Under the pieces are notes generated by a model that was given only the letters and a program-made list of their open reading frames with translations, did not search any database and was not told where the DNA came from. A stretch of 64,000 nt of DNA, taken from the NCBI GenBank assembly GCA_017546175.1, contig JAFYXM010000007.1, positions 62,001 through 126,000 of the forward strand, given 5' to 3'. A program made the translations under genes and the position numbers. Shown here in pieces: positions 1 through 64,000 of the stretch (positions are counted from its first letter, which is position 1; each line of letters opens with the position of its first letter). Origin of the DNA: Elusimicrobiaceae bacterium (GTDB taxonomy: Bacteria > Elusimicrobiota > Elusimicrobia > Elusimicrobiales > Elusimicrobiaceae).

Positions 1-516
1 AGAAGTTTTTCCCTTAAAGGGACGACTGGCCAAAAGGGTGACTTCTCCTTTCTTTAAACCACCTGTTATCTTATTTATTTGCTCAAAACCAGTGATAATG
101 GAATCAGTTTTCCCCTTAGTATTTGCAAAGGATTTTTCTTCTTTATCTTCCAATACAGGCTTTTTAACCTCTTCTTTTATTTTGGTATATTGGCATAAAT
201 TAAACATCCACCAACCATTTTTCCTTTTAATGGTCTGAAGTACGGTAGAGGAATCAGCCATCATTTCGCTCATCTTTCCAAGAAAAAGTAAAATTTCCAT
301 TTGGCTTGGACAATGAGTGAAATACGTGCTGTATTTTCCGGAAAGCAGATTGCAATACTTTCTTTCGCTTTTTTCCAAAACTTCACCGGAGAACAACCAT
401 AAATCTACCGATTTGTCTTCCAGACAAAATTGATGTATTTTGGTTGCTAAATCTATGGGGTTGGAATTATAATTGTTTTTTCTTGTATGAAAAGCTGTTA
501 TTGTATTGTATTCCAT
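1..516 (-). CDS. DnaB-type helicase/RecA-fold ATPase, partial at window edge
   Basis: An open frame of 172 codons starts at ATG 516 and runs off the window at base 1 without a stop. AGGAGAG lies just upstream of the ATG, 12 bases after the stop of the preceding small gene, so the two are probably cotranscribed. Residues about 138-172 read TGFEQINKITGGLKKGE followed by LLASRPFKGKTS, which matches the start of the DnaB C-terminal helicase domain: a target-fixing GGL-KGE segment and then the Walker A loop with GKTS. The first 135 residues do not look like the usual DnaB helical N-terminal domain, and no primase-binding part is recognisable. It could be a replicative helicase relative from a mobile element, or a RecA-fold ATPase of other function. 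The rest of the gene is needed to decide. Family-level confidence is good; function is inference. Confidence 0.75.
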   Translation of the reverse strand, partial: MEYNTITAFHTRKNNYNSNPIDLATKIHQFCLEDKSVDLWLFSGEVLEKSERKYCNLLSGKYSTYFTHCPSQMEILLFLGKMSEMMADSSTVLQTIKRKNGWWMFNLCQYTKIKEEVKKPVLEDKEEKSFANTKGKTDSIITGFEQINKITGGLKKGEVTLLASRPFKGKTS

Positions 517-528
517 ACTTCTCTCCTA

Positions 529-762
529 CTATTCATAATCCTTCATATCATTAACTTTGTTGCCTTGTTTGTCATAAACATCTACTAAAGAGAAAACAAT
601 TTTCATAGGCAATACATGATTTTGATTGGTACCTGTTAATCTTACCTCTCTATCATTTACTTTCTTTATTGTATATTCTCCACCTTCCGAATCCACTACT
701 TTACCGATATTATCCCAACTAAAACCTGCCTTAACTTTTAATTCATTTTTGTTTGTTTTCAT
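529..762 (-). CDS. Small hypothetical protein (77 aa)
   Basis: I do not recognise this protein. It is 77 residues, charged, with no signal peptide or membrane segment. It has beta-strand-like stretches (EYTIKKVNDREVRLTG, MKIVFSLVDVYDKQGN) that suggest a small beta-rich fold. It lies directly upstream of the DnaB-type ATPase with 12 bases between them, so a shared transcript is likely. Upstream of the ATG there is a strong hairpin (771-801) but no good Shine-Dalgarno sequence, which weakens the start call. It could be an accessory protein of the neighbouring ATPase; nothing in its sequence proves this. Confidence 0.55.
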   Translation of the reverse strand: MKTNKNELKVKAGFSWDNIGKVVDSEGGEYTIKKVNDREVRLTGTNQNHVLPMKIVFSLVDVYDKQGNKVNDMKDYE

Positions 763-770
763 ATATTCTT

Positions 771-801
771 AATGCCCCGAGGCAAACCTCGGGGCATTTT
801 T
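771..801 (+). terminator. Strong hairpin, plus-strand terminator-like
   Basis: An 11-bp GC-rich stem (ATGCCCCGAGG with CCTCGGGGCAT) with a 4-nt loop is followed by TTTTT on the plus strand only. No plus-strand gene precedes it. On the minus strand it sits between the possible micropeptide (805-870) and the 77-residue gene and lacks a U-run. It may end antisense transcription, or act as a processing or stability element in the minus-strand transcript. Confidence 0.6.
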
Positions 802-804
802 CCT

Positions 805-870
805 CTATTTTTTAAATAAAGAGCCACAGCAAGACGGACATTTACAGCCGCATATTATAGAATAAACCAT
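805..870 (-). other. Possible Cys-rich micropeptide ORF (21 aa)
   Basis: A 21-codon frame on the minus strand encodes a peptide with CGCKCPSCCG in its middle and ending SLFKK. It has five cysteines in nine residues, like a tiny metal-binding knuckle. It ends at TAG just before the 771-801 hairpin. There is no convincing Shine-Dalgarno sequence, and a stop codon lies a few codons upstream of the ATG, so it cannot be the tail of a longer gene. A frame this short can arise by chance; the clustered cysteines are the only support. Confidence 0.25.
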
Positions 871-885
871 TGGTGCGACAACGTA

Positions 886-914
886 TTGTCACAGAAATCT
901 ATCTAATCTAAAAT
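886..914 (+). promoter_or_regulatory. Promoter of the choloylglycine hydrolase gene
   Basis: TTGTCA (886-891), a 17-nt spacer and TAAAAT (909-914) form a good sigma-70-type promoter. It predicts a start near 921 and a 5' UTR of about 80 nt before ATG 1003. Confidence 0.6.
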
Positions 915-1002
915 CAGACATTCCCAAAAAGTTTTTTTTCTTTCATACTAAGTGCAGGGGGAAGAGCGAAAACACTATATTTACCCGCTCTTGAAAAGAG
1001 GT

Positions 1003-2097
1003 ATGAAAAAACTAACAGCCTTAATGGCAGCAGTAACATTTACTGCTACGGCAGTTTCTCCGGCTTCAGCGTGTACAGGTATTTCTTTTATCGCCAAAGA
1101 CGGCACCCGTATCCAAGCTCGCACGATTGAGTGGAGCGGATATGATTTAAAAGCAAAGTTGGCGGTTTGGCCGCGCGGCGTGAAAAAAACATCTTATACG
1201 CCCGACGGAAAAAACGGCCTGAGCTGGACTACCCGTTACGGCGTGGTGGGGGCTACCACGGTGATGGACGAGTTTATCACAGAAGGCATTAACGAAAAGG
1301 GGCTTTCTGCGGGTATTTTCTTTTTTTCTCACTATGGAAGTTTGGCTCCGTATAATCCTAAAAAAGCCAAACAATCGGTCAGCGATGCAGAGCTTGTGCC
1401 TTGGATATTGACTAACTTTGCAACGGTAGATGAGGTATTAAAACATCTTAAAAAGATAGATGTTATTCCCATCGCCAAACCGGATAAAAATGGCAACTAT
1501 AATACTGGCCATTGGCGTATTGCGGATGCCAGTGGGCGGAGTGTGGTGTTGGAAATTACCAATAAAGGCGAGCGCAAAATTTATGAAAATAAAGTAGGGG
1601 TGCTGACGAATTCTCCGAGTTTTGCATGGCATTTGAGTAATTTAAACAATTACATTAATCTCATGCCGGGTACTGTACCGGAAAAAACATTCGGGGGTGC
1701 TAATTTGTTTTCGCTGGGATCCGGTTCGTCACTTTTGGGCATACCGGGAGATTTTACGCCTCCGTCTCGGTTTGTACGGGCCTTCTTTTGGTTGCACGGC
1801 TCTCGCACGCCAGAGGATAAATATGAGGCCGTTACACAAGCATTTCATATTTTAAATGCGTTTGATATTCCGATAGGGGCAGAGTTTGCGCCGGATCAGC
1901 CGATTCCGAATATCCCGAGTGCCACTCAAGTAACGTGTGTCAGTGATAATACTCATCCGACCTTTTACTACCGTACGATGTATAACTCTCAAATCAGAAA
2001 AGTTGATTTGACTAAAATTGACTTTAAGAAAGTCCCTTATATGGTGACGGCATTGGACGAAGATCCAAAAGAGCAAATTAAAGAACGGATGTTTTAA
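1003..2097 (+). CDS. Secreted choloylglycine hydrolase / linear amide C-N hydrolase
   Basis: This is an N-terminal-nucleophile hydrolase of the bile salt hydrolase/penicillin V acylase family, which cleaves amide bonds of conjugated bile acids or related acyl amides. I start it at ATG 1003 rather than the in-frame GTG at 952, because a standard signal peptide begins there and ends ASA just before CTGISF. Cleavage would expose Cys as the N-terminal nucleophile. Numbering that Cys as 2, as in bile salt hydrolases, Arg18 is present but position 21 is Glu (ARTIEW) where classical enzymes have Asp. The later TNSP and PSRFVRAFF segments fit the catalytic Asn175 and Arg228 regions. The 364-residue length fits the family. 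Substrate is open: bile salts, penicillin V, N-acyl amino acids or N-acyl homoserine lactones. It is a single-gene unit with its own promoter and terminator. Confidence 0.85.
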   Translation: MKKLTALMAAVTFTATAVSPASACTGISFIAKDGTRIQARTIEWSGYDLKAKLAVWPRGVKKTSYTPDGKNGLSWTTRYGVVGATTVMDEFITEGINEKGLSAGIFFFSHYGSLAPYNPKKAKQSVSDAELVPWILTNFATVDEVLKHLKKIDVIPIAKPDKNGNYNTGHWRIADASGRSVVLEITNKGERKIYENKVGVLTNSPSFAWHLSNLNNYINLMPGTVPEKTFGGANLFSLGSGSSLLGIPGDFTPPSRFVRAFFWLHGSRTPEDKYEAVTQAFHILNAFDIPIGAEFAPDQPIPNIPSATQVTCVSDNTHPTFYYRTMYNSQIRKVDLTKIDFKKVPYMVTALDEDPKEQIKERMF

Positions 2098-2110
2098 TAA
2101 ACATTTCTAC

Positions 2111-2146
2111 AAAAGAAGCTCCTAAGAAGGAGCTTCTTTTGTTTTT
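2111..2146 (+). terminator. Rho-independent terminator after the hydrolase gene
   Basis: The stem AGAAGCTCCT/AGGAGCTTCT has a 4-nt loop and is followed by a T-rich tail. Confidence 0.85.
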
Positions 2147-2187
2147 GATAGCCGCTACTTATTGTAATGCTCTCTCCGACGGAGAAA

Positions 2188-2216
2188 TTGATATTGGCAG
2201 GGTTATTTGCTATAAT
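2188..2216 (+). promoter_or_regulatory. Promoter of tRNA-Val
   Basis: TTGATA (2188-2193), a 17-nt spacer and TATAAT (2211-2216) lie 25 bases upstream of the mature tRNA 5' end. Confidence 0.8.
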
Positions 2217-2241
2217 AAATAAGTAGTCAAAACCGATTTAA

Positions 2242-2316
2242 GCCCAGTTGGCGCAGGGGTAGCGCGTTCCCTTGACATGGGAAAGGTCATAGGTTCAAAT
2301 CCTATACTGGGCACCA
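2242..2316 (+). tRNA. tRNA-Val(GAC), CCA encoded
   Basis: It folds as a full cloverleaf. The acceptor stem is GCCCAGT/ACTGGGC, the anticodon stem TTCCC/GGGAA encloses the loop TTGACAT (anticodon GAC, valine), and the T arm contains GGTTCAAATCC. The 3' end carries an encoded CCA. A perfect promoter precedes it and a structured trailer follows. Confidence 0.95.
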
Positions 2317-2530
2317 TTTTTCTTCTTAAAATCCTTTGATACTTCGTTGCAGATTTAGTCGGGTACCTCGGCCTTCGGCCTTTCACAGTACACTCTTCTT
2401 CGTCAGCTCCTCGTCTCAAAGGATTTTTTTGAAAAATTCCCCGCAAAAGGCAAAAACCGCGAGTCCGGCCTGCAGGCATTTTGGGTCAACAAAATGACCG
2501 GAAGGCAAACTCTATGCTGGGTACCATTTA
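2317..2530 (+). other. Structured non-coding region downstream of tRNA-Val
   Basis: No gene lies here. Two folded blocks are visible. The first is closed by ATCCTTTGA (2331-2339) with TCAAAGGAT (2416-2424), extended by A-T pairs, encloses a GGCC-TTC-GGCC hairpin, and is followed by TTTTTT. It therefore looks like a long terminator-ended tRNA trailer or a small RNA. The second (2464-2502) pairs TCCGG with CCGGA around a hairpin CATTTTG/CAAAATG. At 2506-2530 there is a degenerate second copy of the tRNA 3' end (20 of 25 bases match 2296-2320), so the block may be an inserted element that duplicated the tRNA end. The minus-strand frame here is the familiar spurious translation of a tRNA. Confidence 0.45.
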
Positions 2531-2567
2531 AAGACACCCAAGTGTTTTTGGTGCCTAATTTATATAC

Positions 2568-2596
2568 AAAAAGCCGCCCGTGAGGGCGGCTTTTTA
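2568..2596. terminator. Bidirectional terminator
   Basis: The stem AAGCCGCCC/GGGCGGCTT is flanked by A-runs and T-runs on both sides. It serves the minus-strand barrel protein gene ending at 2614 and could also stop transcription from the tRNA side. Confidence 0.85.
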
Positions 2597-2613
2597 ACAG
2601 CTAAAACTAAACC

Positions 2614-3273
2614 TTAAAACTTTACACCTAATTTCAGCATGATAGTCCAGTATTGGAAGTTATCATGACCGAAATGGTCTTTCATATCGCTGCGTAGGCC
2701 TACCCAGTTGTAGCGTCCTTCGGCACCGAACACGACCGTTTCGTCAATGTCAAATTCCAAACCGGCACCCAACATCCAAGCCACGTCCGTGCTGTCGTAA
2801 TTTTCTTTTTTATCGGTGCCGAGGTTTTTCTCTCTGGCATACATGTAGCCAGCACCGATACCGGCTGTACCGTACAAACGGGTCATGGCTTTGGGAAATA
2901 AATATACGCGTCCGGCTACCAAACCTGTGCCTACACCGGAGCGGTAATTTACCGTATCGCCGGAAGTAAGGGTAATATCTTCTCCTGTGGAAAAGCCGGT
3001 ATAATTACCGTCTAATCCCAAGGTTAACCAAGGCAAGATATTACGCACAAAAGCGATACCGGCGGTAAAACCGGTATCGGCAATTTCCAAAGTTTGGTTA
3101 TTTTCGTCCCATTCTCCGTCAGGCAAGGCTACTCCGCCGAAAAATTCCACACGGGTTGTGTTGGTGAATAAACCGTATTTGGGGGTTTCTTCATAGTCGC
3201 AGCAGGCGTAACGATCGGCTGCGTACAGGGCAGGGGCACATAAAAGGGCCGCTAAAATGATTAGTTTTTTCAT
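2614..3273 (-). CDS. Outer membrane beta-barrel protein (219 aa)
   Basis: A signal peptide (residues 1-18, ending LYA) precedes a mature protein of alternating hydrophobic/polar strands such as LGLDGNYTGF, LVAGRVYLF and VVFGAEGRYNW. It ends in LKLGVKF; a C-terminal Phe is the usual BAM-complex signal. Size and pattern fit small eight-stranded barrels of the OmpX/OmpW or surface-antigen type. Two neighbouring cysteines near the mature N-terminus (ACC) are unusual for a barrel. It follows kdsC with a 33-base gap and a good AAGGAG site, so it is probably cotranscribed with that LPS gene. The exact function (adhesion, porin, structural) cannot be read from the sequence. Confidence 0.8.
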   Translation of the reverse strand: MKKLIILAALLCAPALYAADRYACCDYEETPKYGLFTNTTRVEFFGGVALPDGEWDENNQTLEIADTGFTAGIAFVRNILPWLTLGLDGNYTGFSTGEDITLTSGDTVNYRSGVGTGLVAGRVYLFPKAMTRLYGTAGIGAGYMYAREKNLGTDKKENYDSTDVAWMLGAGLEFDIDETVVFGAEGRYNWVGLRSDMKDHFGHDNFQYWTIMLKLGVKF

Positions 3274-3306
3274 AAGTCTCCTTAAGGGTCAAACTACCTT
3301 TATATT

Positions 3307-3903
3307 CTAATTTTTTGTTTCCGGTTTGACAATGATTAATTCCGGATGCGGGTCTTGGAAATGTCCGCTGGATACTTCCTCTAAAATTTGCTCCCATTGA
3401 CCGCGGGCTTTTAATATTTGCTCGCAGATATCGCGCACGGCAGCATCTCCGCCGCGCTTGGGGGAGCAGTAAAGGGCTACCTCTTGCACTTCTTGCACTC
3501 CATTGGCTATGGTTAAAGGCAAACCGACGGTTTTAAGTACACCCAAATCGGTAATATCGTCACCGATGAAAGCGGTTTCTTCGGGGGTAACTCCAAAGCG
3601 TTGGCAGGCGTCCAACAAGGCGGCGGGTTTATTCATGGCGTGATAATACAGAATATCCATTCCCAGCAGTTCGGCCCAATCTTTCAGCACAGGGGCACTA
3701 CCGCGAGAAATAATACCTGTGCGAACCCCGCACGAGCGCAAGAACATCATTCCCATACCGTCTAAAGATTCAAAATTTTTGATTTCCACGCGCACTCCGC
3801 TAGGGTCTGTGTACCAGCAGAGTTTGCTATCGGTCATTACTCCGTCTATATCAGTGAGTAAAAGTTTTAAGTTTTTGGCTTTTTGGATAAATAGTTCATT
3901 CAT
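3307..3903 (-). CDS. kdsC: 3-deoxy-D-manno-octulosonate 8-phosphate phosphatase (KdsC-like HAD)
   Basis: This cytoplasmic HAD phosphatase most likely dephosphorylates Kdo-8-phosphate in the Kdo branch of lipopolysaccharide synthesis. Motif I is DIDGVMTD at residues 18-25, with the two catalytic Asp residues, and motif IV is GDDITDL near residue 115. Between them are the short KdsC-type features ISRGSAPVL and LLDACQRFGVTPEE. The C-terminal GGDAAVRDICEQIL corresponds to the GGxGAVREICE tail that distinguishes KdsC from other HAD proteins. At 198 residues it is slightly longer than usual through a C-terminal tail. Its -10 box ends 6 nt before the ATG, so the transcript is predicted to be leaderless. 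The promoter is divergent from that of the CsgG-like gene. Confidence 0.88.
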   Translation of the reverse strand: MNELFIQKAKNLKLLLTDIDGVMTDSKLCWYTDPSGVRVEIKNFESLDGMGMMFLRSCGVRTGIISRGSAPVLKDWAELLGMDILYYHAMNKPAALLDACQRFGVTPEETAFIGDDITDLGVLKTVGLPLTIANGVQEVQEVALYCSPKRGGDAAVRDICEQILKARGQWEQILEEVSSGHFQDPHPELIIVKPETKN

Positions 3904-3918
3904 ATCTAAATTATATCA
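3904..3918 (-). promoter_or_regulatory. Extended -10 promoter, predicted leaderless kdsC start
   Basis: On the minus strand TGA-TATAAT is followed by exactly 6 nt (TTAGAT) and then the ATG at 3903. Transcription would begin at or next to the start codon. There is no room for a ribosome-binding site. Confidence 0.65.
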
Positions 3919-3954
3919 TTTCGTTTTGCGGGGTTTTGGAATGTATAAAAATTA

Positions 3955-3966
3955 TATAATGAGAGT
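3955..3966 (+). promoter_or_regulatory. -10 box, predicted leaderless start of the CsgG-like gene
   Basis: TATAAT (3955-3960) is followed by exactly 6 nt and then ATG 3967, mirroring the arrangement of the divergent kdsC promoter. Confidence 0.55.
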
Positions 3967-4647
3967 ATGAAGAAATTTATGGCTTTTTTAGCTGCTTTCT
4001 TATGGCTTTTATCGGGTTGTACTCCTAAGACGGTAATTAGCCAAAGTTATGATTTTGATCAAATGAACCGCATCGGCATTATGGGGTTTGCTTCCCCATA
4101 TAATGGACTGAGCGGGGTGGAAAATTTATTTGCCAAATATTTAATTCAGTCGGGTTTTAAGGTAGTGGAGCGTGCACAGTTAGAGCAAGTTTTACGTGAG
4201 CACAATATTTCCGTTTCGGGGTATTTATCTCCGGCCACCACGCGCAAAATAGGCGAAATTTTGGGTGTAGATGTGCTCTTGATAGGAGAAGTAACTTCTT
4301 ATACACCCACCCGTACGGAGCTGACCATGGTGTCTAGCCGTCGCACGGAATCTCGCCCTGTGTATCGTCAAAACGTCATGCAGTTGGCAGACGGCAGTTA
4401 CGCCGCTTATAGCCAACAGGTGGGTACGGAATATTCTTACAGCTCTGATGTAAGACCGAGTGAATATACCATTAATGCCCAAGTAGGCATTATTGCCAAA
4501 CTGGTAGATGTGGAGACGGCAGAAATTGTGTGGATCGGCTCTCTGGATGAGGAAAGCTCCAGTGCTTTGGACGCAGCCGATTATATTGCGCGTAGTTTGG
4601 TAAAGAGCTTTACTAAAGAGCTTGCCAAACTTCGGGGGCAAAAATGA
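3967..4647 (+). CDS. CsgG-like/curli-assembly-type lipoprotein
   Basis: An N-terminal lipoprotein signal ends LSGC with the lipidated Cys at residue 18. The body resembles the CsgG family: RIGIMGFASPY at the start of the domain, then KVVERAQLEQVLREH, RKIGEILGVDVLLIGEVTSY, and a late VDVETAEIVW segment followed by a helical tail. CsgG itself forms the outer-membrane curli secretion channel, but many CsgG-fold lipoproteins without curli partners exist, and no curli genes are seen here. The four-base overlap with the following small membrane protein gene and proximity to serS suggest one transcript. Family assignment is good; a secretion role is not established. Confidence 0.78.
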   Translation: MKKFMAFLAAFLWLLSGCTPKTVISQSYDFDQMNRIGIMGFASPYNGLSGVENLFAKYLIQSGFKVVERAQLEQVLREHNISVSGYLSPATTRKIGEILGVDVLLIGEVTSYTPTRTELTMVSSRRTESRPVYRQNVMQLADGSYAAYSQQVGTEYSYSSDVRPSEYTINAQVGIIAKLVDVETAEIVWIGSLDEESSSALDAADYIARSLVKSFTKELAKLRGQK

Positions 4648-4889
4648 AGCCGGTTACCCAGCAACAAAAAAGGTTGTCCTCTTTGGCGCTGAACGGATTT
4701 TTTTTCATTATTAAAATAATCACGGTGGGTTTTTTTGTATTGGTGGCTACGCTTATTTTAAGCCAAAGTGCCGTAGCTCCGGTCAGCAGCCGTTTGCTCA
4801 GCACCTATGCGCTGGAATATGCCACCAAAACCATTAAGCCGTACCGTCATTTTTTTCCACAGCCGTATATGGTAAATTTAGAAGAATAA
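4644..4889 (+). CDS. Small single-pass membrane protein (81 aa)
   Basis: The start overlaps the CsgG-like stop as ATGA, which indicates translational coupling. Residues about 18-42 form one hydrophobic helix (FFFIIKIITVGFFVLVATLI), preceded by a basic, Gln-rich N-terminus that should stay in the cytoplasm. The remaining 38 residues would then lie in the periplasm. I recognise no family. Coupling to the lipoprotein suggests a partner role in the envelope, and serS follows after 13 bases. Confidence 0.65.
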   Translation: MKPVTQQQKRLSSLALNGFFFIIKIITVGFFVLVATLILSQSAVAPVSSRLLSTYALEYATKTIKPYRHFFPQPYMVNLEE

Positions 4890-4902
4890 AAGAGGTGTAT
4901 GT

Positions 4903-6192
4903 ATGTTGGATATTAAACAAATCATTGCAAATCCGCAGGAAACCAAACGCCGCTTGTCTTTGCGCAAGCCGGCATTAGCCGCTCAAATTGATGAAGTGCT
5001 GGCCGAATATGAATCTTATAAAAAAATCTTGGCTGCCGTAGAAGAATTGCGGGCCAAACGCAACAGCTTGTCCAAACAAATCGGGCAGATTAAAAAAGAA
5101 CAAGGCGATGAAGCCGCCAAAGAAGCCATGGCTCAAGTGGGGCAATTGAAAGAAGAAATGGCTCAAAAAGAAGCCGAATTGGACCCGCTGAAAAAGAAAA
5201 TAGATGATTTGCTTTTGAGCATTCCCAACATGCCGCATGAGGGTATCCCTGTGGGGACCAGTGATGCTGACAACCCTGAATATATTGCCTGTGCGGCTGA
5301 ACTTCCGAAATTTGATTTTACACCCTTAGATCACCAAGCTGTAGGTGAAAATTTGGGTATTTTAGATTTTGCTGCCGCTGCCACTTTATCCGGCAGCCGC
5401 TTTGCCTTGTATAAAGGGGACGGAGCCCGCTTGGAGCGCGCCATCATTTCTTTTATGCTAGATTTACACGCGCGCAAAGGGTACACCGAAATTTTGCCGC
5501 CTGTTATCGTGAACGAAGAAATTTTATACGGTACGGGGCAACTGCCTAAATTCCGCGAAGATATGTATGAACTCACGGGCGAGCCGAAACAGTTTTTAAT
5601 CTCTACGGCCGAAATTCCGTTGACCAACTTAAACCGTGCCCGCACGATTGCCGAAAGCGAATTTCCGATTAAACTGACTGCTTATACGCCGTGCTTCCGC
5701 AAAGAATCGGGTACCTATGGTAAAGATACACGCGGTTTGATCCGCAATCACCAATTCAACAAAGTAGAATTGGTGATGCTTTCCAAACCGGAAGAATCTT
5801 TTAATATGTTGGAAGTGATGGTATCTGATGCGCAAGACGTGCTCAAAGAGTTGGGTATTCCTTACCGCGTGGTGGAGTTGTGCTCCGGCGATATCGGTTT
5901 TTCCTCTGCCAAAACCTATGATATTGAAGTGTGGATGCCCAGCGAAAACCGCTTCCGCGAAATTTCTTCTTGTTCCAACTGCTTGGATTTCCAAGCCCGC
6001 CGCATGGGTCTTCGCTATAAAAACGCCCAAGGAAAATTGGAATATGTACACACCTTAAACGGCAGCGGTTTGGCCGTGGGACGTACCTTTGCCGCTATTC
6101 TGGAAAATTTCCAACAAGCAGACGGCTCTGTAATTATTCCGCAGGCTCTGCGTCCTTACTTCGGTAAAGATAAAATTGAGGCTAAGAAATAA
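4903..6192 (+). CDS. serS: Seryl-tRNA synthetase
   Basis: This charges tRNA-Ser with serine in the cytoplasm. Residues about 30-105 are the Lys/Glu-rich coiled coil that holds the tRNA-Ser long variable arm. The class II catalytic core follows, with TAEIPLTNL, motif 2 (CFRKESGTYGKDTRG) and motif 3 (NGSGLAVGRTFAAILEN). The 429-residue length is normal. AAAGAGGTG lies just upstream of ATG 4903. The stop codon shares a base with the start of the TPR gene. Confidence 0.97.
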   Translation: MLDIKQIIANPQETKRRLSLRKPALAAQIDEVLAEYESYKKILAAVEELRAKRNSLSKQIGQIKKEQGDEAAKEAMAQVGQLKEEMAQKEAELDPLKKKIDDLLLSIPNMPHEGIPVGTSDADNPEYIACAAELPKFDFTPLDHQAVGENLGILDFAAAATLSGSRFALYKGDGARLERAIISFMLDLHARKGYTEILPPVIVNEEILYGTGQLPKFREDMYELTGEPKQFLISTAEIPLTNLNRARTIAESEFPIKLTAYTPCFRKESGTYGKDTRGLIRNHQFNKVELVMLSKPEESFNMLEVMVSDAQDVLKELGIPYRVVELCSGDIGFSSAKTYDIEVWMPSENRFREISSCSNCLDFQARRMGLRYKNAQGKLEYVHTLNGSGLAVGRTFAAILENFQQADGSVIIPQALRPYFGKDKIEAKK

Positions 6193-7391
6193 TGAAGAAG
6201 TTTTTTGCTTTCTTGCTCGCCGCGTTTTTAACGGCGAGCATTCTTTCGCCGGTACAAGCGGAAATTAAACTGCCCGAAGATATTATGGGGCCGGTAACCG
6301 TGGGTATCAACGGGGTGTATAGCCTTGATTTTGAAACCGCCAATAATAGCATTCAACACGTTTTTTCTCTGTACCCCAATCATCCGTTCGGGCACTTTGG
6401 AAATGCCATGATTGCGTGGGCGCGCTATGAGTATGAGTTTGAAACCAGCGACGATAAACAACGCAGAGTGTTTGAAAAAACCTTAGATGATTCTATTACC
6501 GGTATCAAAGTTTGGCTCAAAGATAATCCGCAAGACCCGAATGCCTTTATGGGTATCGGTGCGCTGTATGGGTTAAGAGCTATGTTTGCCATGCGCAATC
6601 GCAGTTGGATAACCTCTTATTTTTCGGGAAGAAAAGCCATTAAAAATTTAGAAAAAGCCTTAGAAATTGACCCGACGTACTATGATGCTTTTTTCGGGTT
6701 GGGTATTTATCAATATTATGCAGGTACCTTGCCGAGCGTTATTAAAATTTTGGCTAAAATAGTGGCTATTAAAGGAGACCCGCATAAAGGGGTAGAATAC
6801 CTAAATTTAGCGCGCGAAAAAGCCACTTTTACTGATAACAGTGCCAAACTGATTTTGATTGATGTGCAAAACAATCGCCGCAATACCAAGTATTATGCGC
6901 CGGAGAAATCCTTGCAGTATATTCGTGAAATTCGCGAAAAATTCCCCAAAAATCCGCTGATGCACTATGTAGAGATTATTTGTTTGTTTGAGAATGGAAA
7001 ATATGATGAAGTGCTGGCGGGGGGCAAAGAATTTTTGTCTTTAATCGGTAGTGATAAATTTTATAAAGAGATTTATATTTCTCGTGCCTATACCGCTATC
7101 GGTACGTCTTATATGGCCAAGGGTATGTGGCAAGAGGCCAAAGCCGCTTTTGAAGAAATGCAAAAAGCGTTGGCTAATCAAGAGCCCAGCCGCTGGGGCG
7201 TATGGAACGAGTACCGTTTAGGTCAAGTGTATGACGCTTTGGGTGAGCGCGAAAAAGCTGTTAAACAATATCAAAAGGTTCTTTCTTTTAATGATAAATG
7301 GGGCTTTGATGAAATTGCCCGAGAAGGCTTAAAGACTCCTTGGAAAGCTGCCACCGGCAAGGAAACAGGGCCTTTACCGCCAAGTGTGTAA
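6192..7391 (+). CDS. Secreted TPR-repeat protein (399 aa)
   Basis: A signal peptide (residues 1-23, ending VQA) is followed by several tetratricopeptide-like helical pairs, for example AIKNLEKALEIDPTYYDAFF, a block near residue 300 (YTAIGTSYMAKGMWQEAKAAF) and one near 350 (YRLGQVYDALGEREKAVKQY). It is expected in the periplasm or on the outer membrane as a protein-protein interaction scaffold. The start overlaps the serS stop (TAATG), so it is translated from the serS transcript. The N-terminal part, with a FGHFGNAMIAW segment, matches no family I can name. No catalytic motif is visible. Confidence 0.8.
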   Translation: MKKFFAFLLAAFLTASILSPVQAEIKLPEDIMGPVTVGINGVYSLDFETANNSIQHVFSLYPNHPFGHFGNAMIAWARYEYEFETSDDKQRRVFEKTLDDSITGIKVWLKDNPQDPNAFMGIGALYGLRAMFAMRNRSWITSYFSGRKAIKNLEKALEIDPTYYDAFFGLGIYQYYAGTLPSVIKILAKIVAIKGDPHKGVEYLNLAREKATFTDNSAKLILIDVQNNRRNTKYYAPEKSLQYIREIREKFPKNPLMHYVEIICLFENGKYDEVLAGGKEFLSLIGSDKFYKEIYISRAYTAIGTSYMAKGMWQEAKAAFEEMQKALANQEPSRWGVWNEYRLGQVYDALGEREKAVKQYQKVLSFNDKWGFDEIAREGLKTPWKAATGKETGPLPPSV

Positions 7392-7408
7392 GTTGATTTT
7401 TCCCCGAT

Positions 7409-7442
7409 AAAAAGCGCAAAGAAAAAATCTTTGCGCTTTTTA
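7409..7442 (+). terminator. Rho-independent terminator after the TPR gene
   Basis: A 14-bp stem AAAAAGCGCAAAGA/TCTTTGCGCTTTTT with a short loop ends the CsgG-like to TPR transcript. Confidence 0.9.
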
Positions 7443-7555
7443 TATATTTTCCTCTCATTAAAAACATATTTAATAAGAATTTTTCTTAAAAATGATGTTT
7501 TTTCAAAAAATATGTTATACTTTGGTGATGTCTAATTAAAAAAGGAGATAAGTAA

Positions 7556-8248
7556 ATGAGAAAATTATTCGTAGCCATATTAGGCGTGTTATTCTTTTCC
7601 CCCGCTGTTTTTGCAAACAATTGGGGTTTGGGGCTGAAAGTAGGTGTTGGCGAAAATGACCCCAAAAGCATTAAGAATTTTGATTCTGCCATTACCGCTC
7701 CCCAAAATTCTTTGGAAGAAGAAGAAGTTTTTGCCGGATTGGAAGCATTGTATGAGTGGGATTTAAATAGCGAAGCTGATAAAATAGGTGTTCGCTTGGG
7801 ATATGAAGGTTTTGGCGAAAATAAAGCAGAAAAATCTGCTAAAACAATCAGCGGTTCTAATGTGATCGAAGAAGAAGTTTCTCTCAAAGAAGAAACCTAT
7901 GCCATTCCTGTGACCGTTTATTACAAAAGAGACAACGGTGTAAAAAACTGGAGTTATTATGCGGGCGCCGGTGTTACGTTTGTTCGCAGTAAATTAACTT
8001 ATACTGAGGAAGAAGAAGTAGAAACTTTAGGCGGTGTTGATGTTTCTGAAGTGAGCGATTCTGAATCTTTAAGCGATAGTAAAATATTTCCCCATATCGT
8101 AGCCGGTGCTGAATATAGATTTAGCGAACTTTTTGCCTTAGGGTTGGAAGCTAAATATAATATTGGTGCTAAAGTGAAAAAAGACGGATGGGTGCTCTCT
8201 GACCGCAGTGGTTTGAGCGGTGCGTTGACGGCTAGATTCTATTTCTAA
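7556..8248 (+). CDS. Outer membrane beta-barrel protein (230 aa)
   Basis: A signal peptide (residues 1-20, ending VFA) is followed by barrel strands such as WGLGLKVGVG, IGVRLGYEGFG, SYYAGAGVTFV and LGLEAKYNIGAKV. The final residues are ALTARFYF with a terminal Phe. Two predicted loops are strikingly acidic (SLEEEEV and YTEEEEVETL), suggesting cation binding or an anionic surface. A perfect AAAGGAGATAA site precedes ATG 7556, and TATACT at 7515-7520 is a likely -10. It is monocistronic between two terminators. It resembles the 219-residue barrel at 2614 in general pattern only. Confidence 0.8.
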   Translation: MRKLFVAILGVLFFSPAVFANNWGLGLKVGVGENDPKSIKNFDSAITAPQNSLEEEEVFAGLEALYEWDLNSEADKIGVRLGYEGFGENKAEKSAKTISGSNVIEEEVSLKEETYAIPVTVYYKRDNGVKNWSYYAGAGVTFVRSKLTYTEEEEVETLGGVDVSEVSDSESLSDSKIFPHIVAGAEYRFSELFALGLEAKYNIGAKVKKDGWVLSDRSGLSGALTARFYF

Positions 8249-8265
8249 GAGAAAAGATATTAAAT

Positions 8266-8296
8266 AAAAAACCCCCGCATTAAGCGGGGGTTTTTG
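8266..8296. terminator. Bidirectional terminator
   Basis: An AAAAACCCCCGC/GCGGGGGTTTTT hairpin lies between the barrel gene and the convergent speB gene. It has T-runs in both directions. Confidence 0.9.
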
Positions 8297-8307
8297 TTAG
8301 AGAAAAA

Positions 8308-9195
8308 TTATTTTTTCTTTTGTCCTTTTACGGTTAAATAACCCATCATGCGGTAAATCAGCTTGGCGGTGTTAAACTCCGTAATCGGGTCGGCTTTGCG
8401 TTGGCAGGCTTCCACCACGTCAACGGCTACAATATTCTTTTTCTCAATGACGGCGCGGAACAAATCTAGCGCTTCGTACCACATAAAACCGCCGGGTTGC
8501 GGTGTACCGGTAGCAGGAATGACGGAGGGGTCAAAACCGTCTACGTCAATGGTAATATACACCGTATCGGTCAGTTTTTTGAGCACTTGCGGAATCAATT
8601 TCTTGATGTCGCGGTGTTCGTGCATTAAAAACGTGGTTACTTTGCCTTCATTGATATATTGTTTTTCTTCACTGGCTACGCTGCGGATACCCACTTGTAC
8701 CACGGGCACTTGGCGAGAAGCCGGAAACAAAGCACAAGCATGGCTTTTGGGCGTTCCTTCAAAGGTTTCGCGCAAATCAGCATGAGCGTCAAAATGCAAG
8801 ATGCTCAAATTTTTATGTGCTTCAATATAAGGCTGGGCCAAAGCTTGGGTAACAGTATGTTCTCCGCCGATATAAAAAGGAACGCATTGTTTGTACTGCA
8901 TGATATTGCGTACGGTTTTGTCCATTTCTTTAAAAGCTTTGTTGGTGGAACCGGCACAATTAACGGCAGGTAAAGTGGCGATACCTTCTTCCCATGTTTC
9001 GGTTTTGGTTTCTTCGTCCCAAAGCTCAATTTGGGTAGAGGCTTCAATAATGGCAGCAGGGCCTTTGGCCGTACCGTGACCGTAACAAACCGTTTTTTCA
9101 AACGGTACGGGTACGACGGCGAATTTACAACGGGCTAGAGAGCTGTTTTTGCTCTCTAGCCCCATAAACTTATCAGTTTGTACGTTGTCGCTCAC
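8308..9195 (-). CDS. speB: Agmatinase (ureohydrolase)
   Basis: This manganese ureohydrolase converts agmatine to putrescine and urea. Metal-binding motifs are GGEH (residues 110-113), DAHAD (136-140) and DVDGFD (217-222), followed by an agmatinase-like PATGTPQPGG loop. I chose GTG 9195 because AGGA lies 6 nt upstream and because the longer reading from 9252 would add a basic Cys-rich stretch inside the end of the decarboxylase gene. An ATG at 9165 is the alternative. It lies 17 bases after the arginine decarboxylase gene, whose product agmatine is its substrate, so the pair forms a two-step arginine-to-putrescine operon. Confidence 0.92.
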   Translation of the reverse strand: MSDNVQTDKFMGLESKNSSLARCKFAVVPVPFEKTVCYGHGTAKGPAAIIEASTQIELWDEETKTETWEEGIATLPAVNCAGSTNKAFKEMDKTVRNIMQYKQCVPFYIGGEHTVTQALAQPYIEAHKNLSILHFDAHADLRETFEGTPKSHACALFPASRQVPVVQVGIRSVASEEKQYINEGKVTTFLMHEHRDIKKLIPQVLKKLTDTVYITIDVDGFDPSVIPATGTPQPGGFMWYEALDLFRAVIEKKNIVAVDVVEACQRKADPITEFNTAKLIYRMMGYLTVKGQKKK

Positions 9196-9212
9196 AACAA
9201 ATCCTAAGATTG

Positions 9213-9767
9213 TTATTTTACAAACACAGCGGCAGCGATAACCGTGGTCCACACACCTTCTGCACAGACGGCAGATTGAGTGATGTTGGTGGTGCGGACG
9301 ATTTTACCGCTCATTTTCCAAATTTCTTCTTTTTGATCCCACGTGGTATCATTGTCAAAGTCAATGCCCAAGGTGGTGGAAAGCATCATAGCGGCCAAAT
9401 CTTCTGCATAATCACCGGCTTGCTTATCGGTTTCACCGAAGCTGTGGTGCTCAGACAGATAACCATGGTTGTGTTTGCTGTCTTTGGGGATAGCTACACC
9501 CACGGAGGCGGAAATTAAGCGACGGTACTCGTTGCTGGTGTTGCGGCTGATTACACAATGCAACACTTGGCCGGTACGCAATTGCTTGACCCCTTTAGAT
9601 ACGGGAATGATTTTACATCCCGGGGGGAAGATGCTGGAAACAGGCACAATGTTGAACGGAGCAATCTTTGCGTCGCGCAAGGCTTCTTCAAAGCTTGCGA
9701 GTTTTTCTTTGTGTCTGCCGATTCCTTTGGTAAGGAATATTTCTTTAGGTACAAACGGTTCGTACAT
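9213..9767 (-). CDS. pdaD: Pyruvoyl-dependent arginine decarboxylase
   Basis: This enzyme decarboxylates arginine to agmatine using a covalently bound pyruvoyl group in place of PLP. The proenzyme self-cleaves between two serines; the site is VSS (Ser44-Ser45) followed by IFPPGCK. Also typical are RNTSNEYRRLISASVGVA in the middle and SVGVAIPKD, and the 184-residue length fits. The family is best known from archaea and Chlamydiae, and most other bacteria use PLP enzymes. The neighbouring agmatinase completes the route to putrescine. Proton consumption by decarboxylation could also help acid tolerance, which is inference. A minus-strand -10 (TATAAT, 9812-9807) and a GAGAG site precede the ATG. 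Confidence 0.93.
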   Translation of the reverse strand: MYEPFVPKEIFLTKGIGRHKEKLASFEEALRDAKIAPFNIVPVSSIFPPGCKIIPVSKGVKQLRTGQVLHCVISRNTSNEYRRLISASVGVAIPKDSKHNHGYLSEHHSFGETDKQAGDYAEDLAAMMLSTTLGIDFDNDTTWDQKEEIWKMSGKIVRTTNITQSAVCAEGVWTTVIAAAVFVK

Positions 9768-9796
9768 TTTTCTCTCTTAATTCCTTGTGAATTAAA

Positions 9797-9812
9797 TATA
9801 ATATAAATTATA
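9797..9812. promoter_or_regulatory. Divergent overlapping -10 boxes
   Basis: Plus-strand TATAAT (9797-9802) could serve the M3 peptidase gene. Minus-strand TATAAT (9812-9807) could serve the decarboxylase-agmatinase operon. The surrounding 40 bases are almost entirely A/T. Confidence 0.45.
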
Positions 9813-9831
9813 ACAAAATAAGAAATTATTA

Positions 9832-9884
9832 TGTTACATTTATATAGCGGCGGTTGTGCCTCAGCCGACTTAATTAGTGTAACA
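9832..9884 (+). promoter_or_regulatory. Structured leader of the M3 peptidase gene
   Basis: TGTTACA (9832-9838) and TGTAACA (9878-9884) are perfect inverted repeats. They enclose a second pair CGGC/GCCG around a small loop, making a folded RNA that ends 15 bases before ATG 9900. No known riboswitch class is recognised. It could affect translation or transcript stability, or be an operator. Confidence 0.35.
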
Positions 9885-9899
9885 AATTAGAAAGTAAAT

Positions 9900-11936
9900 A
9901 TGAAAAAAACTTTATTACTTTGTTTAATGGTAGCCTTAGCGGCGGGAGTGAATGGTATGGAAAATATGTTCCGTAACGGTGTTTTACATTTTGATTATAA
10001 GGCGGAGGACTTGGTCCCTACGGAAGCCAAAGCCAGAGAAAGACTGGAAAAAGAACTGGCTGAATTGGTGGCCATTGCCGATGAACAGCGTACTTTTGAA
10101 AACACTATCATGGGGTATGAACGCGCCTTTGAACATTATGGTGATGCGTTGGGTATGAGCGGGTTTTTGTCTTATGTATCCACCGATAAAAATTTTCGCG
10201 ATGCGGCTCTTGCTTTGCAAATGCAAATGAGTCAATATATGGTGGACGTTGCTACTCGGCGCGATATTTACCGCGCTATTAAAGCGTATGCTGATACCAA
10301 GCCGAATTTAGAGCCGGATCAGGCCTTGCTGCTCAAAGACATGATGATCGGGTTTAAAAATAGCGGTATGGATTTAAATGATGAAGATTTGGAAACTTTT
10401 AAGAAATTAAATAAAGAAAAAGCCCAGTATATTATTAAATTTGATAAAAATGTACAAGAATACAAAGACCATTTAGATGTTACGAAAGAACAACTGCAAG
10501 GGTTGGGAGAAGATTATATCGCCAAATTGCAAAAAACCGAAGATGGCAAATATCGCGTAACATTAGACTATCCTGATTATGTGCCCTTTATGCTCAATTC
10601 CACCAGTACACAAGCGCGTAAAGAGCTGGAATACAAATATAATCGCCGCGGCGGTGAAGAAAATGTGGAGCTTTTGGAAAAGACCTTGGCTTTGCGACAA
10701 CAAATTGCCCAATTATTGGGCTATAAAAATCATGCTCAACTTAAATTAGAAAACCGCATGGCTAAAAATCCGGACAATGTGTTTGATTTTTTAAAAGATT
10801 TGGAAAAACGCTTAAAACCCATGGCCGAAGCGGAAGATAAAAATTTGATTTCCTATAAAAATCAAAAACAAGGCAGCAAGAGCCGTACTTTGTATCCGTA
10901 TGAAAGCGGATATTGGGGCACACAATACAAAAAAGAACACTTGGAATTGGACCCCGAAAAAATCAAAGAATATTTTCCGTCTGAGTATGTAACACAGGGA
11001 ATGTTAGATTTATTTGGGCATTTGTTCGGTATTTCTTTTGAACCGGTGGATATCCCGGTTTGGCATGAAGACGTAAAAGCATTTAAAATTATCAATCAAA
11101 AAGACGGTGCTTTGGTAGCCTATTTCTACATGGATTTGTATCCGCGTGAAGGAAAATTTAAGCATGCCGCTTGTTTTGATTTGGTGGGAGGACAGGAAAA
11201 TGAAGACGGCTCCTATCAAATACCGTTTGTTGCCATTGTGGCTAATATGAATAAACCGTCTGCCGATACGCCCTCTCTTCTTAAACACGGGGAAGTGACC
11301 ACGTTGTTCCATGAGTTTGGGCACGTATTGCATAATGCACTTACCAAGGCCCGCTACGGTGCTCAAGCCGGTACCAGCGTGAGTTGGGATTTTGTGGAAA
11401 CCCCCAGCCAGTTGTTGGAGCGTTGGGCATGGAACCCGCAAGTGCTCAAAAAAATCAGCAAGCATTATAAAACAGGTGAGCCTCTGCCACAAGATTTAAT
11501 AGACAGAATGATTGCGGCGAAAAACTTTGGGGCCGGCGGTGCTTATTTGCGTCAGAACTTTTTTGCGCAATATGATATGACGTTACACACCAAAAAGAAC
11601 ACGCCCGACACCACCAAAACATACTTTAGATTAAATAAAAAAATTCGCAATTTGCCTTTAACCAAAAACACCATTCCGCAGGCTTCTTTCGGCCATATTA
11701 TGGGCGGATATGATGCGGGTTACTACGGATATTTATGGTCTGAAGTAATTGCGGAAGACTTCTTCAGCGAATTTGAAAAACACGGTATTTTTAATCAAGA
11801 ATTGGGTATGAAGCTTCGCCGTGAAGTATTGGAAAAAGGCGGTACACTAGACGAAACGGAAATGGTAAAAAATTTCTTGGGCCGCAAAGAAGAAATCGGG
11901 CCGTTTTTACAATCAATTGGCTTGGAGGATAAATAA
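9900..11936 (+). CDS. M3-family zinc metallopeptidase, Dcp/oligopeptidase A-like
   Basis: This degrades peptides, probably removing dipeptides from C-termini or cleaving oligopeptides. The zinc motif is HEFGH (near residue 470), with the third ligand Glu expected in the SWDFVETPSQLLERW segment about 25 residues later. This matches the family. The Tyr/His-rich GHIMGGYDAGYYGYLWSE segment near residue 600 forms the substrate-binding region. The 678 residues start with a signal-peptide-like segment (KKTLLLCLMVALAAG), so a periplasmic location is likely, unlike cytoplasmic OpdA. The stop overlaps the start of the pantothenate kinase gene. Confidence 0.92.
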   Translation: MKKTLLLCLMVALAAGVNGMENMFRNGVLHFDYKAEDLVPTEAKARERLEKELAELVAIADEQRTFENTIMGYERAFEHYGDALGMSGFLSYVSTDKNFRDAALALQMQMSQYMVDVATRRDIYRAIKAYADTKPNLEPDQALLLKDMMIGFKNSGMDLNDEDLETFKKLNKEKAQYIIKFDKNVQEYKDHLDVTKEQLQGLGEDYIAKLQKTEDGKYRVTLDYPDYVPFMLNSTSTQARKELEYKYNRRGGEENVELLEKTLALRQQIAQLLGYKNHAQLKLENRMAKNPDNVFDFLKDLEKRLKPMAEAEDKNLISYKNQKQGSKSRTLYPYESGYWGTQYKKEHLELDPEKIKEYFPSEYVTQGMLDLFGHLFGISFEPVDIPVWHEDVKAFKIINQKDGALVAYFYMDLYPREGKFKHAACFDLVGGQENEDGSYQIPFVAIVANMNKPSADTPSLLKHGEVTTLFHEFGHVLHNALTKARYGAQAGTSVSWDFVETPSQLLERWAWNPQVLKKISKHYKTGEPLPQDLIDRMIAAKNFGAGGAYLRQNFFAQYDMTLHTKKNTPDTTKTYFRLNKKIRNLPLTKNTIPQASFGHIMGGYDAGYYGYLWSEVIAEDFFSEFEKHGIFNQELGMKLRREVLEKGGTLDETEMVKNFLGRKEEIGPFLQSIGLEDK

Positions 11937-12775
11937 TGAATGTAATTATTGGAATAGACGTAGGCGGTTCCACCACTAAGATTGTAGGATATTTTGCCGA
12001 TGGAAAATTAATCGGACGTTTAAAAGTGGAAGCAGCCGACCCGCTGACCTCTGCATACGGTGCTTTAGGCAAATTTATTAACGAAAATCAACTTTCTTTA
12101 AGCCAAGTTAAACAAATTGTCTTAACGGGGGTAGGGGCTTCTTTATTTAAAGAGGAAATCTACGGTATTCCTGCGCGTCATGTAGATGAGTTTCAAGCTA
12201 TTGGCTTGGGCGGTTTGGCCTTATCTAAGAAAAAAGAAGGATTAATTGTCAGTATGGGTACGGGTACGGCTTTTGTACGTGCCGATAAACAAGGGATTCG
12301 CCATATTGGTGGATCCGGAGTCGGCGGTGGTACGGTGCTGGGTTTATGCGGTCAATTATGTAATGCCCGTTCTTTTGATACAGTAGTTGAAATGGCCCAT
12401 GAGGGAGATTTGAAAAAAGTAGATTTGCATATTAGCGATATCAGCACTGGAGAAATTTCCACGTTGGCTCCTGAAGTGACGGCTTCTAATTTTGGAAAAA
12501 TGTCTGACGGATTTTCTGAGAAAGATTTGGCCCGTGGCGTGTTGAATATGGTGTTTCAAACCATTGGTATGTTGGCGGTGTTTGCCTGCAGAAACGATAA
12601 TGTCAAAGATGTGATTTTAACGGGTACGTTGAGTACCGTGCCTTGTGCCAAAACTTTATTTAAACAAGTTGAACGCCTGTATAAAATCAAATTTATTATT
12701 CCCGAACATTCTATTTATGCCACCGCTACGGGGGCGGCATTGTCTTATATTTATCAAAACGGAAAGAAAAAATGA
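11936..12775 (+). CDS. coaW: Type II pantothenate kinase (CoaW-like)
   Basis: This phosphorylates pantothenate, the first step of coenzyme A synthesis. It belongs to the ASKHA kinase fold: the phosphate-1 motif GIDVGGSTTK is at residues 6-15, MGTGTAF follows near 104, and the IGGSGVGGGTVLGLCG segment near 125-140 is the signature of type II kinases (staphylococcal CoaW, eukaryotic PanK). The ILTGTLST motif follows near 223. The 279-residue length fits. Type II enzymes resist CoA feedback, so this organism may not control CoA at this step; that is inference. The main alternative is a BadF/BcrA-type ATPase, but the GVGGGT motif favours CoaW. It overlaps its neighbours on both sides. Confidence 0.85.
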   Translation: MNVIIGIDVGGSTTKIVGYFADGKLIGRLKVEAADPLTSAYGALGKFINENQLSLSQVKQIVLTGVGASLFKEEIYGIPARHVDEFQAIGLGGLALSKKKEGLIVSMGTGTAFVRADKQGIRHIGGSGVGGGTVLGLCGQLCNARSFDTVVEMAHEGDLKKVDLHISDISTGEISTLAPEVTASNFGKMSDGFSEKDLARGVLNMVFQTIGMLAVFACRNDNVKDVILTGTLSTVPCAKTLFKQVERLYKIKFIIPEHSIYATATGAALSYIYQNGKKK

Positions 12776-13596
12776 AAGCCGATATTTCTTCTTACAAAAA
12801 ATCTAGCTTCGGACCGGCTTTTTTGTTTTTGAGTGAAAAGCAACGCTGCGCTTTGGCGGTGTATTATGCTTTTTGCCGCCTGATGGACGATATTGCCGAC
12901 GAGCCGGATATCCCTAATCCGCAAGAGGAACTCAATTTTTGGCAAGAAGAAATACAGCGCGTTTTTAGTGGAAGTCCCACTACAGATTTGGGCCGAGAGA
13001 TTGCTCAAATCAGCAAAGATTTTGATATGCCGGCGGACCGTTTTTTACTGCTTATAGAGGGAATGCGGGCGGACTTGCAAGGCAAGACTTATGGCTCTTT
13101 TGATGAGCTGACTTGGTATTTGTGGCGCGTGGCCGGTATTGTGGGGTTAGCTACATTGGATATTTTGAGATTTAAAGGTCCGCGCGCTGAACAGTTGGCC
13201 CAAAGGCTTGGCTTTGCCGTACAAACCACCAATATTGTGCGCGACGTATATGATGATATAAAACTAAACAGAGTGTATTTACCGGAAGATTTGCTTGAAA
13301 AATATGATTTAGACCGGCAAAAAGTCTTGAAGGGAGTGCCCTGTAAACGGTTGGCTCCTGTATTGAAAGATTTGGCAGAGAAATCAAAAGAATTTTACCG
13401 TTTGGCCTGCCAAACCATGCAAGGACAACCTTATAAACAGATGCTGCCCTGCCGCATTATGGGCTTTGTCTATCGGGCAAATCTTGCTAAAATAGAAAAG
13501 GTAGATTTTTGTTTTTCTGATGCTGTCAAATTAACAAAGTTTGAAAAATTGCTACACTGTATATATGCGTTATTTAAAACAGATTTTATTGATTAG
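12772..13596 (+). CDS. Squalene/phytoene synthase family prenyltransferase
   Basis: This class I trans-prenyltransferase should condense two polyprenyl diphosphates head to head. Both Mg-binding Asp motifs are present: DDIAD near residues 39-43, and DVYDD near 158-162 in the segment NIVRDVYDDIKLNRVYLPEDLL. The sequence looks closest to bacterial HpnD/HpnC and squalene synthases. No hopanoid, carotenoid or FAD-dependent desaturase partner gene lies in the window, so the product (squalene, phytoene, presqualene diphosphate or other) is unknown. ATGA overlap with coaW shows cotranslation. Confidence 0.85.
   Translation: MKADISSYKKSSFGPAFLFLSEKQRCALAVYYAFCRLMDDIADEPDIPNPQEELNFWQEEIQRVFSGSPTTDLGREIAQISKDFDMPADRFLLLIEGMRADLQGKTYGSFDELTWYLWRVAGIVGLATLDILRFKGPRAEQLAQRLGFAVQTTNIVRDVYDDIKLNRVYLPEDLLEKYDLDRQKVLKGVPCKRLAPVLKDLAEKSKEFYRLACQTMQGQPYKQMLPCRIMGFVYRANLAKIEKVDFCFSDAVKLTKFEKLLHCIYALFKTDFID
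13553..13564 (+). promoter_or_regulatory. Internal extended -10 promoter, predicted leaderless TPR start
   Basis: TGC-TACACT (box at 13553-13558) lies inside the end of the prenyltransferase gene and is followed by exactly 6 nt and ATG 13565. TTAACA at 13531-13536 could be the -35 box (16-nt spacer). Confidence 0.55.
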
Positions 13597-14899
13597 TTTC
13601 CTTTTGTCTTTTTGTACGGCACATGTGTGGGCTGATACAAAGCTGGCCACTTGTCTGGATAAAGGAAAAAAAGAATTTGCTGCCGGAGATAATGCTTCGG
13701 CGCGTCAGAGCTTTAAACGCTGTGTGGCTTTGTCCCCTCAGAATATAGATGCCTTGCTTAGTTTGGCAGCAGTAGAACTCAAAGAAAACCAGTTGGAACC
13801 GGCTAAAAATGCTTTTTTGTCTGCCTTAAAACACATGACGCTTTCTTGCCCGTACCTTTCTTATACCTATTCCATGTTGGGCGATATTGCCTACAAACAG
13901 GGGAAATATAAAGAGGCTTTGGCTTACTACAACCGTTCCTTACAATATAACAAAGCAAATGTTAATTCTTTGGTGGGTAAAGGTACGATTATTGAGTCTC
14001 AAGGGGATAAAAAAGCTGCTGCTGAAATTTATGAGGTGGCTTTAGCCGTAGAACCCTTAAATATTATTGCGCGCAAACATTTAAGAGCGTTGGAGCCTAT
14101 TTACTTTTCTGATGAACAAATGTTAGAGGCCATGAAGCAAAGATATGCCGTTATGCCGGATAAAACGGAACTGTCTAAAGAGGATAAAGAGTTATTTACC
14201 AAAATACATACCGCCGAACAGCAAGAAGGGGTGGCCTATCTGAAAAATAAATATCCGCAATTACCTGCCGATTATACCGTTACCCTTTTTAAAGATACTG
14301 ATTTTGCTCGTGAAGTATTCACTCTTAGCGGATATAATGCCATGCGCAAACAAATCGGCCAAGATGCCGTAGACGTTTTTCAAAAGTTAAACGTACGTAT
14401 CCAAGATATTTTTGATTTGCGGGATATGAAAGGCAAAAAAATCTTTTTAGATGACAGCACGTTGACCGATAGCGGGTATTTGGTATATCATGCCGCTTTG
14501 AAAGGGAAAAAAACATATCTTTTGCCTAACGAAGCAGTCCCTCCGACCAAAGCTTTTTTGGCAAAAGTATCCAACCGTGCCAAAGAGTTACAAGAGAAAG
14601 GCTATACGGAGATTTCCCGCCCGGAACTGGCCATGATTAAAAAACAGACAAACTGCTCAGAAGAAACCTTGCAAAAAAAATTGGGCATGTATGTATTGCC
14701 TGTGACGGTGAATGAGAAAAGATATTTTATTATTTCGGCTGATATTGAAGATGAGCATAAATCTATTCCTTGGTATTTTGTATCTCGCTCTCGCGCCCGC
14801 AGAGATCCCGAAATCAAAACGCCCTCTAACCGTTTGGTGGAAATGATGTCTTCCATTAATCAAAAGGTTTGTAGCCAGTATGACGGTGATTTAATGTAA
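13565..14899 (+). CDS. Secreted TPR-repeat protein (444 aa)
   Basis: I start at ATG 13565 because a clear signal peptide (KQILLISFLLSFCTAHVWA) begins there and a promoter-like box sits 6 nt upstream. TPR repeats fill the first half: AGDNASARQSFKRCVALSPQ, YKQGKYKEALAYYNRSLQYN and KAAAEIYEVALAVEPLN. The second half (residues about 180-440) is a long charged region with no recognised domain, ending in RSRARRDPEIKTP. It overlaps the prenyltransferase gene by 32 bases. It is probably a periplasmic scaffold; no enzyme motif is seen. Confidence 0.75.
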   Translation: MRYLKQILLISFLLSFCTAHVWADTKLATCLDKGKKEFAAGDNASARQSFKRCVALSPQNIDALLSLAAVELKENQLEPAKNAFLSALKHMTLSCPYLSYTYSMLGDIAYKQGKYKEALAYYNRSLQYNKANVNSLVGKGTIIESQGDKKAAAEIYEVALAVEPLNIIARKHLRALEPIYFSDEQMLEAMKQRYAVMPDKTELSKEDKELFTKIHTAEQQEGVAYLKNKYPQLPADYTVTLFKDTDFAREVFTLSGYNAMRKQIGQDAVDVFQKLNVRIQDIFDLRDMKGKKIFLDDSTLTDSGYLVYHAALKGKKTYLLPNEAVPPTKAFLAKVSNRAKELQEKGYTEISRPELAMIKKQTNCSEETLQKKLGMYVLPVTVNEKRYFIISADIEDEHKSIPWYFVSRSRARRDPEIKTPSNRLVEMMSSINQKVCSQYDGDLM

Positions 14900-14921
14900 C
14901 AATTCAAAAGCTTTTATTGAT

Positions 14922-14955
14922 AAACCCCCAGCAAATATGCTGGGGGTTTGTTTTG
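14922..14955. terminator. Bidirectional terminator
   Basis: An AAACCCCCAGCA/TGCTGGGGGTTT hairpin lies between the TPR gene and convergent ligA. T-rich sequence follows on the plus strand, with a weaker run on the minus strand. Confidence 0.85.
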
Positions 14956-14968
14956 GTATGTTTAAATA

Positions 14969-16966
<1,998 letters not shown>

Positions 16967-17377
16967 TTATTTGCGTTCTCTTTTTAATTGGTCTAAAAGA
17001 CCGTTGATGAATTTGCCGGAATTGTCGGTAGAATATTTCTTGGCTAATTCTATGGCTTCATCAATAATAGCCGGTACGGGTGTTTTTTCTGTGCTAAACA
17101 CAATTTCGTAAGCGGCCATGCGCAGAATGGAGCGGTCCACCACAGACATACGGCTGATGGTCCAATTTTTGGCGTATTTAGAAACGAGGATATCTATTTG
17201 AGGCAAATTTTGAGTGGTTCCGTCCACCAAGTCTTTACAAAATGTAAAATTGTCACCCAGTTCGCGTTCAAAATCTGCCGCATACGGAGCCACTTGTTCG
17301 CCGGACAGAATTTTAGCACTGTCGGCAAAATAAAGACATTGCAAAGCACATTCTCTGGCCATTCTTCTGTTACTCAT
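16967..17377 (-). CDS. nusB: Transcription antitermination factor NusB
   Basis: NusB binds boxA RNA with S10 and supports rRNA transcription. The all-helical protein of 136 residues starts with the family-typical NRRMARECALQCLY and contains ILVSKYAKNWTISRMSVVDR, RMAAYEIVF and AIELAKKYSTDNSGKFINGLLD, all hallmark NusB segments. I use ATG 17377 rather than 17398, because NusB proteins begin at the arginine-rich helix. GGA lies 7 nt upstream of this start. A promoter-like TAGAAT lies further upstream. Confidence 0.93.
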   Translation of the reverse strand: MSNRRMARECALQCLYFADSAKILSGEQVAPYAADFERELGDNFTFCKDLVDGTTQNLPQIDILVSKYAKNWTISRMSVVDRSILRMAAYEIVFSTEKTPVPAIIDEAIELAKKYSTDNSGKFINGLLDQLKRERK

Positions 17378-17456
17378 AATTTCCAAATACCTCGTCATAC
17401 GCCTAATATGTATTTATTCTACTATATTTGCAAGGGGGCTGTGTAAGAGAAATTTG

Positions 17457-17484
17457 AGGTCCTATGTTGTATAGGTCCTTTTTT
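17457..17484 (+). terminator. Terminator-like hairpin in the leader of the 316-aa gene
   Basis: AGGTCCTAT and ATAGGTCCT pair with one T-T mismatch and are followed by TTTTTT. It is not downstream of a plus-strand gene, so it may act as a leader attenuator. The GGTCCTAT word recurs in other leaders of this window. Confidence 0.4.
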
Positions 17485-17573
17485 CTTAAAAAATGGGTCT
17501 AAAGGCTCATGAAGAAGAAAAAACAAAAAACTATATTAATAATATAAGCAGGTCAAAAACAGGAGAAATAAAA

Positions 17574-18524
17574 ATGAAAAAATTAGCTTTAGTTTTGGGT
17601 TTAATTATCGCCGCTCTTCCTTTGTTTGCTCAAGAAAACACATGGTTGCAGCATTTGCAAGATAAAGTGAACAAGATGGAAGTAGTGACAGAAGATGATA
17701 TGCCGTGGCCGTTTGAATGGGATTTTGAATGTGATAAATGCTATAGAGATCAAGATGCCGTGAATGTTTTTTTCACTGCGCAAAGTAAATATCAAAAGAA
17801 CCCCAACAGCTTTGCCGCTGCGTTTAACTATGCCATGGTTATTGCTTACAAAAACTGTGGAGAAGGCTATACCTTAAGCGAAAGACACTACGATGAAGCC
17901 TATAAAGTTTTTGAGCAGGCCAAAAAATTAAGACCCAATGATTTGCGTGTTTACGTAGAGCAAGAAAAATTACTTGAAAGACGTTACTTTGATTTTGGAG
18001 ATGGCCCCATTCAAGCAGGGTTGGTATATAGAATCAAAAAATATCGCTCTATTCCTGATATGGCTCGCAAACGCTTAGATTTGATTAAACACCAAGAACG
18101 CTTGGGCAGCAAGAAAGTAGATTACTTGGAAGCAGCTGCAATTTGTCAGGCTTTAAATCGTTTGGAAAGTGCCCAAACCTACTTGAATAAAGCCGGTCAT
18201 GAAAAAATCAAGCAAGCGGTAGAGGCCAATATTGTAGATATTCATTATGAATTTGGTATGGGTATTTCCAGCAGTGAAAACTATAGTGATGAAGATTGGG
18301 CAGAATTTATGCCTTATACCCGCTGGGAGTGCAAATTGGGTGTTATTGAATATGCCGAAGAAAGTCTCGCCGTTTTGAAACAATATTACGGAAAATATTT
18401 ACCTATGTCGGAAGATTTGGGGCGCTTGTTAATGTACATTGCCGAACAAAAAGAAGAAGCCAATAAAATGCGTAATGCTGATTTTACAAAGCAATTGCAA
18501 AAATCAATGGCAGGCAAACGCTAA
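17574..18524 (+). CDS. Secreted TPR-like protein (316 aa)
   Basis: The start at ATG 17574 is supported by AGGAGA 7 nt upstream and a signal peptide ending LFAQ; a longer reading to 17493 lacks both. The mature protein has helical repeats resembling TPRs (AAFNYAMVIAY, YDEAYKVFEQAKKLRPNDLRVY, YLEAAAICQALNRLESAQTYL). A CDKC pair and another Cys near residue 50 (DFECDKCYRDQ) could bind metal or form a disulfide. I do not recognise the family. It is a single-gene transcript ending at the hairpin at 18532. Confidence 0.72.
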   Translation: MKKLALVLGLIIAALPLFAQENTWLQHLQDKVNKMEVVTEDDMPWPFEWDFECDKCYRDQDAVNVFFTAQSKYQKNPNSFAAAFNYAMVIAYKNCGEGYTLSERHYDEAYKVFEQAKKLRPNDLRVYVEQEKLLERRYFDFGDGPIQAGLVYRIKKYRSIPDMARKRLDLIKHQERLGSKKVDYLEAAAICQALNRLESAQTYLNKAGHEKIKQAVEANIVDIHYEFGMGISSSENYSDEDWAEFMPYTRWECKLGVIEYAEESLAVLKQYYGKYLPMSEDLGRLLMYIAEQKEEANKMRNADFTKQLQKSMAGKR

Positions 18525-18531
18525 AATTTAT

Positions 18532-18558
18532 AAGCCCCCCAAAAAAGGGGGGCTTTTT
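18532..18558 (+). terminator. Rho-independent terminator
   Basis: An AAGCCCCCC/GGGGGGCTT stem is followed by TTTTT after the 316-aa gene. Confidence 0.9.
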
Positions 18559-18569
18559 AAACCGCTTAA

Positions 18570-18599
18570 TTGACAGTATTTTGCTGAACTTGGTATAAT
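18570..18599 (+). promoter_or_regulatory. Promoter of the infC-rpmI-rplT operon
   Basis: A perfect TTGACA (18570-18575), an 18-nt spacer and a perfect TATAAT (18594-18599) form one of the strongest promoters in the window, as expected for a ribosomal operon. Confidence 0.85.
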
Positions 18600-18605
18600 A
18601 AAAGA

Positions 18606-18629
18606 GTCCTAAAAAGGACGATTTTTTTT
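18606..18629 (+). promoter_or_regulatory. Hairpin plus T-run in the infC leader (possible attenuator)
   Basis: GTCCT/AGGAC forms a short stem with a 4-nt loop, then GA and eight T. It starts at the predicted transcription start and ends about 15 bases before infC. The form is that of a weak intrinsic terminator. In many bacteria this operon is autoregulated by L20 through its leader; a link here is inference. Confidence 0.5.
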
Positions 18630-18644
18630 GCAAAGAAAATATAA

Positions 18645-19184
18645 ATGGCCAGATTCGATAATAAAAGAACGTTTAAAAAAGATTTATATACCCGCAATGG
18701 AAATATCCGTGCGGCAGAAGTGAGAGTCATTGACTCCGATGGCACCATGCTTGGCATTAAGCCCACGGCAGAAGCCATCGCACTGGCTAAAGAACAAGAG
18801 TTGGACTTAGTGGAAATTTCACCCAACGCCCAACCGCCTGTTTGTAAAATACTTGATTACAACAAGTATGTTTTTGAACAGAGCAAAAAGAACAAGGACG
18901 CCAAGAAAAAACAAAGCAAAGTGACGATGAAAGAGTTGCGCATTAAATCTCGCATCGCCCCGCATGACTTGGACGTCAAACTCAGACAGATTGAAGGATT
19001 TCTTAAAAAGAAAGATCAGGTGCGTTTTGTGGTTGTGTTTCACGGCCGCGAAAATCAGCACAAAGATATTGGTGAGCAAATCTTGCAAGACGCTGCCAAG
19101 CGTTTGGAGCCGCTCGCTAACGTGGACGGCGGCCTGCAACAGCAGGGTAACCGTATGTCTATGACCTTCGTGCCTAAAGCCTAG
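18645..19184 (+). CDS. infC: Translation initiation factor IF-3
   Basis: IF-3 binds the 30S subunit and controls start-codon selection. The N-terminal domain (ARFDNKRTFKKDL, AAEVRVIDSDGTMLGI), Lys-rich linker (KKNKDAKKKQSKVTMKELRI) and C-terminal domain (HDLDVKLRQIEGFLKKKDQV, VVFHGRENQHKDIG) are all present. Length is 179 residues. No clear Shine-Dalgarno sequence precedes ATG 18645. The operon order infC-rpmI-rplT is the conserved bacterial one. Confidence 0.97.
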   Translation: MARFDNKRTFKKDLYTRNGNIRAAEVRVIDSDGTMLGIKPTAEAIALAKEQELDLVEISPNAQPPVCKILDYNKYVFEQSKKNKDAKKKQSKVTMKELRIKSRIAPHDLDVKLRQIEGFLKKKDQVRFVVVFHGRENQHKDIGEQILQDAAKRLEPLANVDGGLQQQGNRMSMTFVPKA

Positions 19185-19277
19185 CTTTCTTTTAAGTTAA
19201 ATAAACACCTGTCCGCGCATTGGTTTGCGTAGGGGAGGGCGCACCTTCGGGTGTGAGAATAATAAAGAGGACAAACA
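19185..19277 (+). promoter_or_regulatory. infC-rpmI intercistronic region, possible L20 target
   Basis: The 93-base gap is long for this operon and contains a GCACC-TTCG-GGTGT hairpin just before the AAGAGGA ribosome-binding site of rpmI. In E. coli L20 represses translation at the equivalent place by binding a folded mRNA. A homologous role here is only suggested by position. Confidence 0.3.
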
Positions 19278-19484
19278 ATGCCTAAAATGAAAAACCATAG
19301 CGGCGCCAAGAAACGCTTCCGCGTCACCGCCAAGGGTAAATATACCCATCGTAAAGCCGGCAGAAAACACTTGCTTACGCCTGTTTCTGCTTCTCGTAAA
19401 CATGATATGAGAGCCACCGGAGTGATTGAAAAGAACTCCTTGAACGGTCGTATCTTGCAGAAAGCACTGCCCGTTGCCAAATAA
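19278..19484 (+). CDS. rpmI: 50S ribosomal protein L35
   Basis: This small basic ribosomal protein of 68 residues starts [20 protein letters not shown] and contains the family motif KAGRKHLLT. It carries the expected order and spacing between infC and rplT, with AAGAGGA upstream. Confidence 0.97.
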
Positions 19485-19497
19485 GAGGTGAAGCGAA

Positions 19498-19851
19498 ATG
19501 AGAATTAAATTTAGCGTTGCCAGACACGCCAGAAAGAAAAAAATCTTGAAAGCCGCCAGCGGTTATTACGGAGATAAATCTCGCCGCTTGCGTATGGCTA
19601 CCCAACAGTTGGGTAAATCTTGGGTACACTCTTATGTGGACCGCCGTGACAAAAAACATACTTACCGCCAACTTTGGATCACTCGTATCAACGCCGCCGT
19701 GCGCGAAGAAGGTATGAGCTATTCCAAATTCATCAGCGGTTTGGCTAAAGCCAACATTACGCTTAACCGCAAAATGTTGTCTGAAATGGCTATCAAAGAC
19801 CCCGTGTCTTTCAAACAATTAGTTGAAGTAGCCAAACAGGCTCAAGCCTAA
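19498..19851 (+). CDS. rplT: 50S ribosomal protein L20
   Basis: A 117-residue basic protein binding 23S rRNA early in assembly. It has the usual long N-terminal helix (VARHARKKKILKAASGYYGD) and the globular end (ITLNRKMLSEMAIKDP). It is the likely feedback regulator of its own operon. An AGAGGTGAAG site lies upstream, and a terminator follows. Confidence 0.97.
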   Translation: MRIKFSVARHARKKKILKAASGYYGDKSRRLRMATQQLGKSWVHSYVDRRDKKHTYRQLWITRINAAVREEGMSYSKFISGLAKANITLNRKMLSEMAIKDPVSFKQLVEVAKQAQA

Positions 19852-19868
19852 GCCAAAATAAGTGATTT

Positions 19869-19899
19869 AAGACCCGCCCTGAAAAGGGCGGGTCTTTTT
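19869..19899 (+). terminator. Rho-independent terminator after rplT
   Basis: An AGACCCGCCCT/AGGGCGGGTCT stem is followed by TTTTT. Confidence 0.92.
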
Positions 19900-19967
19900 G
19901 TGATAAGATATTGTTTCTTTTTTGCCTTTCTGCCAAATTTACTACAATATAGTAAATAGGAGAAAAT

Positions 19968-20666
19968 ATGCCCCAATATTTGGCAGATATCAAAGAAAAA
20001 GAGTTTTTTATTGAAAATGAAGAAGCCCACCACCTGACTGTAGTCGCGCGCCGCAACGAGGGGGACGAAATTGTAGTCTTTGACGGCAAAGGCAAGCAAT
20101 TTAAAGCCCGTATCACACGCGTACAAAAAAAGTTCGTTCGCGGCACTTTGCTCTCTCCTATTGAAATCAAAAAATCTGCCCTGTCTGTGGAGCTGTGCTT
20201 TGCTCCCACTTCCCGCAATACGTTGGAAGATGTTTTGGATAAATGCACTCAGCTGGGGGTTACTTCTTTCCAACCCATTTATACCACACGCAGCGAATAC
20301 GACCTCTTAAAAAAATGGGACGGCAAAGAGGACCGCTGGCATCAGATTATTTTATCTGCCTGCAAACAATGCTCCCGTGGGGAAGTACCTGTTTTGCATG
20401 CACCTGTTTCTTTTGAAAAATGCGCCGCTCAACCGGAGCAACCTTCTTTGCTGGCCTACGAAGCCGAAGAAACCCACACCCTTGCGTGGGGCTTGGAAAA
20501 GCTGGAAAACCCTAAACAGGTGCGCATCTATATCGGCCCTGCCGGCGGTTGGACCGATGAAGAAGTAGTCATGGCTGCACATTACGGCATTTTGCCCGTT
20601 ACGTTGGGCCCTCATATCTTAAGAGCGGAAACGGCTTGCATTTCTGCCTGTGCTAAACTATTATGA
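19968..20666 (+). CDS. rsmE: 16S rRNA m3U1498 methyltransferase
   Basis: This SPOUT-fold methyltransferase methylates U1498 of 16S rRNA using S-adenosylmethionine. The N-terminal PUA-like part contains EEAHHLTVVARRNEGDEI. The C-terminal knot domain carries the family motifs QPIYTTRSEY, ILSACKQCSRGEVP, YIGPAGGWTDEEV and LGPHILRAETA. Length is 232 residues. AGGAGAAA precedes the ATG. The stop overlaps the mtaB start (ATGA). Confidence 0.95.
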   Translation: MPQYLADIKEKEFFIENEEAHHLTVVARRNEGDEIVVFDGKGKQFKARITRVQKKFVRGTLLSPIEIKKSALSVELCFAPTSRNTLEDVLDKCTQLGVTSFQPIYTTRSEYDLLKKWDGKEDRWHQIILSACKQCSRGEVPVLHAPVSFEKCAAQPEQPSLLAYEAEETHTLAWGLEKLENPKQVRIYIGPAGGWTDEEVVMAAHYGILPVTLGPHILRAETACISACAKLL

Positions 20667-21889
20667 AATTTTTTCTAAAAACATTCGGTTGTCGTGTTAA
20701 CCAAGTAGAAAGCCAAGCTATTTTGGAGGAGTTTACCTCCCGCGGTTGGGTTTTGTCTGCTATGGAAGATGCCGAACTTTGCCTGCTTAATACTTGCACG
20801 GTTACCCACCAAGCCGATAAAGATGTGGAAAAATTAATTCGCCAAATTTCCCGCCGCAATCCCACCGCGCGTATTGTGCTGACGGGGTGTTATGCTTCGG
20901 CCCATCAAGAGCATATTCGTCAAACTTTTCCGAACGCGGAAATCATCGGAAAGTACGACTTGGGAAAGAAACTTTTTGATACGCAGGATATTTGTTGGAC
21001 AGTGTCTGGCCATGAGGGACACAGCCGGGCTTTTATCAAAATTCAAGACGGGTGTGATTGTTTTTGCTCTTATTGTATCGTACCGTTTGCACGCAATATA
21101 AAACGCTCCAAGCCTGCCGCCGATGTACTGAAAGAAATTACGGTTTTGGCAGAAAAAGGCTTTGGCGAAATTGTACTCACGGGCATTAATATCGGCAATT
21201 TTTCCTGCCCGCAAACGGGTAAAGATTTGGCGGCTTTGTGCCAAGAAATTGCAGATTTGCCGGGGCGCTTTCGCGTGCGGTTTTCTTCTATTGAGTTGCA
21301 AACGGTTTCAGATGGTGTAATAGAGGCTATGGCGCAGTGGCCGGACCGCTTTTGCAATTATTTCCATTTGCCTTTGCAAAGCGGCTGTGACAGTGTCCTT
21401 TCTGCCATGAACCGCCATTATAATACCGCTCAGTATGCACAAAAGGTGGCCCTTTTGCGCAGTAAAGTGAAAGGTATTGCCATTTTTGCCGACGTTATTG
21501 CCGGCTTTCCAACGGAAACGGAAGAAGATTTTGAAACAACGTACCGCTTTATCGCAGAGCAAAAACTCTGCGGCTTGCATGTGTTCAGTTATTCTCCTCG
21601 TCCGTTAACAAAGGCTGCTGCTTGGCCGCAACACAAGCCGGAGGTGATTAAAAAACGCTCCGAAAAACTGCGCGCTTTGGACCAAGAATTGCGTGTGAAT
21701 TTTGCCGCTTCTTTGGTAGGAACGGTGCAGGAAGTTTTTGTGGAAGAATATAACGGGGCCGCCGTCAAAGGGGTAACGTCTAACTTTCAGCAAGTATTAC
21801 TGGAGAATGCACCGAAAAACGTACGCGGTCTGGTACGGGCAAAAATCACACGTTGCGAAAAAGCAGTCTGTTACGGTGAAATAATATAA
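20663..21889 (+). CDS. mtaB: tRNA methylthiotransferase MtaB
   Basis: This radical-SAM enzyme adds a methylthio group to N6-threonylcarbamoyladenosine at position 37 of certain tRNAs. The N-terminal UPF0004 domain has its three cluster cysteines in FGCRVNQVES, NTCTVTHQAD and LTGCYAS. The radical-SAM motif is GCDCFCSYC near residue 132, followed by PFARN, and the C-terminal TRAM-like part is short. FGCRVNQ rather than YGCQMN points to MtaB rather than MiaB or RimO. It is coupled to rsmE. Confidence 0.93.
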   Translation: MKFFLKTFGCRVNQVESQAILEEFTSRGWVLSAMEDAELCLLNTCTVTHQADKDVEKLIRQISRRNPTARIVLTGCYASAHQEHIRQTFPNAEIIGKYDLGKKLFDTQDICWTVSGHEGHSRAFIKIQDGCDCFCSYCIVPFARNIKRSKPAADVLKEITVLAEKGFGEIVLTGINIGNFSCPQTGKDLAALCQEIADLPGRFRVRFSSIELQTVSDGVIEAMAQWPDRFCNYFHLPLQSGCDSVLSAMNRHYNTAQYAQKVALLRSKVKGIAIFADVIAGFPTETEEDFETTYRFIAEQKLCGLHVFSYSPRPLTKAAAWPQHKPEVIKKRSEKLRALDQELRVNFAASLVGTVQEVFVEEYNGAAVKGVTSNFQQVLLENAPKNVRGLVRAKITRCEKAVCYGEII

Positions 21890-21896
21890 ATTTTTA

Positions 21897-22388
21897 TTAT
21901 TTATATTGATCCGATTTTTTACCGCCCCAATATTCATAGCCCAAGTTCTTTTTAATAAGCTCTTGGGCTAAATTTTTCCCTTGGGCATTGGTTACATCGC
22001 ACAGTAAGCGAAAATATTTGTCTCGGCTGCAGTTAGAAAGAGAAATGGGGCCTTTTTCCAAAAAATCTTTGGTGAAGGCTTTGGCTTTTTTGGCAAGGCG
22101 TTTTTCTTTTTCGGTTTTGCCTTTTATTTCAGGAGTGTCCACCCCTAATACGCGCACGGGCACCTTTTCGCAATACACAGCCAAAGAACAATTTAAATTA
22201 ATCTTAAAGGTGTCTCCGTCATACACGGAGGCTATGGATACGTTTTGTAGCGTTTCGGCAGAGGGCATGTCGGCCTGAGTGTCCACGGGTTTGCCGTTTT
22301 GCTGCATCAAGGCAGCTATCACTGCCACAATGACAGAAGCCCAAAATTTAGCTTGTTTTTTGGTGTATTTTTTTCTTTTTTTAGCCAT
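21897..22388 (-). CDS. Membrane-anchored thermonuclease-like (SNase) protein
   Basis: A staphylococcal-nuclease-fold domain covers residues about 48-160. DGDTF, VRVLGVDTPEIKG and RDKYFRLLC hold the Ca-binding Asp residues, the catalytic Glu and the two arginines expected for activity. A very basic N-terminus (AKKRKKYTKKQAKFW) precedes a short hydrophobic segment (ASVIVAVIAALM), so it is either anchored in the inner membrane or exported. It is the last gene of a three-gene minus-strand operon after the lipid kinase (1-base gap). Likely a non-specific DNA/RNA nuclease in the envelope. Confidence 0.87.
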   Translation of the reverse strand: MAKKRKKYTKKQAKFWASVIVAVIAALMQQNGKPVDTQADMPSAETLQNVSIASVYDGDTFKINLNCSLAVYCEKVPVRVLGVDTPEIKGKTEKEKRLAKKAKAFTKDFLEKGPISLSNCSRDKYFRLLCDVTNAQGKNLAQELIKKNLGYEYWGGKKSDQYK

Positions 22389-22389
22389 A

Positions 22390-23271
22390 TTAAAATTTAT
22401 GCGGAATAAGTAATTTTAATGCTTTGGGCAAAACGGAAATTTTCAGTTCGTTTTGTGTGATTTTAGGCTCGCCGTCTAAATGATAGACAATTTCGCCCTC
22501 ATAATTGATAATAGCTTGTGCCGTTTTTTGCGTATGGGTAATGTCAAAGGGGCGGAAAGTTTTGTTAAAAAATGTCGGAGCGGCCAAAGCCATTTTCCAC
22601 TTGCTTACGGTGGAAACCTCCACCATATCCAGTTGACCGTCGGTCAAGTCGGCCCGCGGAGCGATAGTAAAATTGCTGCCGTACTGAGAGCCGTTGGCAA
22701 AGACCAAGGTCAAAGGAGTAATGATTTCGTCTTTTCCGTTATAGCGTACACGCAAAGTTTTTGGCTCGTAAGAAAAAACAGCCTTGGTACCTAATTTAAA
22801 ATAGGGCCATTTGCCGCGTTTGCCCGTTTTGCCGTACTCGGCAAAATCTTTGGCAATTTGGGCCTCTATGCCCACGCCTGCCAAGTTGAAAAAATATTCT
22901 CCGTTGGCTACCCCCACATCACAAGCCACAGCTTCGGCTTTTTGCAGGGCCACCCATGCTTGTTCGTACATCAGCGGCATACCCAATTCGCGCGCTAAGC
23001 CATTGCCCGAGCCTTTAGGGATAATGCCTAAAGCCGTATGGGTGCCGACCAAAGCTTTGGCGGTTTCGTTGATAGTGCCGTCCCCGCCGGCGGCGATGAC
23101 CCAATCATATCCTTCTTTGGCGGCTTTGGCGGCCAGCTCCGTAGCGTGACCGGCATATTTGGTAAATACACCGTCTGCATGCGGAAAATTAATCAAAGCG
23201 GCTTTCTCCAAATCTGCAAGCTCGCGCTGTTGGCCGCCGCTTAAAGGGTTGATGATAATCAGGGTTTTCAT
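22390..23271 (-). CDS. Diacylglycerol kinase-family lipid kinase (YegS/DagK type)
   Basis: This is an ATP-dependent lipid kinase at the inner membrane. The catalytic domain has INPLSGGQQ at the start, the nucleotide loop AAGGDGTINETAKAL near residue 60 and PKGSGNGLARELGMP near 95. A C-terminal beta-rich part follows (YGSNFTIAPRADLTDGQLDMV, NYEGEIVYHLDGEP). These fit DagB/YegS/LCB5 enzymes. The substrate could be diacylglycerol, undecaprenol or a sphingoid base; the sequence does not decide. Its start overlaps the end of the upstream 117-residue membrane protein gene by 4 bases. Confidence 0.9.
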   Translation of the reverse strand: MKTLIIINPLSGGQQRELADLEKAALINFPHADGVFTKYAGHATELAAKAAKEGYDWVIAAGGDGTINETAKALVGTHTALGIIPKGSGNGLARELGMPLMYEQAWVALQKAEAVACDVGVANGEYFFNLAGVGIEAQIAKDFAEYGKTGKRGKWPYFKLGTKAVFSYEPKTLRVRYNGKDEIITPLTLVFANGSQYGSNFTIAPRADLTDGQLDMVEVSTVSKWKMALAAPTFFNKTFRPFDITHTQKTAQAIINYEGEIVYHLDGEPKITQNELKISVLPKALKLLIPHKF

Positions 23272-23621
23272 AGGTTTTGGATATCTTTTTGCTTTTGAGA
23301 AATATCGGACAGACTCATCTCTTTTAGTGTTTCGCAGATGCGTTCTGTTTTGAGTAAATTATTGCCGATAGAGGCCACTTTAGCCCCGATCCCTGTCAGA
23401 AAAATCATGAAAAGAGCAAAAAGTGACAAATTAAGTATTTGATTGACGGCAGCTGAGTCCATCTGTACAGCACCGTATTGCGTGTTTAAACTTACGGGCT
23501 TTAACTGCAACACTTGAATGACGGGTTTTTTGTGAACAAAAGTTTGATACATACCCGTGAAAGAGAAGAATAAAGTGGCCAATCCCACAAATAATAAAAA
23601 GTATCCGATAATTTTATGCAT
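23268..23621 (-). CDS. Two-pass membrane protein of unknown function (117 aa)
   Basis: Two hydrophobic helices (about residues 5-27 and 62-84) flank a polar region of about 35 residues that should face the periplasm. A charged, helical C-terminal tail follows (ETLKEMSLSDISQKQKDIQ). I recognise no family. A minus-strand TATAAT ends 5 nt before the ATG, predicting a leaderless transcript that continues into the lipid kinase and nuclease genes. Confidence 0.7.
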   Translation of the reverse strand: MHKIIGYFLLFVGLATLFFSFTGMYQTFVHKKPVIQVLQLKPVSLNTQYGAVQMDSAAVNQILNLSLFALFMIFLTGIGAKVASIGNNLLKTERICETLKEMSLSDISQKQKDIQNL

Positions 23622-23632
23622 ACCCCATTATA
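23622..23632 (-). promoter_or_regulatory. -10 box, predicted leaderless start of the 117-aa gene
   Basis: TATAAT (23632-23627, minus strand) is followed by 5 nt and the ATG. There is no Shine-Dalgarno sequence. Confidence 0.55.
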
Positions 23633-23716
23633 ATAAATTCAGGTATATTTGCGAAAACTCTCTATGAGGGTATTTGATATAATATGTATATACATTTACT
23701 ATAGGACCGGTTTTTT

Positions 23717-26326
23717 ATGAAAAGCACCCAAATCAGAAATGGTTTTTTGCAATTTTTTAATTCCAAAGGTTTACCCGTTAAACCGTCTAGTTCTTTAATT
23801 CCTCATTCAGACCCGACTTTGCTCTTTACTTCTGCCGGTATGGTGCAGTTTAAGGCAAATTTTTTGGGTATTGATAAATCTTTAAAAAATGCTACTACCT
23901 GCCAAAAATGCGTACGTACCACCGATATTGACAGTGTGGGTTTTACAGAAAGACATTTGACGTTTTTTGAAATGTTGGGTAACTTCTCTTTCGGTGATTA
24001 TTTCAAAAACGAAGCCATCGCTTGGGCATGGGAATATTTGACGCAAGTTTTGCAAATTCCTGCTGAAAAATTATCGGTCAGTATTTACAAAGGCGGTATT
24101 GCACCGCGCGATGAAGAAGCCTATCAAGCTTGGCTTAAATACGTGCCGGCAGAACGCATTTTTGAATTGGGAGAAGCGGATAACTTTTGGACCATGGGTC
24201 CCACCGGTCCGTGCGGTCCGTGCTCTGAAATTTATTATGACTTCGGCGATAAAGGCTGCCAAAACCCGCATTGTGACATTACGTGCAATTGCGGCCGCTA
24301 TGTGGAAATCTGGAACTTGGTATTTACCCAATTTGACCGCCAAGAAGACGGCACTTTGAATGCTTTGCCGCATAAGAACATTGATACGGGTATGGGGCTG
24401 GAGCGCTTGTGCATGGCTATGCAAAATGCCCGTAACGTATTTGAAACAGATTTATTTACTCCGCTTACGGCTCAAGCCAAAAAAGATTTAAACATTAAGG
24501 GAGAAACAAAAGAGGAAGTATCTGCTTTGCGCATTATCGCAGATCATGTGCGAAGTTCTTCTTTATTGATTGCAGAGGGTATTTTGCCTGCCAATGAAGG
24601 GCGCGGTTATATCTTGCGCCGCTTGATTCGCCGTGCGGCCCGCTATGCCAAATTAATGGGCAACGAAAAGCCGTATTTGTACACGTTGGTGCCGGTGGTG
24701 CAAGGCATTTTTGAGGGGTTGTATCCTGAAATTGATAAAAACGCCCAACATATTCAAGACGTGCTTAAACAAGAAGAAGCCACTTTCTTAAAAACCTTGG
24801 TCACCGGAGAAGAAAAGCTTTCCTCCCTGCTTGCCTCTTGCGGAAAAACTTTATCCGGAGAAGAAGCTTTCCACCTGCACGAAACCTACGGTTTCCCGTT
24901 GGAGCTTACCAAAGAAATTGCCTCTGGCAAAGGGGTGGAGGTAGATGAATCCGGTTACGAGAAAGCCAAAGAGGCGGCCCAAGAAAAAAGCCGCTCTTAT
25001 GCCGATGAATTTTCCAAGGAAAAAGCCGTAGTGATGCAAAAAGTGGAGAACGGCTATCCTGCTACTAAATTTGTAGGCTATGATAACCTTAAAACGCAAG
25101 CCAACGTGTTGGCACTGCTTAACGAACAATTTGAATTTGTAGATGTTTTAAACGGCAAAGGGTATGCCATTTTTGATATTACCTCTTTCTATGCCGAATC
25201 CGGCGGTCAGGTGGGTGATGTGGGCTCTGTGCTTAAAGAAGGGAAAGAAGTGGCCCAAATTTCAGATACGCAAAAACCGCTCGGAAAAGTATTTTTACAT
25301 AAAGTTAAAGGGACGTTAAACGTAGGGGAAACGGTGGAGCTGGCCGTGAATGAATCTGTACGCAAACGCTGTATGGCTAACCACAGTGCTATTCACTTGG
25401 TTAATGCCGCCTTGCGCCAAGTATTTGGCAGCAGCGTGCATCAAAGCGGCTCTTTTGTATCTGCAGATCGCTTCCGCTTTGACTATACTTTGTCTAAAAC
25501 TCCGACTGCGGAAGAATTAAACCGCGCGTGGCAAATTGCCAATGCCGCGGCTGAGGCAGCTTTGCCTGTTTATTGCCAAGAGCGTCCGTTAGCAGATGCC
25601 GAACGCTTAGGCGCAGTTACTTTGTTAGGTGAAACGTATGCCGATCCGGCCCGCTTTGTACTGATGGGAGGAAGTTTTCAATGTCCGCAAAATAAATACA
25701 GTTTAGAACTCTGCGGTGGAACGCACGTGAAGAACACCGCTGAAGTGATGACAGTGTTGGTACTTAAAGAAGGCTCCGTTTCTGCCGGTGTACGCCGCAT
25801 TGAAGGGGTGGCCGGTTATGCCGCATTGGACTATTTGAAAAACGTCAACCAACAGGCCGATGAATTGGCGGCTCGTTTGGTAGTGCCTGCTAAAGATGTT
25901 TTTAGCCGCGTCAATGCTATTATGGACGAGCTCAAAGAAGTCAAAAAACGCTTTACCCAGTTTAGAGAAAAAACGTTGGCTGCCGGCGGCGTGAACGAAA
26001 CTTCTTTCACGATGAAAAACGGTACTACCTTGGTACTTCGCAATGCAGAAGGTGCCGAGCCCAAAGAGTTGCGCAATATCGCCGATACCATTGCCCAAAA
26101 ACATACGCAAGCTTTGGTAATTGTCAGCTGTGACAAAGACGGCAAACGCTCCTTTGTGGTTAAAATGGCGGGTAAATTGCCCAATACAGATGCCGTAACC
26201 GTGGCTAAAATGATAGCAGCTGATTTAAATGGTCGTGCCGGCGGTCGGCCTGACTTTGCCCAAGGCGGCGGAGAGGCCAAACGCCCAATGTTAGACCTGA
26301 TCGGTACAATGAAGGAAAGTTTATAA
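23717..26326 (+). CDS. alaS: Alanyl-tRNA synthetase
   Basis: This charges tRNA-Ala and edits mischarged Ser/Gly. The aminoacylation domain starts STQIRNGFLQFFNSKG, with motif 2 around RTTDIDSVGFTERHLTFFEM. The C-terminal editing domain has its zinc ligands in HSAIH (near residue 556) and CGGTH (near 666). A C-Ala oligomerisation domain follows (residues about 720-869). The 869-residue length is normal. A TATAAT box at 23678-23683 predicts a short leader (about 27 nt) without a Shine-Dalgarno sequence, holding an ATAGGACC word. Confidence 0.97.
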   Translation: MKSTQIRNGFLQFFNSKGLPVKPSSSLIPHSDPTLLFTSAGMVQFKANFLGIDKSLKNATTCQKCVRTTDIDSVGFTERHLTFFEMLGNFSFGDYFKNEAIAWAWEYLTQVLQIPAEKLSVSIYKGGIAPRDEEAYQAWLKYVPAERIFELGEADNFWTMGPTGPCGPCSEIYYDFGDKGCQNPHCDITCNCGRYVEIWNLVFTQFDRQEDGTLNALPHKNIDTGMGLERLCMAMQNARNVFETDLFTPLTAQAKKDLNIKGETKEEVSALRIIADHVRSSSLLIAEGILPANEGRGYILRRLIRRAARYAKLMGNEKPYLYTLVPVVQGIFEGLYPEIDKNAQHIQDVLKQEEATFLKTLVTGEEKLSSLLASCGKTLSGEEAFHLHETYGFPLELTKEIASGKGVEVDESGYEKAKEAAQEKSRSYADEFSKEKAVVMQKVENGYPATKFVGYDNLKTQANVLALLNEQFEFVDVLNGKGYAIFDITSFYAESGGQVGDVGSVLKEGKEVAQISDTQKPLGKVFLHKVKGTLNVGETVELAVNESVRKRCMANHSAIHLVNAALRQVFGSSVHQSGSFVSADRFRFDYTLSKTPTAEELNRAWQIANAAAEAALPVYCQERPLADAERLGAVTLLGETYADPARFVLMGGSFQCPQNKYSLELCGGTHVKNTAEVMTVLVLKEGSVSAGVRRIEGVAGYAALDYLKNVNQQADELAARLVVPAKDVFSRVNAIMDELKEVKKRFTQFREKTLAAGGVNETSFTMKNGTTLVLRNAEGAEPKELRNIADTIAQKHTQALVIVSCDKDGKRSFVVKMAGKLPNTDAVTVAKMIAADLNGRAGGRPDFAQGGGEAKRPMLDLIGTMKESL

Positions 26327-26329
26327 AAA

Positions 26330-26359
26330 GAACCCCCGTTTTATACGGGGGTCTTTTTT
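26330..26359 (+). terminator. Rho-independent terminator after alaS
   Basis: A GAACCCCCGT/ACGGGGGTC stem is followed by TTTTTT. Confidence 0.9.
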
Positions 26360-26360
26360 G

Positions 26361-26412
26361 GGGGTCCTATGAAAAACTAGGCCTAAAAAACCATAAAAAT
26401 AGGACCAAAGAC
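26361..26412 (+). promoter_or_regulatory. Leader with GGTCCTAT/ATAGGACC inverted repeat
   Basis: An 8-base perfect inverted repeat encloses a TAGGCCTA palindrome and is followed by GACCC, which could pair alternatively with the upstream GGGTC. It lies upstream of the first of the two 199-residue secreted protein genes. The pattern hints at two competing structures, or at an operator; no known class is recognised. Confidence 0.3.
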
Positions 26413-26483
26413 CCTAGAAGACAAAAAGTGAAAGATTTATACTATAGGTATAGAAGGGTTGTATTAAACAAGGAGAGAAGAAA

Positions 26484-27083
26484 ATGAAAAAAATCTGGTT
26501 AGTTTTGGCTGTTTTGTCTTGTGTTTCCGTGAGCGCTTCTGCTCAACTCACGTCCGGTTTAATGAATCATGAAGTTAAACACGGTTATTTGCCCGGGGGC
26601 AATACGGTTGCCGCTGTGGAAAAAGTAGTTACGAAAGAAGGTGTATTGGCCTCCAGTGCTGATGCTCAAGCAAAATTGGAGCAATATGTTGCTTATTACA
26701 AAAGTTTAGCTAACAGCACTATTCTTCCTGATTCTGTGAAAGAAGTAAATCTTCAATATGCTAAAGCGGTGGCTTCTTTTGCTTCTGATCACGCCAATAT
26801 CGTTAAATATGCTGCCGAAGACAAAAGTGCCAATGTCGTGTATCAAACCATGACTTATCAATTGGAATATTTGTATGACTCTTGGGTTACTGTAAAGAGT
26901 TTAGATAAAAACTTGGCTGATAATTTGGCAAATATTGTCAAAGGTCATATGTATTGGGTGGAATGCTCCGGTGAGGCTTTATATCTGAAAGGTATTGCCA
27001 ATGAAATCCATAGAACGTTCTATCAACCCGAATACGGCCGTGATTTTGTACAAATTAAGGGCGAAGGGGCAGGCCTTTTCTAA
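26484..27083 (+). CDS. Secreted protein of unknown family (199 aa), copy A
   Basis: A signal peptide ending SASAQ is followed by a mostly helical domain. I recognise no known family. It is a distant paralogue of the next gene: both are 199 residues, and the C-terminal thirds align (LYDSWVTVKSLDKNLADNL, then HMYWVECSGEALYLKG, against copy B). An AAGGAGAG site lies upstream of ATG 26484. The gene ends with its own terminator before copy B, which would then depend on readthrough or an unseen promoter. Confidence 0.7.
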   Translation: MKKIWLVLAVLSCVSVSASAQLTSGLMNHEVKHGYLPGGNTVAAVEKVVTKEGVLASSADAQAKLEQYVAYYKSLANSTILPDSVKEVNLQYAKAVASFASDHANIVKYAAEDKSANVVYQTMTYQLEYLYDSWVTVKSLDKNLADNLANIVKGHMYWVECSGEALYLKGIANEIHRTFYQPEYGRDFVQIKGEGAGLF

Positions 27084-27097
27084 GTCTAAAAAATTTT

Positions 27098-27130
27098 AAA
27101 ACACCTTATCCGACGGGTAAGGTGTTTTTT
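27098..27130 (+). terminator. Terminator between the two 199-aa genes
   Basis: An AACACCTTATCC/GGGTAAGGTGTT stem is followed by TTTTTT. It overlaps the leader of copy B. Confidence 0.85.
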
Positions 27131-27143
27131 TAAAGGAAGAAAA

Positions 27144-27743
27144 ATGAAAGGAAAAGTGTATTTTTTATTGGCGCTCTTATTTTTACCGATAAGTCTTTTT
27201 GCTCAAGAGTATGACGGGGTAATTTTTGTACACCCCGGAGAAACGGAAGCAGAAATAGAAAGCCGCCGAGAAGAAATGAAGAAAGAGCAGGACAAAGCTT
27301 TTATGAAAGCATGGCTCAATCAGGCAGATTTGCATCGTAAAACCCTCACCTTGGACGAGTGCCGCCGTGCTTATAAAGATTTGTTAAGAATACGCAAAAA
27401 GAAAATACATAGAAAAGACCATGTTTCGTTAGAGGCAATGGATGATTTGTTAAAGAAACATACTGTTTTGCAGGAAAAGTTAGTTTCCAGATTATCATCG
27501 CAAGATTTCAGACAAATGATAGAGCCGTATTTGATGGACCTTTATGTGGCTTGGAAAAAACTATACGAGGTCAATCCTCAAGTAGCTGAAGAAGTTTTGA
27601 CTCCTTTAGATCACTATTATTGGGTGGAACACTGGGAAGGAAAGGTATTATATAGAGACGGCAGACCTCTTTGCGCGTTGGACTTTTATATTGCAGATGA
27701 AGAATTAAGCAATTGGCTTGATAAAATGGGAGGAAATTACTAA
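27144..27743 (+). CDS. Secreted protein of unknown family (199 aa), copy B
   Basis: A signal peptide ending LFAQ precedes a highly charged, helical middle (GETEAEIESRREEMKKEQDK, CRRAYKDLLRIRKKKIHRKD). The C-terminal third aligns with copy A: LYVAWKKLYEVNPQVAEE, then HYYWVEHWEGKVLYRDG. The shared YWVE...G..LY..G core marks the pair as one undescribed family produced by an old tandem duplication. AAAGGAAG lies upstream of ATG 27144. Function is unknown. Confidence 0.7.
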   Translation: MKGKVYFLLALLFLPISLFAQEYDGVIFVHPGETEAEIESRREEMKKEQDKAFMKAWLNQADLHRKTLTLDECRRAYKDLLRIRKKKIHRKDHVSLEAMDDLLKKHTVLQEKLVSRLSSQDFRQMIEPYLMDLYVAWKKLYEVNPQVAEEVLTPLDHYYWVEHWEGKVLYRDGRPLCALDFYIADEELSNWLDKMGGNY

Positions 27744-27765
27744 GTTTTAACGTTTTTTCATAAAT

Positions 27766-27796
27766 TAAAAACCGCCCCTTACGAGGCGGTTTTTAA
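27766..27796. terminator. Bidirectional terminator
   Basis: An AAAACCGCC.../...GGCGGTTTT hairpin has A/T runs on both sides. It ends the copy-B transcript and also the minus-strand tRNA-Tyr transcript. Confidence 0.85.
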
Positions 27797-27800
27797 ATTT

Positions 27801-27884
27801 TGGTAGGGATAGGATTCGAACCTATGTAGGGCGTAGCCCGACGGTTTTACAGACCGTTGCTTTTGACCACTCAGCCACCCTACC
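27801..27884 (-). tRNA. tRNA-Tyr(GTA)
   Basis: A class II tRNA of 84 nt with a long variable arm. The acceptor stem is GGTAGGG/CCCTACC, the anticodon loop CTGTAAA gives GTA (tyrosine) and the T arm has GGTTCGAATCC. CCA is not encoded, unlike tRNA-Val in this window. Confidence 0.95.
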
Positions 27885-27897
27885 GAACAAATTGATT

Positions 27898-27958
27898 AAA
27901 AACGCTGCGCAACTTCCGCAGCTTTGGGTTACGGCTTTCTTTGAACATATTTATTATA
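27898..27958 (-). promoter_or_regulatory. tRNA-Tyr promoter and terminator-like leader hairpin
   Basis: A minus-strand TATAAT (27958-27953) with ATGACA about 18 nt upstream is the probable promoter. Between it and the tRNA lies a GCTGCG/CGCAGC hairpin (27922-27904) followed by G and TTTTT, which looks like an intrinsic terminator placed before the tRNA. Either the tRNA is attenuated or a roughly 50-nt leader RNA is made. The rest of 27885-28057 is A/T-rich and otherwise empty, apart from the mutS promoter. Confidence 0.45.
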
Positions 27959-28045
27959 ACAAAAAAAGATCCGTCTTGTCATTTTTTTACAAAAAATTTT
28001 CATTTTCAAGATTTAAAAGGAACGTGCTCTCATCTTAAAAATTGC

Positions 28046-28057
28046 TAAAATAAGCTT
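28046..28057 (+). promoter_or_regulatory. Extended -10 promoter, predicted leaderless mutS start
   Basis: TGC-TAAAAT (box 28046-28051) is followed by exactly 6 nt and ATG 28058. There is no Shine-Dalgarno sequence. Confidence 0.65.
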
Positions 28058-30625
28058 ATGCAAAACAGTTATAACACCCCTTTAATGAAACAGTACTGCG
28101 ATATTAAAAGTCGCTATCCGGGCATTATCCTCTTTTTTCGTCTCGGTGATTTCTATGAAATGTTTGACGAACAAGCCCGCGAAGTCAGCGCTATTTTAAG
28201 TCTTACGCTTACACAACGCCACGGCATTCCCATGTGCGGTATTCCTTTTCATGCCTCTGCTACGTATATCGGACGTTTATTAAAAGCAGGTAAAAAAATA
28301 GCTATTTGCGAACAAGTAGGATCTTCCGCCGATAGCAAAAGCAAATTGTTTGAACGCAAAGTAATCCGCATTATTACTCCCGGTACCGTGATGGAAGATA
28401 ATATGTTAGATGCCAATCAGTCTAATTTTTTGGTGTGTTTGCGTTTACAGGGAAAGGGTTGGGGGTTAGCCTGCGTGGAAGTATCTACGGGGCAATTTTG
28501 GACTACGCAAAACACAGAAGATGAGCATTTAACGGCCTTGGCGGCAGCTTTAGCTTCGGTCAATCCTGCGGAGATTGTGGCAGATACGGAAAGTTTAAAA
28601 ATTTTACAGAATAAAATTATTTTACCTGCCCAGCTTCCGCTTACGGAAACGGAAACTTTTGACGGAGATTTTTCTTTGCCGCAGTCTTGGCCTGAGTTGG
28701 AAAATTGGAAAGGTAGAGAATTGGCGCTTTCTTGTGCGTTACAGGTATTAAACTATGTGGCGAGTACCGAGCCGGGGGTTAAAGATACTTTAGTTCCTTT
28801 TTATAGAGAACTGTCCGACTTTTTACTTATTGATGAAAATGCCGTTAATACCTTGGAATTGGTCAAAAACCAAGAGGGGGGGCGCGTAGGCAGCTTGTGG
28901 GCGCTTTTGGACCACACGAAAACTTCTTTTGGCAGCCGCAAACTCAAGGAATGGATTTTAAGGCCTTCTTTGTCGGTACAAGAGATACACCGCCGCCAAG
29001 ACAGCGTGGAAGGCTTGATAAAGAATCAGGAAGCACTGGGTTCTTTGGCTTGCATTTTGCAAAATATTTCTGATGTGGAACGCATCATGACCCGTGTGGC
29101 CGCGGGCAATGCTTCTCCCAGAGATCTGGGAGGGCTGCGGCAATCTTTGCTTAATAGTGAGCCTTTGTGCCGTTGGCTTGAAAAATACGGATCTTCGGTA
29201 GCACCGCAAATCAAGGAACGTTTTGAGCATATTTATCCTGCTACGCAGGAATTGGCCAAACTTTTGTATGAATCTATTCAGGAAGAGCCGCCCTTGCGCA
29301 TTGGGGACGGTAATATTATCCGAGAAGGGTATAATGCAGAGTTGGACGAACTGCGTAACCTAAGAACGGGCAGCGGAAAAGCTCTGGAAGATCTTTGCCA
29401 ACGAGAGCGAGAAAAAACGGGCATTACCAATATGAAAGCGGGTTACAATTCCGTGTATGGCTATTATTTGGAAGTGACCAAATCTCATATTGAAAAAGTG
29501 CCTTACAATTATACCCGTCGCCAAACGCTGACCAATGCCGAACGCTTTATTACCGAAGAGTTAAAAGAGTTGGAAAATAAAATTTTAAATGCGGATAGCC
29601 GTATTTTGCGTTTGGAGAGTGCTTTGTTTGATGCCGTTAGAAAATCTGCCGCAGAGCAAATTGGACCTATGAAAGAGTTTGCTCAAACGGCAGCCGAGTT
29701 GGACGTTTTTCTTTCTTTGGCATTAGCGGCTATGAAATATCATTATGTGCGCCCTGTGGTTAATGACGGGGTGGGCCTTTCTTACAAGGCGGGACGCCAC
29801 CCGATTGTAGAGTCGTTGCTCCCTGCCGGCTCTTTTGTACCGAACGATTTAAATATTGACGGACTTAATACTCAGCTAATGTTGATTACCGGACCCAATA
29901 TGGGCGGTAAAAGTGTGTATTTGAAACAAACGGCACTTTTGGTAATTATGGCACAGATGGGAAGCTTTGTTCCCGCACAAGAAGCCGTGGTGGGTATTGT
30001 AGATAAAATTATGACTCGTATCGGAGCGCATGATGCGCTGCAGAGAGGAAATTCTACTTTTATGGTAGAAATGAACGAAACAGCGCATATTTTGTCTTCA
30101 CAAACTTCACGCAGTTTGATTCTGTTAGACGAAGTGGGCCGCGGTACTTCTACCTTTGACGGTATTTCCATTGCTTGGTCCATTGTGGAATATTTGTATA
30201 AGCCGCGCGGCGGAGCCAAAGTATTGTTTGCCACGCATTATTTTGAATTGGTAGATTTAGAAAATAAATATCCCAGCATCAAAAACTATCACGTAGAAGC
30301 TAAAGAATACAAGGATTCTTTGGGAGAGAGCAAATTGGCTTTTCTGTATCAGATTTTGCCGGGGGCGGCGGACCAATCTTACGGTATCCATGTGGCAGAA
30401 ATAGCCGGTTTGCCCGCAGCAGTAACCATCCGCGCGCGCAAAGTGCTTAAAGATTTGGAAACCAAAAAAGGTACCCGCATTTCAGTTAAAGAAAAAAATC
30501 CGGTACAAGATTTGTTTTCGGCCCCTATTGTGCAAGAAATTAAAATGACAGATCCGAATAAGCTGACGCCGATGGGTGCTTTGCAACTCGTTGCCGAATG
30601 GAAAAAGAGGGTGGAAAATGAATAA
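28058..30625 (+). CDS. mutS: DNA mismatch repair protein MutS
   Basis: MutS recognises mismatches and small loops and recruits MutL. The mismatch-reading Phe-X-Glu is FYE at residues 32-34 in LGDFYEMF. The lever and clamp domains follow, then the ABC-type ATPase with Walker A GPNMGGKSVYLKQ near residue 611 and Walker B ILLDEVGRGTSTFDG near 690. Length is 855 residues, standard for MutS1. The last bases overlap mutL, forming a mutS-mutL operon. Confidence 0.98.
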   Translation: MQNSYNTPLMKQYCDIKSRYPGIILFFRLGDFYEMFDEQAREVSAILSLTLTQRHGIPMCGIPFHASATYIGRLLKAGKKIAICEQVGSSADSKSKLFERKVIRIITPGTVMEDNMLDANQSNFLVCLRLQGKGWGLACVEVSTGQFWTTQNTEDEHLTALAAALASVNPAEIVADTESLKILQNKIILPAQLPLTETETFDGDFSLPQSWPELENWKGRELALSCALQVLNYVASTEPGVKDTLVPFYRELSDFLLIDENAVNTLELVKNQEGGRVGSLWALLDHTKTSFGSRKLKEWILRPSLSVQEIHRRQDSVEGLIKNQEALGSLACILQNISDVERIMTRVAAGNASPRDLGGLRQSLLNSEPLCRWLEKYGSSVAPQIKERFEHIYPATQELAKLLYESIQEEPPLRIGDGNIIREGYNAELDELRNLRTGSGKALEDLCQREREKTGITNMKAGYNSVYGYYLEVTKSHIEKVPYNYTRRQTLTNAERFITEELKELENKILNADSRILRLESALFDAVRKSAAEQIGPMKEFAQTAAELDVFLSLALAAMKYHYVRPVVNDGVGLSYKAGRHPIVESLLPAGSFVPNDLNIDGLNTQLMLITGPNMGGKSVYLKQTALLVIMAQMGSFVPAQEAVVGIVDKIMTRIGAHDALQRGNSTFMVEMNETAHILSSQTSRSLILLDEVGRGTSTFDGISIAWSIVEYLYKPRGGAKVLFATHYFELVDLENKYPSIKNYHVEAKEYKDSLGESKLAFLYQILPGAADQSYGIHVAEIAGLPAAVTIRARKVLKDLETKKGTRISVKEKNPVQDLFSAPIVQEIKMTDPNKLTPMGALQLVAEWKKRVENE

Positions 30626-32477
30626 AATCCACGTTTTAGACGAAAAAACAGCCGGTCAAATTGCTGCCGGAGAAGTAATAGAACGGCCCGCCGGCGTACT
30701 TAAAGAACTTTTGGAAAACGCCATAGATGCCGGTGCACACAGCATTCATATTGATATTGAAGGCGGAGGACGAGAGTTGATCCGCATCAACGATGACGGT
30801 TGTGGTATGACTCCGGCCGATTTGACTTGCAGTGTGCTTCGACATGCCACCAGCAAAATTGCTAATTTTGAAGATTTAAATCAACTCCATACATTCGGTT
30901 TTAGAGGAGAAGCCCTTTATTCCGTAGCCGCGGTATCTAAAATGCGTATCAGCAGTTGCGTTGAAGGGGGGGAAGGCGCTCGCTTAGAGGTGGAAGGCGG
31001 AAAAGTATTGGGCCAAATGCCTGCCCCTGCCATTGCTGGAACAACGGTAGAAATAGCAGATTTATTTTTTAATGTGCCTGCTCGTTTGAAATTTCTTAAA
31101 AGTGCCGCTTATGAGCGTGCTTGTTTGCTTAAAGTAGTGGAAGAAAGTGCGTTGGCGAATTTAGACGTGGGATATACGGTTATCAGTTCGGGTCGGGAAG
31201 TATATCGTTTGCCGGCTCAAGAGGGAAAACCCGAAGAAGCTGTTTTGGCCCGCGCCAAAGAAATCTTGGGCCCCCAAACCGGCAGTCATCTTATTTATAA
31301 AACATTTGATAAGTTGGGGCTTAAAATTTTTATTACTCCGCCGGATAAGCTGGTAGCTACGCGTGATTTGCAATTTATGTTTGTCAACCGCCGTCCGGTG
31401 GAAAGCAAAACCATTCAGCAAGCCGTGTATAAGGCATATCAAAATGTTCGCCCGAAGGACCGCCACCCTGCCTTCATTGTGTATATGGAAACAGACCCGG
31501 CTTCTTTTGATGTTAATATTCATCCGCAAAAACGTGATATTCGCTTTGCTGATGAGCGTGCGGTTTTCAACCGAATATTAGAGGCAGTATCCGAAACCGT
31601 CTTCGGTTTAGCTACTCCTGTGCAAATGACGGTCCCTGCCGAAAAAGAAAACAATATTTCTTCCGTTTTGCCTTTGCCGGAGGTCACTCCTGCGCCCGAA
31701 TCTTCTGTGGGTATTTTTGAGGGGTCTGTCCAAGATCCTTTCATCATACCGCAAGAGAAAAAAGAATTTTCGGTAAAAAATAAATTTGTTCTTCGCGAAA
31801 CGGAAGACCCTGTGCAATATCAGGCAGCTGTCAATCTTTCCTGTGAGCCAGCCAAGGCTTGCGCTGCTGTGGAGCAAGAAGAAATTCTCCCCGCGTGGTG
31901 GCATGGGCCGTATCACTATTTAGGGCAACTACAAAAAACCTACTTGGTGTTTGAAAACCCCGACGGTTTAATTTTAATTGATCAGCATGCCGCCCAAGAA
32001 AGGGTATTGTATGAGCATTATTTAGCCTGTTTTGAAAAGCATCAGATGCCATTACAGGAGCTTATTTTTCCTATTCATGTAGATTTGACGCCCAGTAATG
32101 CCGAAAGTCTGATGAGCTGGGCACCGTGGTTAAAAACCGCGGGGTTTGAGCTGTCTCGTTTTTCTCCCAGAACCGTGCTGGTGCATACGGTGCCTTCCAT
32201 GCTTCGCTTTAAAGAAGATGATATGCGTAGATTTGTTGAGTCTTTATCACAAATGGTGGGCGACCCGGATAAATCTAGCGATAGCCTAAAACGCAGTATG
32301 GTAGCCATGTTGGCCTGTAAAAAAGCCATCAAAGCCCATGACCAAATTTCCGCTACGGAAGCGGAGGGACTTTTGGAAAATATGAAAAAATGCAAAGACG
32401 GCATGCATTGCCCGCACGGGCGGCCTTGCGTGGCCTCTTTGCCTATCAAAGACATCGCCAAACTTTTTGGAAGATAA
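30618..32477 (+). CDS. mutL: DNA mismatch repair protein MutL (endonuclease type)
   Basis: ATG 30618 is chosen over the in-frame 30576, because the protein then begins NKIHVLDEKTAGQIAAGEV as MutL proteins do and GAGGGTGG lies upstream. The N-terminal GHKL ATPase has ELLENAIDAGA, DDGCGM and FGFRGEAL. The C-terminal domain carries the metal endonuclease motif DQHAAQERVLYE near residue 455 and the CPHGRP motif near the end, so this MutL should nick DNA itself. That agrees with the absence of mutH here. A Pro/Glu-rich linker (about residues 335-425) separates the domains. Length is 619 residues. Confidence 0.96.
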   Translation: MNKIHVLDEKTAGQIAAGEVIERPAGVLKELLENAIDAGAHSIHIDIEGGGRELIRINDDGCGMTPADLTCSVLRHATSKIANFEDLNQLHTFGFRGEALYSVAAVSKMRISSCVEGGEGARLEVEGGKVLGQMPAPAIAGTTVEIADLFFNVPARLKFLKSAAYERACLLKVVEESALANLDVGYTVISSGREVYRLPAQEGKPEEAVLARAKEILGPQTGSHLIYKTFDKLGLKIFITPPDKLVATRDLQFMFVNRRPVESKTIQQAVYKAYQNVRPKDRHPAFIVYMETDPASFDVNIHPQKRDIRFADERAVFNRILEAVSETVFGLATPVQMTVPAEKENNISSVLPLPEVTPAPESSVGIFEGSVQDPFIIPQEKKEFSVKNKFVLRETEDPVQYQAAVNLSCEPAKACAAVEQEEILPAWWHGPYHYLGQLQKTYLVFENPDGLILIDQHAAQERVLYEHYLACFEKHQMPLQELIFPIHVDLTPSNAESLMSWAPWLKTAGFELSRFSPRTVLVHTVPSMLRFKEDDMRRFVESLSQMVGDPDKSSDSLKRSMVAMLACKKAIKAHDQISATEAEGLLENMKKCKDGMHCPHGRPCVASLPIKDIAKLFGR

Positions 32478-32492
32478 AAAACTTAGTTTTTG

Positions 32493-32529
32493 AAAGAACA
32501 CAAAACTTTTTGTTTTGTGTTCTTTTTTG
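32493..32529 (+). terminator. Rho-independent terminator after mutL
   Basis: A long A/T-rich stem AAAGAACACAAAAC/GTTTTGTGTTCTTT has a T tail. Confidence 0.85.
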
Positions 32530-32596
32530 TTTTTCCCTCTTCACAGAAAGAGCAAAATAAAGTATTCTTTATTATATATTCTCTATTGGAGGAATT

Positions 32597-33124
32597 ATGT
32601 CCGATACACCCGTTTTACAACGCATTTTGTACTCTAAAGAACAACTGGCCGAAAGAATCGCCGAATTAGGCCGTGAAATTTCTGCCGATTATCGCGGAAA
32701 ACAGCCTCTTTTTGTCGGTATTTTGCGCGGTTGTATTATGTTCTATGCAGATTTATTGCGTGAAATCAGCGTAGATTGTACGATGGATTTTATGTGTCTT
32801 TCTTCTTACAGTGGCACCAGTTCTACCGGTGAAGTGCGCACCATGCTTGATTTGCGTGAAAGCATCAAAGGTCGTCACGTTGTAATCGTGGAGGATATTG
32901 TAGATACGGGATTAACCTTAGATTATTTGATGAAAAATTTGCAAAGCCGCGGTGCTGCCAGCATTGAAATTTGTTGTCTTTTGGATAAACCGGCCAACCG
33001 CAAAGCCGAAGTGCATCCGAAATATATAGGCTTTCAGGTAGAAAACGAATTTGTAATCGGTTACGGACTTGATTATGATGAACTGTATCGTAACTTACCG
33101 TATATTGGAGTATTTAAAAAATAA
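32597..33124 (+). CDS. hpt: Hypoxanthine phosphoribosyltransferase
   Basis: This salvages hypoxanthine (and usually guanine) with PRPP. It has the PRTase loop VIVEDIVDTGLTL near residues 96-108, the early FVGILRGCIMFYADLLR segment and the C-terminal FVIGYGLDYDELYRNLPYIG typical of bacterial Hpt. Length is 175 residues. A GGAGG site precedes ATG 32597. The stop is immediately followed by the ftsH start, as in many bacteria where hpt and ftsH are linked. Confidence 0.95.
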   Translation: MSDTPVLQRILYSKEQLAERIAELGREISADYRGKQPLFVGILRGCIMFYADLLREISVDCTMDFMCLSSYSGTSSTGEVRTMLDLRESIKGRHVVIVEDIVDTGLTLDYLMKNLQSRGAASIEICCLLDKPANRKAEVHPKYIGFQVENEFVIGYGLDYDELYRNLPYIGVFKK

Positions 33125-35010
33125 TGAATAAGCAGAAAAACAATCGTCGTATTATTTCACTAAACCAAATTTTGGTTTGGGTAGCTATTTTTGCCGTAGC
33201 GGTTTTCTTTTTCAACCGTTCCGGTGTGCAAACTAAAGAGCTGAACTATTCTGATTTTAAGCAGAAAGTAGCTTCCGGTGAAGTGTCTGATTTAACGGTA
33301 GCCCCTACTTTGATTACCGGTACACTTAAAGAAGCGGAAGGAAAAGAAAGCAGATTTAAAACCGTACGTATGGAAGACCCCGATTTGGTGCGTGAACTAA
33401 CAGCCAAAAACGTAGGTTTTAAAGCACAGGCCGACAGCAGCTGGGTCAGCAATATTTTATTTAACGTATTGTGGATCTTTCTATTAATCGGTTTGTGGTG
33501 GTTTGTATTTATTCGCCCGCAGAGAAACGACGGTAAAAGCGCAATGAACTTTGCCCGCAGCAAAGCCAAAATGCAGGACCCTTCCAAACAAAACATCACT
33601 TTTAAAGATGTGGCCGGAGTGGAAGAGGCTAAAGAAGAGCTGCAAGATATTATTAAATTTCTGAAAAATCCTAAAAAATTCCATAAAATCGGCGGAAAAC
33701 TGCCCAAAGGGGTTCTTTTGTACGGAGCCCCCGGTACGGGTAAAACCTTATTGGCCAAAGCCGTAGCCGGGGAAGCGGGCGTTGCTTTTTTCAGTGCGTC
33801 GGCTTCTGAATTTGTGGAAATGTTTGTCGGTGTGGGTGCTGCGCGCGTCAGAGATTTATTTGATCAAGCCAAGAAAAATTCTCCCGCTATTATTTTTATT
33901 GACGAATTGGATGCCGTAGGCCGCAGACGTTTTGCCGGTATCGGCGGCGGACATGACGAACGTGAACAAACCTTAAACCAACTATTAATAGAATTGGACG
34001 GTTTTGAAAGCAAGCAAGGTATTATTTTAATGGCCTCTACTAACCGACCCGATGTGTTGGACCCCGCTTTAATTCGTCCGGGTCGTTTTGACCGTCATGT
34101 TTCTGTTCCTGCACCTGATTTGAAAGGACGTGAAGAAATCTTAAAAGTGCATGCCAAAAAAGTGAAACTGGCTCCGGAAGTAGATTTGAAAACAATTGCC
34201 AAAGGAACCCCCGGTTTTGTGGGGGCAGATTTGGCCAATGTCATTAACGAAGCTGCTATTCTGGCGGCCCGATCGGACAAAGAAGCCGTAGATAATGCCG
34301 ATATGGACGAAGCGGTGGAACGTGTAATTGCCGGACCGCAAAAGAAGAGCCGCATTATTTCGGAAAAAGAAAAGAAAATTATTGCTGCTCACGAAGTAGG
34401 GCATACGGTGGTTGCTCGCTTGACTCACCACTCTGATCCGGTGCACAAGGTGACCATTATCCCCAGAGGGCAAGCCTTAGGATACACATTGCAACTGCCG
34501 CTAGAGGATAAGTTTTTAACCAGCAAATCTGAGATTTTAGACCGCATTTGTATCTTGCTCGCAGGCCGCGTGTCTGAAGAAGTGGTATTTGGAGAAATTA
34601 CTTCCGGTGCCAGCGATGATTTAAATAAAGCAACCGCTTATGCCCGCAAAATGATTATGGAGTTGGGCATGAGCGATAAAATCGGTCCCATTGCTTTGCC
34701 GGGTGGAGAAGAAGGCGAAGTTTTCTTGGGGAGAGATTTGTCCCGTCATCGTCAATACTCGGAAGATTTGGCCCGACGAATTGATGCGGAAATTTCTGAC
34801 ACGTTGCAAAATGCTTACGCTCGTGCTAAAGAGATTATTACTTCCCATCGCGCTCAATTTGATACGTTGATAGAGCGTCTGTTGGAAAAAGAAGTGGTGG
34901 AAGCTGCCGAAATTGATGAAATTTTGGGCTTAGCTCCCGCAAAGAAAGAAGAGGCAGAAAAGGTTGAATCACAACCTGACCAACCTGCTCAACAAGCAGA
35001 ATTGTTTTAA
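33124..35010 (+). CDS. ftsH: ATP-dependent zinc metalloprotease FtsH
   Basis: This is the inner-membrane AAA+ protease that degrades misfolded membrane proteins and short-lived regulators. Transmembrane helices lie at about residues 15-33 and 108-128, flanking a periplasmic domain. The AAA module has Walker A GAPGTGKT (about 201), Walker [10 protein letters not shown], and the SRH region with [20 protein letters not shown]. The zinc motif HEVGH is at 423-427. The 628-residue length is normal. It is translationally adjacent to hpt and is followed by a weak hairpin before glmM. Confidence 0.98.
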
Positions 35011-35015
35011 CAAGT

Positions 35016-35038
35016 GCCCGCACTTGCGGGCCTATTTT
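35016..35038 (+). terminator. Weak intercistronic hairpin between ftsH and glmM
   Basis: A GCCCGC/GCGGGC stem with a 4-nt loop is followed by CTATTTT. It may reduce rather than stop readthrough into glmM. Confidence 0.5.
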
Positions 35039-35072
35039 ATGAAAGAGGCATTGCTTTTCCAAAGGGAAAATT

Positions 35073-36422
35073 ATGACTAAATATTTCGGAACAGACGGTG
35101 TGCGTGCCGTGGCGGGCCAGTTCCCGTTGACTCAAGATTTTATCGAGAAGTTAGGATATTGTGCTTTAAAAGAACTTCTTGCCTGTGCTGATTCTGCCGG
35201 ACTAAAAAAACAAGTAATTATTGCCAGAGATACCCGTTTGTCCGGCCCGTCTATTTTAGAATCTCTTTCCAAAGGAATACGTGCTGCGGGAGCCCATGTG
35301 CTTGATATGGGCATTTCTCCCACTCCTTCGGTGGCAGAAGCGGTTAAACAAACCGAATCTGTGTGCGGAGTGGTGATTTCTGCCAGTCATAATCCGCCTG
35401 AATTTAACGGTATTAAATTTTTCTCTAACAAAGGGACCAAACTGCCGGAAGAATTGGAAGAAAAAATAGAGACGGCTATAGAACAAACAAAACAGATTCC
35501 TCAACCGGTAGGCTTGTACCGGCAAGCGGCGGAATTGGTGGAAGGATATAAAAATTTCTTAAAAGCCACTGTTGATGCTTCTTTATTAAAAGGTACAAAA
35601 GTAGTGTTAGATTGTGCCAATGGCGCTGCCTATAAGATTGCTCCGGAAGTGTTTGAAGAATTGGGTATGAAAGTAGTGGTCATGGCCGACAAAAATGACG
35701 GTGCCCGAATCAATGAAGGCGTGGGTGCATTGCATACCTCCAAAATGCGAACATTGGTGAAAGCGGAAAAAGCCTATTGCGGTTTTAGTTTTGACGGGGA
35801 TGCCGACAGAGTAATTGCCTCTGATGAACAAGGCCGTCCCTTAGATGGAGAATATATTATTTCTGCTGCTGCATTGGCATTAAAAGAACAAGGAAAATTG
35901 CCTAAAAATAAAGCCGTGATGACTGTAATGGCTAATTTAGGTTGTATTAATTATCTCAAAGACCACGGGGTAGATATGGTGCTGACTCCGGTGGGAGATA
36001 AATATGTTTCTCAAGCTTTGGAGAAAGAAGGCCTTGCCATAGGCGGGGAAACCTCCGGTCATATCATTTTCCCGATGTATGCTAACACCGGCGACGGTAT
36101 TTTATCGGCTTTGCAATTTTTACAGTTAGCCAAAAAGACGGGACTTTCTATGAGTAAGTTTGCTTTGCGTTGGCAAAAATATCCGTGTCAGCTGTGTGCT
36201 ATTACGGTGCAAGAAAAAAAGCCTTTGGAAAGTTTGCCCGGATTTTTGGAAGGCATTAAAATTTTAGAAGATCGTCTCGGCGGTAAAGGGCGTATTTTTG
36301 TGCGTTATAGCGGCACCGAGCCTAAACTGCGCATTTTGGTAGAAGGAGAAGATGAGGCTTTGGTCGGGCAAATTACCGAAGAAGCAGAGAAACTCTACCG
36401 CAGTAAAATGGAGGAAAAATAA
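35073..36422 (+). CDS. glmM: Phosphoglucosamine mutase
   Basis: This converts glucosamine-6-phosphate to glucosamine-1-phosphate for UDP-GlcNAc, feeding peptidoglycan and LPS. The phosphoserine loop is SASHNP with Ser105 and the metal loop DGDADR lies near residue 247. The sugar-binding GGETSGHIIF lies near 327 and the phosphate-binding RYSGTEPKLRI near 410. Length is 449. glmS lies two genes downstream, so substrate-producing and substrate-using enzymes share a transcript. The stop overlaps the pdxJ start. Confidence 0.97.
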   Translation: MTKYFGTDGVRAVAGQFPLTQDFIEKLGYCALKELLACADSAGLKKQVIIARDTRLSGPSILESLSKGIRAAGAHVLDMGISPTPSVAEAVKQTESVCGVVISASHNPPEFNGIKFFSNKGTKLPEELEEKIETAIEQTKQIPQPVGLYRQAAELVEGYKNFLKATVDASLLKGTKVVLDCANGAAYKIAPEVFEELGMKVVVMADKNDGARINEGVGALHTSKMRTLVKAEKAYCGFSFDGDADRVIASDEQGRPLDGEYIISAAALALKEQGKLPKNKAVMTVMANLGCINYLKDHGVDMVLTPVGDKYVSQALEKEGLAIGGETSGHIIFPMYANTGDGILSALQFLQLAKKTGLSMSKFALRWQKYPCQLCAITVQEKKPLESLPGFLEGIKILEDRLGGKGRIFVRYSGTEPKLRILVEGEDEALVGQITEEAEKLYRSKMEEK

Positions 36423-37138
36423 TGACTTTGCAATTAGGTGTTAATATTGATCATGTGGCTACGTTGCGCCAAGCGCGCCGTGCCGCCTATCCGGATCCTC
36501 TTTCTGCGGCGGAGCTTTGTTTGTGTGTGGGAGCAGACTATATTGTTATTCATGTGCGCGGTGACCAAAGACATATGAATGAAAAAGATTTGGCTCGTTT
36601 GTGTAAAGCCTACCGCAAATATATTCACTTAGAATGTAATTCTTCTTTGGAAATGCAAAAAATGGCTTTAAAACATAAACCAGGTTCTGTATGTATTGTG
36701 CCGGAACTCCCCGGAGAAGTCACCACAACCGGTGGTCTTAAATTTACACCCAAAAACTTTACCCGTGTCCGTCAGATGACGGAAGCTTTGCAGAAAAAAG
36801 GGATCAAAGTCAGTTTGTTTGTAGATCCTACGGCAGAGTCTATTCGCGCGGCGGCTAAATGCGGGGCAGATATCGTGGAGCTTTGTACGCGTGATTATAG
36901 CGAAGCTAAAAACAAAAAAGAACAAGCTAAGCTTTTGCGAGATTTGGCCTTAGCCTCTTTACTTGCCAAAGAATTAGGGTTGGAAGTACATGCAGGTCAT
37001 GGTTTAGACTATGAGAATGTGCTTCCGGTGGCAGATTTGTGTGGGGTTTCTTGCATGAATATCGGTTTTTCTATTATTTCTCGTGCCGTTTTAGCCGGAC
37101 TTCCAAATGCAGTTTGTGCTATGAAAGAACTTCTCTAA
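36422..37138 (+). CDS. pdxJ: Pyridoxine 5'-phosphate synthase
   Basis: This makes pyridoxine 5'-phosphate from 1-deoxyxylulose 5-phosphate and 3-amino-1-hydroxyacetone phosphate in the DXP-dependent vitamin B6 route. The TIM-barrel protein shows LGVNIDHVATLRQARR at the N-terminus, HVRGDQRHMNEKDL, and EVHAGHGLDYENV near residue 191, all diagnostic. Length is 238. PLP is a cofactor of several neighbours (cysK, nifS), though not of the pyruvoyl arginine decarboxylase. Confidence 0.97.
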   Translation: MTLQLGVNIDHVATLRQARRAAYPDPLSAAELCLCVGADYIVIHVRGDQRHMNEKDLARLCKAYRKYIHLECNSSLEMQKMALKHKPGSVCIVPELPGEVTTTGGLKFTPKNFTRVRQMTEALQKKGIKVSLFVDPTAESIRAAAKCGADIVELCTRDYSEAKNKKEQAKLLRDLALASLLAKELGLEVHAGHGLDYENVLPVADLCGVSCMNIGFSIISRAVLAGLPNAVCAMKELL

Positions 37139-37147
37139 GGGGGGCCT

Positions 37148-38989
37148 ATGTGCGGAATTATTGGATATGTGGGTACTAAAAACAGTGTTCCTTTTTTAAT
37201 TGAAGGTTTGAAAAAACTGGAGTACCGCGGTTATGATTCCGCCGGAATTGCCGTTGTGCAAGACGGTCAAGTGCAAAGAGTCCGTGCCGTAGGAAAAGTG
37301 GTGGAGCTGGAAAAAGCAACTTTGTTGGCTAGCCCTCACGGGAACTGCGGGATCGGTCATACCCGTTGGGCTACACACGGAAAACCCAGTGAAGAAAATT
37401 CTCACCCGCACACCGATTGCAGCGGTGAAATTGTGGTAGTGCATAACGGTATTATTGAAAACTTCCTCATCTTAAAAGAAAAACTGCAAACATTGGGACA
37501 CAAATTTCAAAGCGAAACAGACACCGAAGTGATTGCCCATCTGATTGAAGAAAATTTAAAACATACTCGCGCCGCCAGCGAGGAAGACCGTTTATTTCGT
37601 GCCGTCATGAAAACCAGTAATGAACTGCATGGCGCTTTTGCCTATAGTGTAATGTGGGCGCACACCCCGCAGCAAATTATCGGAGTAAAAAATCAAAGTC
37701 CTTTAGCGGTGGGAGTGGGGAAAAATGAAAACTTTTTAGCTTCAGATGTTCCTGCATTTTTGAAATATACCAACAAAGTTCTCTTTTTGGAAGACGGACA
37801 AACAGTAGTGCTGACGCCAAAAGAAGTAAAGCTGTACGGAATGGACGGAAAAGAAACGAAAGTAAAAACTACTAAAATTTCTTGGGATCAAAAAACAGCC
37901 GAAAAAAGCGGATATCCTCATTTTATGCTTAAAGAAATTTATGAGCAAGCGCAAGGAATTGAAGATACGTTGCGCACCGCTAAGGAAGATTTTGGCCGTA
38001 TTTTGGGACTAAAAACCGAAGATTTACGCAAAATAAAGAATGTATATTTGGTCGCTTGTGGGACTGCTTATCATGCGGCAATGATTGGTAAGTATTATTT
38101 GGAAAATTTTGCCGGAGTAACCGCCTCGGTAGATTTGGCCAGCGAATTTAAGTACCGCACTATTCCTCCGTCTAAGGATACATTGTGTATTGCCGTCAGC
38201 CAATCGGGAGAAACAGCCGATACCTTGGGTGCGGTAAAAAAAGCTCAAGAATTGGGTTTTAAACGTTTGGCTATTTGTAATGTGCTAGGTTCGGGCCTGA
38301 CGCGCGCTTGCGGCAGTGTGTTTTTTACACATTGCGGGCCGGAAATCAGTGTGGCCTCCACCAAAGCTTTCACCAGTCAAATTATTTCTTTGTATGCACT
38401 TGCCGTTTTCTTGGGCCATGCTTCGGGAAATATTAGTCAAAAAGTATTTAATAAACTCTACAAAGAGCTTCTTTCCATACCTAAGTCCGTGACGGAAACT
38501 TTGAAAATAGAGTATGATGTGCGGCACTTAACCAAAAAAGTATATAAGTCCAACCGCTTTATTTTCTTGGGCCGCAATGTAGATTATCCGATTGCTTTGG
38601 AAGGGGCTTTGAAACTCAAAGAAATTTCTTATGTTTCTGCAGAAGGTTTTGCCGCCGGAGAAATAAAACACGGGCCTATTTCTATTATTGACAAAGGCAC
38701 CCCCGTGATAGTTTTAATGCCTAAAAATCAGTTGTTTGATAAAATGCTTTCCGCTTGCCAAGAATGTCGCGCTCGCGGAGCTTTTGTCATTGCGTTAACT
38801 ACTCCTGACGGGAAAGAAGAGGCAGCATCCGTTTGCGATAAGCAAATTATTGTGCCGCAAGCCAGCGAATATTTGCAGCCGGTGTTAGACGTTATTGCTC
38901 TTCAATTTTTTGCTTATTGGATTGCTAAGCGATTAGGATGTGATATTGACCAACCGCGCAATCTGGCCAAAAGCGTAACCGTAGAATAG
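37148..38989 (+). CDS. glmS: Glutamine-fructose-6-phosphate aminotransferase
   Basis: This makes glucosamine-6-phosphate from fructose-6-phosphate and glutamine. The N-terminal Ntn glutaminase domain begins with Cys after Met (CGIIGYVGTK) and has HTRWATHGKPSEENSHPH. Two SIS sugar isomerase domains follow (VACGTAYHAAMIGKYYLENF; AVSQSGETADT; EGALKLKEISYVSAEGF). The C-terminus reads DQPRNLAKSVTVE, as expected. Length is 613. No glmS ribozyme is apparent: the upstream gap is only 9 bases. Confidence 0.98.
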   Translation: MCGIIGYVGTKNSVPFLIEGLKKLEYRGYDSAGIAVVQDGQVQRVRAVGKVVELEKATLLASPHGNCGIGHTRWATHGKPSEENSHPHTDCSGEIVVVHNGIIENFLILKEKLQTLGHKFQSETDTEVIAHLIEENLKHTRAASEEDRLFRAVMKTSNELHGAFAYSVMWAHTPQQIIGVKNQSPLAVGVGKNENFLASDVPAFLKYTNKVLFLEDGQTVVLTPKEVKLYGMDGKETKVKTTKISWDQKTAEKSGYPHFMLKEIYEQAQGIEDTLRTAKEDFGRILGLKTEDLRKIKNVYLVACGTAYHAAMIGKYYLENFAGVTASVDLASEFKYRTIPPSKDTLCIAVSQSGETADTLGAVKKAQELGFKRLAICNVLGSGLTRACGSVFFTHCGPEISVASTKAFTSQIISLYALAVFLGHASGNISQKVFNKLYKELLSIPKSVTETLKIEYDVRHLTKKVYKSNRFIFLGRNVDYPIALEGALKLKEISYVSAEGFAAGEIKHGPISIIDKGTPVIVLMPKNQLFDKMLSACQECRARGAFVIALTTPDGKEEAASVCDKQIIVPQASEYLQPVLDVIALQFFAYWIAKRLGCDIDQPRNLAKSVTVE

Positions 38990-38996
38990 GAGCTGT

Positions 38997-39884
38997 ATGC
39001 GCCTAAATGGCTCTTTTATTAAGTCTTTTTTGCCGTCTCGCCCTCAAAAATCACACAAGGGTAATTTCGGACGGGTACTTATCATTGCCGGCTCTGAGAA
39101 AATGAGTGGAGCGGCGGTATTATGTGCGCGTGCCGCTTTAAAAGTGGGGGCGGGTATTGTCGCTTTGGCTTTGCCTAAAAAATCTCAGTGTATTGCTGCG
39201 GCTGCCTTGCCTGAAATGCTAACGCTTCCTTTGTCTCAAAAAGAGGGAGCTATTTCTAAAACAGCATTTACCAAACTAAAAAAATTTATCCAAGATTTTA
39301 GCCCTTCTGTTATTTTGATTGGGCCGGGGCTTGCTCAAAGTGAGTTAATTGTAAAATTTCTGAAAACTTATAAAATTCCTTGTGTCATAGATGCCGATGC
39401 TTTAAATGCTATATCACGGGAGAAAAAACTGCTTTCTTTTCAGCACCCTTGCATTTGTACTCCGCACCCGAAAGAAATGGAGCGCTTGCTGAAAAAACCT
39501 GTTAGTGAAGATGAAAAACAACGGATATTGTGTGCCCGAGAATTAAGCAAAAAAACAGGGGCAATTAGCGTACTTAAAGGCTTTGGCACAGTTTTAACCG
39601 ACGGAGAAAAAATATATATAAATCCGACGGGCGGGCCAGCCTTGGCCAAGGGCGGTAGCGGTGATGTGTTGGCCGGAATGCTGACGGGCCTTTGGGCGCA
39701 ATCGGGCACAGAAAAAGGATTTACCCGAAAAACAGCTTTAGAGGCGGCTGCTTGCGCTGTTTATTTACACGGACTGTGTGCTGATTTGGCTGCTAAAAAA
39801 TTAACAGACAGGTGTGTATTGGCAGGGGAACTATTGGAGTATTTGCCACAGGCTTTTAGACGGGTTATGCGCACAGGTAAATAA
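38997..39884 (+). CDS. nnrD: ADP-dependent NAD(P)H-hydrate dehydratase
   Basis: This repairs hydrated NADH/NADPH. It is a ribokinase-like fold protein with NFGRVLIIAGSEKMSGAAVL near the N-terminus, CTPHPKEMERLL near residue 150 and the nucleotide loop GGSGDVLAGMLTG near 218-230. At 295 residues it contains only the dehydratase domain; the epimerase (NnrE) half often fused to it is missing, and no nnrE is seen in the window. It follows glmS after 7 bases. Confidence 0.92.
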   Translation: MRLNGSFIKSFLPSRPQKSHKGNFGRVLIIAGSEKMSGAAVLCARAALKVGAGIVALALPKKSQCIAAAALPEMLTLPLSQKEGAISKTAFTKLKKFIQDFSPSVILIGPGLAQSELIVKFLKTYKIPCVIDADALNAISREKKLLSFQHPCICTPHPKEMERLLKKPVSEDEKQRILCARELSKKTGAISVLKGFGTVLTDGEKIYINPTGGPALAKGGSGDVLAGMLTGLWAQSGTEKGFTRKTALEAAACAVYLHGLCADLAAKKLTDRCVLAGELLEYLPQAFRRVMRTGK

Positions 39885-39890
39885 TTTTTA

Positions 39891-39901
39891 TACAATCAAC
39901 T
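39891..39901 (+). promoter_or_regulatory. -10 box, predicted leaderless start of the hydrolase gene
   Basis: TACAAT (39891-39896) is followed by 5 nt and ATG 39902. There is no Shine-Dalgarno sequence. Confidence 0.5.
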
Positions 39902-40789
39902 ATGACCAATATTATCTTAATTGTTTTGTTTTCACTTCTTTTTTTGATTCTTCTTACCGTGGGCATTTGTATCCACGTGGCTAAGTGGATTTTGCATCCT
40001 CGTTCTAAACGCAAACCTTTAGATGTTTGGCCGGATCAAGATAAATTGTCTTACGATAAAATATCTTTTCTTACCGAAGACGGCATTCGTTTGCGCGGTT
40101 GGTTTATTCCGAAACAAGACAGTCATAAAACCATTATTTTTATGCATGGCTGGGGCATGAATCGCGGAGATATTTATAAAAATACACACTTCTTGCACGA
40201 CTTAGGCTATAACTTAATGTATTTTGATTTTCGTGCCTTGGGAGAGAGCGGCGGTACAGTCAGCTCCATTGGTTACTTGGAAATTCAAGATTTGCAGGCT
40301 GCCATCAAATTTTTAAAAAAAACGTATCCGCAGGCTTCGGAAAAAATAGGCATTTACGGCCTGTCTATGGGCGGTATGGTGGCCATTTGTGAAGGGGCGC
40401 AAAATCCTGACGTAAGCTGCGTAGTGGCGGAGGCCTCTTATTATTCTTTTAGACGTGTGGTGACGCGTTGGGCATGGGTGCATAACAGAGTGCCTTATTT
40501 GCCGCTTATTCCTATTGTTCTTCATTATATACGTCAAGAGCTTAATGCCAATCCAGAGCATTTTAGTCCGCGTTATAATGTGTCTAAAATTTCGCCTAAA
40601 CCGCTTTTTATTATTCATGGTGCTTGTGATAAACTGGTGCCTATTTCTCAAGCTAAAAAACTCTATCGCAAGGCCGGCCACCCTAAGCAGATTTGGTTGG
40701 TGCCCAATGCCAGCCATCCCAAATGTGCTGTAGAAGGCGGCTTTGAGTATAAACAAAAATTAGCGGAGTTTTTTCAGAAATATTTATGA
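39902..40789 (+). CDS. Membrane-anchored alpha/beta hydrolase
   Basis: A hydrophobic N-terminal helix (residues about 4-30) anchors the protein or acts as an uncleaved signal. The alpha/beta-hydrolase fold follows: MHGWGMNRG forms the oxyanion region, GLSMGG holds the nucleophile Ser near residue 155, GACDKLVP holds the acid Asp and NASHPKC the catalytic His near the C-terminus. It resembles the BAAT/YqkD/serine aminopeptidase S33 group. The substrate (ester, peptide, lipid) is unknown. It overlaps the phosphatase gene by 4 bases. Confidence 0.83.
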   Translation: MTNIILIVLFSLLFLILLTVGICIHVAKWILHPRSKRKPLDVWPDQDKLSYDKISFLTEDGIRLRGWFIPKQDSHKTIIFMHGWGMNRGDIYKNTHFLHDLGYNLMYFDFRALGESGGTVSSIGYLEIQDLQAAIKFLKKTYPQASEKIGIYGLSMGGMVAICEGAQNPDVSCVVAEASYYSFRRVVTRWAWVHNRVPYLPLIPIVLHYIRQELNANPEHFSPRYNVSKISPKPLFIIHGACDKLVPISQAKKLYRKAGHPKQIWLVPNASHPKCAVEGGFEYKQKLAEFFQKYL

Positions 40790-41442
40790 GCAAGAAAAAA
40801 CTGGTTATTTTTGATTTAGACGGCACTCTTTTAGACACGATTGCCGATTTAGCACAAGCTACCAATCAGGCTTTGCAAACCTTGGGTTTTCCGACGCATC
40901 CTCAAGAATCTTATTATCGTTTTGTGGGCAGTGGTATTAATAAACTCTTTGAACGAGCTTTGCCGGAAAATGCCCGAACGGAAGAAAATATCTTAAAAGT
41001 AAGAGCATTGTTTGTGCCGTATTATGATACTCATAATGCAGTTTTGACTAGGCCTTACTCGGGGATAGTGGAATTATTGGACTCTTTGCAAACGCAAGGA
41101 ATGATACTGGCTATTGCTTCTAATAAATATCAGAGTGCTACTGAAAAACTGGTAAAACATTATTTCCCGAAAATTAACTTTTCTTCTGTTTTAGGCCAAA
41201 GGGAGGGTTTGCCCGTTAAGCCCGATCCGCTATTTGTAAGGGAAATTTTAGATAAGACTCAAGTAACAGTACAAGACACTTTGTACGTCGGTGATTCTGA
41301 TGTGGATATGATGACGGCCCGCAATGCGGGGGTAGAAGCTTGCGCCGTCACGTGGGGCTTTCGCTCCAAAGAGGAGCTGCTTTCCTATCATCCGGCCTTT
41401 GTAGCTGACAAAGCGGAAGAAATTGGCAAGATTTTATTTTAA
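40786..41442 (+). CDS. gph: HAD hydrolase, phosphoglycolate phosphatase-like
   Basis: This HAD-superfamily phosphatase of the Gph/PGP group has motif I DLDGTLLDT at residues 8-16, a helical cap with TNQALQTLGFPTHP, motif II AIASNKYQSATEKLV, a conserved Lys in VKPDP, and motif IV GDSDVDMMTARNAG near residue 167. It would remove the phosphate from 2-phosphoglycolate formed in DNA repair, or act on a similar small phosphate ester; the family is promiscuous. It ends tail-to-tail with the glycerate kinase gene, overlapping by 4 bases. Confidence 0.85.
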   Translation: MSKKKLVIFDLDGTLLDTIADLAQATNQALQTLGFPTHPQESYYRFVGSGINKLFERALPENARTEENILKVRALFVPYYDTHNAVLTRPYSGIVELLDSLQTQGMILAIASNKYQSATEKLVKHYFPKINFSSVLGQREGLPVKPDPLFVREILDKTQVTVQDTLYVGDSDVDMMTARNAGVEACAVTWGFRSKEELLSYHPAFVADKAEEIGKILF

Positions 41443-42545
41443 ATATTTTTGACGACCTGACGGAGATAATGGCGGCATCTGCGCATACAATCTTCTTGAT
41501 TTTTTGCAAAGTCGCTTAAACTAACTACGGTAAGTTGTAAATTTTTAGGTAGTTTTTGAAGCACTTTTTCTTCATAAATTCCACAAATAAACAAAGCCGG
41601 TTTTTTATGTTTGCCGGCTGTATTGAGTACACAAGAAGGGGCCTTGCCGAACAAAGTTTGCCGGTCCAGTTTCCCTTCAGAAGTAATCAGTAAGTCAGCC
41701 CACTCGGTCCATTGATCCAAAGGTAAATGTTGTTGTAAAAAATCAGCTCCTAAAATAATTTTTGCGTTCAATAATCCATAAAGCCCTGCGCACAGCGCTC
41801 CCGCTGCAGCGGTGGAGGGGGTGCGGCCAATTTCTTTGCCGGTGAGTTTTTTTACTGCGCGCGCATAGACGGATAGTGATTTTTCTAAAATTTCTACTTG
41901 CTGAGGGGTAGCTCCTTTCTGTGGGCCGAAAATACGTGCCGAACCTTTTGGGCCGAGCATAGGATTGGTGACGTCGGCTACCGCATAGATTTTTGTATTT
42001 TTGATTTGTTTTTTAAGAAAAGCAATATCTATATTTTTTAGATTTAAAAGCGATTGCGCCCCTAAGGAGATTTCTCTGCCGACTGAGTCAAAAAATTTAG
42101 CGCCGAGAGCTTGGGCTATTCCGGCCCCGCCGTCATTACAGGCCACTCCGCCTAAGCCAATATAAATTTTTTTAGCTCCTTTGTTTATGGCGTGCAAAAT
42201 GGCTTCTCCCACGCCATAAGAAGTGGCATTTAAGGGGTCTAACTCTTCTTTTTTAGCTTGGCCCAAGCCGCAAATGCGGGCTGTTTCTATCACGGCTGTT
42301 TTAGAATCTTTCAGCCACAGATAAGAAGTGTTTGATTTATTATGAAAAGCGTTGCTGGTGCGTAGCCGAACAGTTTGAGCAGAAGGAAACAATGCTTTCC
42401 AAAAATCTATAAAGCCGTCTCCTCCGTCAGATAAAGGAAAACTTTTTATACAGTGTTTTTTGCTCAATGCGCTGCTTAAAACGCGCGCCGTTTGGCGCGC
42501 GCTTAATGAACCTTTGAAACTGTTGGGCAAAATTAAAATTTTCAT
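41439..42545 (-). CDS. Glycerate kinase (GlxK/GarK family)
   Basis: This phosphorylates glycerate to 2- or 3-phosphoglycerate with ATP. The start is ATG 42545, overlapping the TAA of the upstream gene; the protein then begins KILILPNSFKGSLSA as family members do. Further motifs are LSDGGDGF, IGLGGVACNDGGAGIAQALG near residue 120, VADVTNPMLGPKGSARIFGPQKGA, and TSEGKLDRQTLFGKAPS near 284. Length is 368. Pairing with a phosphoglycolate phosphatase hints at glycolate/glycerate use, although the two genes are convergent. No Shine-Dalgarno sequence is needed if translation is coupled. Confidence 0.93.
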   Translation of the reverse strand: MKILILPNSFKGSLSARQTARVLSSALSKKHCIKSFPLSDGGDGFIDFWKALFPSAQTVRLRTSNAFHNKSNTSYLWLKDSKTAVIETARICGLGQAKKEELDPLNATSYGVGEAILHAINKGAKKIYIGLGGVACNDGGAGIAQALGAKFFDSVGREISLGAQSLLNLKNIDIAFLKKQIKNTKIYAVADVTNPMLGPKGSARIFGPQKGATPQQVEILEKSLSVYARAVKKLTGKEIGRTPSTAAAGALCAGLYGLLNAKIILGADFLQQHLPLDQWTEWADLLITSEGKLDRQTLFGKAPSCVLNTAGKHKKPALFICGIYEEKVLQKLPKNLQLTVVSLSDFAKNQEDCMRRCRHYLRQVVKNI

Positions 42546-43909
42546 TAAAATTTCCAACTGATTTTGGCAGAAATAACGGTGTTGGCACTGTCGGAATCTT
42601 TTAACTGACCGGAGTATGGAGTAAAAAATTCCTGTACTTCAAGCCCCAACATCATATCATCTACGTGTGTTTCTACGCCCAAGCCGGCCGAGGCAATAAA
42701 TCCATTAGAATTAACGGTAGTGGATTCTATTACTCCTTGATAGTTTAAAGACAACATTCTATATCCGATATTTCCCGTTACATAGAAAGAAAATAAATGG
42801 TCCGGATTAAAATAATAATTAGCCTTAGCCATCAAATCAATCATTTGACCGCTGGTGCTGACATCCAAATCCGTAGCGGTATACGGAGGCGGATTTCCCA
42901 GGGCAATGGCTTCATCGTTGGCTTTTCTGGCGGTTAAATCTTCAAAATTTGCATTGGGAATATTGGTAATAGCCAACGCAGGGCCTAACCATAAATTAGA
43001 GCTTTTTAAACGCCACAAGAAAGCAGCTTCTGCACGTACGCCGTTTCCTCCCACATCGTAGGGCTCTGTGCCGGAATAGCCCGGACGTTTAGAGTTGTCT
43101 AATTTTAAATCGCCAGTTTGACTGCCTACAGTGATGGCAAAATATTTATTGCTGTTGGCATCTTTGGGGCGTTTGGCTTTTTTGGCTTCGGCCTTTTTAA
43201 TTTTTTCCAGTTTTCCGCTACGGGCAGCTTCGGCGGTTTGTTGGATTTTTTCTTCAGATTTGGCGGGAGAAATGCCTTTCAAAAAGGCTTCTTCTTCACT
43301 CATTTGCGCCGCGCGTTGAGCACGAATATCGGCAGCAGATATTTCCTGCACGGTTTGTACTTGCCCATTGACTACTTCGGCTTTTTTAACATCAAACACT
43401 TTTTCAATATCAGAATCAAAGGTCAGCCCTCCGGCTGCTTGCACGGTACCAGAAGCAGCGGTTGCCGCGGAGGTGCCGGACAAGGTGGCCTGCCGTGCCG
43501 TTTCTTTGGCTAAAGCTTCCTGCTGTTGGATCTGTTTTTGGGTGATGGTTTGTTTGGCAGTTTCGCCTTGTTCATAATCATACACTTCTACAGATACAAT
43601 TTGCGGCATATCAATGTTAACTGTTCCTTCATCGGTCTGAAGTTTCATATTAAATTCATCTAAGTCTATGATAACCCCGACTAATTGAGAGCCGCCTTTT
43701 AAAAACACACGGTGTTTGTCCGGCAGAATAGCCTCCACTTCCCGTTGATTGAGTACGACAGGTCCGTAAGAGGTGTTTAGATTGAGTGTATATTCGGTTT
43801 GCGAAACGATAGAACCGCTTAAAAAGGTACCGTCTTTGAGCTTCACTGTTTCGGCAGAAGAAAGAGAAAAAATAAAAAGGGATAAAAATAAGGCGAGGGT
43901 CTTTTTCAT
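42545..43909 (-). CDS. Outer membrane protein with two SH3/Sm-like repeats, coiled coil and barrel
   Basis: I start at ATG 43909, where a signal peptide begins (KKTLALFLSLFIFSLSSA) and GGAG lies 5-6 nt upstream; an in-frame start at 43990 lacks a signal. Two similar beta modules follow: VKLKDGTFLSGSIVS...REVEAIL and VFLKGGSQLVGVIID...IVSVEV. Next come a Gln/Ala/Glu-rich helical part (QKQIQQQEALAKETARQ) and a Lys-rich stretch near residue 260 (KLEKIKKAEAKKAKRPKD). The C-terminal half is a beta barrel (FYVTGNIGYRMLSLNYQG) ending AKISWKF with the BAM signal. The architecture suggests a periplasmic sensor or peptidoglycan-spanning part joined to a membrane barrel. Family unknown to me. Confidence 0.75.
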   Translation of the reverse strand: MKKTLALFLSLFIFSLSSAETVKLKDGTFLSGSIVSQTEYTLNLNTSYGPVVLNQREVEAILPDKHRVFLKGGSQLVGVIIDLDEFNMKLQTDEGTVNIDMPQIVSVEVYDYEQGETAKQTITQKQIQQQEALAKETARQATLSGTSAATAASGTVQAAGGLTFDSDIEKVFDVKKAEVVNGQVQTVQEISAADIRAQRAAQMSEEEAFLKGISPAKSEEKIQQTAEAARSGKLEKIKKAEAKKAKRPKDANSNKYFAITVGSQTGDLKLDNSKRPGYSGTEPYDVGGNGVRAEAAFLWRLKSSNLWLGPALAITNIPNANFEDLTARKANDEAIALGNPPPYTATDLDVSTSGQMIDLMAKANYYFNPDHLFSFYVTGNIGYRMLSLNYQGVIESTTVNSNGFIASAGLGVETHVDDMMLGLEVQEFFTPYSGQLKDSDSANTVISAKISWKF

Positions 43910-43929
43910 GACAACTCCGACACTTTGGC

Positions 43930-43961
43930 AAAAAAAGGCGGCGCTCATCACGCCGCCTTTT
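43930..43961 (-). terminator. Rho-independent terminator after the 106-aa gene
   Basis: On the minus strand an AAAAGGCGGCG/CGCCGCCTTTT-type hairpin is followed by seven T. Confidence 0.85.
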
Positions 43962-43967
43962 GATAAA

Positions 43968-44288
43968 TTATTTGTCTTGGCTGGAAACAACCACTACTTC
44001 TTCTTGGTGAGCTTCACAGCAGCAAGGAGCTACAGCTTTTTTGATTTTAGCTACAGCTTTGAGCACTTTGGCTACCGTGATAAAGCCCAACATAATACTG
44101 AAAGCATTGATCAAGAAGTTAAACAAGTTTTCCCAATAAGCAGCACCCGTTAACATCGGGGTGGTGCTCATCAAGACCACGATGTAAATTGCGTAAGCAA
44201 TGGTCAAGTAGAACAAGGTTACGAAGATCCAGTACAAGCCTTTAAGGCAGAACCAGTTGTGCGGCAAGAATTTGCATTTGCAAGCCAT
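43968..44288 (-). CDS. Small two-pass membrane protein with Cys-rich ends (106 aa)
   Basis: Two hydrophobic helices (about residues 17-40 and 57-76) are bracketed by cysteines: CKC and a further Cys in the first 15 residues, and CCC near residue 90. A CKCKF-type N-terminus and PCCCEAHQ may bind metal or be palmitoyl-like modified; the tail is acidic. AAGGAG lies 7 nt before the ATG. A minus-strand TACAAT at about 44355-44350 is a likely -10. The 5' leader holds a GGCAG/CTGCC hairpin. I recognise no family. It is monocistronic and ends at a strong terminator. Confidence 0.7.
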   Translation of the reverse strand: MACKCKFLPHNWFCLKGLYWIFVTLFYLTIAYAIYIVVLMSTTPMLTGAAYWENLFNFLINAFSIMLGFITVAKVLKAVAKIKKAVAPCCCEAHQEEVVVVSSQDK

Positions 44289-44387
44289 ATTATTTCTCCT
44301 TTGTTAAAGATCGGCAGGGAAACCCCCTCTGCCGTTGTCACTTTATATTGTATCAAAACATAGCCCCAAAAAGCCTAATTAAAAGGG

Positions 44388-46046
44388 TTATTTTGAGCGG
44401 GCCGTTTCCAACATTTGGCGTGCATGGGAGAGAGCGGTCTCATCTTTTTCAGATAAAGCTCCCAACATGCGGGCAATTTCGGGTATAACTTCCTCTTTGT
44501 CAAGTGCGCGCAAAGATACGTCTGTCTTTTTGCCGTCTGTTTCTTTTTCTATATGAAAATGCGCATCTGCACAGGCAGCTACCGTGGCCAAATGGGTGAC
44601 ACATAATACTTGGCGTCCTTGAGCTACCTCGCGTAGTTTGTGCCCCACCAAAGTAGCGGTTCTGCCGCCAATGCCGGTATCCACTTCGTCAAAAATCATA
44701 GTAGGCACGTCCCCAGCCAATACGGTTTTTAAACCTAGCATCACGCGGGAAAGTTCCCCGCCGGAGGCTGTTTGGTGTAAAGGACGCAAAGCTTGTCCCG
44801 GATTGGGGGAGAACAAAAATTCTACCCGATCGGCCCCCGTAGGGGTCGGGTTTTCTCCGTCCATTTCCACGGATACTTCAAAATCTAAACCATCAAAACC
44901 CAAAGGTGTAATTTCTTCTTTTAGCAAAACAGCCAATTTTTGCGCCGCGACATAGCGTTTTTCATGCAGTTCTTCGCACAGATTATCTAAAATCCGGCGT
45001 GTTTTCTGTACTTCTTCTTGCAATTCTTTTTCCACTAGTTGGGAATTTTGCAAACGGTCTATTTGCTCTTTCATATTCCGCGCTGCTTGTAATACGTCAG
45101 AAAGTTCCGGTCCGTATTTGAGTTTCAAGCGTTTTAATTTTTCATGGCGTGAAAGCAAGGCATCTAAAGTTTGCGGGTCGGCATCTAATCCGTCACGATA
45201 GGAGGAGATTTCTTCGCAAGCATCGGAAATCAAAGTTTCGGCTTGGGTCAAAGAACCTAGCACAGATTCCAAGCTTTCGTCCTTTTCTGTCATATCCTGC
45301 ACATGTCTGACGGCGCGTCCCAACAAAGAGGTGGCGGAAAGCTCGTCTTCATACAAAACGCGGTATGCTTCAGCAGCAGATTCTAATAATTTACCGGCAT
45401 ATTTAAGCTGAGGAAGTTTTTGATCTAAGTCTACATCTTCTCCCAATTTTGGGTTTATGTTTTCTATTTCTTTTAATTGAAAAAGACACAAATCTAACTG
45501 ACGTTGTTTCTCTTGCTCGCTCATTTGCGTGGCTTCTAGTTTAGCTTGGGCATCTGTCCAGTTTTTCCACGCGCGGTAAGTGTCTTGACGCAAGGAAAGC
45601 AGATGGGCAAAGGAGTCTAACATTTGCAACTGTACTTCTGTTTGAAGCAAACTTTGATGTTCGTGCTGACCGTGGAAATCTACCAAGGCTTTACCCAACT
45701 CGCTCAACGCCGCTACGGGGACGGGGCGTTTGTTTAAAAAAGCCTTTCCCTTTCCTTTTCGGTCTAAAGTGCGTGTAAAAAGAAGAGTTTTTCCATCTAA
45801 AGCATACTTTTCTAATAGAGTGGGAGATATATTTTGTGTGTCAAATTCAGCATGTACTTCTAATTTGTCCGCACCGTCTTTGATGAGGGATACGGAGGCT
45901 CTGGCTCCCAAAGCAAAGCTGAGCGCGGCAATAGCTACAGATTTACCGGCTCCCGTTTCTCCGGTAAAAACATTTAAACCGGACTTGGGGTAAAATTCTA
46001 CAAAAGAAATGACGGCAAAATTTTTGACGGATAATTTTTTAAGCAT
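44388..46046 (-). CDS. recN: DNA repair protein RecN
   Basis: RecN is an SMC-like ATPase acting in double-strand break repair. Walker A is GETGAGKSVAIAAL near residue 29. The coiled-coil arms run from about 155 to 365, interrupted by the hinge region. The signature motif is HQTASGGELSRVMLGL near 427 and Walker B is MIFDEVDTGIGG near 452. The 552-residue length is standard. It overlaps the end of nadK by 8 bases, a conserved bacterial pairing. Confidence 0.96.
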   Translation of the reverse strand: MLKKLSVKNFAVISFVEFYPKSGLNVFTGETGAGKSVAIAALSFALGARASVSLIKDGADKLEVHAEFDTQNISPTLLEKYALDGKTLLFTRTLDRKGKGKAFLNKRPVPVAALSELGKALVDFHGQHEHQSLLQTEVQLQMLDSFAHLLSLRQDTYRAWKNWTDAQAKLEATQMSEQEKQRQLDLCLFQLKEIENINPKLGEDVDLDQKLPQLKYAGKLLESAAEAYRVLYEDELSATSLLGRAVRHVQDMTEKDESLESVLGSLTQAETLISDACEEISSYRDGLDADPQTLDALLSRHEKLKRLKLKYGPELSDVLQAARNMKEQIDRLQNSQLVEKELQEEVQKTRRILDNLCEELHEKRYVAAQKLAVLLKEEITPLGFDGLDFEVSVEMDGENPTPTGADRVEFLFSPNPGQALRPLHQTASGGELSRVMLGLKTVLAGDVPTMIFDEVDTGIGGRTATLVGHKLREVAQGRQVLCVTHLATVAACADAHFHIEKETDGKKTDVSLRALDKEEVIPEIARMLGALSEKDETALSHARQMLETARSK

Positions 46047-46881
46047 TTCGGTTTCCCCATTCTAGTTTTTGGCGGAGCCGTCCAAAAAAATCAAAACTTC
46101 CCGCGCTGATAAGTTGCGCTTTGTGTGGATAGCATTGCAGACAAACTTTTTCTTTCGGTTCCAAAGCATAGCTGTGTTGCCCGTCAAAACTGACAACCAC
46201 TTTTTCTTGTTTATTTCTAAATAAAGGTTCAAATATAAGCTGTCCGTCAGCACGTAAAATAATGGGTCTTTCGGTCAGACTATGCGGACAAATGGGCGTA
46301 ATAACCCATGCATCTAAATCAGGCGCTACAATCGGTCCGCCGGCAGCTAAAGAATAAGCAGTAGAGCCGGCCGGTGTGGAAACAATAACACCGTCTCCAT
46401 AAAAATGTTTGAGTTCTTTTCCGTTCCAATCGGCGCGTAAGGTAAAAGCCAGGGGGTCGGCGGTTTTGATGACACAGTCGTTAAATGCCAAAAGATTTTC
46501 CGTAACAGTGCCGTCTTTGTGCAAAATGCATCCTTGTAAAAGCACCCGTTGGGTGGAGTGAAAGTTACCTGTTAAAATTTGCTCCAAACAGTTTTGCGCT
46601 TCTTCAGCCTCACAGGCAGATAAAAACCCTAAGCTGCCGCAATTAATTGCCAGCAACGGTAATCCCAAGGGGGCTGCTTGGCGCGCACAGCGCAGCGCGG
46701 TGCCGTCTCCGCCCAAGCTCACACAAAGCTCAGACGGTTGTGCTTGCGACAGTTTTCGGTAATCGTTTAAAATTTCGCTTTCCACACCTTTTTGACGCAG
46801 AAAACCCGCCAACTGAAGGGCTAATTGCTCCGCCAGCGGTTGGGAAGGGTTACAAACAAACACTATTTTGCGTATATTCAT
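46039..46881 (-). CDS. nadK: NAD kinase
   Basis: This phosphorylates NAD to NADP. Motifs: GGDGT at residues 57-61 in SLGGDGTALRCAR, NCGSLGFLSACE near 79-90, and the Gly-rich TPAGSTAYSLAAGGPIVAP loop near 170-188. Length is 280. A minus-strand TGC-TAGAAT box lies 11 nt upstream of the ATG, predicting a leader of only a few nucleotides. Confidence 0.96.
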   Translation of the reverse strand: MNIRKIVFVCNPSQPLAEQLALQLAGFLRQKGVESEILNDYRKLSQAQPSELCVSLGGDGTALRCARQAAPLGLPLLAINCGSLGFLSACEAEEAQNCLEQILTGNFHSTQRVLLQGCILHKDGTVTENLLAFNDCVIKTADPLAFTLRADWNGKELKHFYGDGVIVSTPAGSTAYSLAAGGPIVAPDLDAWVITPICPHSLTERPIILRADGQLIFEPLFRNKQEKVVVSFDGQHSYALEPKEKVCLQCYPHKAQLISAGSFDFFGRLRQKLEWGNRNA

Positions 46882-47001
46882 CTCTGTAGGTCATTCTAGC
46901 AAATATGGGGGCAAGCCGCCAAAGGCAAATAGTATATTTTAACCCCTCGTTAGAATAGACGGAAAATGATATAATGTAAGCAATAGAAATAAGGAGTTTT
47001 T

Positions 47002-47856
47002 ATGTGGGATTATACCGATAAAGTAATGGAACATTTCCGCCACCCGCGTAATGTGGGGGCCATTGAAAATGCAGACGCTACCGGTCAAGTGGGTAGTTTG
47101 GTCTGCGGTGATGCTTTGAAATTAACTTTAAAAATTAATAAAGAAACCGAAGTGATAGAAGATGCTAAATTTGAAACTTTCGGTTGCGCCAGTGCGATTG
47201 CTTCTTCTTCTGTATTAACGGAAATGATTAAAGGGAAAACCTTGACTGAAGCGGCCAAAATTACCAACCAAGATATTGCTGATGAATTGGGCTCTTTACC
47301 TGCCGAAAAAATGCACTGCTCTGTCATGGGTATGGAAGCTTTGGAAGCGGCTATTGAAAGCTACCGCCAAGGCGGAAAACCGGTGGTGTTTGAGCAGGAA
47401 TCGGAAAACATTGTTTGTCATTGTTTTAATGTGTCCGAAGAAGCTATTATCAAGGCCATTCGCACCAATCATTTGACTACCGTAGAAGATGTAACTTACT
47501 TCACCAAAGCCGGCGGTGCCTGCGGACGCTGCAAAGGAGAAATTCAAAAGATTTTGGATAAGGTGAACTCCTGCGCCGTTCCTCAGCCGACTTCTGCCGA
47601 AGAAAAACCGTTTGCAGATTTAACCATTGTGGAAAAAATCAAACGCATTGAAAAAGTACTGGAAGAAGATGTTCGTCCGCAGTTAAATATGGACGGCGGA
47701 AATGTGGAACTGATTGATGTAAGCGGCACTGTTGTTAAAGTGCGTTTGTTAGGTATGTGCAGCGGTTGTTTAGCCGCCGATGCCACTTTGAAAGGGTTTA
47801 TTGAAAAAACCTTAAAAGAAAAATTGGATCCTTCCATTACCATAGAAAGAGCGTAA
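47002..47856 (+). CDS. nifU: NifU-type Fe-S cluster scaffold
   Basis: This full three-domain NifU builds [2Fe-2S]/[4Fe-4S] clusters for transfer to apoproteins. The IscU-like domain (1-125) has its three ligands in VCGDALKL, FGCASAIASSS and MHCSVMG. The BFD-like [2Fe-2S] domain (about 133-190) has VCHCF and CGRCKG. The C-terminal NifU domain (about 210-284) has MDGGNVELIDV and MCSGCLAADATL. TATAAT and an AAGGAG site precede it. It pairs with nifS 9 bases downstream. Likely clients in this window include the [FeFe] hydrogenase and MtaB; no nitrogenase is seen, so this is a housekeeping system. Confidence 0.97.
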   Translation: MWDYTDKVMEHFRHPRNVGAIENADATGQVGSLVCGDALKLTLKINKETEVIEDAKFETFGCASAIASSSVLTEMIKGKTLTEAAKITNQDIADELGSLPAEKMHCSVMGMEALEAAIESYRQGGKPVVFEQESENIVCHCFNVSEEAIIKAIRTNHLTTVEDVTYFTKAGGACGRCKGEIQKILDKVNSCAVPQPTSAEEKPFADLTIVEKIKRIEKVLEEDVRPQLNMDGGNVELIDVSGTVVKVRLLGMCSGCLAADATLKGFIEKTLKEKLDPSITIERA

Positions 47857-47865
47857 GGAGTTTTT

Positions 47866-49032
47866 GTGAAAACGATTTATCTGGATAATAATGCCACCAC
47901 CCAAGTGTTGCCGTCTGTAGCGGAAGCGATGTTGCCCTATTTTACGCAAAAATACGGCAATGCTTCCAGTATGTACCCGATGGCGGCAGAAGCGCATCAC
48001 GCTATGGAAGATGCGCGCGCTAAGGTGGCAGCCTTGATAGGGGCCGCTTATCCGGACGAAATTATTTTTACTTCTTGCGCCACGGAAAGCGACAATACAG
48101 CCATTTTTTCCGCCGTGCGCAGTTTCCCGCAGAAAAAACATATTATCACTTCTAAGGTAGAACACCCTGCCGTGATGCACCCTTATAAATTTTTGGAAAG
48201 CCAAGGCTATAAAGTAGATTATATCGGAGTAGATGCACAGGGGCGCTTTGATATGGCTCAGTATAAAGCTGCCTTGGACGCAAACACGGCCTTGGTGTCT
48301 GTGATGTGGGCTAATAGCGAAACCGGTACCGTTTTTCCGATTGCCGAAATCGCCGCTTTAGCTAAACAGCACGGTGCTTTATTTCATACCGACGCGGTGC
48401 AAGTCATCGGAAAAATGCCGATTAATGTGCAGGAAGCTCAAATTGATATGCTTTCTTTGTCAGGGCATAAATTTCATGCTCCCAAAGGAGTGGGGGCTCT
48501 GTACGTCAAACGCGGCACTCGCTTTACGGAATTTATGATGGGCGGACACCAAGAAAAAGGCCGCCGCGGCGGTACGGAAAATATCCCTTATATCGTAGGT
48601 TTAGGAGTAGCTGCGGAGTTGGCACAAAAAAGGGTAACAGACGGCTCTTTGGAGCGCATGGCTGCCTTGCGCGATAAACTGCAAAACGGGTTGCTTTCTT
48701 CTATTGCCGACACCAAACTAAACGGCGACCCCGAAAACCGCGTACCCAATACGGTCAACATCAGCTTTGGTTATGTGGAAGGGGAAGCTATTTTAATGCA
48801 TCTTAATGAATATGGCATTTGTGCTTCTTCCGGCTCGGCCTGCACCTCCGGCTCTTTGGAGCCTTCCCACGTGTTGCGCGCGATGGGGGTAGATTTTAAG
48901 TTTGCCCACGGCTCCGTGCGCTTTTCTTTATCCGAATTTACCACAGAAGAAGAAGTGGATAAAGTGCTGGAAGTAATGCCTGTCATTATTGAGAACTTGC
49001 GCAAAATATCGCCCTTTTCCAGAATGAAATAA
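47866..49032 (+). CDS. nifS: Cysteine desulfurase NifS
   Basis: This PLP enzyme takes sulfur from cysteine for Fe-S assembly on NifU. The PLP lysine is in SLSGHKFHAPKGVG near residue 202. The active Cys is in SSGSACTSGSLEPSHVL near residue 326; this SACTSG form is the NifS/IscS class. The N-terminal YLDNNATTQVLPSV is typical. Length is 388. An AAGGAG site precedes the GTG or ATG region at 47866, and the terminator at 49039 follows. Confidence 0.97.
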   Translation: MKTIYLDNNATTQVLPSVAEAMLPYFTQKYGNASSMYPMAAEAHHAMEDARAKVAALIGAAYPDEIIFTSCATESDNTAIFSAVRSFPQKKHIITSKVEHPAVMHPYKFLESQGYKVDYIGVDAQGRFDMAQYKAALDANTALVSVMWANSETGTVFPIAEIAALAKQHGALFHTDAVQVIGKMPINVQEAQIDMLSLSGHKFHAPKGVGALYVKRGTRFTEFMMGGHQEKGRRGGTENIPYIVGLGVAAELAQKRVTDGSLERMAALRDKLQNGLLSSIADTKLNGDPENRVPNTVNISFGYVEGEAILMHLNEYGICASSGSACTSGSLEPSHVLRAMGVDFKFAHGSVRFSLSEFTTEEEVDKVLEVMPVIIENLRKISPFSRMK

Positions 49033-49038
49033 AATTTT

Positions 49039-49063
49039 AAGCCCCGAAATTCGGGGCTTTTTC
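49039..49063 (+). terminator. Rho-independent terminator after nifS
   Basis: An AAGCCCCGAA/TTCGGGGCTT stem is followed by TTT. Confidence 0.88.
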
Positions 49064-49075
49064 AAAGGAGAATAA

Positions 49076-50515
49076 ATGAAAAAATTATCTTTAATCCTCA
49101 TTTTATGTTTATTTTCGTTATCCCTATTTGCCAAGACAACCGTTTTGTATCACACCAGTGACAGCCACGGTTTTTTCTATCCTAAAAAGAACAAAGGCGG
49201 TTTTGCGGTATTGGCGGCACTACTCAAGCAAGAGAAAAAACCGTATTTGTTATTGGACAGCGGAGATTTTGCCGAAGGCACGATAGAAACTAAAACTTCC
49301 AAAGGCCTCAAGGCTGTACAACTGATGAATAAAGTGGGCTATCACGCCGCAACGATAGGTAACCATGAGTTTGCTTATGGGGACACTGCTTTGGAGAAAA
49401 TGCTTTCTCAAGCTGAGTTTTCTATTTTGGCGGCTAATTTCTTTGAAAAAGATTCTTTTCTTTATCCTAAAAATATACGTCCGTATCAAGTATTTGATGT
49501 GGATGGCGTTAAAATAGCGGTCATCGGTCTTGCTAACCGATATCCGAGTAAAAACAGCCAAAAGTTTGTTTTCGGCAATCCTTTTGACGCATTAAATAAA
49601 GCATTGTCGGAGAAAGAAGTAAAAGAAGCGCAAGCAGTGGTGGTGCTGGTGCATGATTCTTTGGCAGATGACCGCCCTGAAAAGCCTTTTTATATGGGGG
49701 AAATCGGGCGGAAACTATCCGGCAAAGTACATATGGTGCTTGGCGGACACGCACATAAGATTTTCCAAAATGAATATATAAACAATGTTTTATTTGTAGA
49801 GAGCGGATATAATTTAAAAAATGTTTCCAAAATTACAATAGAAACTGATGATAAAACAGGAAAATTTATAAAAGCCTCTTCAGAATTAATTTCTTTAAAT
49901 GTAGAGAAAATAGGTAAAGACAAATCAACGGAAAAATTGGCTGAGTCTTTAAAAGAAGAAGGAGTGGACGAAGTGTTGGGAATTTTAAGAAATGATCTTT
50001 CTTTAAAACCTTCTTCTAAAAATCACAAAGATAGCCCCGCCGATAACTGGGTGGCTGATTTAGGCCGCAACTATAGCCAAACGGATATTTTTGTCAGCAA
50101 TGTGGGCGGTGTGCGCGTACCTTTGGCGGCCGGAGAGGTGACCCGCCGCGATATTATTGACATGTTTCCGTTTGATGATCAGGTGCTTAAAATGACGGTG
50201 GACGGACGTTTTTTAAAAAGTTTGATTAAAAGCTCTCTCTTACCGCGCAATTTGCTTAGTTTTTCTGGTTTAAGTGTGCAATATAAAAACAAAAACGGAA
50301 AAATAAAAGATTTAAAAATATTTGTGAACGGAAAACCCGTTAAAAACCATCAATACTATACCTTGGGGACCAATTCTTATTTGGCACGGAAGCGATTTAA
50401 TCAAATTTCAGACCAGCAAATCGTAGGTAAAAAGAGTATACGTGCTCTTATGGAGGAGGCCTTGGGCCAAGGCCCCGTTTCGGCACCTGCCAGCGGACGA
50501 ATTATAGAGAAATAA
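49076..50515 (+). CDS. Secreted 5'-nucleotidase/UshA-like metallophosphatase, paralogue 1
   Basis: A signal peptide ending LFA precedes a calcineurin-like phosphatase domain with full metal motifs: SDSH (residues 28-31), DSGD (61-64), GNHE (95-98), VHD near 190 and GGHAH at 223-227. The C-terminal 5'-nucleotidase domain begins around NWVADLGRNY. The substrate-binding loop that normally reads GG-(D/E)G-(Y/W) with an aromatic residue is replaced by ARKRFNQI, so nucleoside stacking may be lost. It would hydrolyse a phosphate ester in the periplasm, with a substrate other than a standard nucleotide. It is the first of three tandem paralogues. Confidence 0.88.
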   Translation: MKKLSLILILCLFSLSLFAKTTVLYHTSDSHGFFYPKKNKGGFAVLAALLKQEKKPYLLLDSGDFAEGTIETKTSKGLKAVQLMNKVGYHAATIGNHEFAYGDTALEKMLSQAEFSILAANFFEKDSFLYPKNIRPYQVFDVDGVKIAVIGLANRYPSKNSQKFVFGNPFDALNKALSEKEVKEAQAVVVLVHDSLADDRPEKPFYMGEIGRKLSGKVHMVLGGHAHKIFQNEYINNVLFVESGYNLKNVSKITIETDDKTGKFIKASSELISLNVEKIGKDKSTEKLAESLKEEGVDEVLGILRNDLSLKPSSKNHKDSPADNWVADLGRNYSQTDIFVSNVGGVRVPLAAGEVTRRDIIDMFPFDDQVLKMTVDGRFLKSLIKSSLLPRNLLSFSGLSVQYKNKNGKIKDLKIFVNGKPVKNHQYYTLGTNSYLARKRFNQISDQQIVGKKSIRALMEEALGQGPVSAPASGRIIEK

Positions 50516-50527
50516 GCTGCTTTTTAC

Positions 50528-50563
50528 CAAACACCCGCCCTTGAAGCGGGTGTTTGCTTTTTG
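50528..50563 (+). terminator. Rho-independent terminator
   Basis: A CAAACACCCGC/GCGGGTGTTTG stem is followed by CTTTTT, between paralogues 1 and 2. Confidence 0.88.
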
Positions 50564-50607
50564 TTAGGATAAAATAGACGGTTTATGGAGAAATTTGAGG
50601 AGAAAAA

Positions 50608-52074
50608 ATGAAGAAACTGTTTTTACTGCTTGTTTTATCTTTTTCCGCGGCGGGTTTGTTTGCCGCTACCACGGTTATTTATCATACCAGTGATATGCAT
50701 GGCTTTTATTATCCAAAAGCAGGAGTGGGCGGTGCGGCTGTATTGGCAGAGTTAATAGACGAGGGACCGGAAGATTATTTGTTGCTTGATTCGGGTGACT
50801 TTTTGAATGGAACAGCGGAAGCTAAAAATTCCAAAGGTCTTAAAAGTGTGGACCTTATGAATAAATTGGGTTTTCATGCCACAACCATCGGAAATCATGA
50901 GTTTGATTTTAAAGACAAAGGGGTTGCCCCTATTTTAGAAAGAGCCGAATTTGCCATTTTGGCCGCCAATTTCTTTGAAAAAGAAAGCGGTAAATATCCC
51001 AAAGGGGTACTTCCTTATCAAGTTTTTGACGTAGATGATGTGGATGTGGCCGTCATCGGTTTAGCCAACACTAACCCCACCAATAAAAGTAAAAAATATA
51101 AATTTACCCAGCCTTTACCTGCTTTGGAAAAAGTCTTAAAAGAAAAACCCGTGCAAGAAGCCGATATAACGGTAGTCATTGTGCATGACGCGCTGGTGGA
51201 TGAAGAACACGGAACGCAAGCTTATATTAGTCAGATTGCCGAGAAGTTTGGCGATAAAGTAAATGTGGTTTTTGGCGGACATGCCCACCATATTGTGCAG
51301 AATCATTACATCAACGGCGTATTGTTTGTAGAAAGTGGAAACTATTACCAATCTGTCAGCAAAGTAACTATTGAAACGGATGACAAAACGGGCAAAGTTA
51401 TTTCTGCCAAATCAGAGCTTATACCGCTAATTGTAGAAAAAATCGGGATAGACGAGGATATGGCCGAGTATGCTGAATCTATCAAAGAGCCGGGTATGGA
51501 CGAAGTATTTGGCGAAGCTGCTGAAAAAATCAGCCGCAGCTCCGATATTGAAGAACACAAAGACAGTCCGCTTAATAATTGGATTGCTGATTTGGGTCGT
51601 GATTATGCAGGAACGCAAATTTTTGTGCATAATAATGGCGGCACCCGTATAGATATGGAAAAAGGCACCGTTACCAAACGTGAAACGGTGGACATACACC
51701 CCTTTGAAAACACCATTACCAAAATGACGGTGGACGGTAAATTTTTGAAATATCTGGTTAAAAAATCTTTGTTGCCGCGCAGTTTGTTCACTTACTCCGG
51801 AATGACGGTTACTTACCGCAATAAAAAAGGTAAAGTAAAAGACCTGAAAATTTATGTCAACGGCGAGCCGGTGGAAAACCGCAAAAAATATACCTTAGCC
51901 ACCAATGAATATATTGCTTTTGGCGGCAGTGAAGGATGGCCTTTTAACCGTATTGATAATAGTAAAAAAGAAAAGGTAGGCACAGGAAATGTGCGTACTA
52001 TTTTAGAAGACGGTATTAAAAAATATTCTCCCGTAAAAGCTATCTCTACGGGACGCATTGTAGAAGTAAAATAA
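50608..52074 (+). CDS. Secreted 5'-nucleotidase/UshA-like metallophosphatase, paralogue 2
   Basis: It has the same plan as paralogue 1 and is the most canonical of the three: signal peptide ending LFAA, SDMH (28-31), DSGD (61-64), GNHEF, IVHDAL near 190, GGHAHH near 223, and an intact substrate loop GGSEGWPF near residue 439. The C-terminal domain starts at NNWIADLGRDYAGT and includes HNNGGTRIDM. Likely periplasmic hydrolysis of nucleotides or UDP-sugars. AGGAG precedes the ATG. It overlaps paralogue 3 by one base, so those two are cotranscribed. Confidence 0.9.
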   Translation: MKKLFLLLVLSFSAAGLFAATTVIYHTSDMHGFYYPKAGVGGAAVLAELIDEGPEDYLLLDSGDFLNGTAEAKNSKGLKSVDLMNKLGFHATTIGNHEFDFKDKGVAPILERAEFAILAANFFEKESGKYPKGVLPYQVFDVDDVDVAVIGLANTNPTNKSKKYKFTQPLPALEKVLKEKPVQEADITVVIVHDALVDEEHGTQAYISQIAEKFGDKVNVVFGGHAHHIVQNHYINGVLFVESGNYYQSVSKVTIETDDKTGKVISAKSELIPLIVEKIGIDEDMAEYAESIKEPGMDEVFGEAAEKISRSSDIEEHKDSPLNNWIADLGRDYAGTQIFVHNNGGTRIDMEKGTVTKRETVDIHPFENTITKMTVDGKFLKYLVKKSLLPRSLFTYSGMTVTYRNKKGKVKDLKIYVNGEPVENRKKYTLATNEYIAFGGSEGWPFNRIDNSKKEKVGTGNVRTILEDGIKKYSPVKAISTGRIVEVK

Positions 52075-53555
52075 TGAAAAAACTGCTTTGCTTATTTCTT
52101 TTGTTTTTGGGCGCTTGTACTGCTGAACAGCAGGCAGACGTAAACTTGTTTTTTACTTCGGATATAGAAGGCATTTTTTGGTCCAGACCGGAGCCCCAAT
52201 ACGGAAATGAAGAAATAGGCGGCTTGGCAGTATTAAAATCTTTTTTGGATAAACAAACGACCCCTTTTGTTTTGTTTGACGGCGGAAATTGGTTTTCCCA
52301 AACGCCGGAAGGTAACTTAACAAAAGGGGATTATTTTAACACGGTGGCTTCTTCCTTGCCCTATACGGCGCGTTTATTTACGGAAAAAGATTTGGCGTAT
52401 GGTTGGGGGTCTTTGAGTCAAATTCTTAAACAATCTCCCGCCCCGTTTGTGTTAAGTAATGTTACTCTTTCCAACGGCAAAATACCTGCCGGTGTGCGTA
52501 CATGGCTTGTAGAAGATGCCAAGGGCATAAAAATAGGCGTTTTGGGGTTGGTACCGCAAAAATCTTTGCGTGGCAAGCAACGTTTGGGCGGACTAAAAAT
52601 TTTAAATGAAGTAGAAACGGCCCAAAATACCGTTTCTTTGCTTAAAGAAAAAGGCGCGCAAGTAATTGTACTTTTGAGCGGTTTGGGCGAAAGTGATGAC
52701 AAAGAAGCCCTGACGGATATCCTTTTGGCAGAAGAAGTGCCGGATATTGATATTATTTTAAGTGCCAATTTGGGCCGTGAGGGGACTGAATCTTCTCAAG
52801 TAGGAAAAACGCTTATTATTTACCCCGGTTCCAAGTTGGACAGTGTGGCTAAGGTGGGGCTCTTTTTTAATAAAAATAAAGAACTTAGCAAAGTCAAACT
52901 TGAAGACATAGTGTTATATCGCAGAGATTTTGGGCAAGACGCTCACGTGGCGGAATTGACGGAAGATTTGCGCCGTGCTACGCGCAATCAGATGGGGCGC
53001 TCTGTAGGGAAAATAGAGCAAGAACTGACGGGTAACTTGCAGGCAGAGTCCTCTTTGGGAAATTGGGCCGCAGACTGCTTGCGCAAGTGGGCCAAAACGG
53101 ACACAGCTATCATTAATGCAGATTCTCTGCGCAAAGACTTGCCTGCCGGTGAAGTAACTCAATATGACTTGTATCAGCTCTACCCTTACACCGATCATGT
53201 AACCCTGCTGACCATGAAAGGCGATGCTTTGCTAAATGCTTTGGAAGAAGGCTTAAACACGGTGGGGCATTTTGCGCAAATATCAGGGGTACAGATACGT
53301 TATTCTTTATCTGCCATGCCCAATAAAAGAATTGTCGGCGCATGGATAAAAGGCAAGCCCATTTCCACCAAGGCCACCTACCGCGTGGCGGTAACGGACT
53401 ATATGCTCTCCGGTGGTGCGGGGCATGACGGATTTATTGATTCTTTGGAATTTAAAAATACCCAAGTGGAAATGCGCACGGTTTTACGATTGTGTTTAGC
53501 CGGTAAAAAGCAGGAACAAAACTATATGCAAAAACGCTGGAGTACCGTAAAATGA
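52074..53555 (+). CDS. Degenerate UshA-like lipoprotein, paralogue 3 (probable pseudoenzyme)
   Basis: It begins with a lipoprotein signal (FLGAC, Cys15) instead of a cleaved signal peptide. The fold of paralogues 1 and 2 can be followed throughout, but every metal motif is changed: SDIE for SDxH (29-32), DGGN for DSGD (69-72), TEKD where GNHE should be, LLSGLGES for the VHD strand, and SANLGRE for GGHAH. The C-terminal domain is well kept (NWAADCLRKWAKTDTAI, TDYMLSGGAGHDGF). The frame is intact, so it is not a decaying gene. A binding or regulatory role at the membrane is inference. Confidence 0.85.
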   Translation: MKKLLCLFLLFLGACTAEQQADVNLFFTSDIEGIFWSRPEPQYGNEEIGGLAVLKSFLDKQTTPFVLFDGGNWFSQTPEGNLTKGDYFNTVASSLPYTARLFTEKDLAYGWGSLSQILKQSPAPFVLSNVTLSNGKIPAGVRTWLVEDAKGIKIGVLGLVPQKSLRGKQRLGGLKILNEVETAQNTVSLLKEKGAQVIVLLSGLGESDDKEALTDILLAEEVPDIDIILSANLGREGTESSQVGKTLIIYPGSKLDSVAKVGLFFNKNKELSKVKLEDIVLYRRDFGQDAHVAELTEDLRRATRNQMGRSVGKIEQELTGNLQAESSLGNWAADCLRKWAKTDTAIINADSLRKDLPAGEVTQYDLYQLYPYTDHVTLLTMKGDALLNALEEGLNTVGHFAQISGVQIRYSLSAMPNKRIVGAWIKGKPISTKATYRVAVTDYMLSGGAGHDGFIDSLEFKNTQVEMRTVLRLCLAGKKQEQNYMQKRWSTVK

Positions 53556-54523
53556 AAAGTTTAATTAAGCCTTTAGCTGTCGGTTCTTTTACGGCTCCCA
53601 ATAATGTATGGCTGGCTCCGATGGCAGGTATCACGGACGGGCCTTTTCGGGCTTTATGTTTGCGCGGCGGTGCGGGGGTGGTCTGCGCGGAAATGGTGTC
53701 TGCGCACGCGCTTCATTACGAAAATCCGCGCAGTTTGCGTATGCTTTCTATCAGTGAGCGTGAGAAACCCGTTTCTATGCAAATTTTTGGCTCTGATGAG
53801 CAAACTATTGCGGAAGCCGCCCGCGCCGCTGAAGCACGCGGAGCCGACATTATTGATATCAATGCAGGCTGCCCTGTGAAAAAAATCAATCGTGCCGGGG
53901 CAGGGTGCGTGCTGATGAAAGACCCTGTTCACTTGGGCCGTTTGGTAGCGGCGGCGGTAAAAGCGGTCAAAGTGCCTGTTACCTTAAAAACACGAATTTC
54001 TTTAAAACGCGGTAAATTGTTAGGGGACGAAATTGCCAAAATTGCCGAGAGCGAGGGCGCGGCGGCTGTACTCATGCATGCGCGCGCGGCAGAAGACGTG
54101 CACGCAGGAGAGCCTGATTTGGACGCTTTGGCCAAAGTGTGTGCTAGTGTCAAAATTCCTGTATTGGGTAACGGTGGAATAGACGGTGCGGCCAAGGCCC
54201 AACAATTTTTTGATGCGGGGTGTGCGGGGCTTTTAATCGGGCGTGCTGCCGTGGGAAACCCGTATCTTTTTCGCGATATTGCCCAAGAATTGGCAGGAGA
54301 AAAACCCCAACCGTTAGACAATCAGCGACGTACGGAAATTTATTTGGCGCTTATTGAAGAAAACATTGCCCATTACGGTGAAAAAATAGGTGTGGGCCGC
54401 AGTAAAAAAACGGCAGGATACTGGCTGCGCGGCTTTCCCAACGCGGCCGAAGTGCGCGGAAAATTTGTCCGTATGGAAAAATTGTCCGATATTAAATCTC
54501 TTTTTTCTTCTCTTACTTTTTAA
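53552..54523 (+). CDS. dus: tRNA-dihydrouridine synthase
   Basis: This FMN-dependent enzyme reduces uridines in tRNA D-loops. It shows the FMN-binding barrel start WLAPMAGITDGPFR, the catalytic Cys in NAGCPVKKI near residue 108, MHARAAEDVHAG in place of the usual HxRxxxQxY, and GNGGIDGAAKAQQF and LIGRAAVGNPYLF near the end of the barrel. It belongs to the DusB-like group by these motifs. Length is 323. It overlaps paralogue 3 by 4 bases and is convergent (4-base overlap) with the pilin gene. Confidence 0.93.
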   Translation: MKSLIKPLAVGSFTAPNNVWLAPMAGITDGPFRALCLRGGAGVVCAEMVSAHALHYENPRSLRMLSISEREKPVSMQIFGSDEQTIAEAARAAEARGADIIDINAGCPVKKINRAGAGCVLMKDPVHLGRLVAAAVKAVKVPVTLKTRISLKRGKLLGDEIAKIAESEGAAAVLMHARAAEDVHAGEPDLDALAKVCASVKIPVLGNGGIDGAAKAQQFFDAGCAGLLIGRAAVGNPYLFRDIAQELAGEKPQPLDNQRRTEIYLALIEENIAHYGEKIGVGRSKKTAGYWLRGFPNAAEVRGKFVRMEKLSDIKSLFSSLTF

Positions 54524-54993
54524 ATTTCCCCGTCGTAATACTGCCAACCTTGATTTTCTAAAGATTTGCAAATATAACGGCCAATATCGGTTAGTTGGGT
54601 AATACATCTGCGTTCCCAATTTCCTTGCGGAGAGCTTTTTGCTGCCACAAAAGCATAGTCTCCATTGTTCCGATAATGTTCTGTCACACACCTTTCAGAA
54701 TTACAGTCTCCTGCGTATGAAAAGTTTTTTGTGATGTAATCAGGATCTTCCCAAGTGCCGCCTGTAAGTTCTGCTAATTCTGCCGCATGTGTAGCTTGAG
54801 ACGGAAATCCCCCATTTTCTAACAAACATAAATCCAACGCATTTTCAATAGCTTTATTGTTAGATAAAAATTCAGTTAGGCGGGCTTTTTCTACCGCTTT
54901 GGTGTATTGCGGTAAAGCCACAGCAGATAAAATTCCGATAATGAGCACTACCACCAAGAGTTCTATCAAGGTAAACCCTGTTTTATTTTTCAT
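54520..54993 (-). CDS. Type IV pilin-like prepilin (157 aa), copy 1
   Basis: I start at ATG 54993, where AGGAG sits upstream. The leader KNKTG is followed by FTLIELLVVVLIIGILSAVA, the class III signal: PilD cleaves after the Gly and methylates Phe1, and Glu5 is present. The helix continues to ALPQYTKAVEKARLTEF. The globular part has four or more cysteines (CLLEN, GDCNSERCV, ERRCI) that can form D-loop disulfides. Length suggests a minor or major pilin or a type II secretion pseudopilin; no assembly genes are in the window. The leader contains the structured RNA described separately. Confidence 0.88.
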   Translation of the reverse strand: MKNKTGFTLIELLVVVLIIGILSAVALPQYTKAVEKARLTEFLSNNKAIENALDLCLLENGGFPSQATHAAELAELTGGTWEDPDYITKNFSYAGDCNSERCVTEHYRNNGDYAFVAAKSSPQGNWERRCITQLTDIGRYICKSLENQGWQYYDGEI

Positions 54994-55039
54994 ATATTTT
55001 CTCCTTTTCAAAAATACAAGTTTTCGATTTTGGACCATG

Positions 55040-55250
55040 AAAAAACGGCCGTCTTATTACGGAGCTAATCCCAGTCCCGCACATAAAACAGCCGTAGTAT
55101 CGCACACGAGGTGCGATACATTGGGCAGAACATATCGGGCTCATGACTTCCCAATACATTCTGCCTAAACAGGCTGTTTTTGGACGGGATTAGCGCGTTG
55201 TTTCCAACGACTTCCTATTCTTCATAGGATTCCAAAAACAGAAAAATTGT
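55040..55250 (-). ncRNA. Structured RNA candidate upstream of pilin copy 1 (possible riboregulator)
   Basis: The minus-strand RNA folds into a closed, branched structure. From outside inward: GCTAATCCC with GGGATTAGC (9 bp) plus GTCC/GGAC; then AAAACAGCC/GGCTGTTTT (9 bp); then a three-way junction with a long hairpin (GGCAGAA/TTCTGCC, tandem G-U, TATTGGG/CCCGATA) and a second hairpin GTATCGCAC/GTGCGATAC. Two small hairpins precede it (TCCTAT/ATAGGA, CGTTG-GAAA-CAACG). It ends CCGT/ACGG then CCGTTTTTT, 36 bases before the end of the pilin leader's SD region. Three wobble pairs form only on the minus strand. No tmRNA, RNase P, SRP or 6S signature was recognised. Confidence 0.65.
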
Positions 55251-55256
55251 ATTCTT

Positions 55257-55286
55257 ATTATGCCATAAATGCTAAAATACAAGCAA
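55257..55286 (-). promoter_or_regulatory. Promoter of the structured RNA
   Basis: On the minus strand TTGCTT (55286-55281), an 18-nt spacer and CATAAT (55262-55257) predict transcription starting near 55250, at the 5' edge of the folded region. Confidence 0.5.
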
Positions 55287-55336
55287 GAAAGATTTTTCTC
55301 TTTTTATCTCTATACCAAACTTCCCTGTAAATTTGC

Positions 55337-55391
55337 TATAATATCTAGGAAACCACGAGTCATTAACATGCAGTGGCCACCACTCCGCTGC
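55337..55391 (+). promoter_or_regulatory. rplM promoter and leader hairpin
   Basis: TGC-TATAAT (box 55337-55342) is an extended -10 without a good -35. The leader to ATG 55422 holds AGTGG-CCA-CCACT inside GCAG/CTGC (55370-55391), a possible L13 autoregulation site by analogy with other ribosomal leaders. Confidence 0.4.
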
Positions 55392-55421
55392 GCTTTAATA
55401 ACAAAAGGTAAACAGAAACTT

Positions 55422-55847
55422 ATGACGAAAACTTTTTTACCTTCCGTTAAGGAAGTAGAAACCACCCGTGCTTGGCATCACATTGATGCTACGGGTCAAA
55501 CCCTGGGCAGATTGGCTACTCGTATTGCCGTGCTCTTAATGGGTAAACACAAAAGAACCTTCACCCCTCACATGGATTGTGGAGATTTTGTAGTTGTTAC
55601 CAACACCAACAAAATTAAAGTGACCGGTAACAAGATGGAAGAAAAAATTTATTTCTCCCACTCCGGCTATGCCAAAGGCGCCAAAGAAACCCCGCTCAAA
55701 CGTCAGTTTGAAAAGGATTCCACCAAAGTATTGGAATTGGCCGTCAAACGCATGTTGGACGTCAACCGCTTGCGCGCTCCGCGCATGAAACGCCTCCGCC
55801 TTTTCAGCGGCGAAGAGCATGAATTTGCCGGCAGATTTGCCAAATAA
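55422..55847 (+). CDS. rplM: 50S ribosomal protein L13
   Basis: ATG 55422 is chosen because the protein then starts TKTFLPSVKEVETTRAWHHI and has the normal 141 residues; the longer frame from 55269 includes the promoter. Motifs ATGQTLGRLATRIA, GDFVVVTNTNKIKVTG and the AVKRMLDVNRLRAPRMKRL end are diagnostic. Order rplM-rpsI is conserved in bacteria. Confidence 0.97.
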   Translation: MTKTFLPSVKEVETTRAWHHIDATGQTLGRLATRIAVLLMGKHKRTFTPHMDCGDFVVVTNTNKIKVTGNKMEEKIYFSHSGYAKGAKETPLKRQFEKDSTKVLELAVKRMLDVNRLRAPRMKRLRLFSGEEHEFAGRFAK

Positions 55848-55862
55848 GAGGAATAGATTTTT

Positions 55863-56258
55863 ATGAACAATACCAAAGAAATCAAAACCGGCCGCCGCAA
55901 AACTTCTGTTGCGCAAGCCAGATTGGTAAAAGGTACCGGTGTTATCACTGTAAACGCCAAAGCCTTGGCCGATTACTTCAAAGGTCACGAAAAATTTCAA
56001 GCTACCGTAAAAGCTCCGCTCGTGGTAACGAGCCTTGAAAAAGAATACGACGTCACTGCCAAAGTGCAAGGCGGCGGTATTTCTTCTCAAGCCGGTGCTT
56101 TGCGCCACGCTATCGCCCGCTCTATCGCTGAAATCAGCGAAGAGTTGAAAAAGACCGTCAAGAAAGCCGGTTACTTAACCCGCGATCCCAGAATGGTTGA
56201 AAGAAAGAAACCCGGTCAACCGGGTGCCCGCAAACGCTTCCAATTCTCCAAACGTTAA
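55863..56258 (+). CDS. rpsI: 30S ribosomal protein S9
   Basis: This 131-residue basic protein begins with TGRRKTSVAQARLVKGTG and ends PGQPGARKRFQFSKR, whose C-terminal basic tail reaches the P-site tRNA. The core VQGGGISSQAGALRHAIARS is a family hallmark. It lies 15 bases after rplM with an AGAGGA site and is followed by a strong terminator. Confidence 0.97.
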   Translation: MNNTKEIKTGRRKTSVAQARLVKGTGVITVNAKALADYFKGHEKFQATVKAPLVVTSLEKEYDVTAKVQGGGISSQAGALRHAIARSIAEISEELKKTVKKAGYLTRDPRMVERKKPGQPGARKRFQFSKR

Positions 56259-56292
56259 TCGTTGGGTTGGAACTTGCAGGAAAATGTTTTAC

Positions 56293-56328
56293 GATATCCC
56301 GCTCTTTGCAGCGGGATATTTTTTTTTG
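56293..56328 (+). terminator. Rho-independent terminator after rpsI
   Basis: An ATATCCCGCT/AGCGGGATAT-type hairpin is followed by nine T. Confidence 0.9.
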
Positions 56329-56330
56329 GT

Positions 56331-56520
56331 TTTATAACGGTTTTTTTCGGTTGTTTGTTACTGGTGTGCAAACAATTTTGCATTTTTAGATTTCTTTGAA
56401 GGGCTTAGCACTCGCCGTAGCTAACACTACTTGCCTCGGGTAACTTACGGAACAAATAATTCCCAAAACTGAAAAATCATGCTACAAACAAGTTGTTTTT
56501 CCGTCGGGGAGAAAATAAAA
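56331..56520 (+). other. Non-coding region with inverted repeats upstream of pilin copy 2
   Basis: No gene is seen. TTGTTTG (56351-56357) pairs with CAAACAA (56369-56375). CCGTA (56415-56419) pairs with TACGG (56446-56450). GGAA with TTCC follows at about 56449-56463, and a short AACA/TGTT hairpin before TTTTT sits near 56490. This could be a second folded RNA ahead of a pilin gene, but the stems are short and no wobble evidence fixes a strand. Confidence 0.3.
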
Positions 56521-56522
56521 AC

Positions 56523-56553
56523 TTGACAAACCGTTTTTTTTTTTTACTACGAT
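56523..56553 (+). promoter_or_regulatory. Pilin copy 2 promoter with a 12-T spacer tract
   Basis: A perfect TTGACA (56523-56528) is followed by a spacer containing 12 consecutive T (56534-56545), then TACTAC (16-nt spacer) or TACGAT (19-nt spacer) as the -10. The tract length sets the -35/-10 distance. Confidence 0.6.
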
Positions 56554-56591
56554 TTTTTCAGACGGAAAAAATAGCAAAAAGGAGAATAAAA

Positions 56592-57128
56592 ATGAAAAGA
56601 GGTTTTACTTTGATAGAACTGTTAGTCGTGGTGTTAATCATCGGTATTTTGTCTGCGGTAGCGTTGCCGCAGTATAGAAAGGCAGTATTTAAAGCAAAAT
56701 TAACGGAAATGAATGTTATTTTAAACGCCTATCAAAAAGGTCTTACTTCTTATTTGTTGGCTAATGGCGGTTATCCCGGCACAACTACATATTTTAGCGG
56801 AACGAATGATTCCGGTGCGTTAGATATAGAAATGCCGGCTACGGGAAAAAGCACTTCTTATTCGTGCAATGGTAAATTAAATTGGTATGTTTATTGTGGG
56901 GCAAGCTCTTGCAGTATTGGTATGGGAATGGCTAAAGCAAAAGGGGCCGATTGTAGCACAGCGGCTGACACATGGAACGGAGAGATACGTAGTACGACTA
57001 CTGATGCAGGAAAAACATGGGTTTTAACGGATAGTATCTATAAAACTACTCCACAATGGCAAAAAGAAATAGTTTGTCAGTGGGCTAAAAGCATAGATGA
57101 AAACTATAGTGGAACGACTTGCAGATAA
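56592..57128 (+). CDS. Type IV pilin-like prepilin (178 aa), copy 2
   Basis: ATG 56592 has AAAAGGAGAA upstream and begins with a KRG leader followed by FTLIELLVVVLIIGILSAVA and ALPQYRKAVFKAKLTEMN, as in copy 1. Processing after Gly with methyl-Phe1 and Glu5 is expected. The rest is different from copy 1 apart from general size: Ser/Thr/Gly-rich with cysteines in YSCNGKLNWYVYCG and SSCSIG. The shared N-terminal helix suggests both subunits enter the same fibre. Transcription likely starts at the 12-T promoter, and a terminator follows directly. Confidence 0.88.
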   Translation: MKRGFTLIELLVVVLIIGILSAVALPQYRKAVFKAKLTEMNVILNAYQKGLTSYLLANGGYPGTTTYFSGTNDSGALDIEMPATGKSTSYSCNGKLNWYVYCGASSCSIGMGMAKAKGADCSTAADTWNGEIRSTTTDAGKTWVLTDSIYKTTPQWQKEIVCQWAKSIDENYSGTTCR

Positions 57129-57159
57129 AAACACCCCCGCTTTTGGCGGGGGTGTTTTA
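57127..57159. terminator. Bidirectional terminator
   Basis: An AAAACACCCCCGC/GCGGGGGTGTTTT hairpin lies between pilin copy 2 and the convergent hydrogenase gene. Confidence 0.88.
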
Positions 57160-57171
57160 TTTAAAAACTTC

Positions 57172-58638
57172 TTATTTGTTTTCTTCTTTTGATTCTTGTT
57201 CAAAAGCAGGTTTGACTTTCGGGCTTTCGGCCACTAAATCTTTGATAGGTTTAATGACCTTGGCTTGCGTGGCAATCGTACACGGACCGCCGATACAGCC
57301 GCCCTTACAGCTCATGACTTCTAACAGTTGGAAATCGCCCACGCCTTTGGCATAAGCTTGCAACATCAGCATAGATTTTTTATCCAAACCGTTAATCGCC
57401 AGTTTCTTGAAAGGACGTTGGCCCACAAGTGCATTCTCTACCGCTTGGGCCACACCGCCGGTTACACCGTAGTAACGGGCTTCGCCGGAGATTTTGGGGT
57501 CCAACTGAGCAGGTTCGCACTCAGACGGGTTAATGCCTCTGGCATCAAACAGAGCGCTTAACTCTTCGTAGGTCATTACATAGTCCATGTTGGGGTCTTC
57601 CATTCCTTCCACGCGTTTAGACACACACGGACCCACAAAAACGGTGGTAAAGCCGTTCTTCTTTTCAATTTCGGCCGTGTAAGAGCCGGGGGTGCGGGTA
57701 TGGGAGACAAATTCCTTAATGGCAGGCAAATGTTTCTTGACCGCTTGTACCCATGCGGCACAGCAAGAAGTGGTCATGAATTTAGCACCGCCTTCCAAGC
57801 GTTCAATAAGTTCGCGGGCTTCGTTTTGGGTGGTGATGTCGGCCCCTTCGGCCACTTCGGTCACTTTATCAAAGCCGGCTTTTTGAATAGCCGTGATAAG
57901 CTGCGGCAAAGTGCAGTCAAACTGACCCACAATAGAGGGGGCAATCATGGCGCATACTTTGCGGTTGCTCTTCATGGAGCCCAAAATATCAATCAGTTGG
58001 CTGCGCTCCATAATGGCACCGAACGGACAAGCACCCATACATTGACCGCAGGAAATACATTTGTCAAAATCAATTTGAGCAAACCCGTCGGGCCCTTTTC
58101 TGATGGCATTTACGGGGCAGGCCTGTTCACACGGAACGGGCACATAGGTAATAGCATTGTACGGACAAGAGGCCTTACATTGACCACAATTTTTACATTT
58201 GTCGGGGTCAATGCGGCTTTTACCGTTGACAACGGAAATAGCGCCAAACTTACAGGCGGTTTGACAGGTGCGGGCCAAACAACCTTGGCAGGCTTCCGTC
58301 ACGATATGGCGTGCTTTTACGCAGCCTTTACAGGCAATGTCTAAAACGGTAAGCGGTTTTTCTGGTATGTCTTTGCGCAAGAGCGCTTGTTTGGCATATT
58401 CGTTTAAAGAAGTGGCTTCGTCGTCTTGCTCAATGGCAAAACCTAAAGCGGCCAACGTGCGCGCACGGAAAACGGCGCGTTCTTTATACACGCAGCAACG
58501 CACATCTAAATTGGCATTACGCGGCACCACGTCATGCGGAATGCGGTAGGCACCCGTTTCCAAGGTACCTTTATCAAAGGCTTCAATTACTTTTTTAAGG
58601 GCTTGTCTTCTAAACCCAAGGGCTTTATTGTCACTCAT
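57172..58638 (-). CDS. Monomeric [FeFe] hydrogenase-like protein (group B type)
   Basis: This would carry an H-cluster for H2 formation or uptake with ferredoxin-like electron input. H-cluster motifs: TSCCAAW (residues 290-296) for L1, GPCVSKR (336-342) for L2 and MSCKGGCIGG near 441 for L3, so all four cluster cysteines are kept. The N-terminal half has two ferredoxin clusters (Cys148/151/154/158 and 194/197/200/204) plus extra Cys pairs ACKGC, ACQGC, CQTAC and CEQAC that may hold another cluster. L1 has Ala where group A has Pro, consistent with group B. No maturases HydE/F/G are in the window. The promoter box TGG-TAAAAT lies 9 nt upstream of ATG. Confidence 0.85.
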   Translation of the reverse strand: MSDNKALGFRRQALKKVIEAFDKGTLETGAYRIPHDVVPRNANLDVRCCVYKERAVFRARTLAALGFAIEQDDEATSLNEYAKQALLRKDIPEKPLTVLDIACKGCVKARHIVTEACQGCLARTCQTACKFGAISVVNGKSRIDPDKCKNCGQCKASCPYNAITYVPVPCEQACPVNAIRKGPDGFAQIDFDKCISCGQCMGACPFGAIMERSQLIDILGSMKSNRKVCAMIAPSIVGQFDCTLPQLITAIQKAGFDKVTEVAEGADITTQNEARELIERLEGGAKFMTTSCCAAWVQAVKKHLPAIKEFVSHTRTPGSYTAEIEKKNGFTTVFVGPCVSKRVEGMEDPNMDYVMTYEELSALFDARGINPSECEPAQLDPKISGEARYYGVTGGVAQAVENALVGQRPFKKLAINGLDKKSMLMLQAYAKGVGDFQLLEVMSCKGGCIGGPCTIATQAKVIKPIKDLVAESPKVKPAFEQESKEENK

Positions 58639-58681
58639 ATTACTTATATTTTACCATATTGAAAGCCGCTCTGCCTGCCTA

Positions 58682-60112
58682 CTAATAGTAAGGCGTTAAT
58701 AAACGAAACGCATTATTGCGCAAACGCCTCCACCAAGCTAAATTCTGATAATCTTCTTTGGAAACAAGGGCAGATTTCTTCTTTTTGTTCTCTATAATAC
58801 CACGGACCTGTTGTGCCAGCTTCGGGTCAAAGCATTCTATATTACTTTCAAAGTTAAGCTTAAAGCTTCGCACATCCCAGTTGGCAGATCCGCTAAAAAG
58901 CCAAATATCATCCACCAAAAATAATTTGCTGTGGTCAAAGGGTGGCGCGGAGCGATAAATTTTGACACCTTTGTTTAAAAGACGCGTAAAATTGGCCTGC
59001 ATGGCCCAATCCATACCGAAAATATTGCTTTTTTCGGGTAAAATAATTTCTACATGTACGCCGCGCAAAGAAGCCGTCTCCAAGGCCGACAAAATATTAT
59101 TTTCCGGCAGGAAATACGGGGTAATGATGCTCGCGCTTTTTTGCGCACAGGATAAAGCTCCTAAACACATTCTTTCCACTTTGCCAAAGTCTCCGTCAGG
59201 CCCATCAGGGATAATACGCGAAGGCGTATGGCCTGTGTAAAAGCGTTTATTTTGCAGGTGGGAAGATTGTGGCAGGAAAGGTTTTTGTCCGCTGAAGGTC
59301 CAGTCTTCTTCAAACAGCCGCGATATTTGATAAATCACGGACCCTTGCACCTCAAACGTTACGTCTTGTATCGGCTCTTTGGGGTTGTGGGCCAATAGGT
59401 TACCTTCTGCCAAGTTCATACCTCCAAAGAAGGCAATCTCTCCGTCTATAATCATCATTTTTCGGTGATTTCTTAAATTGACAAAAGGGAAATTAACAGG
59501 GCTTTTGCTGGGTAAGAAAACGGCAAAATCCAAGCCTTTGATGTGTTTGAGTGCATGGTATATGTTCGGGCGGCTGTAATTAAGCCCTACCCCATCTACC
59601 AAAATGCGTATTTTGGCATCGTTTTGAGCCGCTTTTTCCAGCGCGGAGGCAAACATTCGGCCCGCTTTATCGTTATTAAAAATATAGCTGGCAATAAGCA
59701 CTTCTTTTTTAGCTTGCGCAATCGCTTGGCACATACGCGGGTAGGCTTCGTCTCCGTTGATAAGCGGTTTGATTAAATTGCCCAAAGATAAATGTTGCGG
59801 ATGAGTTTTGTATCCTAAGTGCAGAAGCTGCCATAAAGAGGGAGGCACTTCTTTTTCCAGTTCTTGCGGAGTTTTGCCTGTTGATGCAAACAGATTTTTA
59901 CCATGGTTATGCAGGCGCAGCGCCTTGCGACGAATGCGGTTGATACCCAATAAAATATAGGTGATACTGCCCACCACGGGAGCCAACCACACCAGCCCCA
60001 TCCAGCCGATAGCACTGGGAACATCGTCTTTATGTAAAAGAATATGAACGGTAACGGTAATTTGCAGAGCCAGCAAAAAGATACCGGCTAAAGTAAAAGA
60101 GTAAAAGCTCAT
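58682..60112 (-). CDS. cls: Cardiolipin synthase (phospholipase D family)
   Basis: This joins phosphatidylglycerol units to cardiolipin at the inner membrane. Two hydrophobic helices at about residues 5-25 and 32-54 anchor it. Two HKD motifs form the active site: HRKMMIIDGEIAFFGGMN near residue 217 and HSKLFLVDDIWLFSGSANWD near 394. The 476-residue length and order match bacterial Cls. Confidence 0.95.
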   Translation of the reverse strand: MSFYSFTLAGIFLLALQITVTVHILLHKDDVPSAIGWMGLVWLAPVVGSITYILLGINRIRRKALRLHNHGKNLFASTGKTPQELEKEVPPSLWQLLHLGYKTHPQHLSLGNLIKPLINGDEAYPRMCQAIAQAKKEVLIASYIFNNDKAGRMFASALEKAAQNDAKIRILVDGVGLNYSRPNIYHALKHIKGLDFAVFLPSKSPVNFPFVNLRNHRKMMIIDGEIAFFGGMNLAEGNLLAHNPKEPIQDVTFEVQGSVIYQISRLFEEDWTFSGQKPFLPQSSHLQNKRFYTGHTPSRIIPDGPDGDFGKVERMCLGALSCAQKSASIITPYFLPENNILSALETASLRGVHVEIILPEKSNIFGMDWAMQANFTRLLNKGVKIYRSAPPFDHSKLFLVDDIWLFSGSANWDVRSFKLNFESNIECFDPKLAQQVRGIIENKKKKSALVSKEDYQNLAWWRRLRNNAFRLLTPYY

Positions 60113-60171
60113 AAATCCCCCTTATCAATACGATAGCTTAATCGGACAAAAATAAAATAGAAAGAAAAGGG

Positions 60172-60951
60172 TTAGAAAGTGCGATGCACATTATTTTCCG
60201 GCAGCATAGCCGGCGGTGTAAATTTGGAATTGGTTACCCGCGGCATATACATTCGGTCATGTAAAGTTCCACCGGAGAGCAATGCTTTTCGGGTGGTACG
60301 TTGCGGTGGCTTTTGGGCGGTCGGTTGGGGATTTGTTTTGGGCTTGGCTTCCTCTGCCTGTTTTCTCAGAGAGCTCAAATGGCCTTCTTTGGCTTGGCTG
60401 TTTTCAAAAGTCAATGTCAGCTCTTCTTTTTCAAACAAAAACCAACGTTCCGTAGGCGCAGGAGTGTTAATATCCTGATACAAGAGTTTGTATAAAGTTG
60501 TTTGCGGGGGCAAAATAGGGTCCGTTTCCTGTAGCGCTTGTTGAGCGTAAAAGGATAAGAAATCTTTTAATTTCAGCCCGATATTAATGCCGTATTTTTT
60601 ATTAACGGCCAATACGTCAGCCACGTCAGCAGCGGCGGTAATAAAGGTTTGCGGGTCTTCTGCCTTGAATAAAAATTTACGGAAATTTCCGTTGTTATAA
60701 TATTCTACCAAGGCATATTCTGCCGTTGAACTGCGCACAATACGGTCTTTGTCGGACACAACAGGCATGGAGTAGAGCAGTTGCTCGCGGGTGGTGCTGC
60801 GCAAAGCGCGCGAAAGCTGTTTGGCATTTTTTTGCCAAACGGTCGGCGCGGAGGAAGTGGCAGGTTCTCCGTGCATTTCTATCACGATTTCATCTTCTGC
60901 CCAAGCAAATGCCAATGAGAAGAAAAAGAAAAAGAAAAGGATCTTTCTCAT
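60172..60951 (-). CDS. Secreted protein of unknown family (259 aa)
   Basis: A signal peptide with an uninterrupted Phe run (ILFFFFFFSLAFAWA) is followed by a globular part. A Pro/Thr/Lys/Gln-rich disordered stretch of about 30 residues (KPKTNPQPTAQKPPQRTTRK) and a short tail follow. The middle contains EYALVEYYNNGNFRKFLFK and DFLSFYAQQALQETDP. I recognise no family. A TGC-TACACT box 6 nt before ATG 60951 predicts a leaderless transcript. The cls gene lies upstream in the same strand order but about 60 bases beyond its end. Confidence 0.7.
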   Translation of the reverse strand: MRKILFFFFFFSLAFAWAEDEIVIEMHGEPATSSAPTVWQKNAKQLSRALRSTTREQLLYSMPVVSDKDRIVRSSTAEYALVEYYNNGNFRKFLFKAEDPQTFITAAADVADVLAVNKKYGINIGLKLKDFLSFYAQQALQETDPILPPQTTLYKLLYQDINTPAPTERWFLFEKEELTLTFENSQAKEGHLSSLRKQAEEAKPKTNPQPTAQKPPQRTTRKALLSGGTLHDRMYMPRVTNSKFTPPAMLPENNVHRTF

Positions 60952-60966
60952 AAAATCAGTGTAGCA
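60952..60966 (-). promoter_or_regulatory. Extended -10 promoter, predicted leaderless start
   Basis: TGC-TACACT (minus strand, box 60963-60958) is followed by exactly 6 nt and the ATG of the 259-aa gene. Confidence 0.65.
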
Positions 60967-60994
60967 TTTTTAATTTTATTGTCTTGCAAAATGT

Positions 60995-61906
60995 TTACTC
61001 AAAAAGCCAAGTGCTTAAATAGCGCTCTCCGCTATCAGGCAACAGAACGACGATATTTTTCCCATCGGCTTGCGGAGTTTGGGCAATTTGCAATGCAGCC
61101 CATAAGGCAGCTCCGCCACTGATGCCGATAAGTAACCCTTCCTGCTTTGCAATCTCTCGGGCCGTTTGGGCCGCATTTTCATCTGTTACGGGGATAATTT
61201 GGTCAATCACGCTCCTGTCTAAAATCGGCGGTACAAAGCCTGCCCCGATACCCTGTATTTTATGCGGTGCGGGCGGTTTTCCCTCTAGTACCGCAGAAGA
61301 GGCCGGCTCTACAGCTATAATTTGAACGGACGGATTTTCTTTTTTCAAAAATCTTCCTACTCCCGTAATTGTACCCCCTGTACCCACTCCGGCCACGAAA
61401 TAATCTACACAGCCGTCTAAATCTTGCCATATTTCTTGGGCCGTTTGTGTGTGGGCGGCAGGGTTATTCGGGTTTTCAAATTGTTGTGGTATCAAAGAAT
61501 GCGGAATTTGTTTTTGCAGCTCTTGTGCTTTGGTAATCGCGCCGCGCATGCCTTCTTGAGCAGGAGTTAAAATGACTTCTGCCCCCAATGCTTTTACCAA
61601 GCGAACGCGTTCTTGGCTCATGTTTTCGGGCATGGTTAAAATCATTTTATATCCGCGCACCGCCGCTATAAAGGCAAGTCCGATACCGGTATTTCCGCTG
61701 GTAGGCTCTATAATCGTGCTTTGCTTTGTTAAAAGTCCCGCTTTTTCCGCCGCTTCTATCATAGACAAGGAAGGGCGGTCTTTGACGCTGAACGGATTAA
61801 ACATTTCCAGCTTGGCATACAGATTGGCACGCCCTTTATTTAATTTATTTATGCGCACGAGTGGCGTATTGGCGATTAATTGGGTCATGTCGGCGGCGTA
61901 TTTCAT
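60995..61906 (-). CDS. cysK: Cysteine synthase (O-acetylserine sulfhydrylase)
   Basis: This makes cysteine from O-acetylserine and sulfide using PLP. The PLP lysine is Lys42 in NPFSVKDRPS, the substrate loop is PTSGNTGIGLAF near residue 68-79 and the PLP phosphate loop is GVGTGGTITGVGRF near 172. Length is 303 residues. It supplies cysteine for NifS. The next gene upstream (2-hydroxyacid dehydrogenase) ends 7 bases before cysK, so they are likely cotranscribed. Confidence 0.95.
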   Translation of the reverse strand: MKYAADMTQLIANTPLVRINKLNKGRANLYAKLEMFNPFSVKDRPSLSMIEAAEKAGLLTKQSTIIEPTSGNTGIGLAFIAAVRGYKMILTMPENMSQERVRLVKALGAEVILTPAQEGMRGAITKAQELQKQIPHSLIPQQFENPNNPAAHTQTAQEIWQDLDGCVDYFVAGVGTGGTITGVGRFLKKENPSVQIIAVEPASSAVLEGKPPAPHKIQGIGAGFVPPILDRSVIDQIIPVTDENAAQTAREIAKQEGLLIGISGGAALWAALQIAQTPQADGKNIVVLLPDSGERYLSTWLFE

Positions 61907-61913
61907 AAAACTC

Positions 61914-62939
61914 CTATTTTGCTAAGACCGAGTTTTCCACCCGTCCTTGGCAGAAAGCATTAATATTTTTAAGCGTTGTATTTAAAATTCGGTGTACGGC
62001 ATCTACGGAATTAAATGCAATATGCGGTGTAATGAGTACATTTTTCAGCTGCATCAGGCGCGCATTGACGATAGTATTCATGGCAAAATCTTTGGGAATA
62101 TCTTGCGATTTTAAGATAATGTCATCATGAATAATAAAGTCTTCATTTTCCAGTACATCCAAAGCAGCTCCACCTACTTTTTTCCCAACGACAGCGCGGT
62201 ATAAAGCTTCTGGATCTATCAGGCTGCCGCGCGCTGTATTGACGATGATAACTCCCTTTTTCATTTTTTGAAAAGCTTCATCATTTAACATGTGATAATT
62301 TTCTTTGGTGGCGGGCACATGCAAAGAAATAATGTCAGCCTTTTCGTACAACTCGTCTAAAGAAACATATTGCAAATTAAAAATGCGGCGTATTTCCTCA
62401 TTGGGGTGCAAGTCATAGGCCAAAATATCCATGCCGAATCCTTTGGCCAGTTTTGCCATGTGTCTCCCAATAGCTCCCGTACCGATAATGCCTATCGTAT
62501 GTCCGTATAAATCAAAACCGATATATTCATTCATGCGCACGAAGTTATTTTTCATATCCGTGCGCGCTTGAATGATATGCCTGTTTAATGCCAAAAGTGC
62601 CCCGAAAGCAAACTCGGCTACGGTAGATTCCCCGTATTTGGGTACATTGACCACTTCTATACCGCGGTTTTTGCAGTAGGCTAAATCAATGTGGTCATAT
62701 CCCGTAGAGCGAGTGGCAATTAATTTTAAATTGGGGTACCGGTCCAAAGAGGCATTATTCATGCGCAGTGCCGTATGCACAAATACGGAAATGACCTCAG
62801 CCTCTTTTATTTGCTCATATTGCTGGGAAGAAATATTTTCCATGCTTTCTTCCAACAATATTACATCCCCATTACAAATTTGCTTTTGTTTTAAATAATC
62901 TCTTGTTATGTCATCAACGTCAAAAAATACTGTTTTCAT
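61914..62939 (-). CDS. D-2-hydroxyacid dehydrogenase (D-lactate dehydrogenase-like)
   Basis: This NAD-dependent enzyme would interconvert a 2-oxoacid and a D-2-hydroxyacid, most likely pyruvate and D-lactate as a fermentation step. ATG 62939 with a GGGGGCAGGG stretch upstream is preferred to 62987. The Rossmann motif is GTGAIGRHMAKLAKGFG near residue 150. The catalytic Arg lies in NTARGSLIDPEAL, and the His in LITPHIAFNS near 300. Length is 341. Phosphoglycerate dehydrogenase or VanH-type roles are alternatives. The gene precedes cysK by 7 bases. Confidence 0.88.
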   Translation of the reverse strand: MKTVFFDVDDITRDYLKQKQICNGDVILLEESMENISSQQYEQIKEAEVISVFVHTALRMNNASLDRYPNLKLIATRSTGYDHIDLAYCKNRGIEVVNVPKYGESTVAEFAFGALLALNRHIIQARTDMKNNFVRMNEYIGFDLYGHTIGIIGTGAIGRHMAKLAKGFGMDILAYDLHPNEEIRRIFNLQYVSLDELYEKADIISLHVPATKENYHMLNDEAFQKMKKGVIIVNTARGSLIDPEALYRAVVGKKVGGAALDVLENEDFIIHDDIILKSQDIPKDFAMNTIVNARLMQLKNVLITPHIAFNSVDAVHRILNTTLKNINAFCQGRVENSVLAK

Positions 62940-63007
62940 ACCCTGCCCCCTTTTGTTTTTATAGTAGTATAGGCAGGGTGAAAACAAAGCGCAACGTCTA
63001 AAAAGGG

Positions 63008-63580
63008 TTACACCTCTTTTTTGAAATCGTAGAACTGACGTTTGACTTTAGCCGGATTGCCTACCGCTACGGCAAAAGCGGGTACATCTTTAGTGACCAC
63101 AGCACCTGCCCCGATCACGGCCCCGTCTGCGATAGTAATTCCCGGCAAAATAATGGCTCCGCCTCCTATCCAAACGTGTTTGCCTATTTTAATGGGAGCG
63201 GCAAATTCTTTACCTTCTCTTCTGGCATTGGGCTCTAAAGGGTGTGTGGCGGTGTAAATTTGTACGTTTGGCCCCATCATGGTTCCTTCGCCTATTTCCA
63301 CACGGGCACAATCTAAAATAGTGCAGTTAAAATTAATAAATACATTATCGCCAAAGTAGATTTGCGTGCCGTAATCACAAAAGAAAGGCGGTTCTATAGA
63401 TAAATTTTTGCCTGCTTTGCCAAATAATTTTTGACACAATTCTTGGCGTTTTTCTTGGTCTGCCGGATCCGTGGCATTGTATTGCCACAATAAGCGGCGC
63501 GCCGCATGGCGGGCTTGGGTCAGCTCTTCATCGGCGGCATTATAAAAAAGGCCTGCTAACATATTTTCTTTTTCGCTCAT
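63008..63580 (-). CDS. Hexapeptide-repeat sugar O-acetyltransferase (Maa/NodL family)
   Basis: This transfers acetyl from acetyl-CoA to a sugar hydroxyl. The N-terminal helical part (EKENMLAGLFYNAADEELTQ, ARRLLWQYNATDP) and the left-handed beta-helix with hexapeptide repeats (IKIGKHVWIGGGAIILPG, ADGAVIGAGAVVTKDVPA) are typical of maltose/galactoside acetyltransferases. The catalytic His is in YTATHPLEPNARR. Length is 190. The acceptor sugar is unknown. A TGC-TACAAT box exactly 6 nt before the ATG predicts a leaderless transcript. Confidence 0.93.
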   Translation of the reverse strand: MSEKENMLAGLFYNAADEELTQARHAARRLLWQYNATDPADQEKRQELCQKLFGKAGKNLSIEPPFFCDYGTQIYFGDNVFINFNCTILDCARVEIGEGTMMGPNVQIYTATHPLEPNARREGKEFAAPIKIGKHVWIGGGAIILPGITIADGAVIGAGAVVTKDVPAFAVAVGNPAKVKRQFYDFKKEV

Positions 63581-63595
63581 GGAGCTATTGTAGCA
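63581..63595 (-). promoter_or_regulatory. Extended -10 promoter, predicted leaderless start
   Basis: TGC-TACAAT (minus strand, box 63592-63587) is followed by exactly 6 nt and the ATG of the acetyltransferase gene. Confidence 0.65.
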
Positions 63596-63732
63596 ATTTA
63601 ATATAAAAAAATACTGGATAAATGTTCTGGTAAGAGATAAATTTTATACAATTCTAAGTATATATCTGTAGTATAGTAAAACAGGTGTATGAAATTTCTC
63701 TCGCTGTTTGGGGGATAAAAGGGGAAAGAAGT

Positions 63733-64000
63733 ATGAAGAAAAAAATCCATATCGCTGTTGTGTGTATGATCTGCGCTGCTTTGTGCGCTTTGAGCGCTTG
63801 TAAAAAACAAGCCGCACCGGCTCAAGATGCCGCCGTGCCTGTGACTGCCGTTAAAGTATTGAAAACGGACTTGCCTTGGAATATTGAATATCCGGCGCAA
63901 ATTGTCGGTTCTTTGGAAATTCAAGTGCGTGCACAGGTGGGGGGTATTTTAAAAGCCCGTTTATTTGACGAAGGCGCCTACGTAAAACAAGGTACCCAAC
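63733..64000 (+). CDS. RND efflux periplasmic adaptor lipoprotein (AcrA/MexA-like), partial
   Basis: The reading frame starts at ATG 63733 and runs off the right edge with 89 codons visible. A lipoprotein signal ends LSAC (Cys23). The following residues VPVTAVKVLKTDLPWNIEYPAQIVGSLEIQVRAQVGG and LFDEGAYVKQGTQ are the start of a membrane-fusion adaptor: beta-barrel strand, then the lipoyl half-motif. The inner-membrane pump and outer channel are expected downstream. A GGGGAAAG site precedes the ATG, and TATAGT at 63672-63677 may be the -10. Confidence 0.88.
   Translation, partial: MKKKIHIAVVCMICAALCALSACKKQAAPAQDAAVPVTAVKVLKTDLPWNIEYPAQIVGSLEIQVRAQVGGILKARLFDEGAYVKQGTQ

Follow-up and report, generated by a model that had tools for sequence, protein, structure and literature searches.

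An interval between two divergent genes of an Elusimicrobiaceae bacterium, of which rplM on the plus strand encodes ribosomal protein L13 and the other a type IV pilin-like protein, raises the question of whether an RNA is encoded there and, if so, what it does. The interval lies in a stretch of 64,000 nucleotides (GenBank assembly GCA_017546175.1, contig JAFYXM010000007.1, positions 62,001 to 126,000), which is called the window here and supplies all coordinates. An earlier note, made from the letters of the DNA, had claimed an undescribed structured RNA on the minus strand, either a pilin riboregulator with an aptamer and a terminator or an independent small RNA. The downstream gene (54520–54993, minus strand) encodes a protein of 157 amino acids (Pfam N_methyl, E 1e-8) and is preceded by a Shine–Dalgarno sequence, AAAAGGAG (55001–55008, minus strand).

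A structured RNA on the pilin-sense strand

The minus strand of the interval encodes a structured RNA. A full-length covariance model, R2, matches positions 55040–55251 (164 bits, E 1.4e-40), with the 3′ end of the match in a U-run. The minus strand folds at −101.5, compared with −64.9 ± 4.6 for dinucleotide shuffles (z −7.96, 0 of 200), and the plus strand likewise folds well (z −7.5), so that the strand cannot be assigned by energy alone. Among 73 relatives, G-U cells far outnumber A-C cells in the stems designated P3 (132:36), P4 (50:5), and C:D (166:14), and the RNA is therefore assigned to the pilin-sense strand. The earlier note had argued for the minus strand from G-U pairs and had listed a pair of small hairpins, the long hairpin P3 with at least three G-U pairs, and the 9-bp hairpin P4; the argument holds across the relatives and the hairpins are all present. 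Its statement that the RNA matches none of the common families likewise agrees with the database scans: at the Rfam 15 gathering score the whole window yields two tRNAs only and no match on the element, and a permissive Rfam 15 scan of four family copies gave no credible match on it.

A covarying fold with a docked terminator loop

Covariation was assessed in an alignment of 73 sequences, A6, whose rows were picked for five common P3 loop palindromes. The fold best supported by this alignment consists of a stem, A:B, around two hairpins and a single strand (P1, P2, and J), followed by the hairpins P3 and P4 and an intrinsic terminator formed by the stem C:D and the U-run, the loop L of which pairs with J in a pseudoknot of about 10 bp. 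All parts lie on the minus strand. Strand A (CUGUUUUUGGA, 55231–55241) pairs with strand B (UCCAAAAACAG, 55174–55184) in 97.8% of cells. The enclosed hairpins P1 (55213–55229) and P2 (55196–55209) show covariation at all five and all six counted pairs, respectively. P3 (55124–55165) covaries at 16 of 16 counted pairs and P4 (55097–55119), 96.9% paired, at eight of eight. Strand C (ACGGCUGUUUUAU, 55083–55095) and strand D (AUAAGACGGCCGU, 55045–55057) form the 5′ and 3′ arms of the terminator hairpin, which also covaries (95.4% paired); the U-run (55040–55045) follows CCGU in nearly all family copies. Conserved nucleotides are found at the junction (GUUUUAGG, CCgArUGU, and ACyACGG).

Taken together, A:B, P1, P2, P3, P4, C:D, and the J:L pseudoknot are paired in 89.4% of cells as opposed to 75.0% after shuffling, with 811 double changes against 276. 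The covariation score of 0.465 (0.210 shuffled), judged by shuffles and slid versions only, is reached in 0 of 500 shuffles and compares with at most 0.147 for the slid versions. Compensatory change in the stems, the very check by which the earlier note had proposed to refute itself, is thus strong. Strand J (GCUAAUCCCG, 55185–55194) and the terminator loop strand L (GGGAUUAGC, 55064–55072) differ between nearly all copies, and their pairing covaries at all nine counted pairs, in all four Watson–Crick types. Uninterrupted J:L runs have a median of 10 bp in cognate combinations but a mean of 5.4 in non-cognate ones; in another, distant family of this phylum the cognate median is 11 bp.

The earlier note had drawn a different arrangement. 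Its nested stems, GCUAAUCCC with GGGAUUAGC and CAGCC with GGCUG, do exist, but nested as drawn they make up a competing state rather than the best-supported fold. The GC-rich stem that it placed before the U-run is not short: the 5′ arm is strand C, which the note had assigned to the junction stem. Since both use strand C, the fold drawn there and the terminator are mutually exclusive. The minimum free energy structure of the elements is the state with A:B and C:D; the nested state (B:C with J:L) is on average 9.5 ± 7.4 kcal/mol less stable, before J:L is credited to the A:B and C:D state.

An alternative pairing and a likely switch

The 3′ end of B and the bases next to it can alternatively pair with C, and this B:C pairing is complementary in 99.5% of cells in the 73 sequences. 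Changes within it are restricted to C or U opposite G; its covariation is mostly one-sided, by way of G-U pairs, and weaker than that of the supported fold. All three sequences in which CUG of the C strand has become CUA carry matching changes in both B and D, and two of the three also in A. In the distant family, 10 of 30 copies retain only 4 bp of B:C, and in a sister class of the RNA (see below) the complementarity is kept in a different sequence, as read by eye from the alignment. Strands A and C hardly vary, while their partner strands drift through G-U pairs. Such behavior would be expected if a strand had several partners to pair with, and other causes may also account for it.

Because C can pair with B or with D but never with both at once, formation of B:C would leave D free, and no terminator would form. 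From the alignment, B:C and C:D are likely the two states of a switch, which resembles a transcription attenuator with "off" as its default setting. Averaging about 10 kcal/mol, and with the J:L contribution on top, the energy gap between the states may exceed what a two-state switch can overcome without kinetic control.

Palindromic P3 loops and putative dimerization

The loop of P3 at the window locus contains the palindromic hexamer UCAUGA (55141–55146). As the A6 rows were chosen by their P3 palindromes, loop statistics were not drawn from them; loops were counted in the alignments A7, A8, and A9, which had been assembled without regard to the loops, most of A9 having been gathered by scanning for the pattern of strands A and B. 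A 6-nt palindrome occurs in 139 of 220 P3 loops (30 expected from shuffled loops), a count obtained with alignments made by R2, which was itself built from the palindrome-selected A6 and could bias which copies align well. P4 loops contain such a palindrome in 17 cases against 28 expected. The P3 palindromes comprise at least five common different ones, UAAUUA, UUAUAA, UCAUGA, UUCGAA, and UUGCAA, in addition to rarer ones; self-complementarity is thus kept while the loop sequence changes.

The dimerization initiation site of HIV-1 presents a stem-closed loop of about 9 nt with a central 6-nt palindrome. The P3 loop ACUAAUUAC is likewise a loop of about 9 nt with a central 6-nt palindrome; the viral site serves genome packaging, whereas many different palindromes occur here within one bacterial family. 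Loops changing among self-complementary sequences are also known from GOLLD, ROOL, and OLE RNAs: in a cryo-EM study of OLE and GOLLD published in 2025, changes from GGCC to GAUC or AGCU were interpreted as kissing-loop contacts that join identical chains symmetrically (PMC12286853). Those RNAs are much larger, are not terminator leaders, and have no sequence match to the element, for which dimerization is putative. Because co-changing neighboring loop bases cannot pair within one chain, and in view of this precedent, we infer homodimerization through P3 kissing loops. Dimerization is also a plausible trigger of the switch, and a link between P3 dimerization and termination is offered here as a guess. 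More specifically, leaders might sense their own copies, terminated or nascent leaders with the same palindrome dimerizing through P3 and the dimer setting the choice between terminator and antiterminator, a proposal that we consider improbable as it stands.

A multi-copy family in Elusimicrobiota

Searching the DNA of the genome to which the window belongs returned relatives of the element, three of which were used to build a first covariance model, covering the 5′ domain. This model finds seven copies in the genome, the same seven being strong matches to full-length R2, and places the family in 55 of 61 genomes of the genus. Copy number ranges from 0 to at least 123 per genome, the latter in G084, where 150 of 213 candidates were scored; another genome, G065, holds 45. 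To our knowledge, 123 or more leader copies in one 1.7-Mb genome is exceptional. Across the phylum, 85 of 341 genomes carry the family, in two genera of the window's own family and four genera of the distant one, which has up to 25 copies per genome with R2. Named records among the matches listed are almost all metagenome-assembled genomes of gut, rumen, and similar Elusimicrobia. No match to the element was obtained by blastn among phage and plasmid records. A first scan of viral contigs gave six hits to the A:B inverted repeat only, with no convincing full-length match, and a second gave seven unconfirmed hits; none of the pattern-scan hits in non-Elusimicrobiota genomes was confirmed. No paper describing the RNA family was found among those searched, and the family is apparently undescribed.

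At the window locus, the terminator (C:D and U-run) precedes the start codon of a gene on its own strand; the run of six T that the earlier note had seen ahead of the pilin gene is present, 46 nt before the ATG (54991–54993). Among 95 distinct sampled copies, 62 have a pilin N-terminus next on the same strand, with a median of 38 nt from terminator to ATG. The other 33 mostly precede outer-membrane-, lipoprotein-, glycosyltransferase-, methyltransferase-like, or other genes, the genes downstream of most copies having been named from N-terminal sequence only. Some class-1 copies lie 100–500 nt from the next open reading frame, which speaks against a cis leader. The RNA of the earlier note is directly before a pilin gene and ends in a terminator, as claimed, but it is not specific to pilins and is a multi-copy family rather than a single RNA. 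N_methyl pilins number from 22 to more than 112 per genome (75 in the window's own genome), so that most pilins have no such leader; a tie between RNA number and pilin number was rejected, one genome (G070) having 106 pilins and one RNA.

Several loci have features of their own. Copies before glycosyltransferase-like genes (L039, L071, L081, L046, and similar) are farther from the open reading frame, and in some of them the element is followed by another hairpin resembling a terminator. In the pilin reading frames of L049, L056, L105, and L125, the start codon is separated from the pilin signal by additional sequence, e.g., VILNLIQDLRCCLLWLLVNNVRGRCQIKFGMTS, apparently a repeat element inserted in frame. 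A second pilin gene in the window, just beyond rpsI (56493–57128, plus strand), is without a copy of the RNA; its leader is of another kind, in which arms of TTTTTCCGTC...GACGGAAAAA precede the Shine–Dalgarno sequence.

Mobility and a sister class

In relatives with 98–99% identical L13, the whole stretch 54531–55331, which holds pilin gene, RNA, and promoter region, is absent between dus and rplM (loci L280, L281, and L297; genomes G025, G033, and G023). Since it is missing entire, RNA and pilin gene came or went as one unit. A strong RNA match is present at only two of 30 rplM loci.

In relatives, R2 also gives weak hits downstream of rpsI, and these represent a sister class, with the plan A:B (enclosing P1, P2, and J), hairpin, and terminator, and with J:L pairing; a single hairpin replaces P3 and P4. 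Seventeen genomes carry the class, usually as a pair, but a search of the window's own genome did not find it; the sequence that follows shows no evident target gene. Examples are L283:2006-2175:+, L284:804-972:-, L288:237-393:- and 803-967:-, and L285:495-652:-. The copies, often two in tandem, share the conserved hairpin GUAA....UUAC, and their terminator loop pairs upstream. L293:2614-2839:+ appears to be a decayed copy in which the 5′ domain alone is recognizable.

Flanking signals: start-site pairings and a candidate promoter

Two further pairings may act between terminator and start codon. Pilin loci contain, between terminator and Shine–Dalgarno sequence, a second copy of B that is complementary to A (motif E), with at least 10 pairs to A in 20 of 92 pilin loci compared with two of 145 in the control (Fisher test). 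At 95 pilin loci, complementarity between the U-run region and the start-codon region scores 19.0 for cognate and 14.5 ± 3.5 for mismatched combinations; in the window, the U-run with the adjoining CAU (55037–55045, minus strand) can form a start-codon hairpin, UUUUUCAU standing opposite AUGAAAAA. Both pairings may add translational control in read-through transcripts.

The promoter-like boxes described in the earlier note exist as a candidate promoter (55257–55286, minus strand) with a −35 sequence TTGCTT (55281–55286), an 18-nt spacer, and a −10 sequence CATAAT (55257–55262), but a consensus promoter scan gave no more matches than shuffles do, for which reason an own promoter is only plausible. 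TATAAT-like boxes lie upstream of 118 of 166 family elements (85 expected). About 75 of the 166 (including L002, L013, L041, and L071) have a small hairpin directly 5′ of the element, often after GTACC, where a clear TATAAT box would be.

Proposed mechanism and rival explanations

The element probably represents a new family of leader RNAs that act in cis as transcription attenuators. As sequence and covariation show, every copy is able to adopt a ground state in which A:B encloses P1, P2, and J, and C:D forms the intrinsic terminator with its loop L docked on J by about 10 bp; by default, RNA polymerase would halt at the U-run before the pilin start codon and the gene would be off. In the second state, the 3′ part of B would pair with C, closing the junction around P3 and P4 and freeing D. 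Some signal stabilizing B:C would then allow read-through, and in pilin copies the pairing of U-run and start codon would further restrain translation. The likeliest trigger would be a contact that the palindromic P3 loop makes with another RNA, or else a ligand bound by the conserved junction. Intrinsic-terminator attenuators and riboswitch platforms such as those of purine and SAM-I riboswitches are similar in that one strand, here C, joins either an upstream stem or the terminator, and in the conserved junction above that stem. Unlike in those systems, the terminator loop is docked to an upstream strand, an extra stem, A:B, competes for B, loops are palindromic, the copies per genome far exceed any that we know of for riboswitches, and no ligand is known. 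In T-box leaders, as outlined in PMC7583486, an RNA–RNA contact with the leader sets terminator versus antiterminator. The putative contact proposed here would be of that kind, but the Rfam scans gave no T-box match on the element and no tRNA-like specifier was identified.

A narrower version of the attenuator, a riboswitch for a metabolite or second messenger in which the P3/P4 nucleotides and B:C form the aptamer and the terminator is the expression platform, would account for the conserved junction nucleotides, the position of B:C where a switching stem would be, and the surface genes among the targets. Riboswitches for c-di-GMP (GEMM) occur before pilin genes and are thus comparable as leaders, but they differ in architecture and Rfam gives no match here. 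This version seems doubtful: any ligand is putative, the variation of the P3 loop resembles an RNA–RNA contact, strands with two partners also explain the conserved nucleotides, and no Rfam riboswitch matches. A strong terminator, a plausible own promoter, and the palindromic loops would also suit an independent small RNA that acts in trans on other RNAs, perhaps as a P3 homodimer, and merely happens to be sited before pilin genes. The sister class, which lies downstream of rpsI singly or as two copies in tandem and apparently has no target gene, is poorly fitted by a purely cis role and is in line with such an RNA. Nonetheless, the location of 62 of 95 copies a few tens of nucleotides before pilin start codons, the pairing or resemblance by which U-run and motif E relate in cis to the start-site region and to strand A, and the movement of RNA and pilin as a single unit make it unlikely, and the cis leader is favored.

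That single insertion or deletion at the window locus, together with the copy-number range and with A and B as inverted repeats that E repeats once more, could also betoken a mobile cassette whose structured end, attC-like or MITE-like, serves DNA movement and folds as RNA only as a by-product. We regard this as very unlikely given that the excess of G-U over A-C on one strand points to selection on RNA, that J and L vary between almost all copies, and that the terminator and its spacing to the Shine–Dalgarno sequence are conserved. Intergenic repeats often fold well, yet a chance fold or ordinary repeat is refuted by the shuffles, none of which matches the observed covariation, and by conservation in two families of the phylum; its probability is negligible.

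If P3 dimerization controls termination, the leader would be a natural small RNA–RNA quaternary switch, and if leaders do sense their own copies, dozens of pilin and surface genes of one loop class would control each other by RNA alone. No account of how the pilin repertoires of gut Elusimicrobia are controlled was found in the literature searched, and for these very large repertoires the RNA family provides a concrete, testable regulator.
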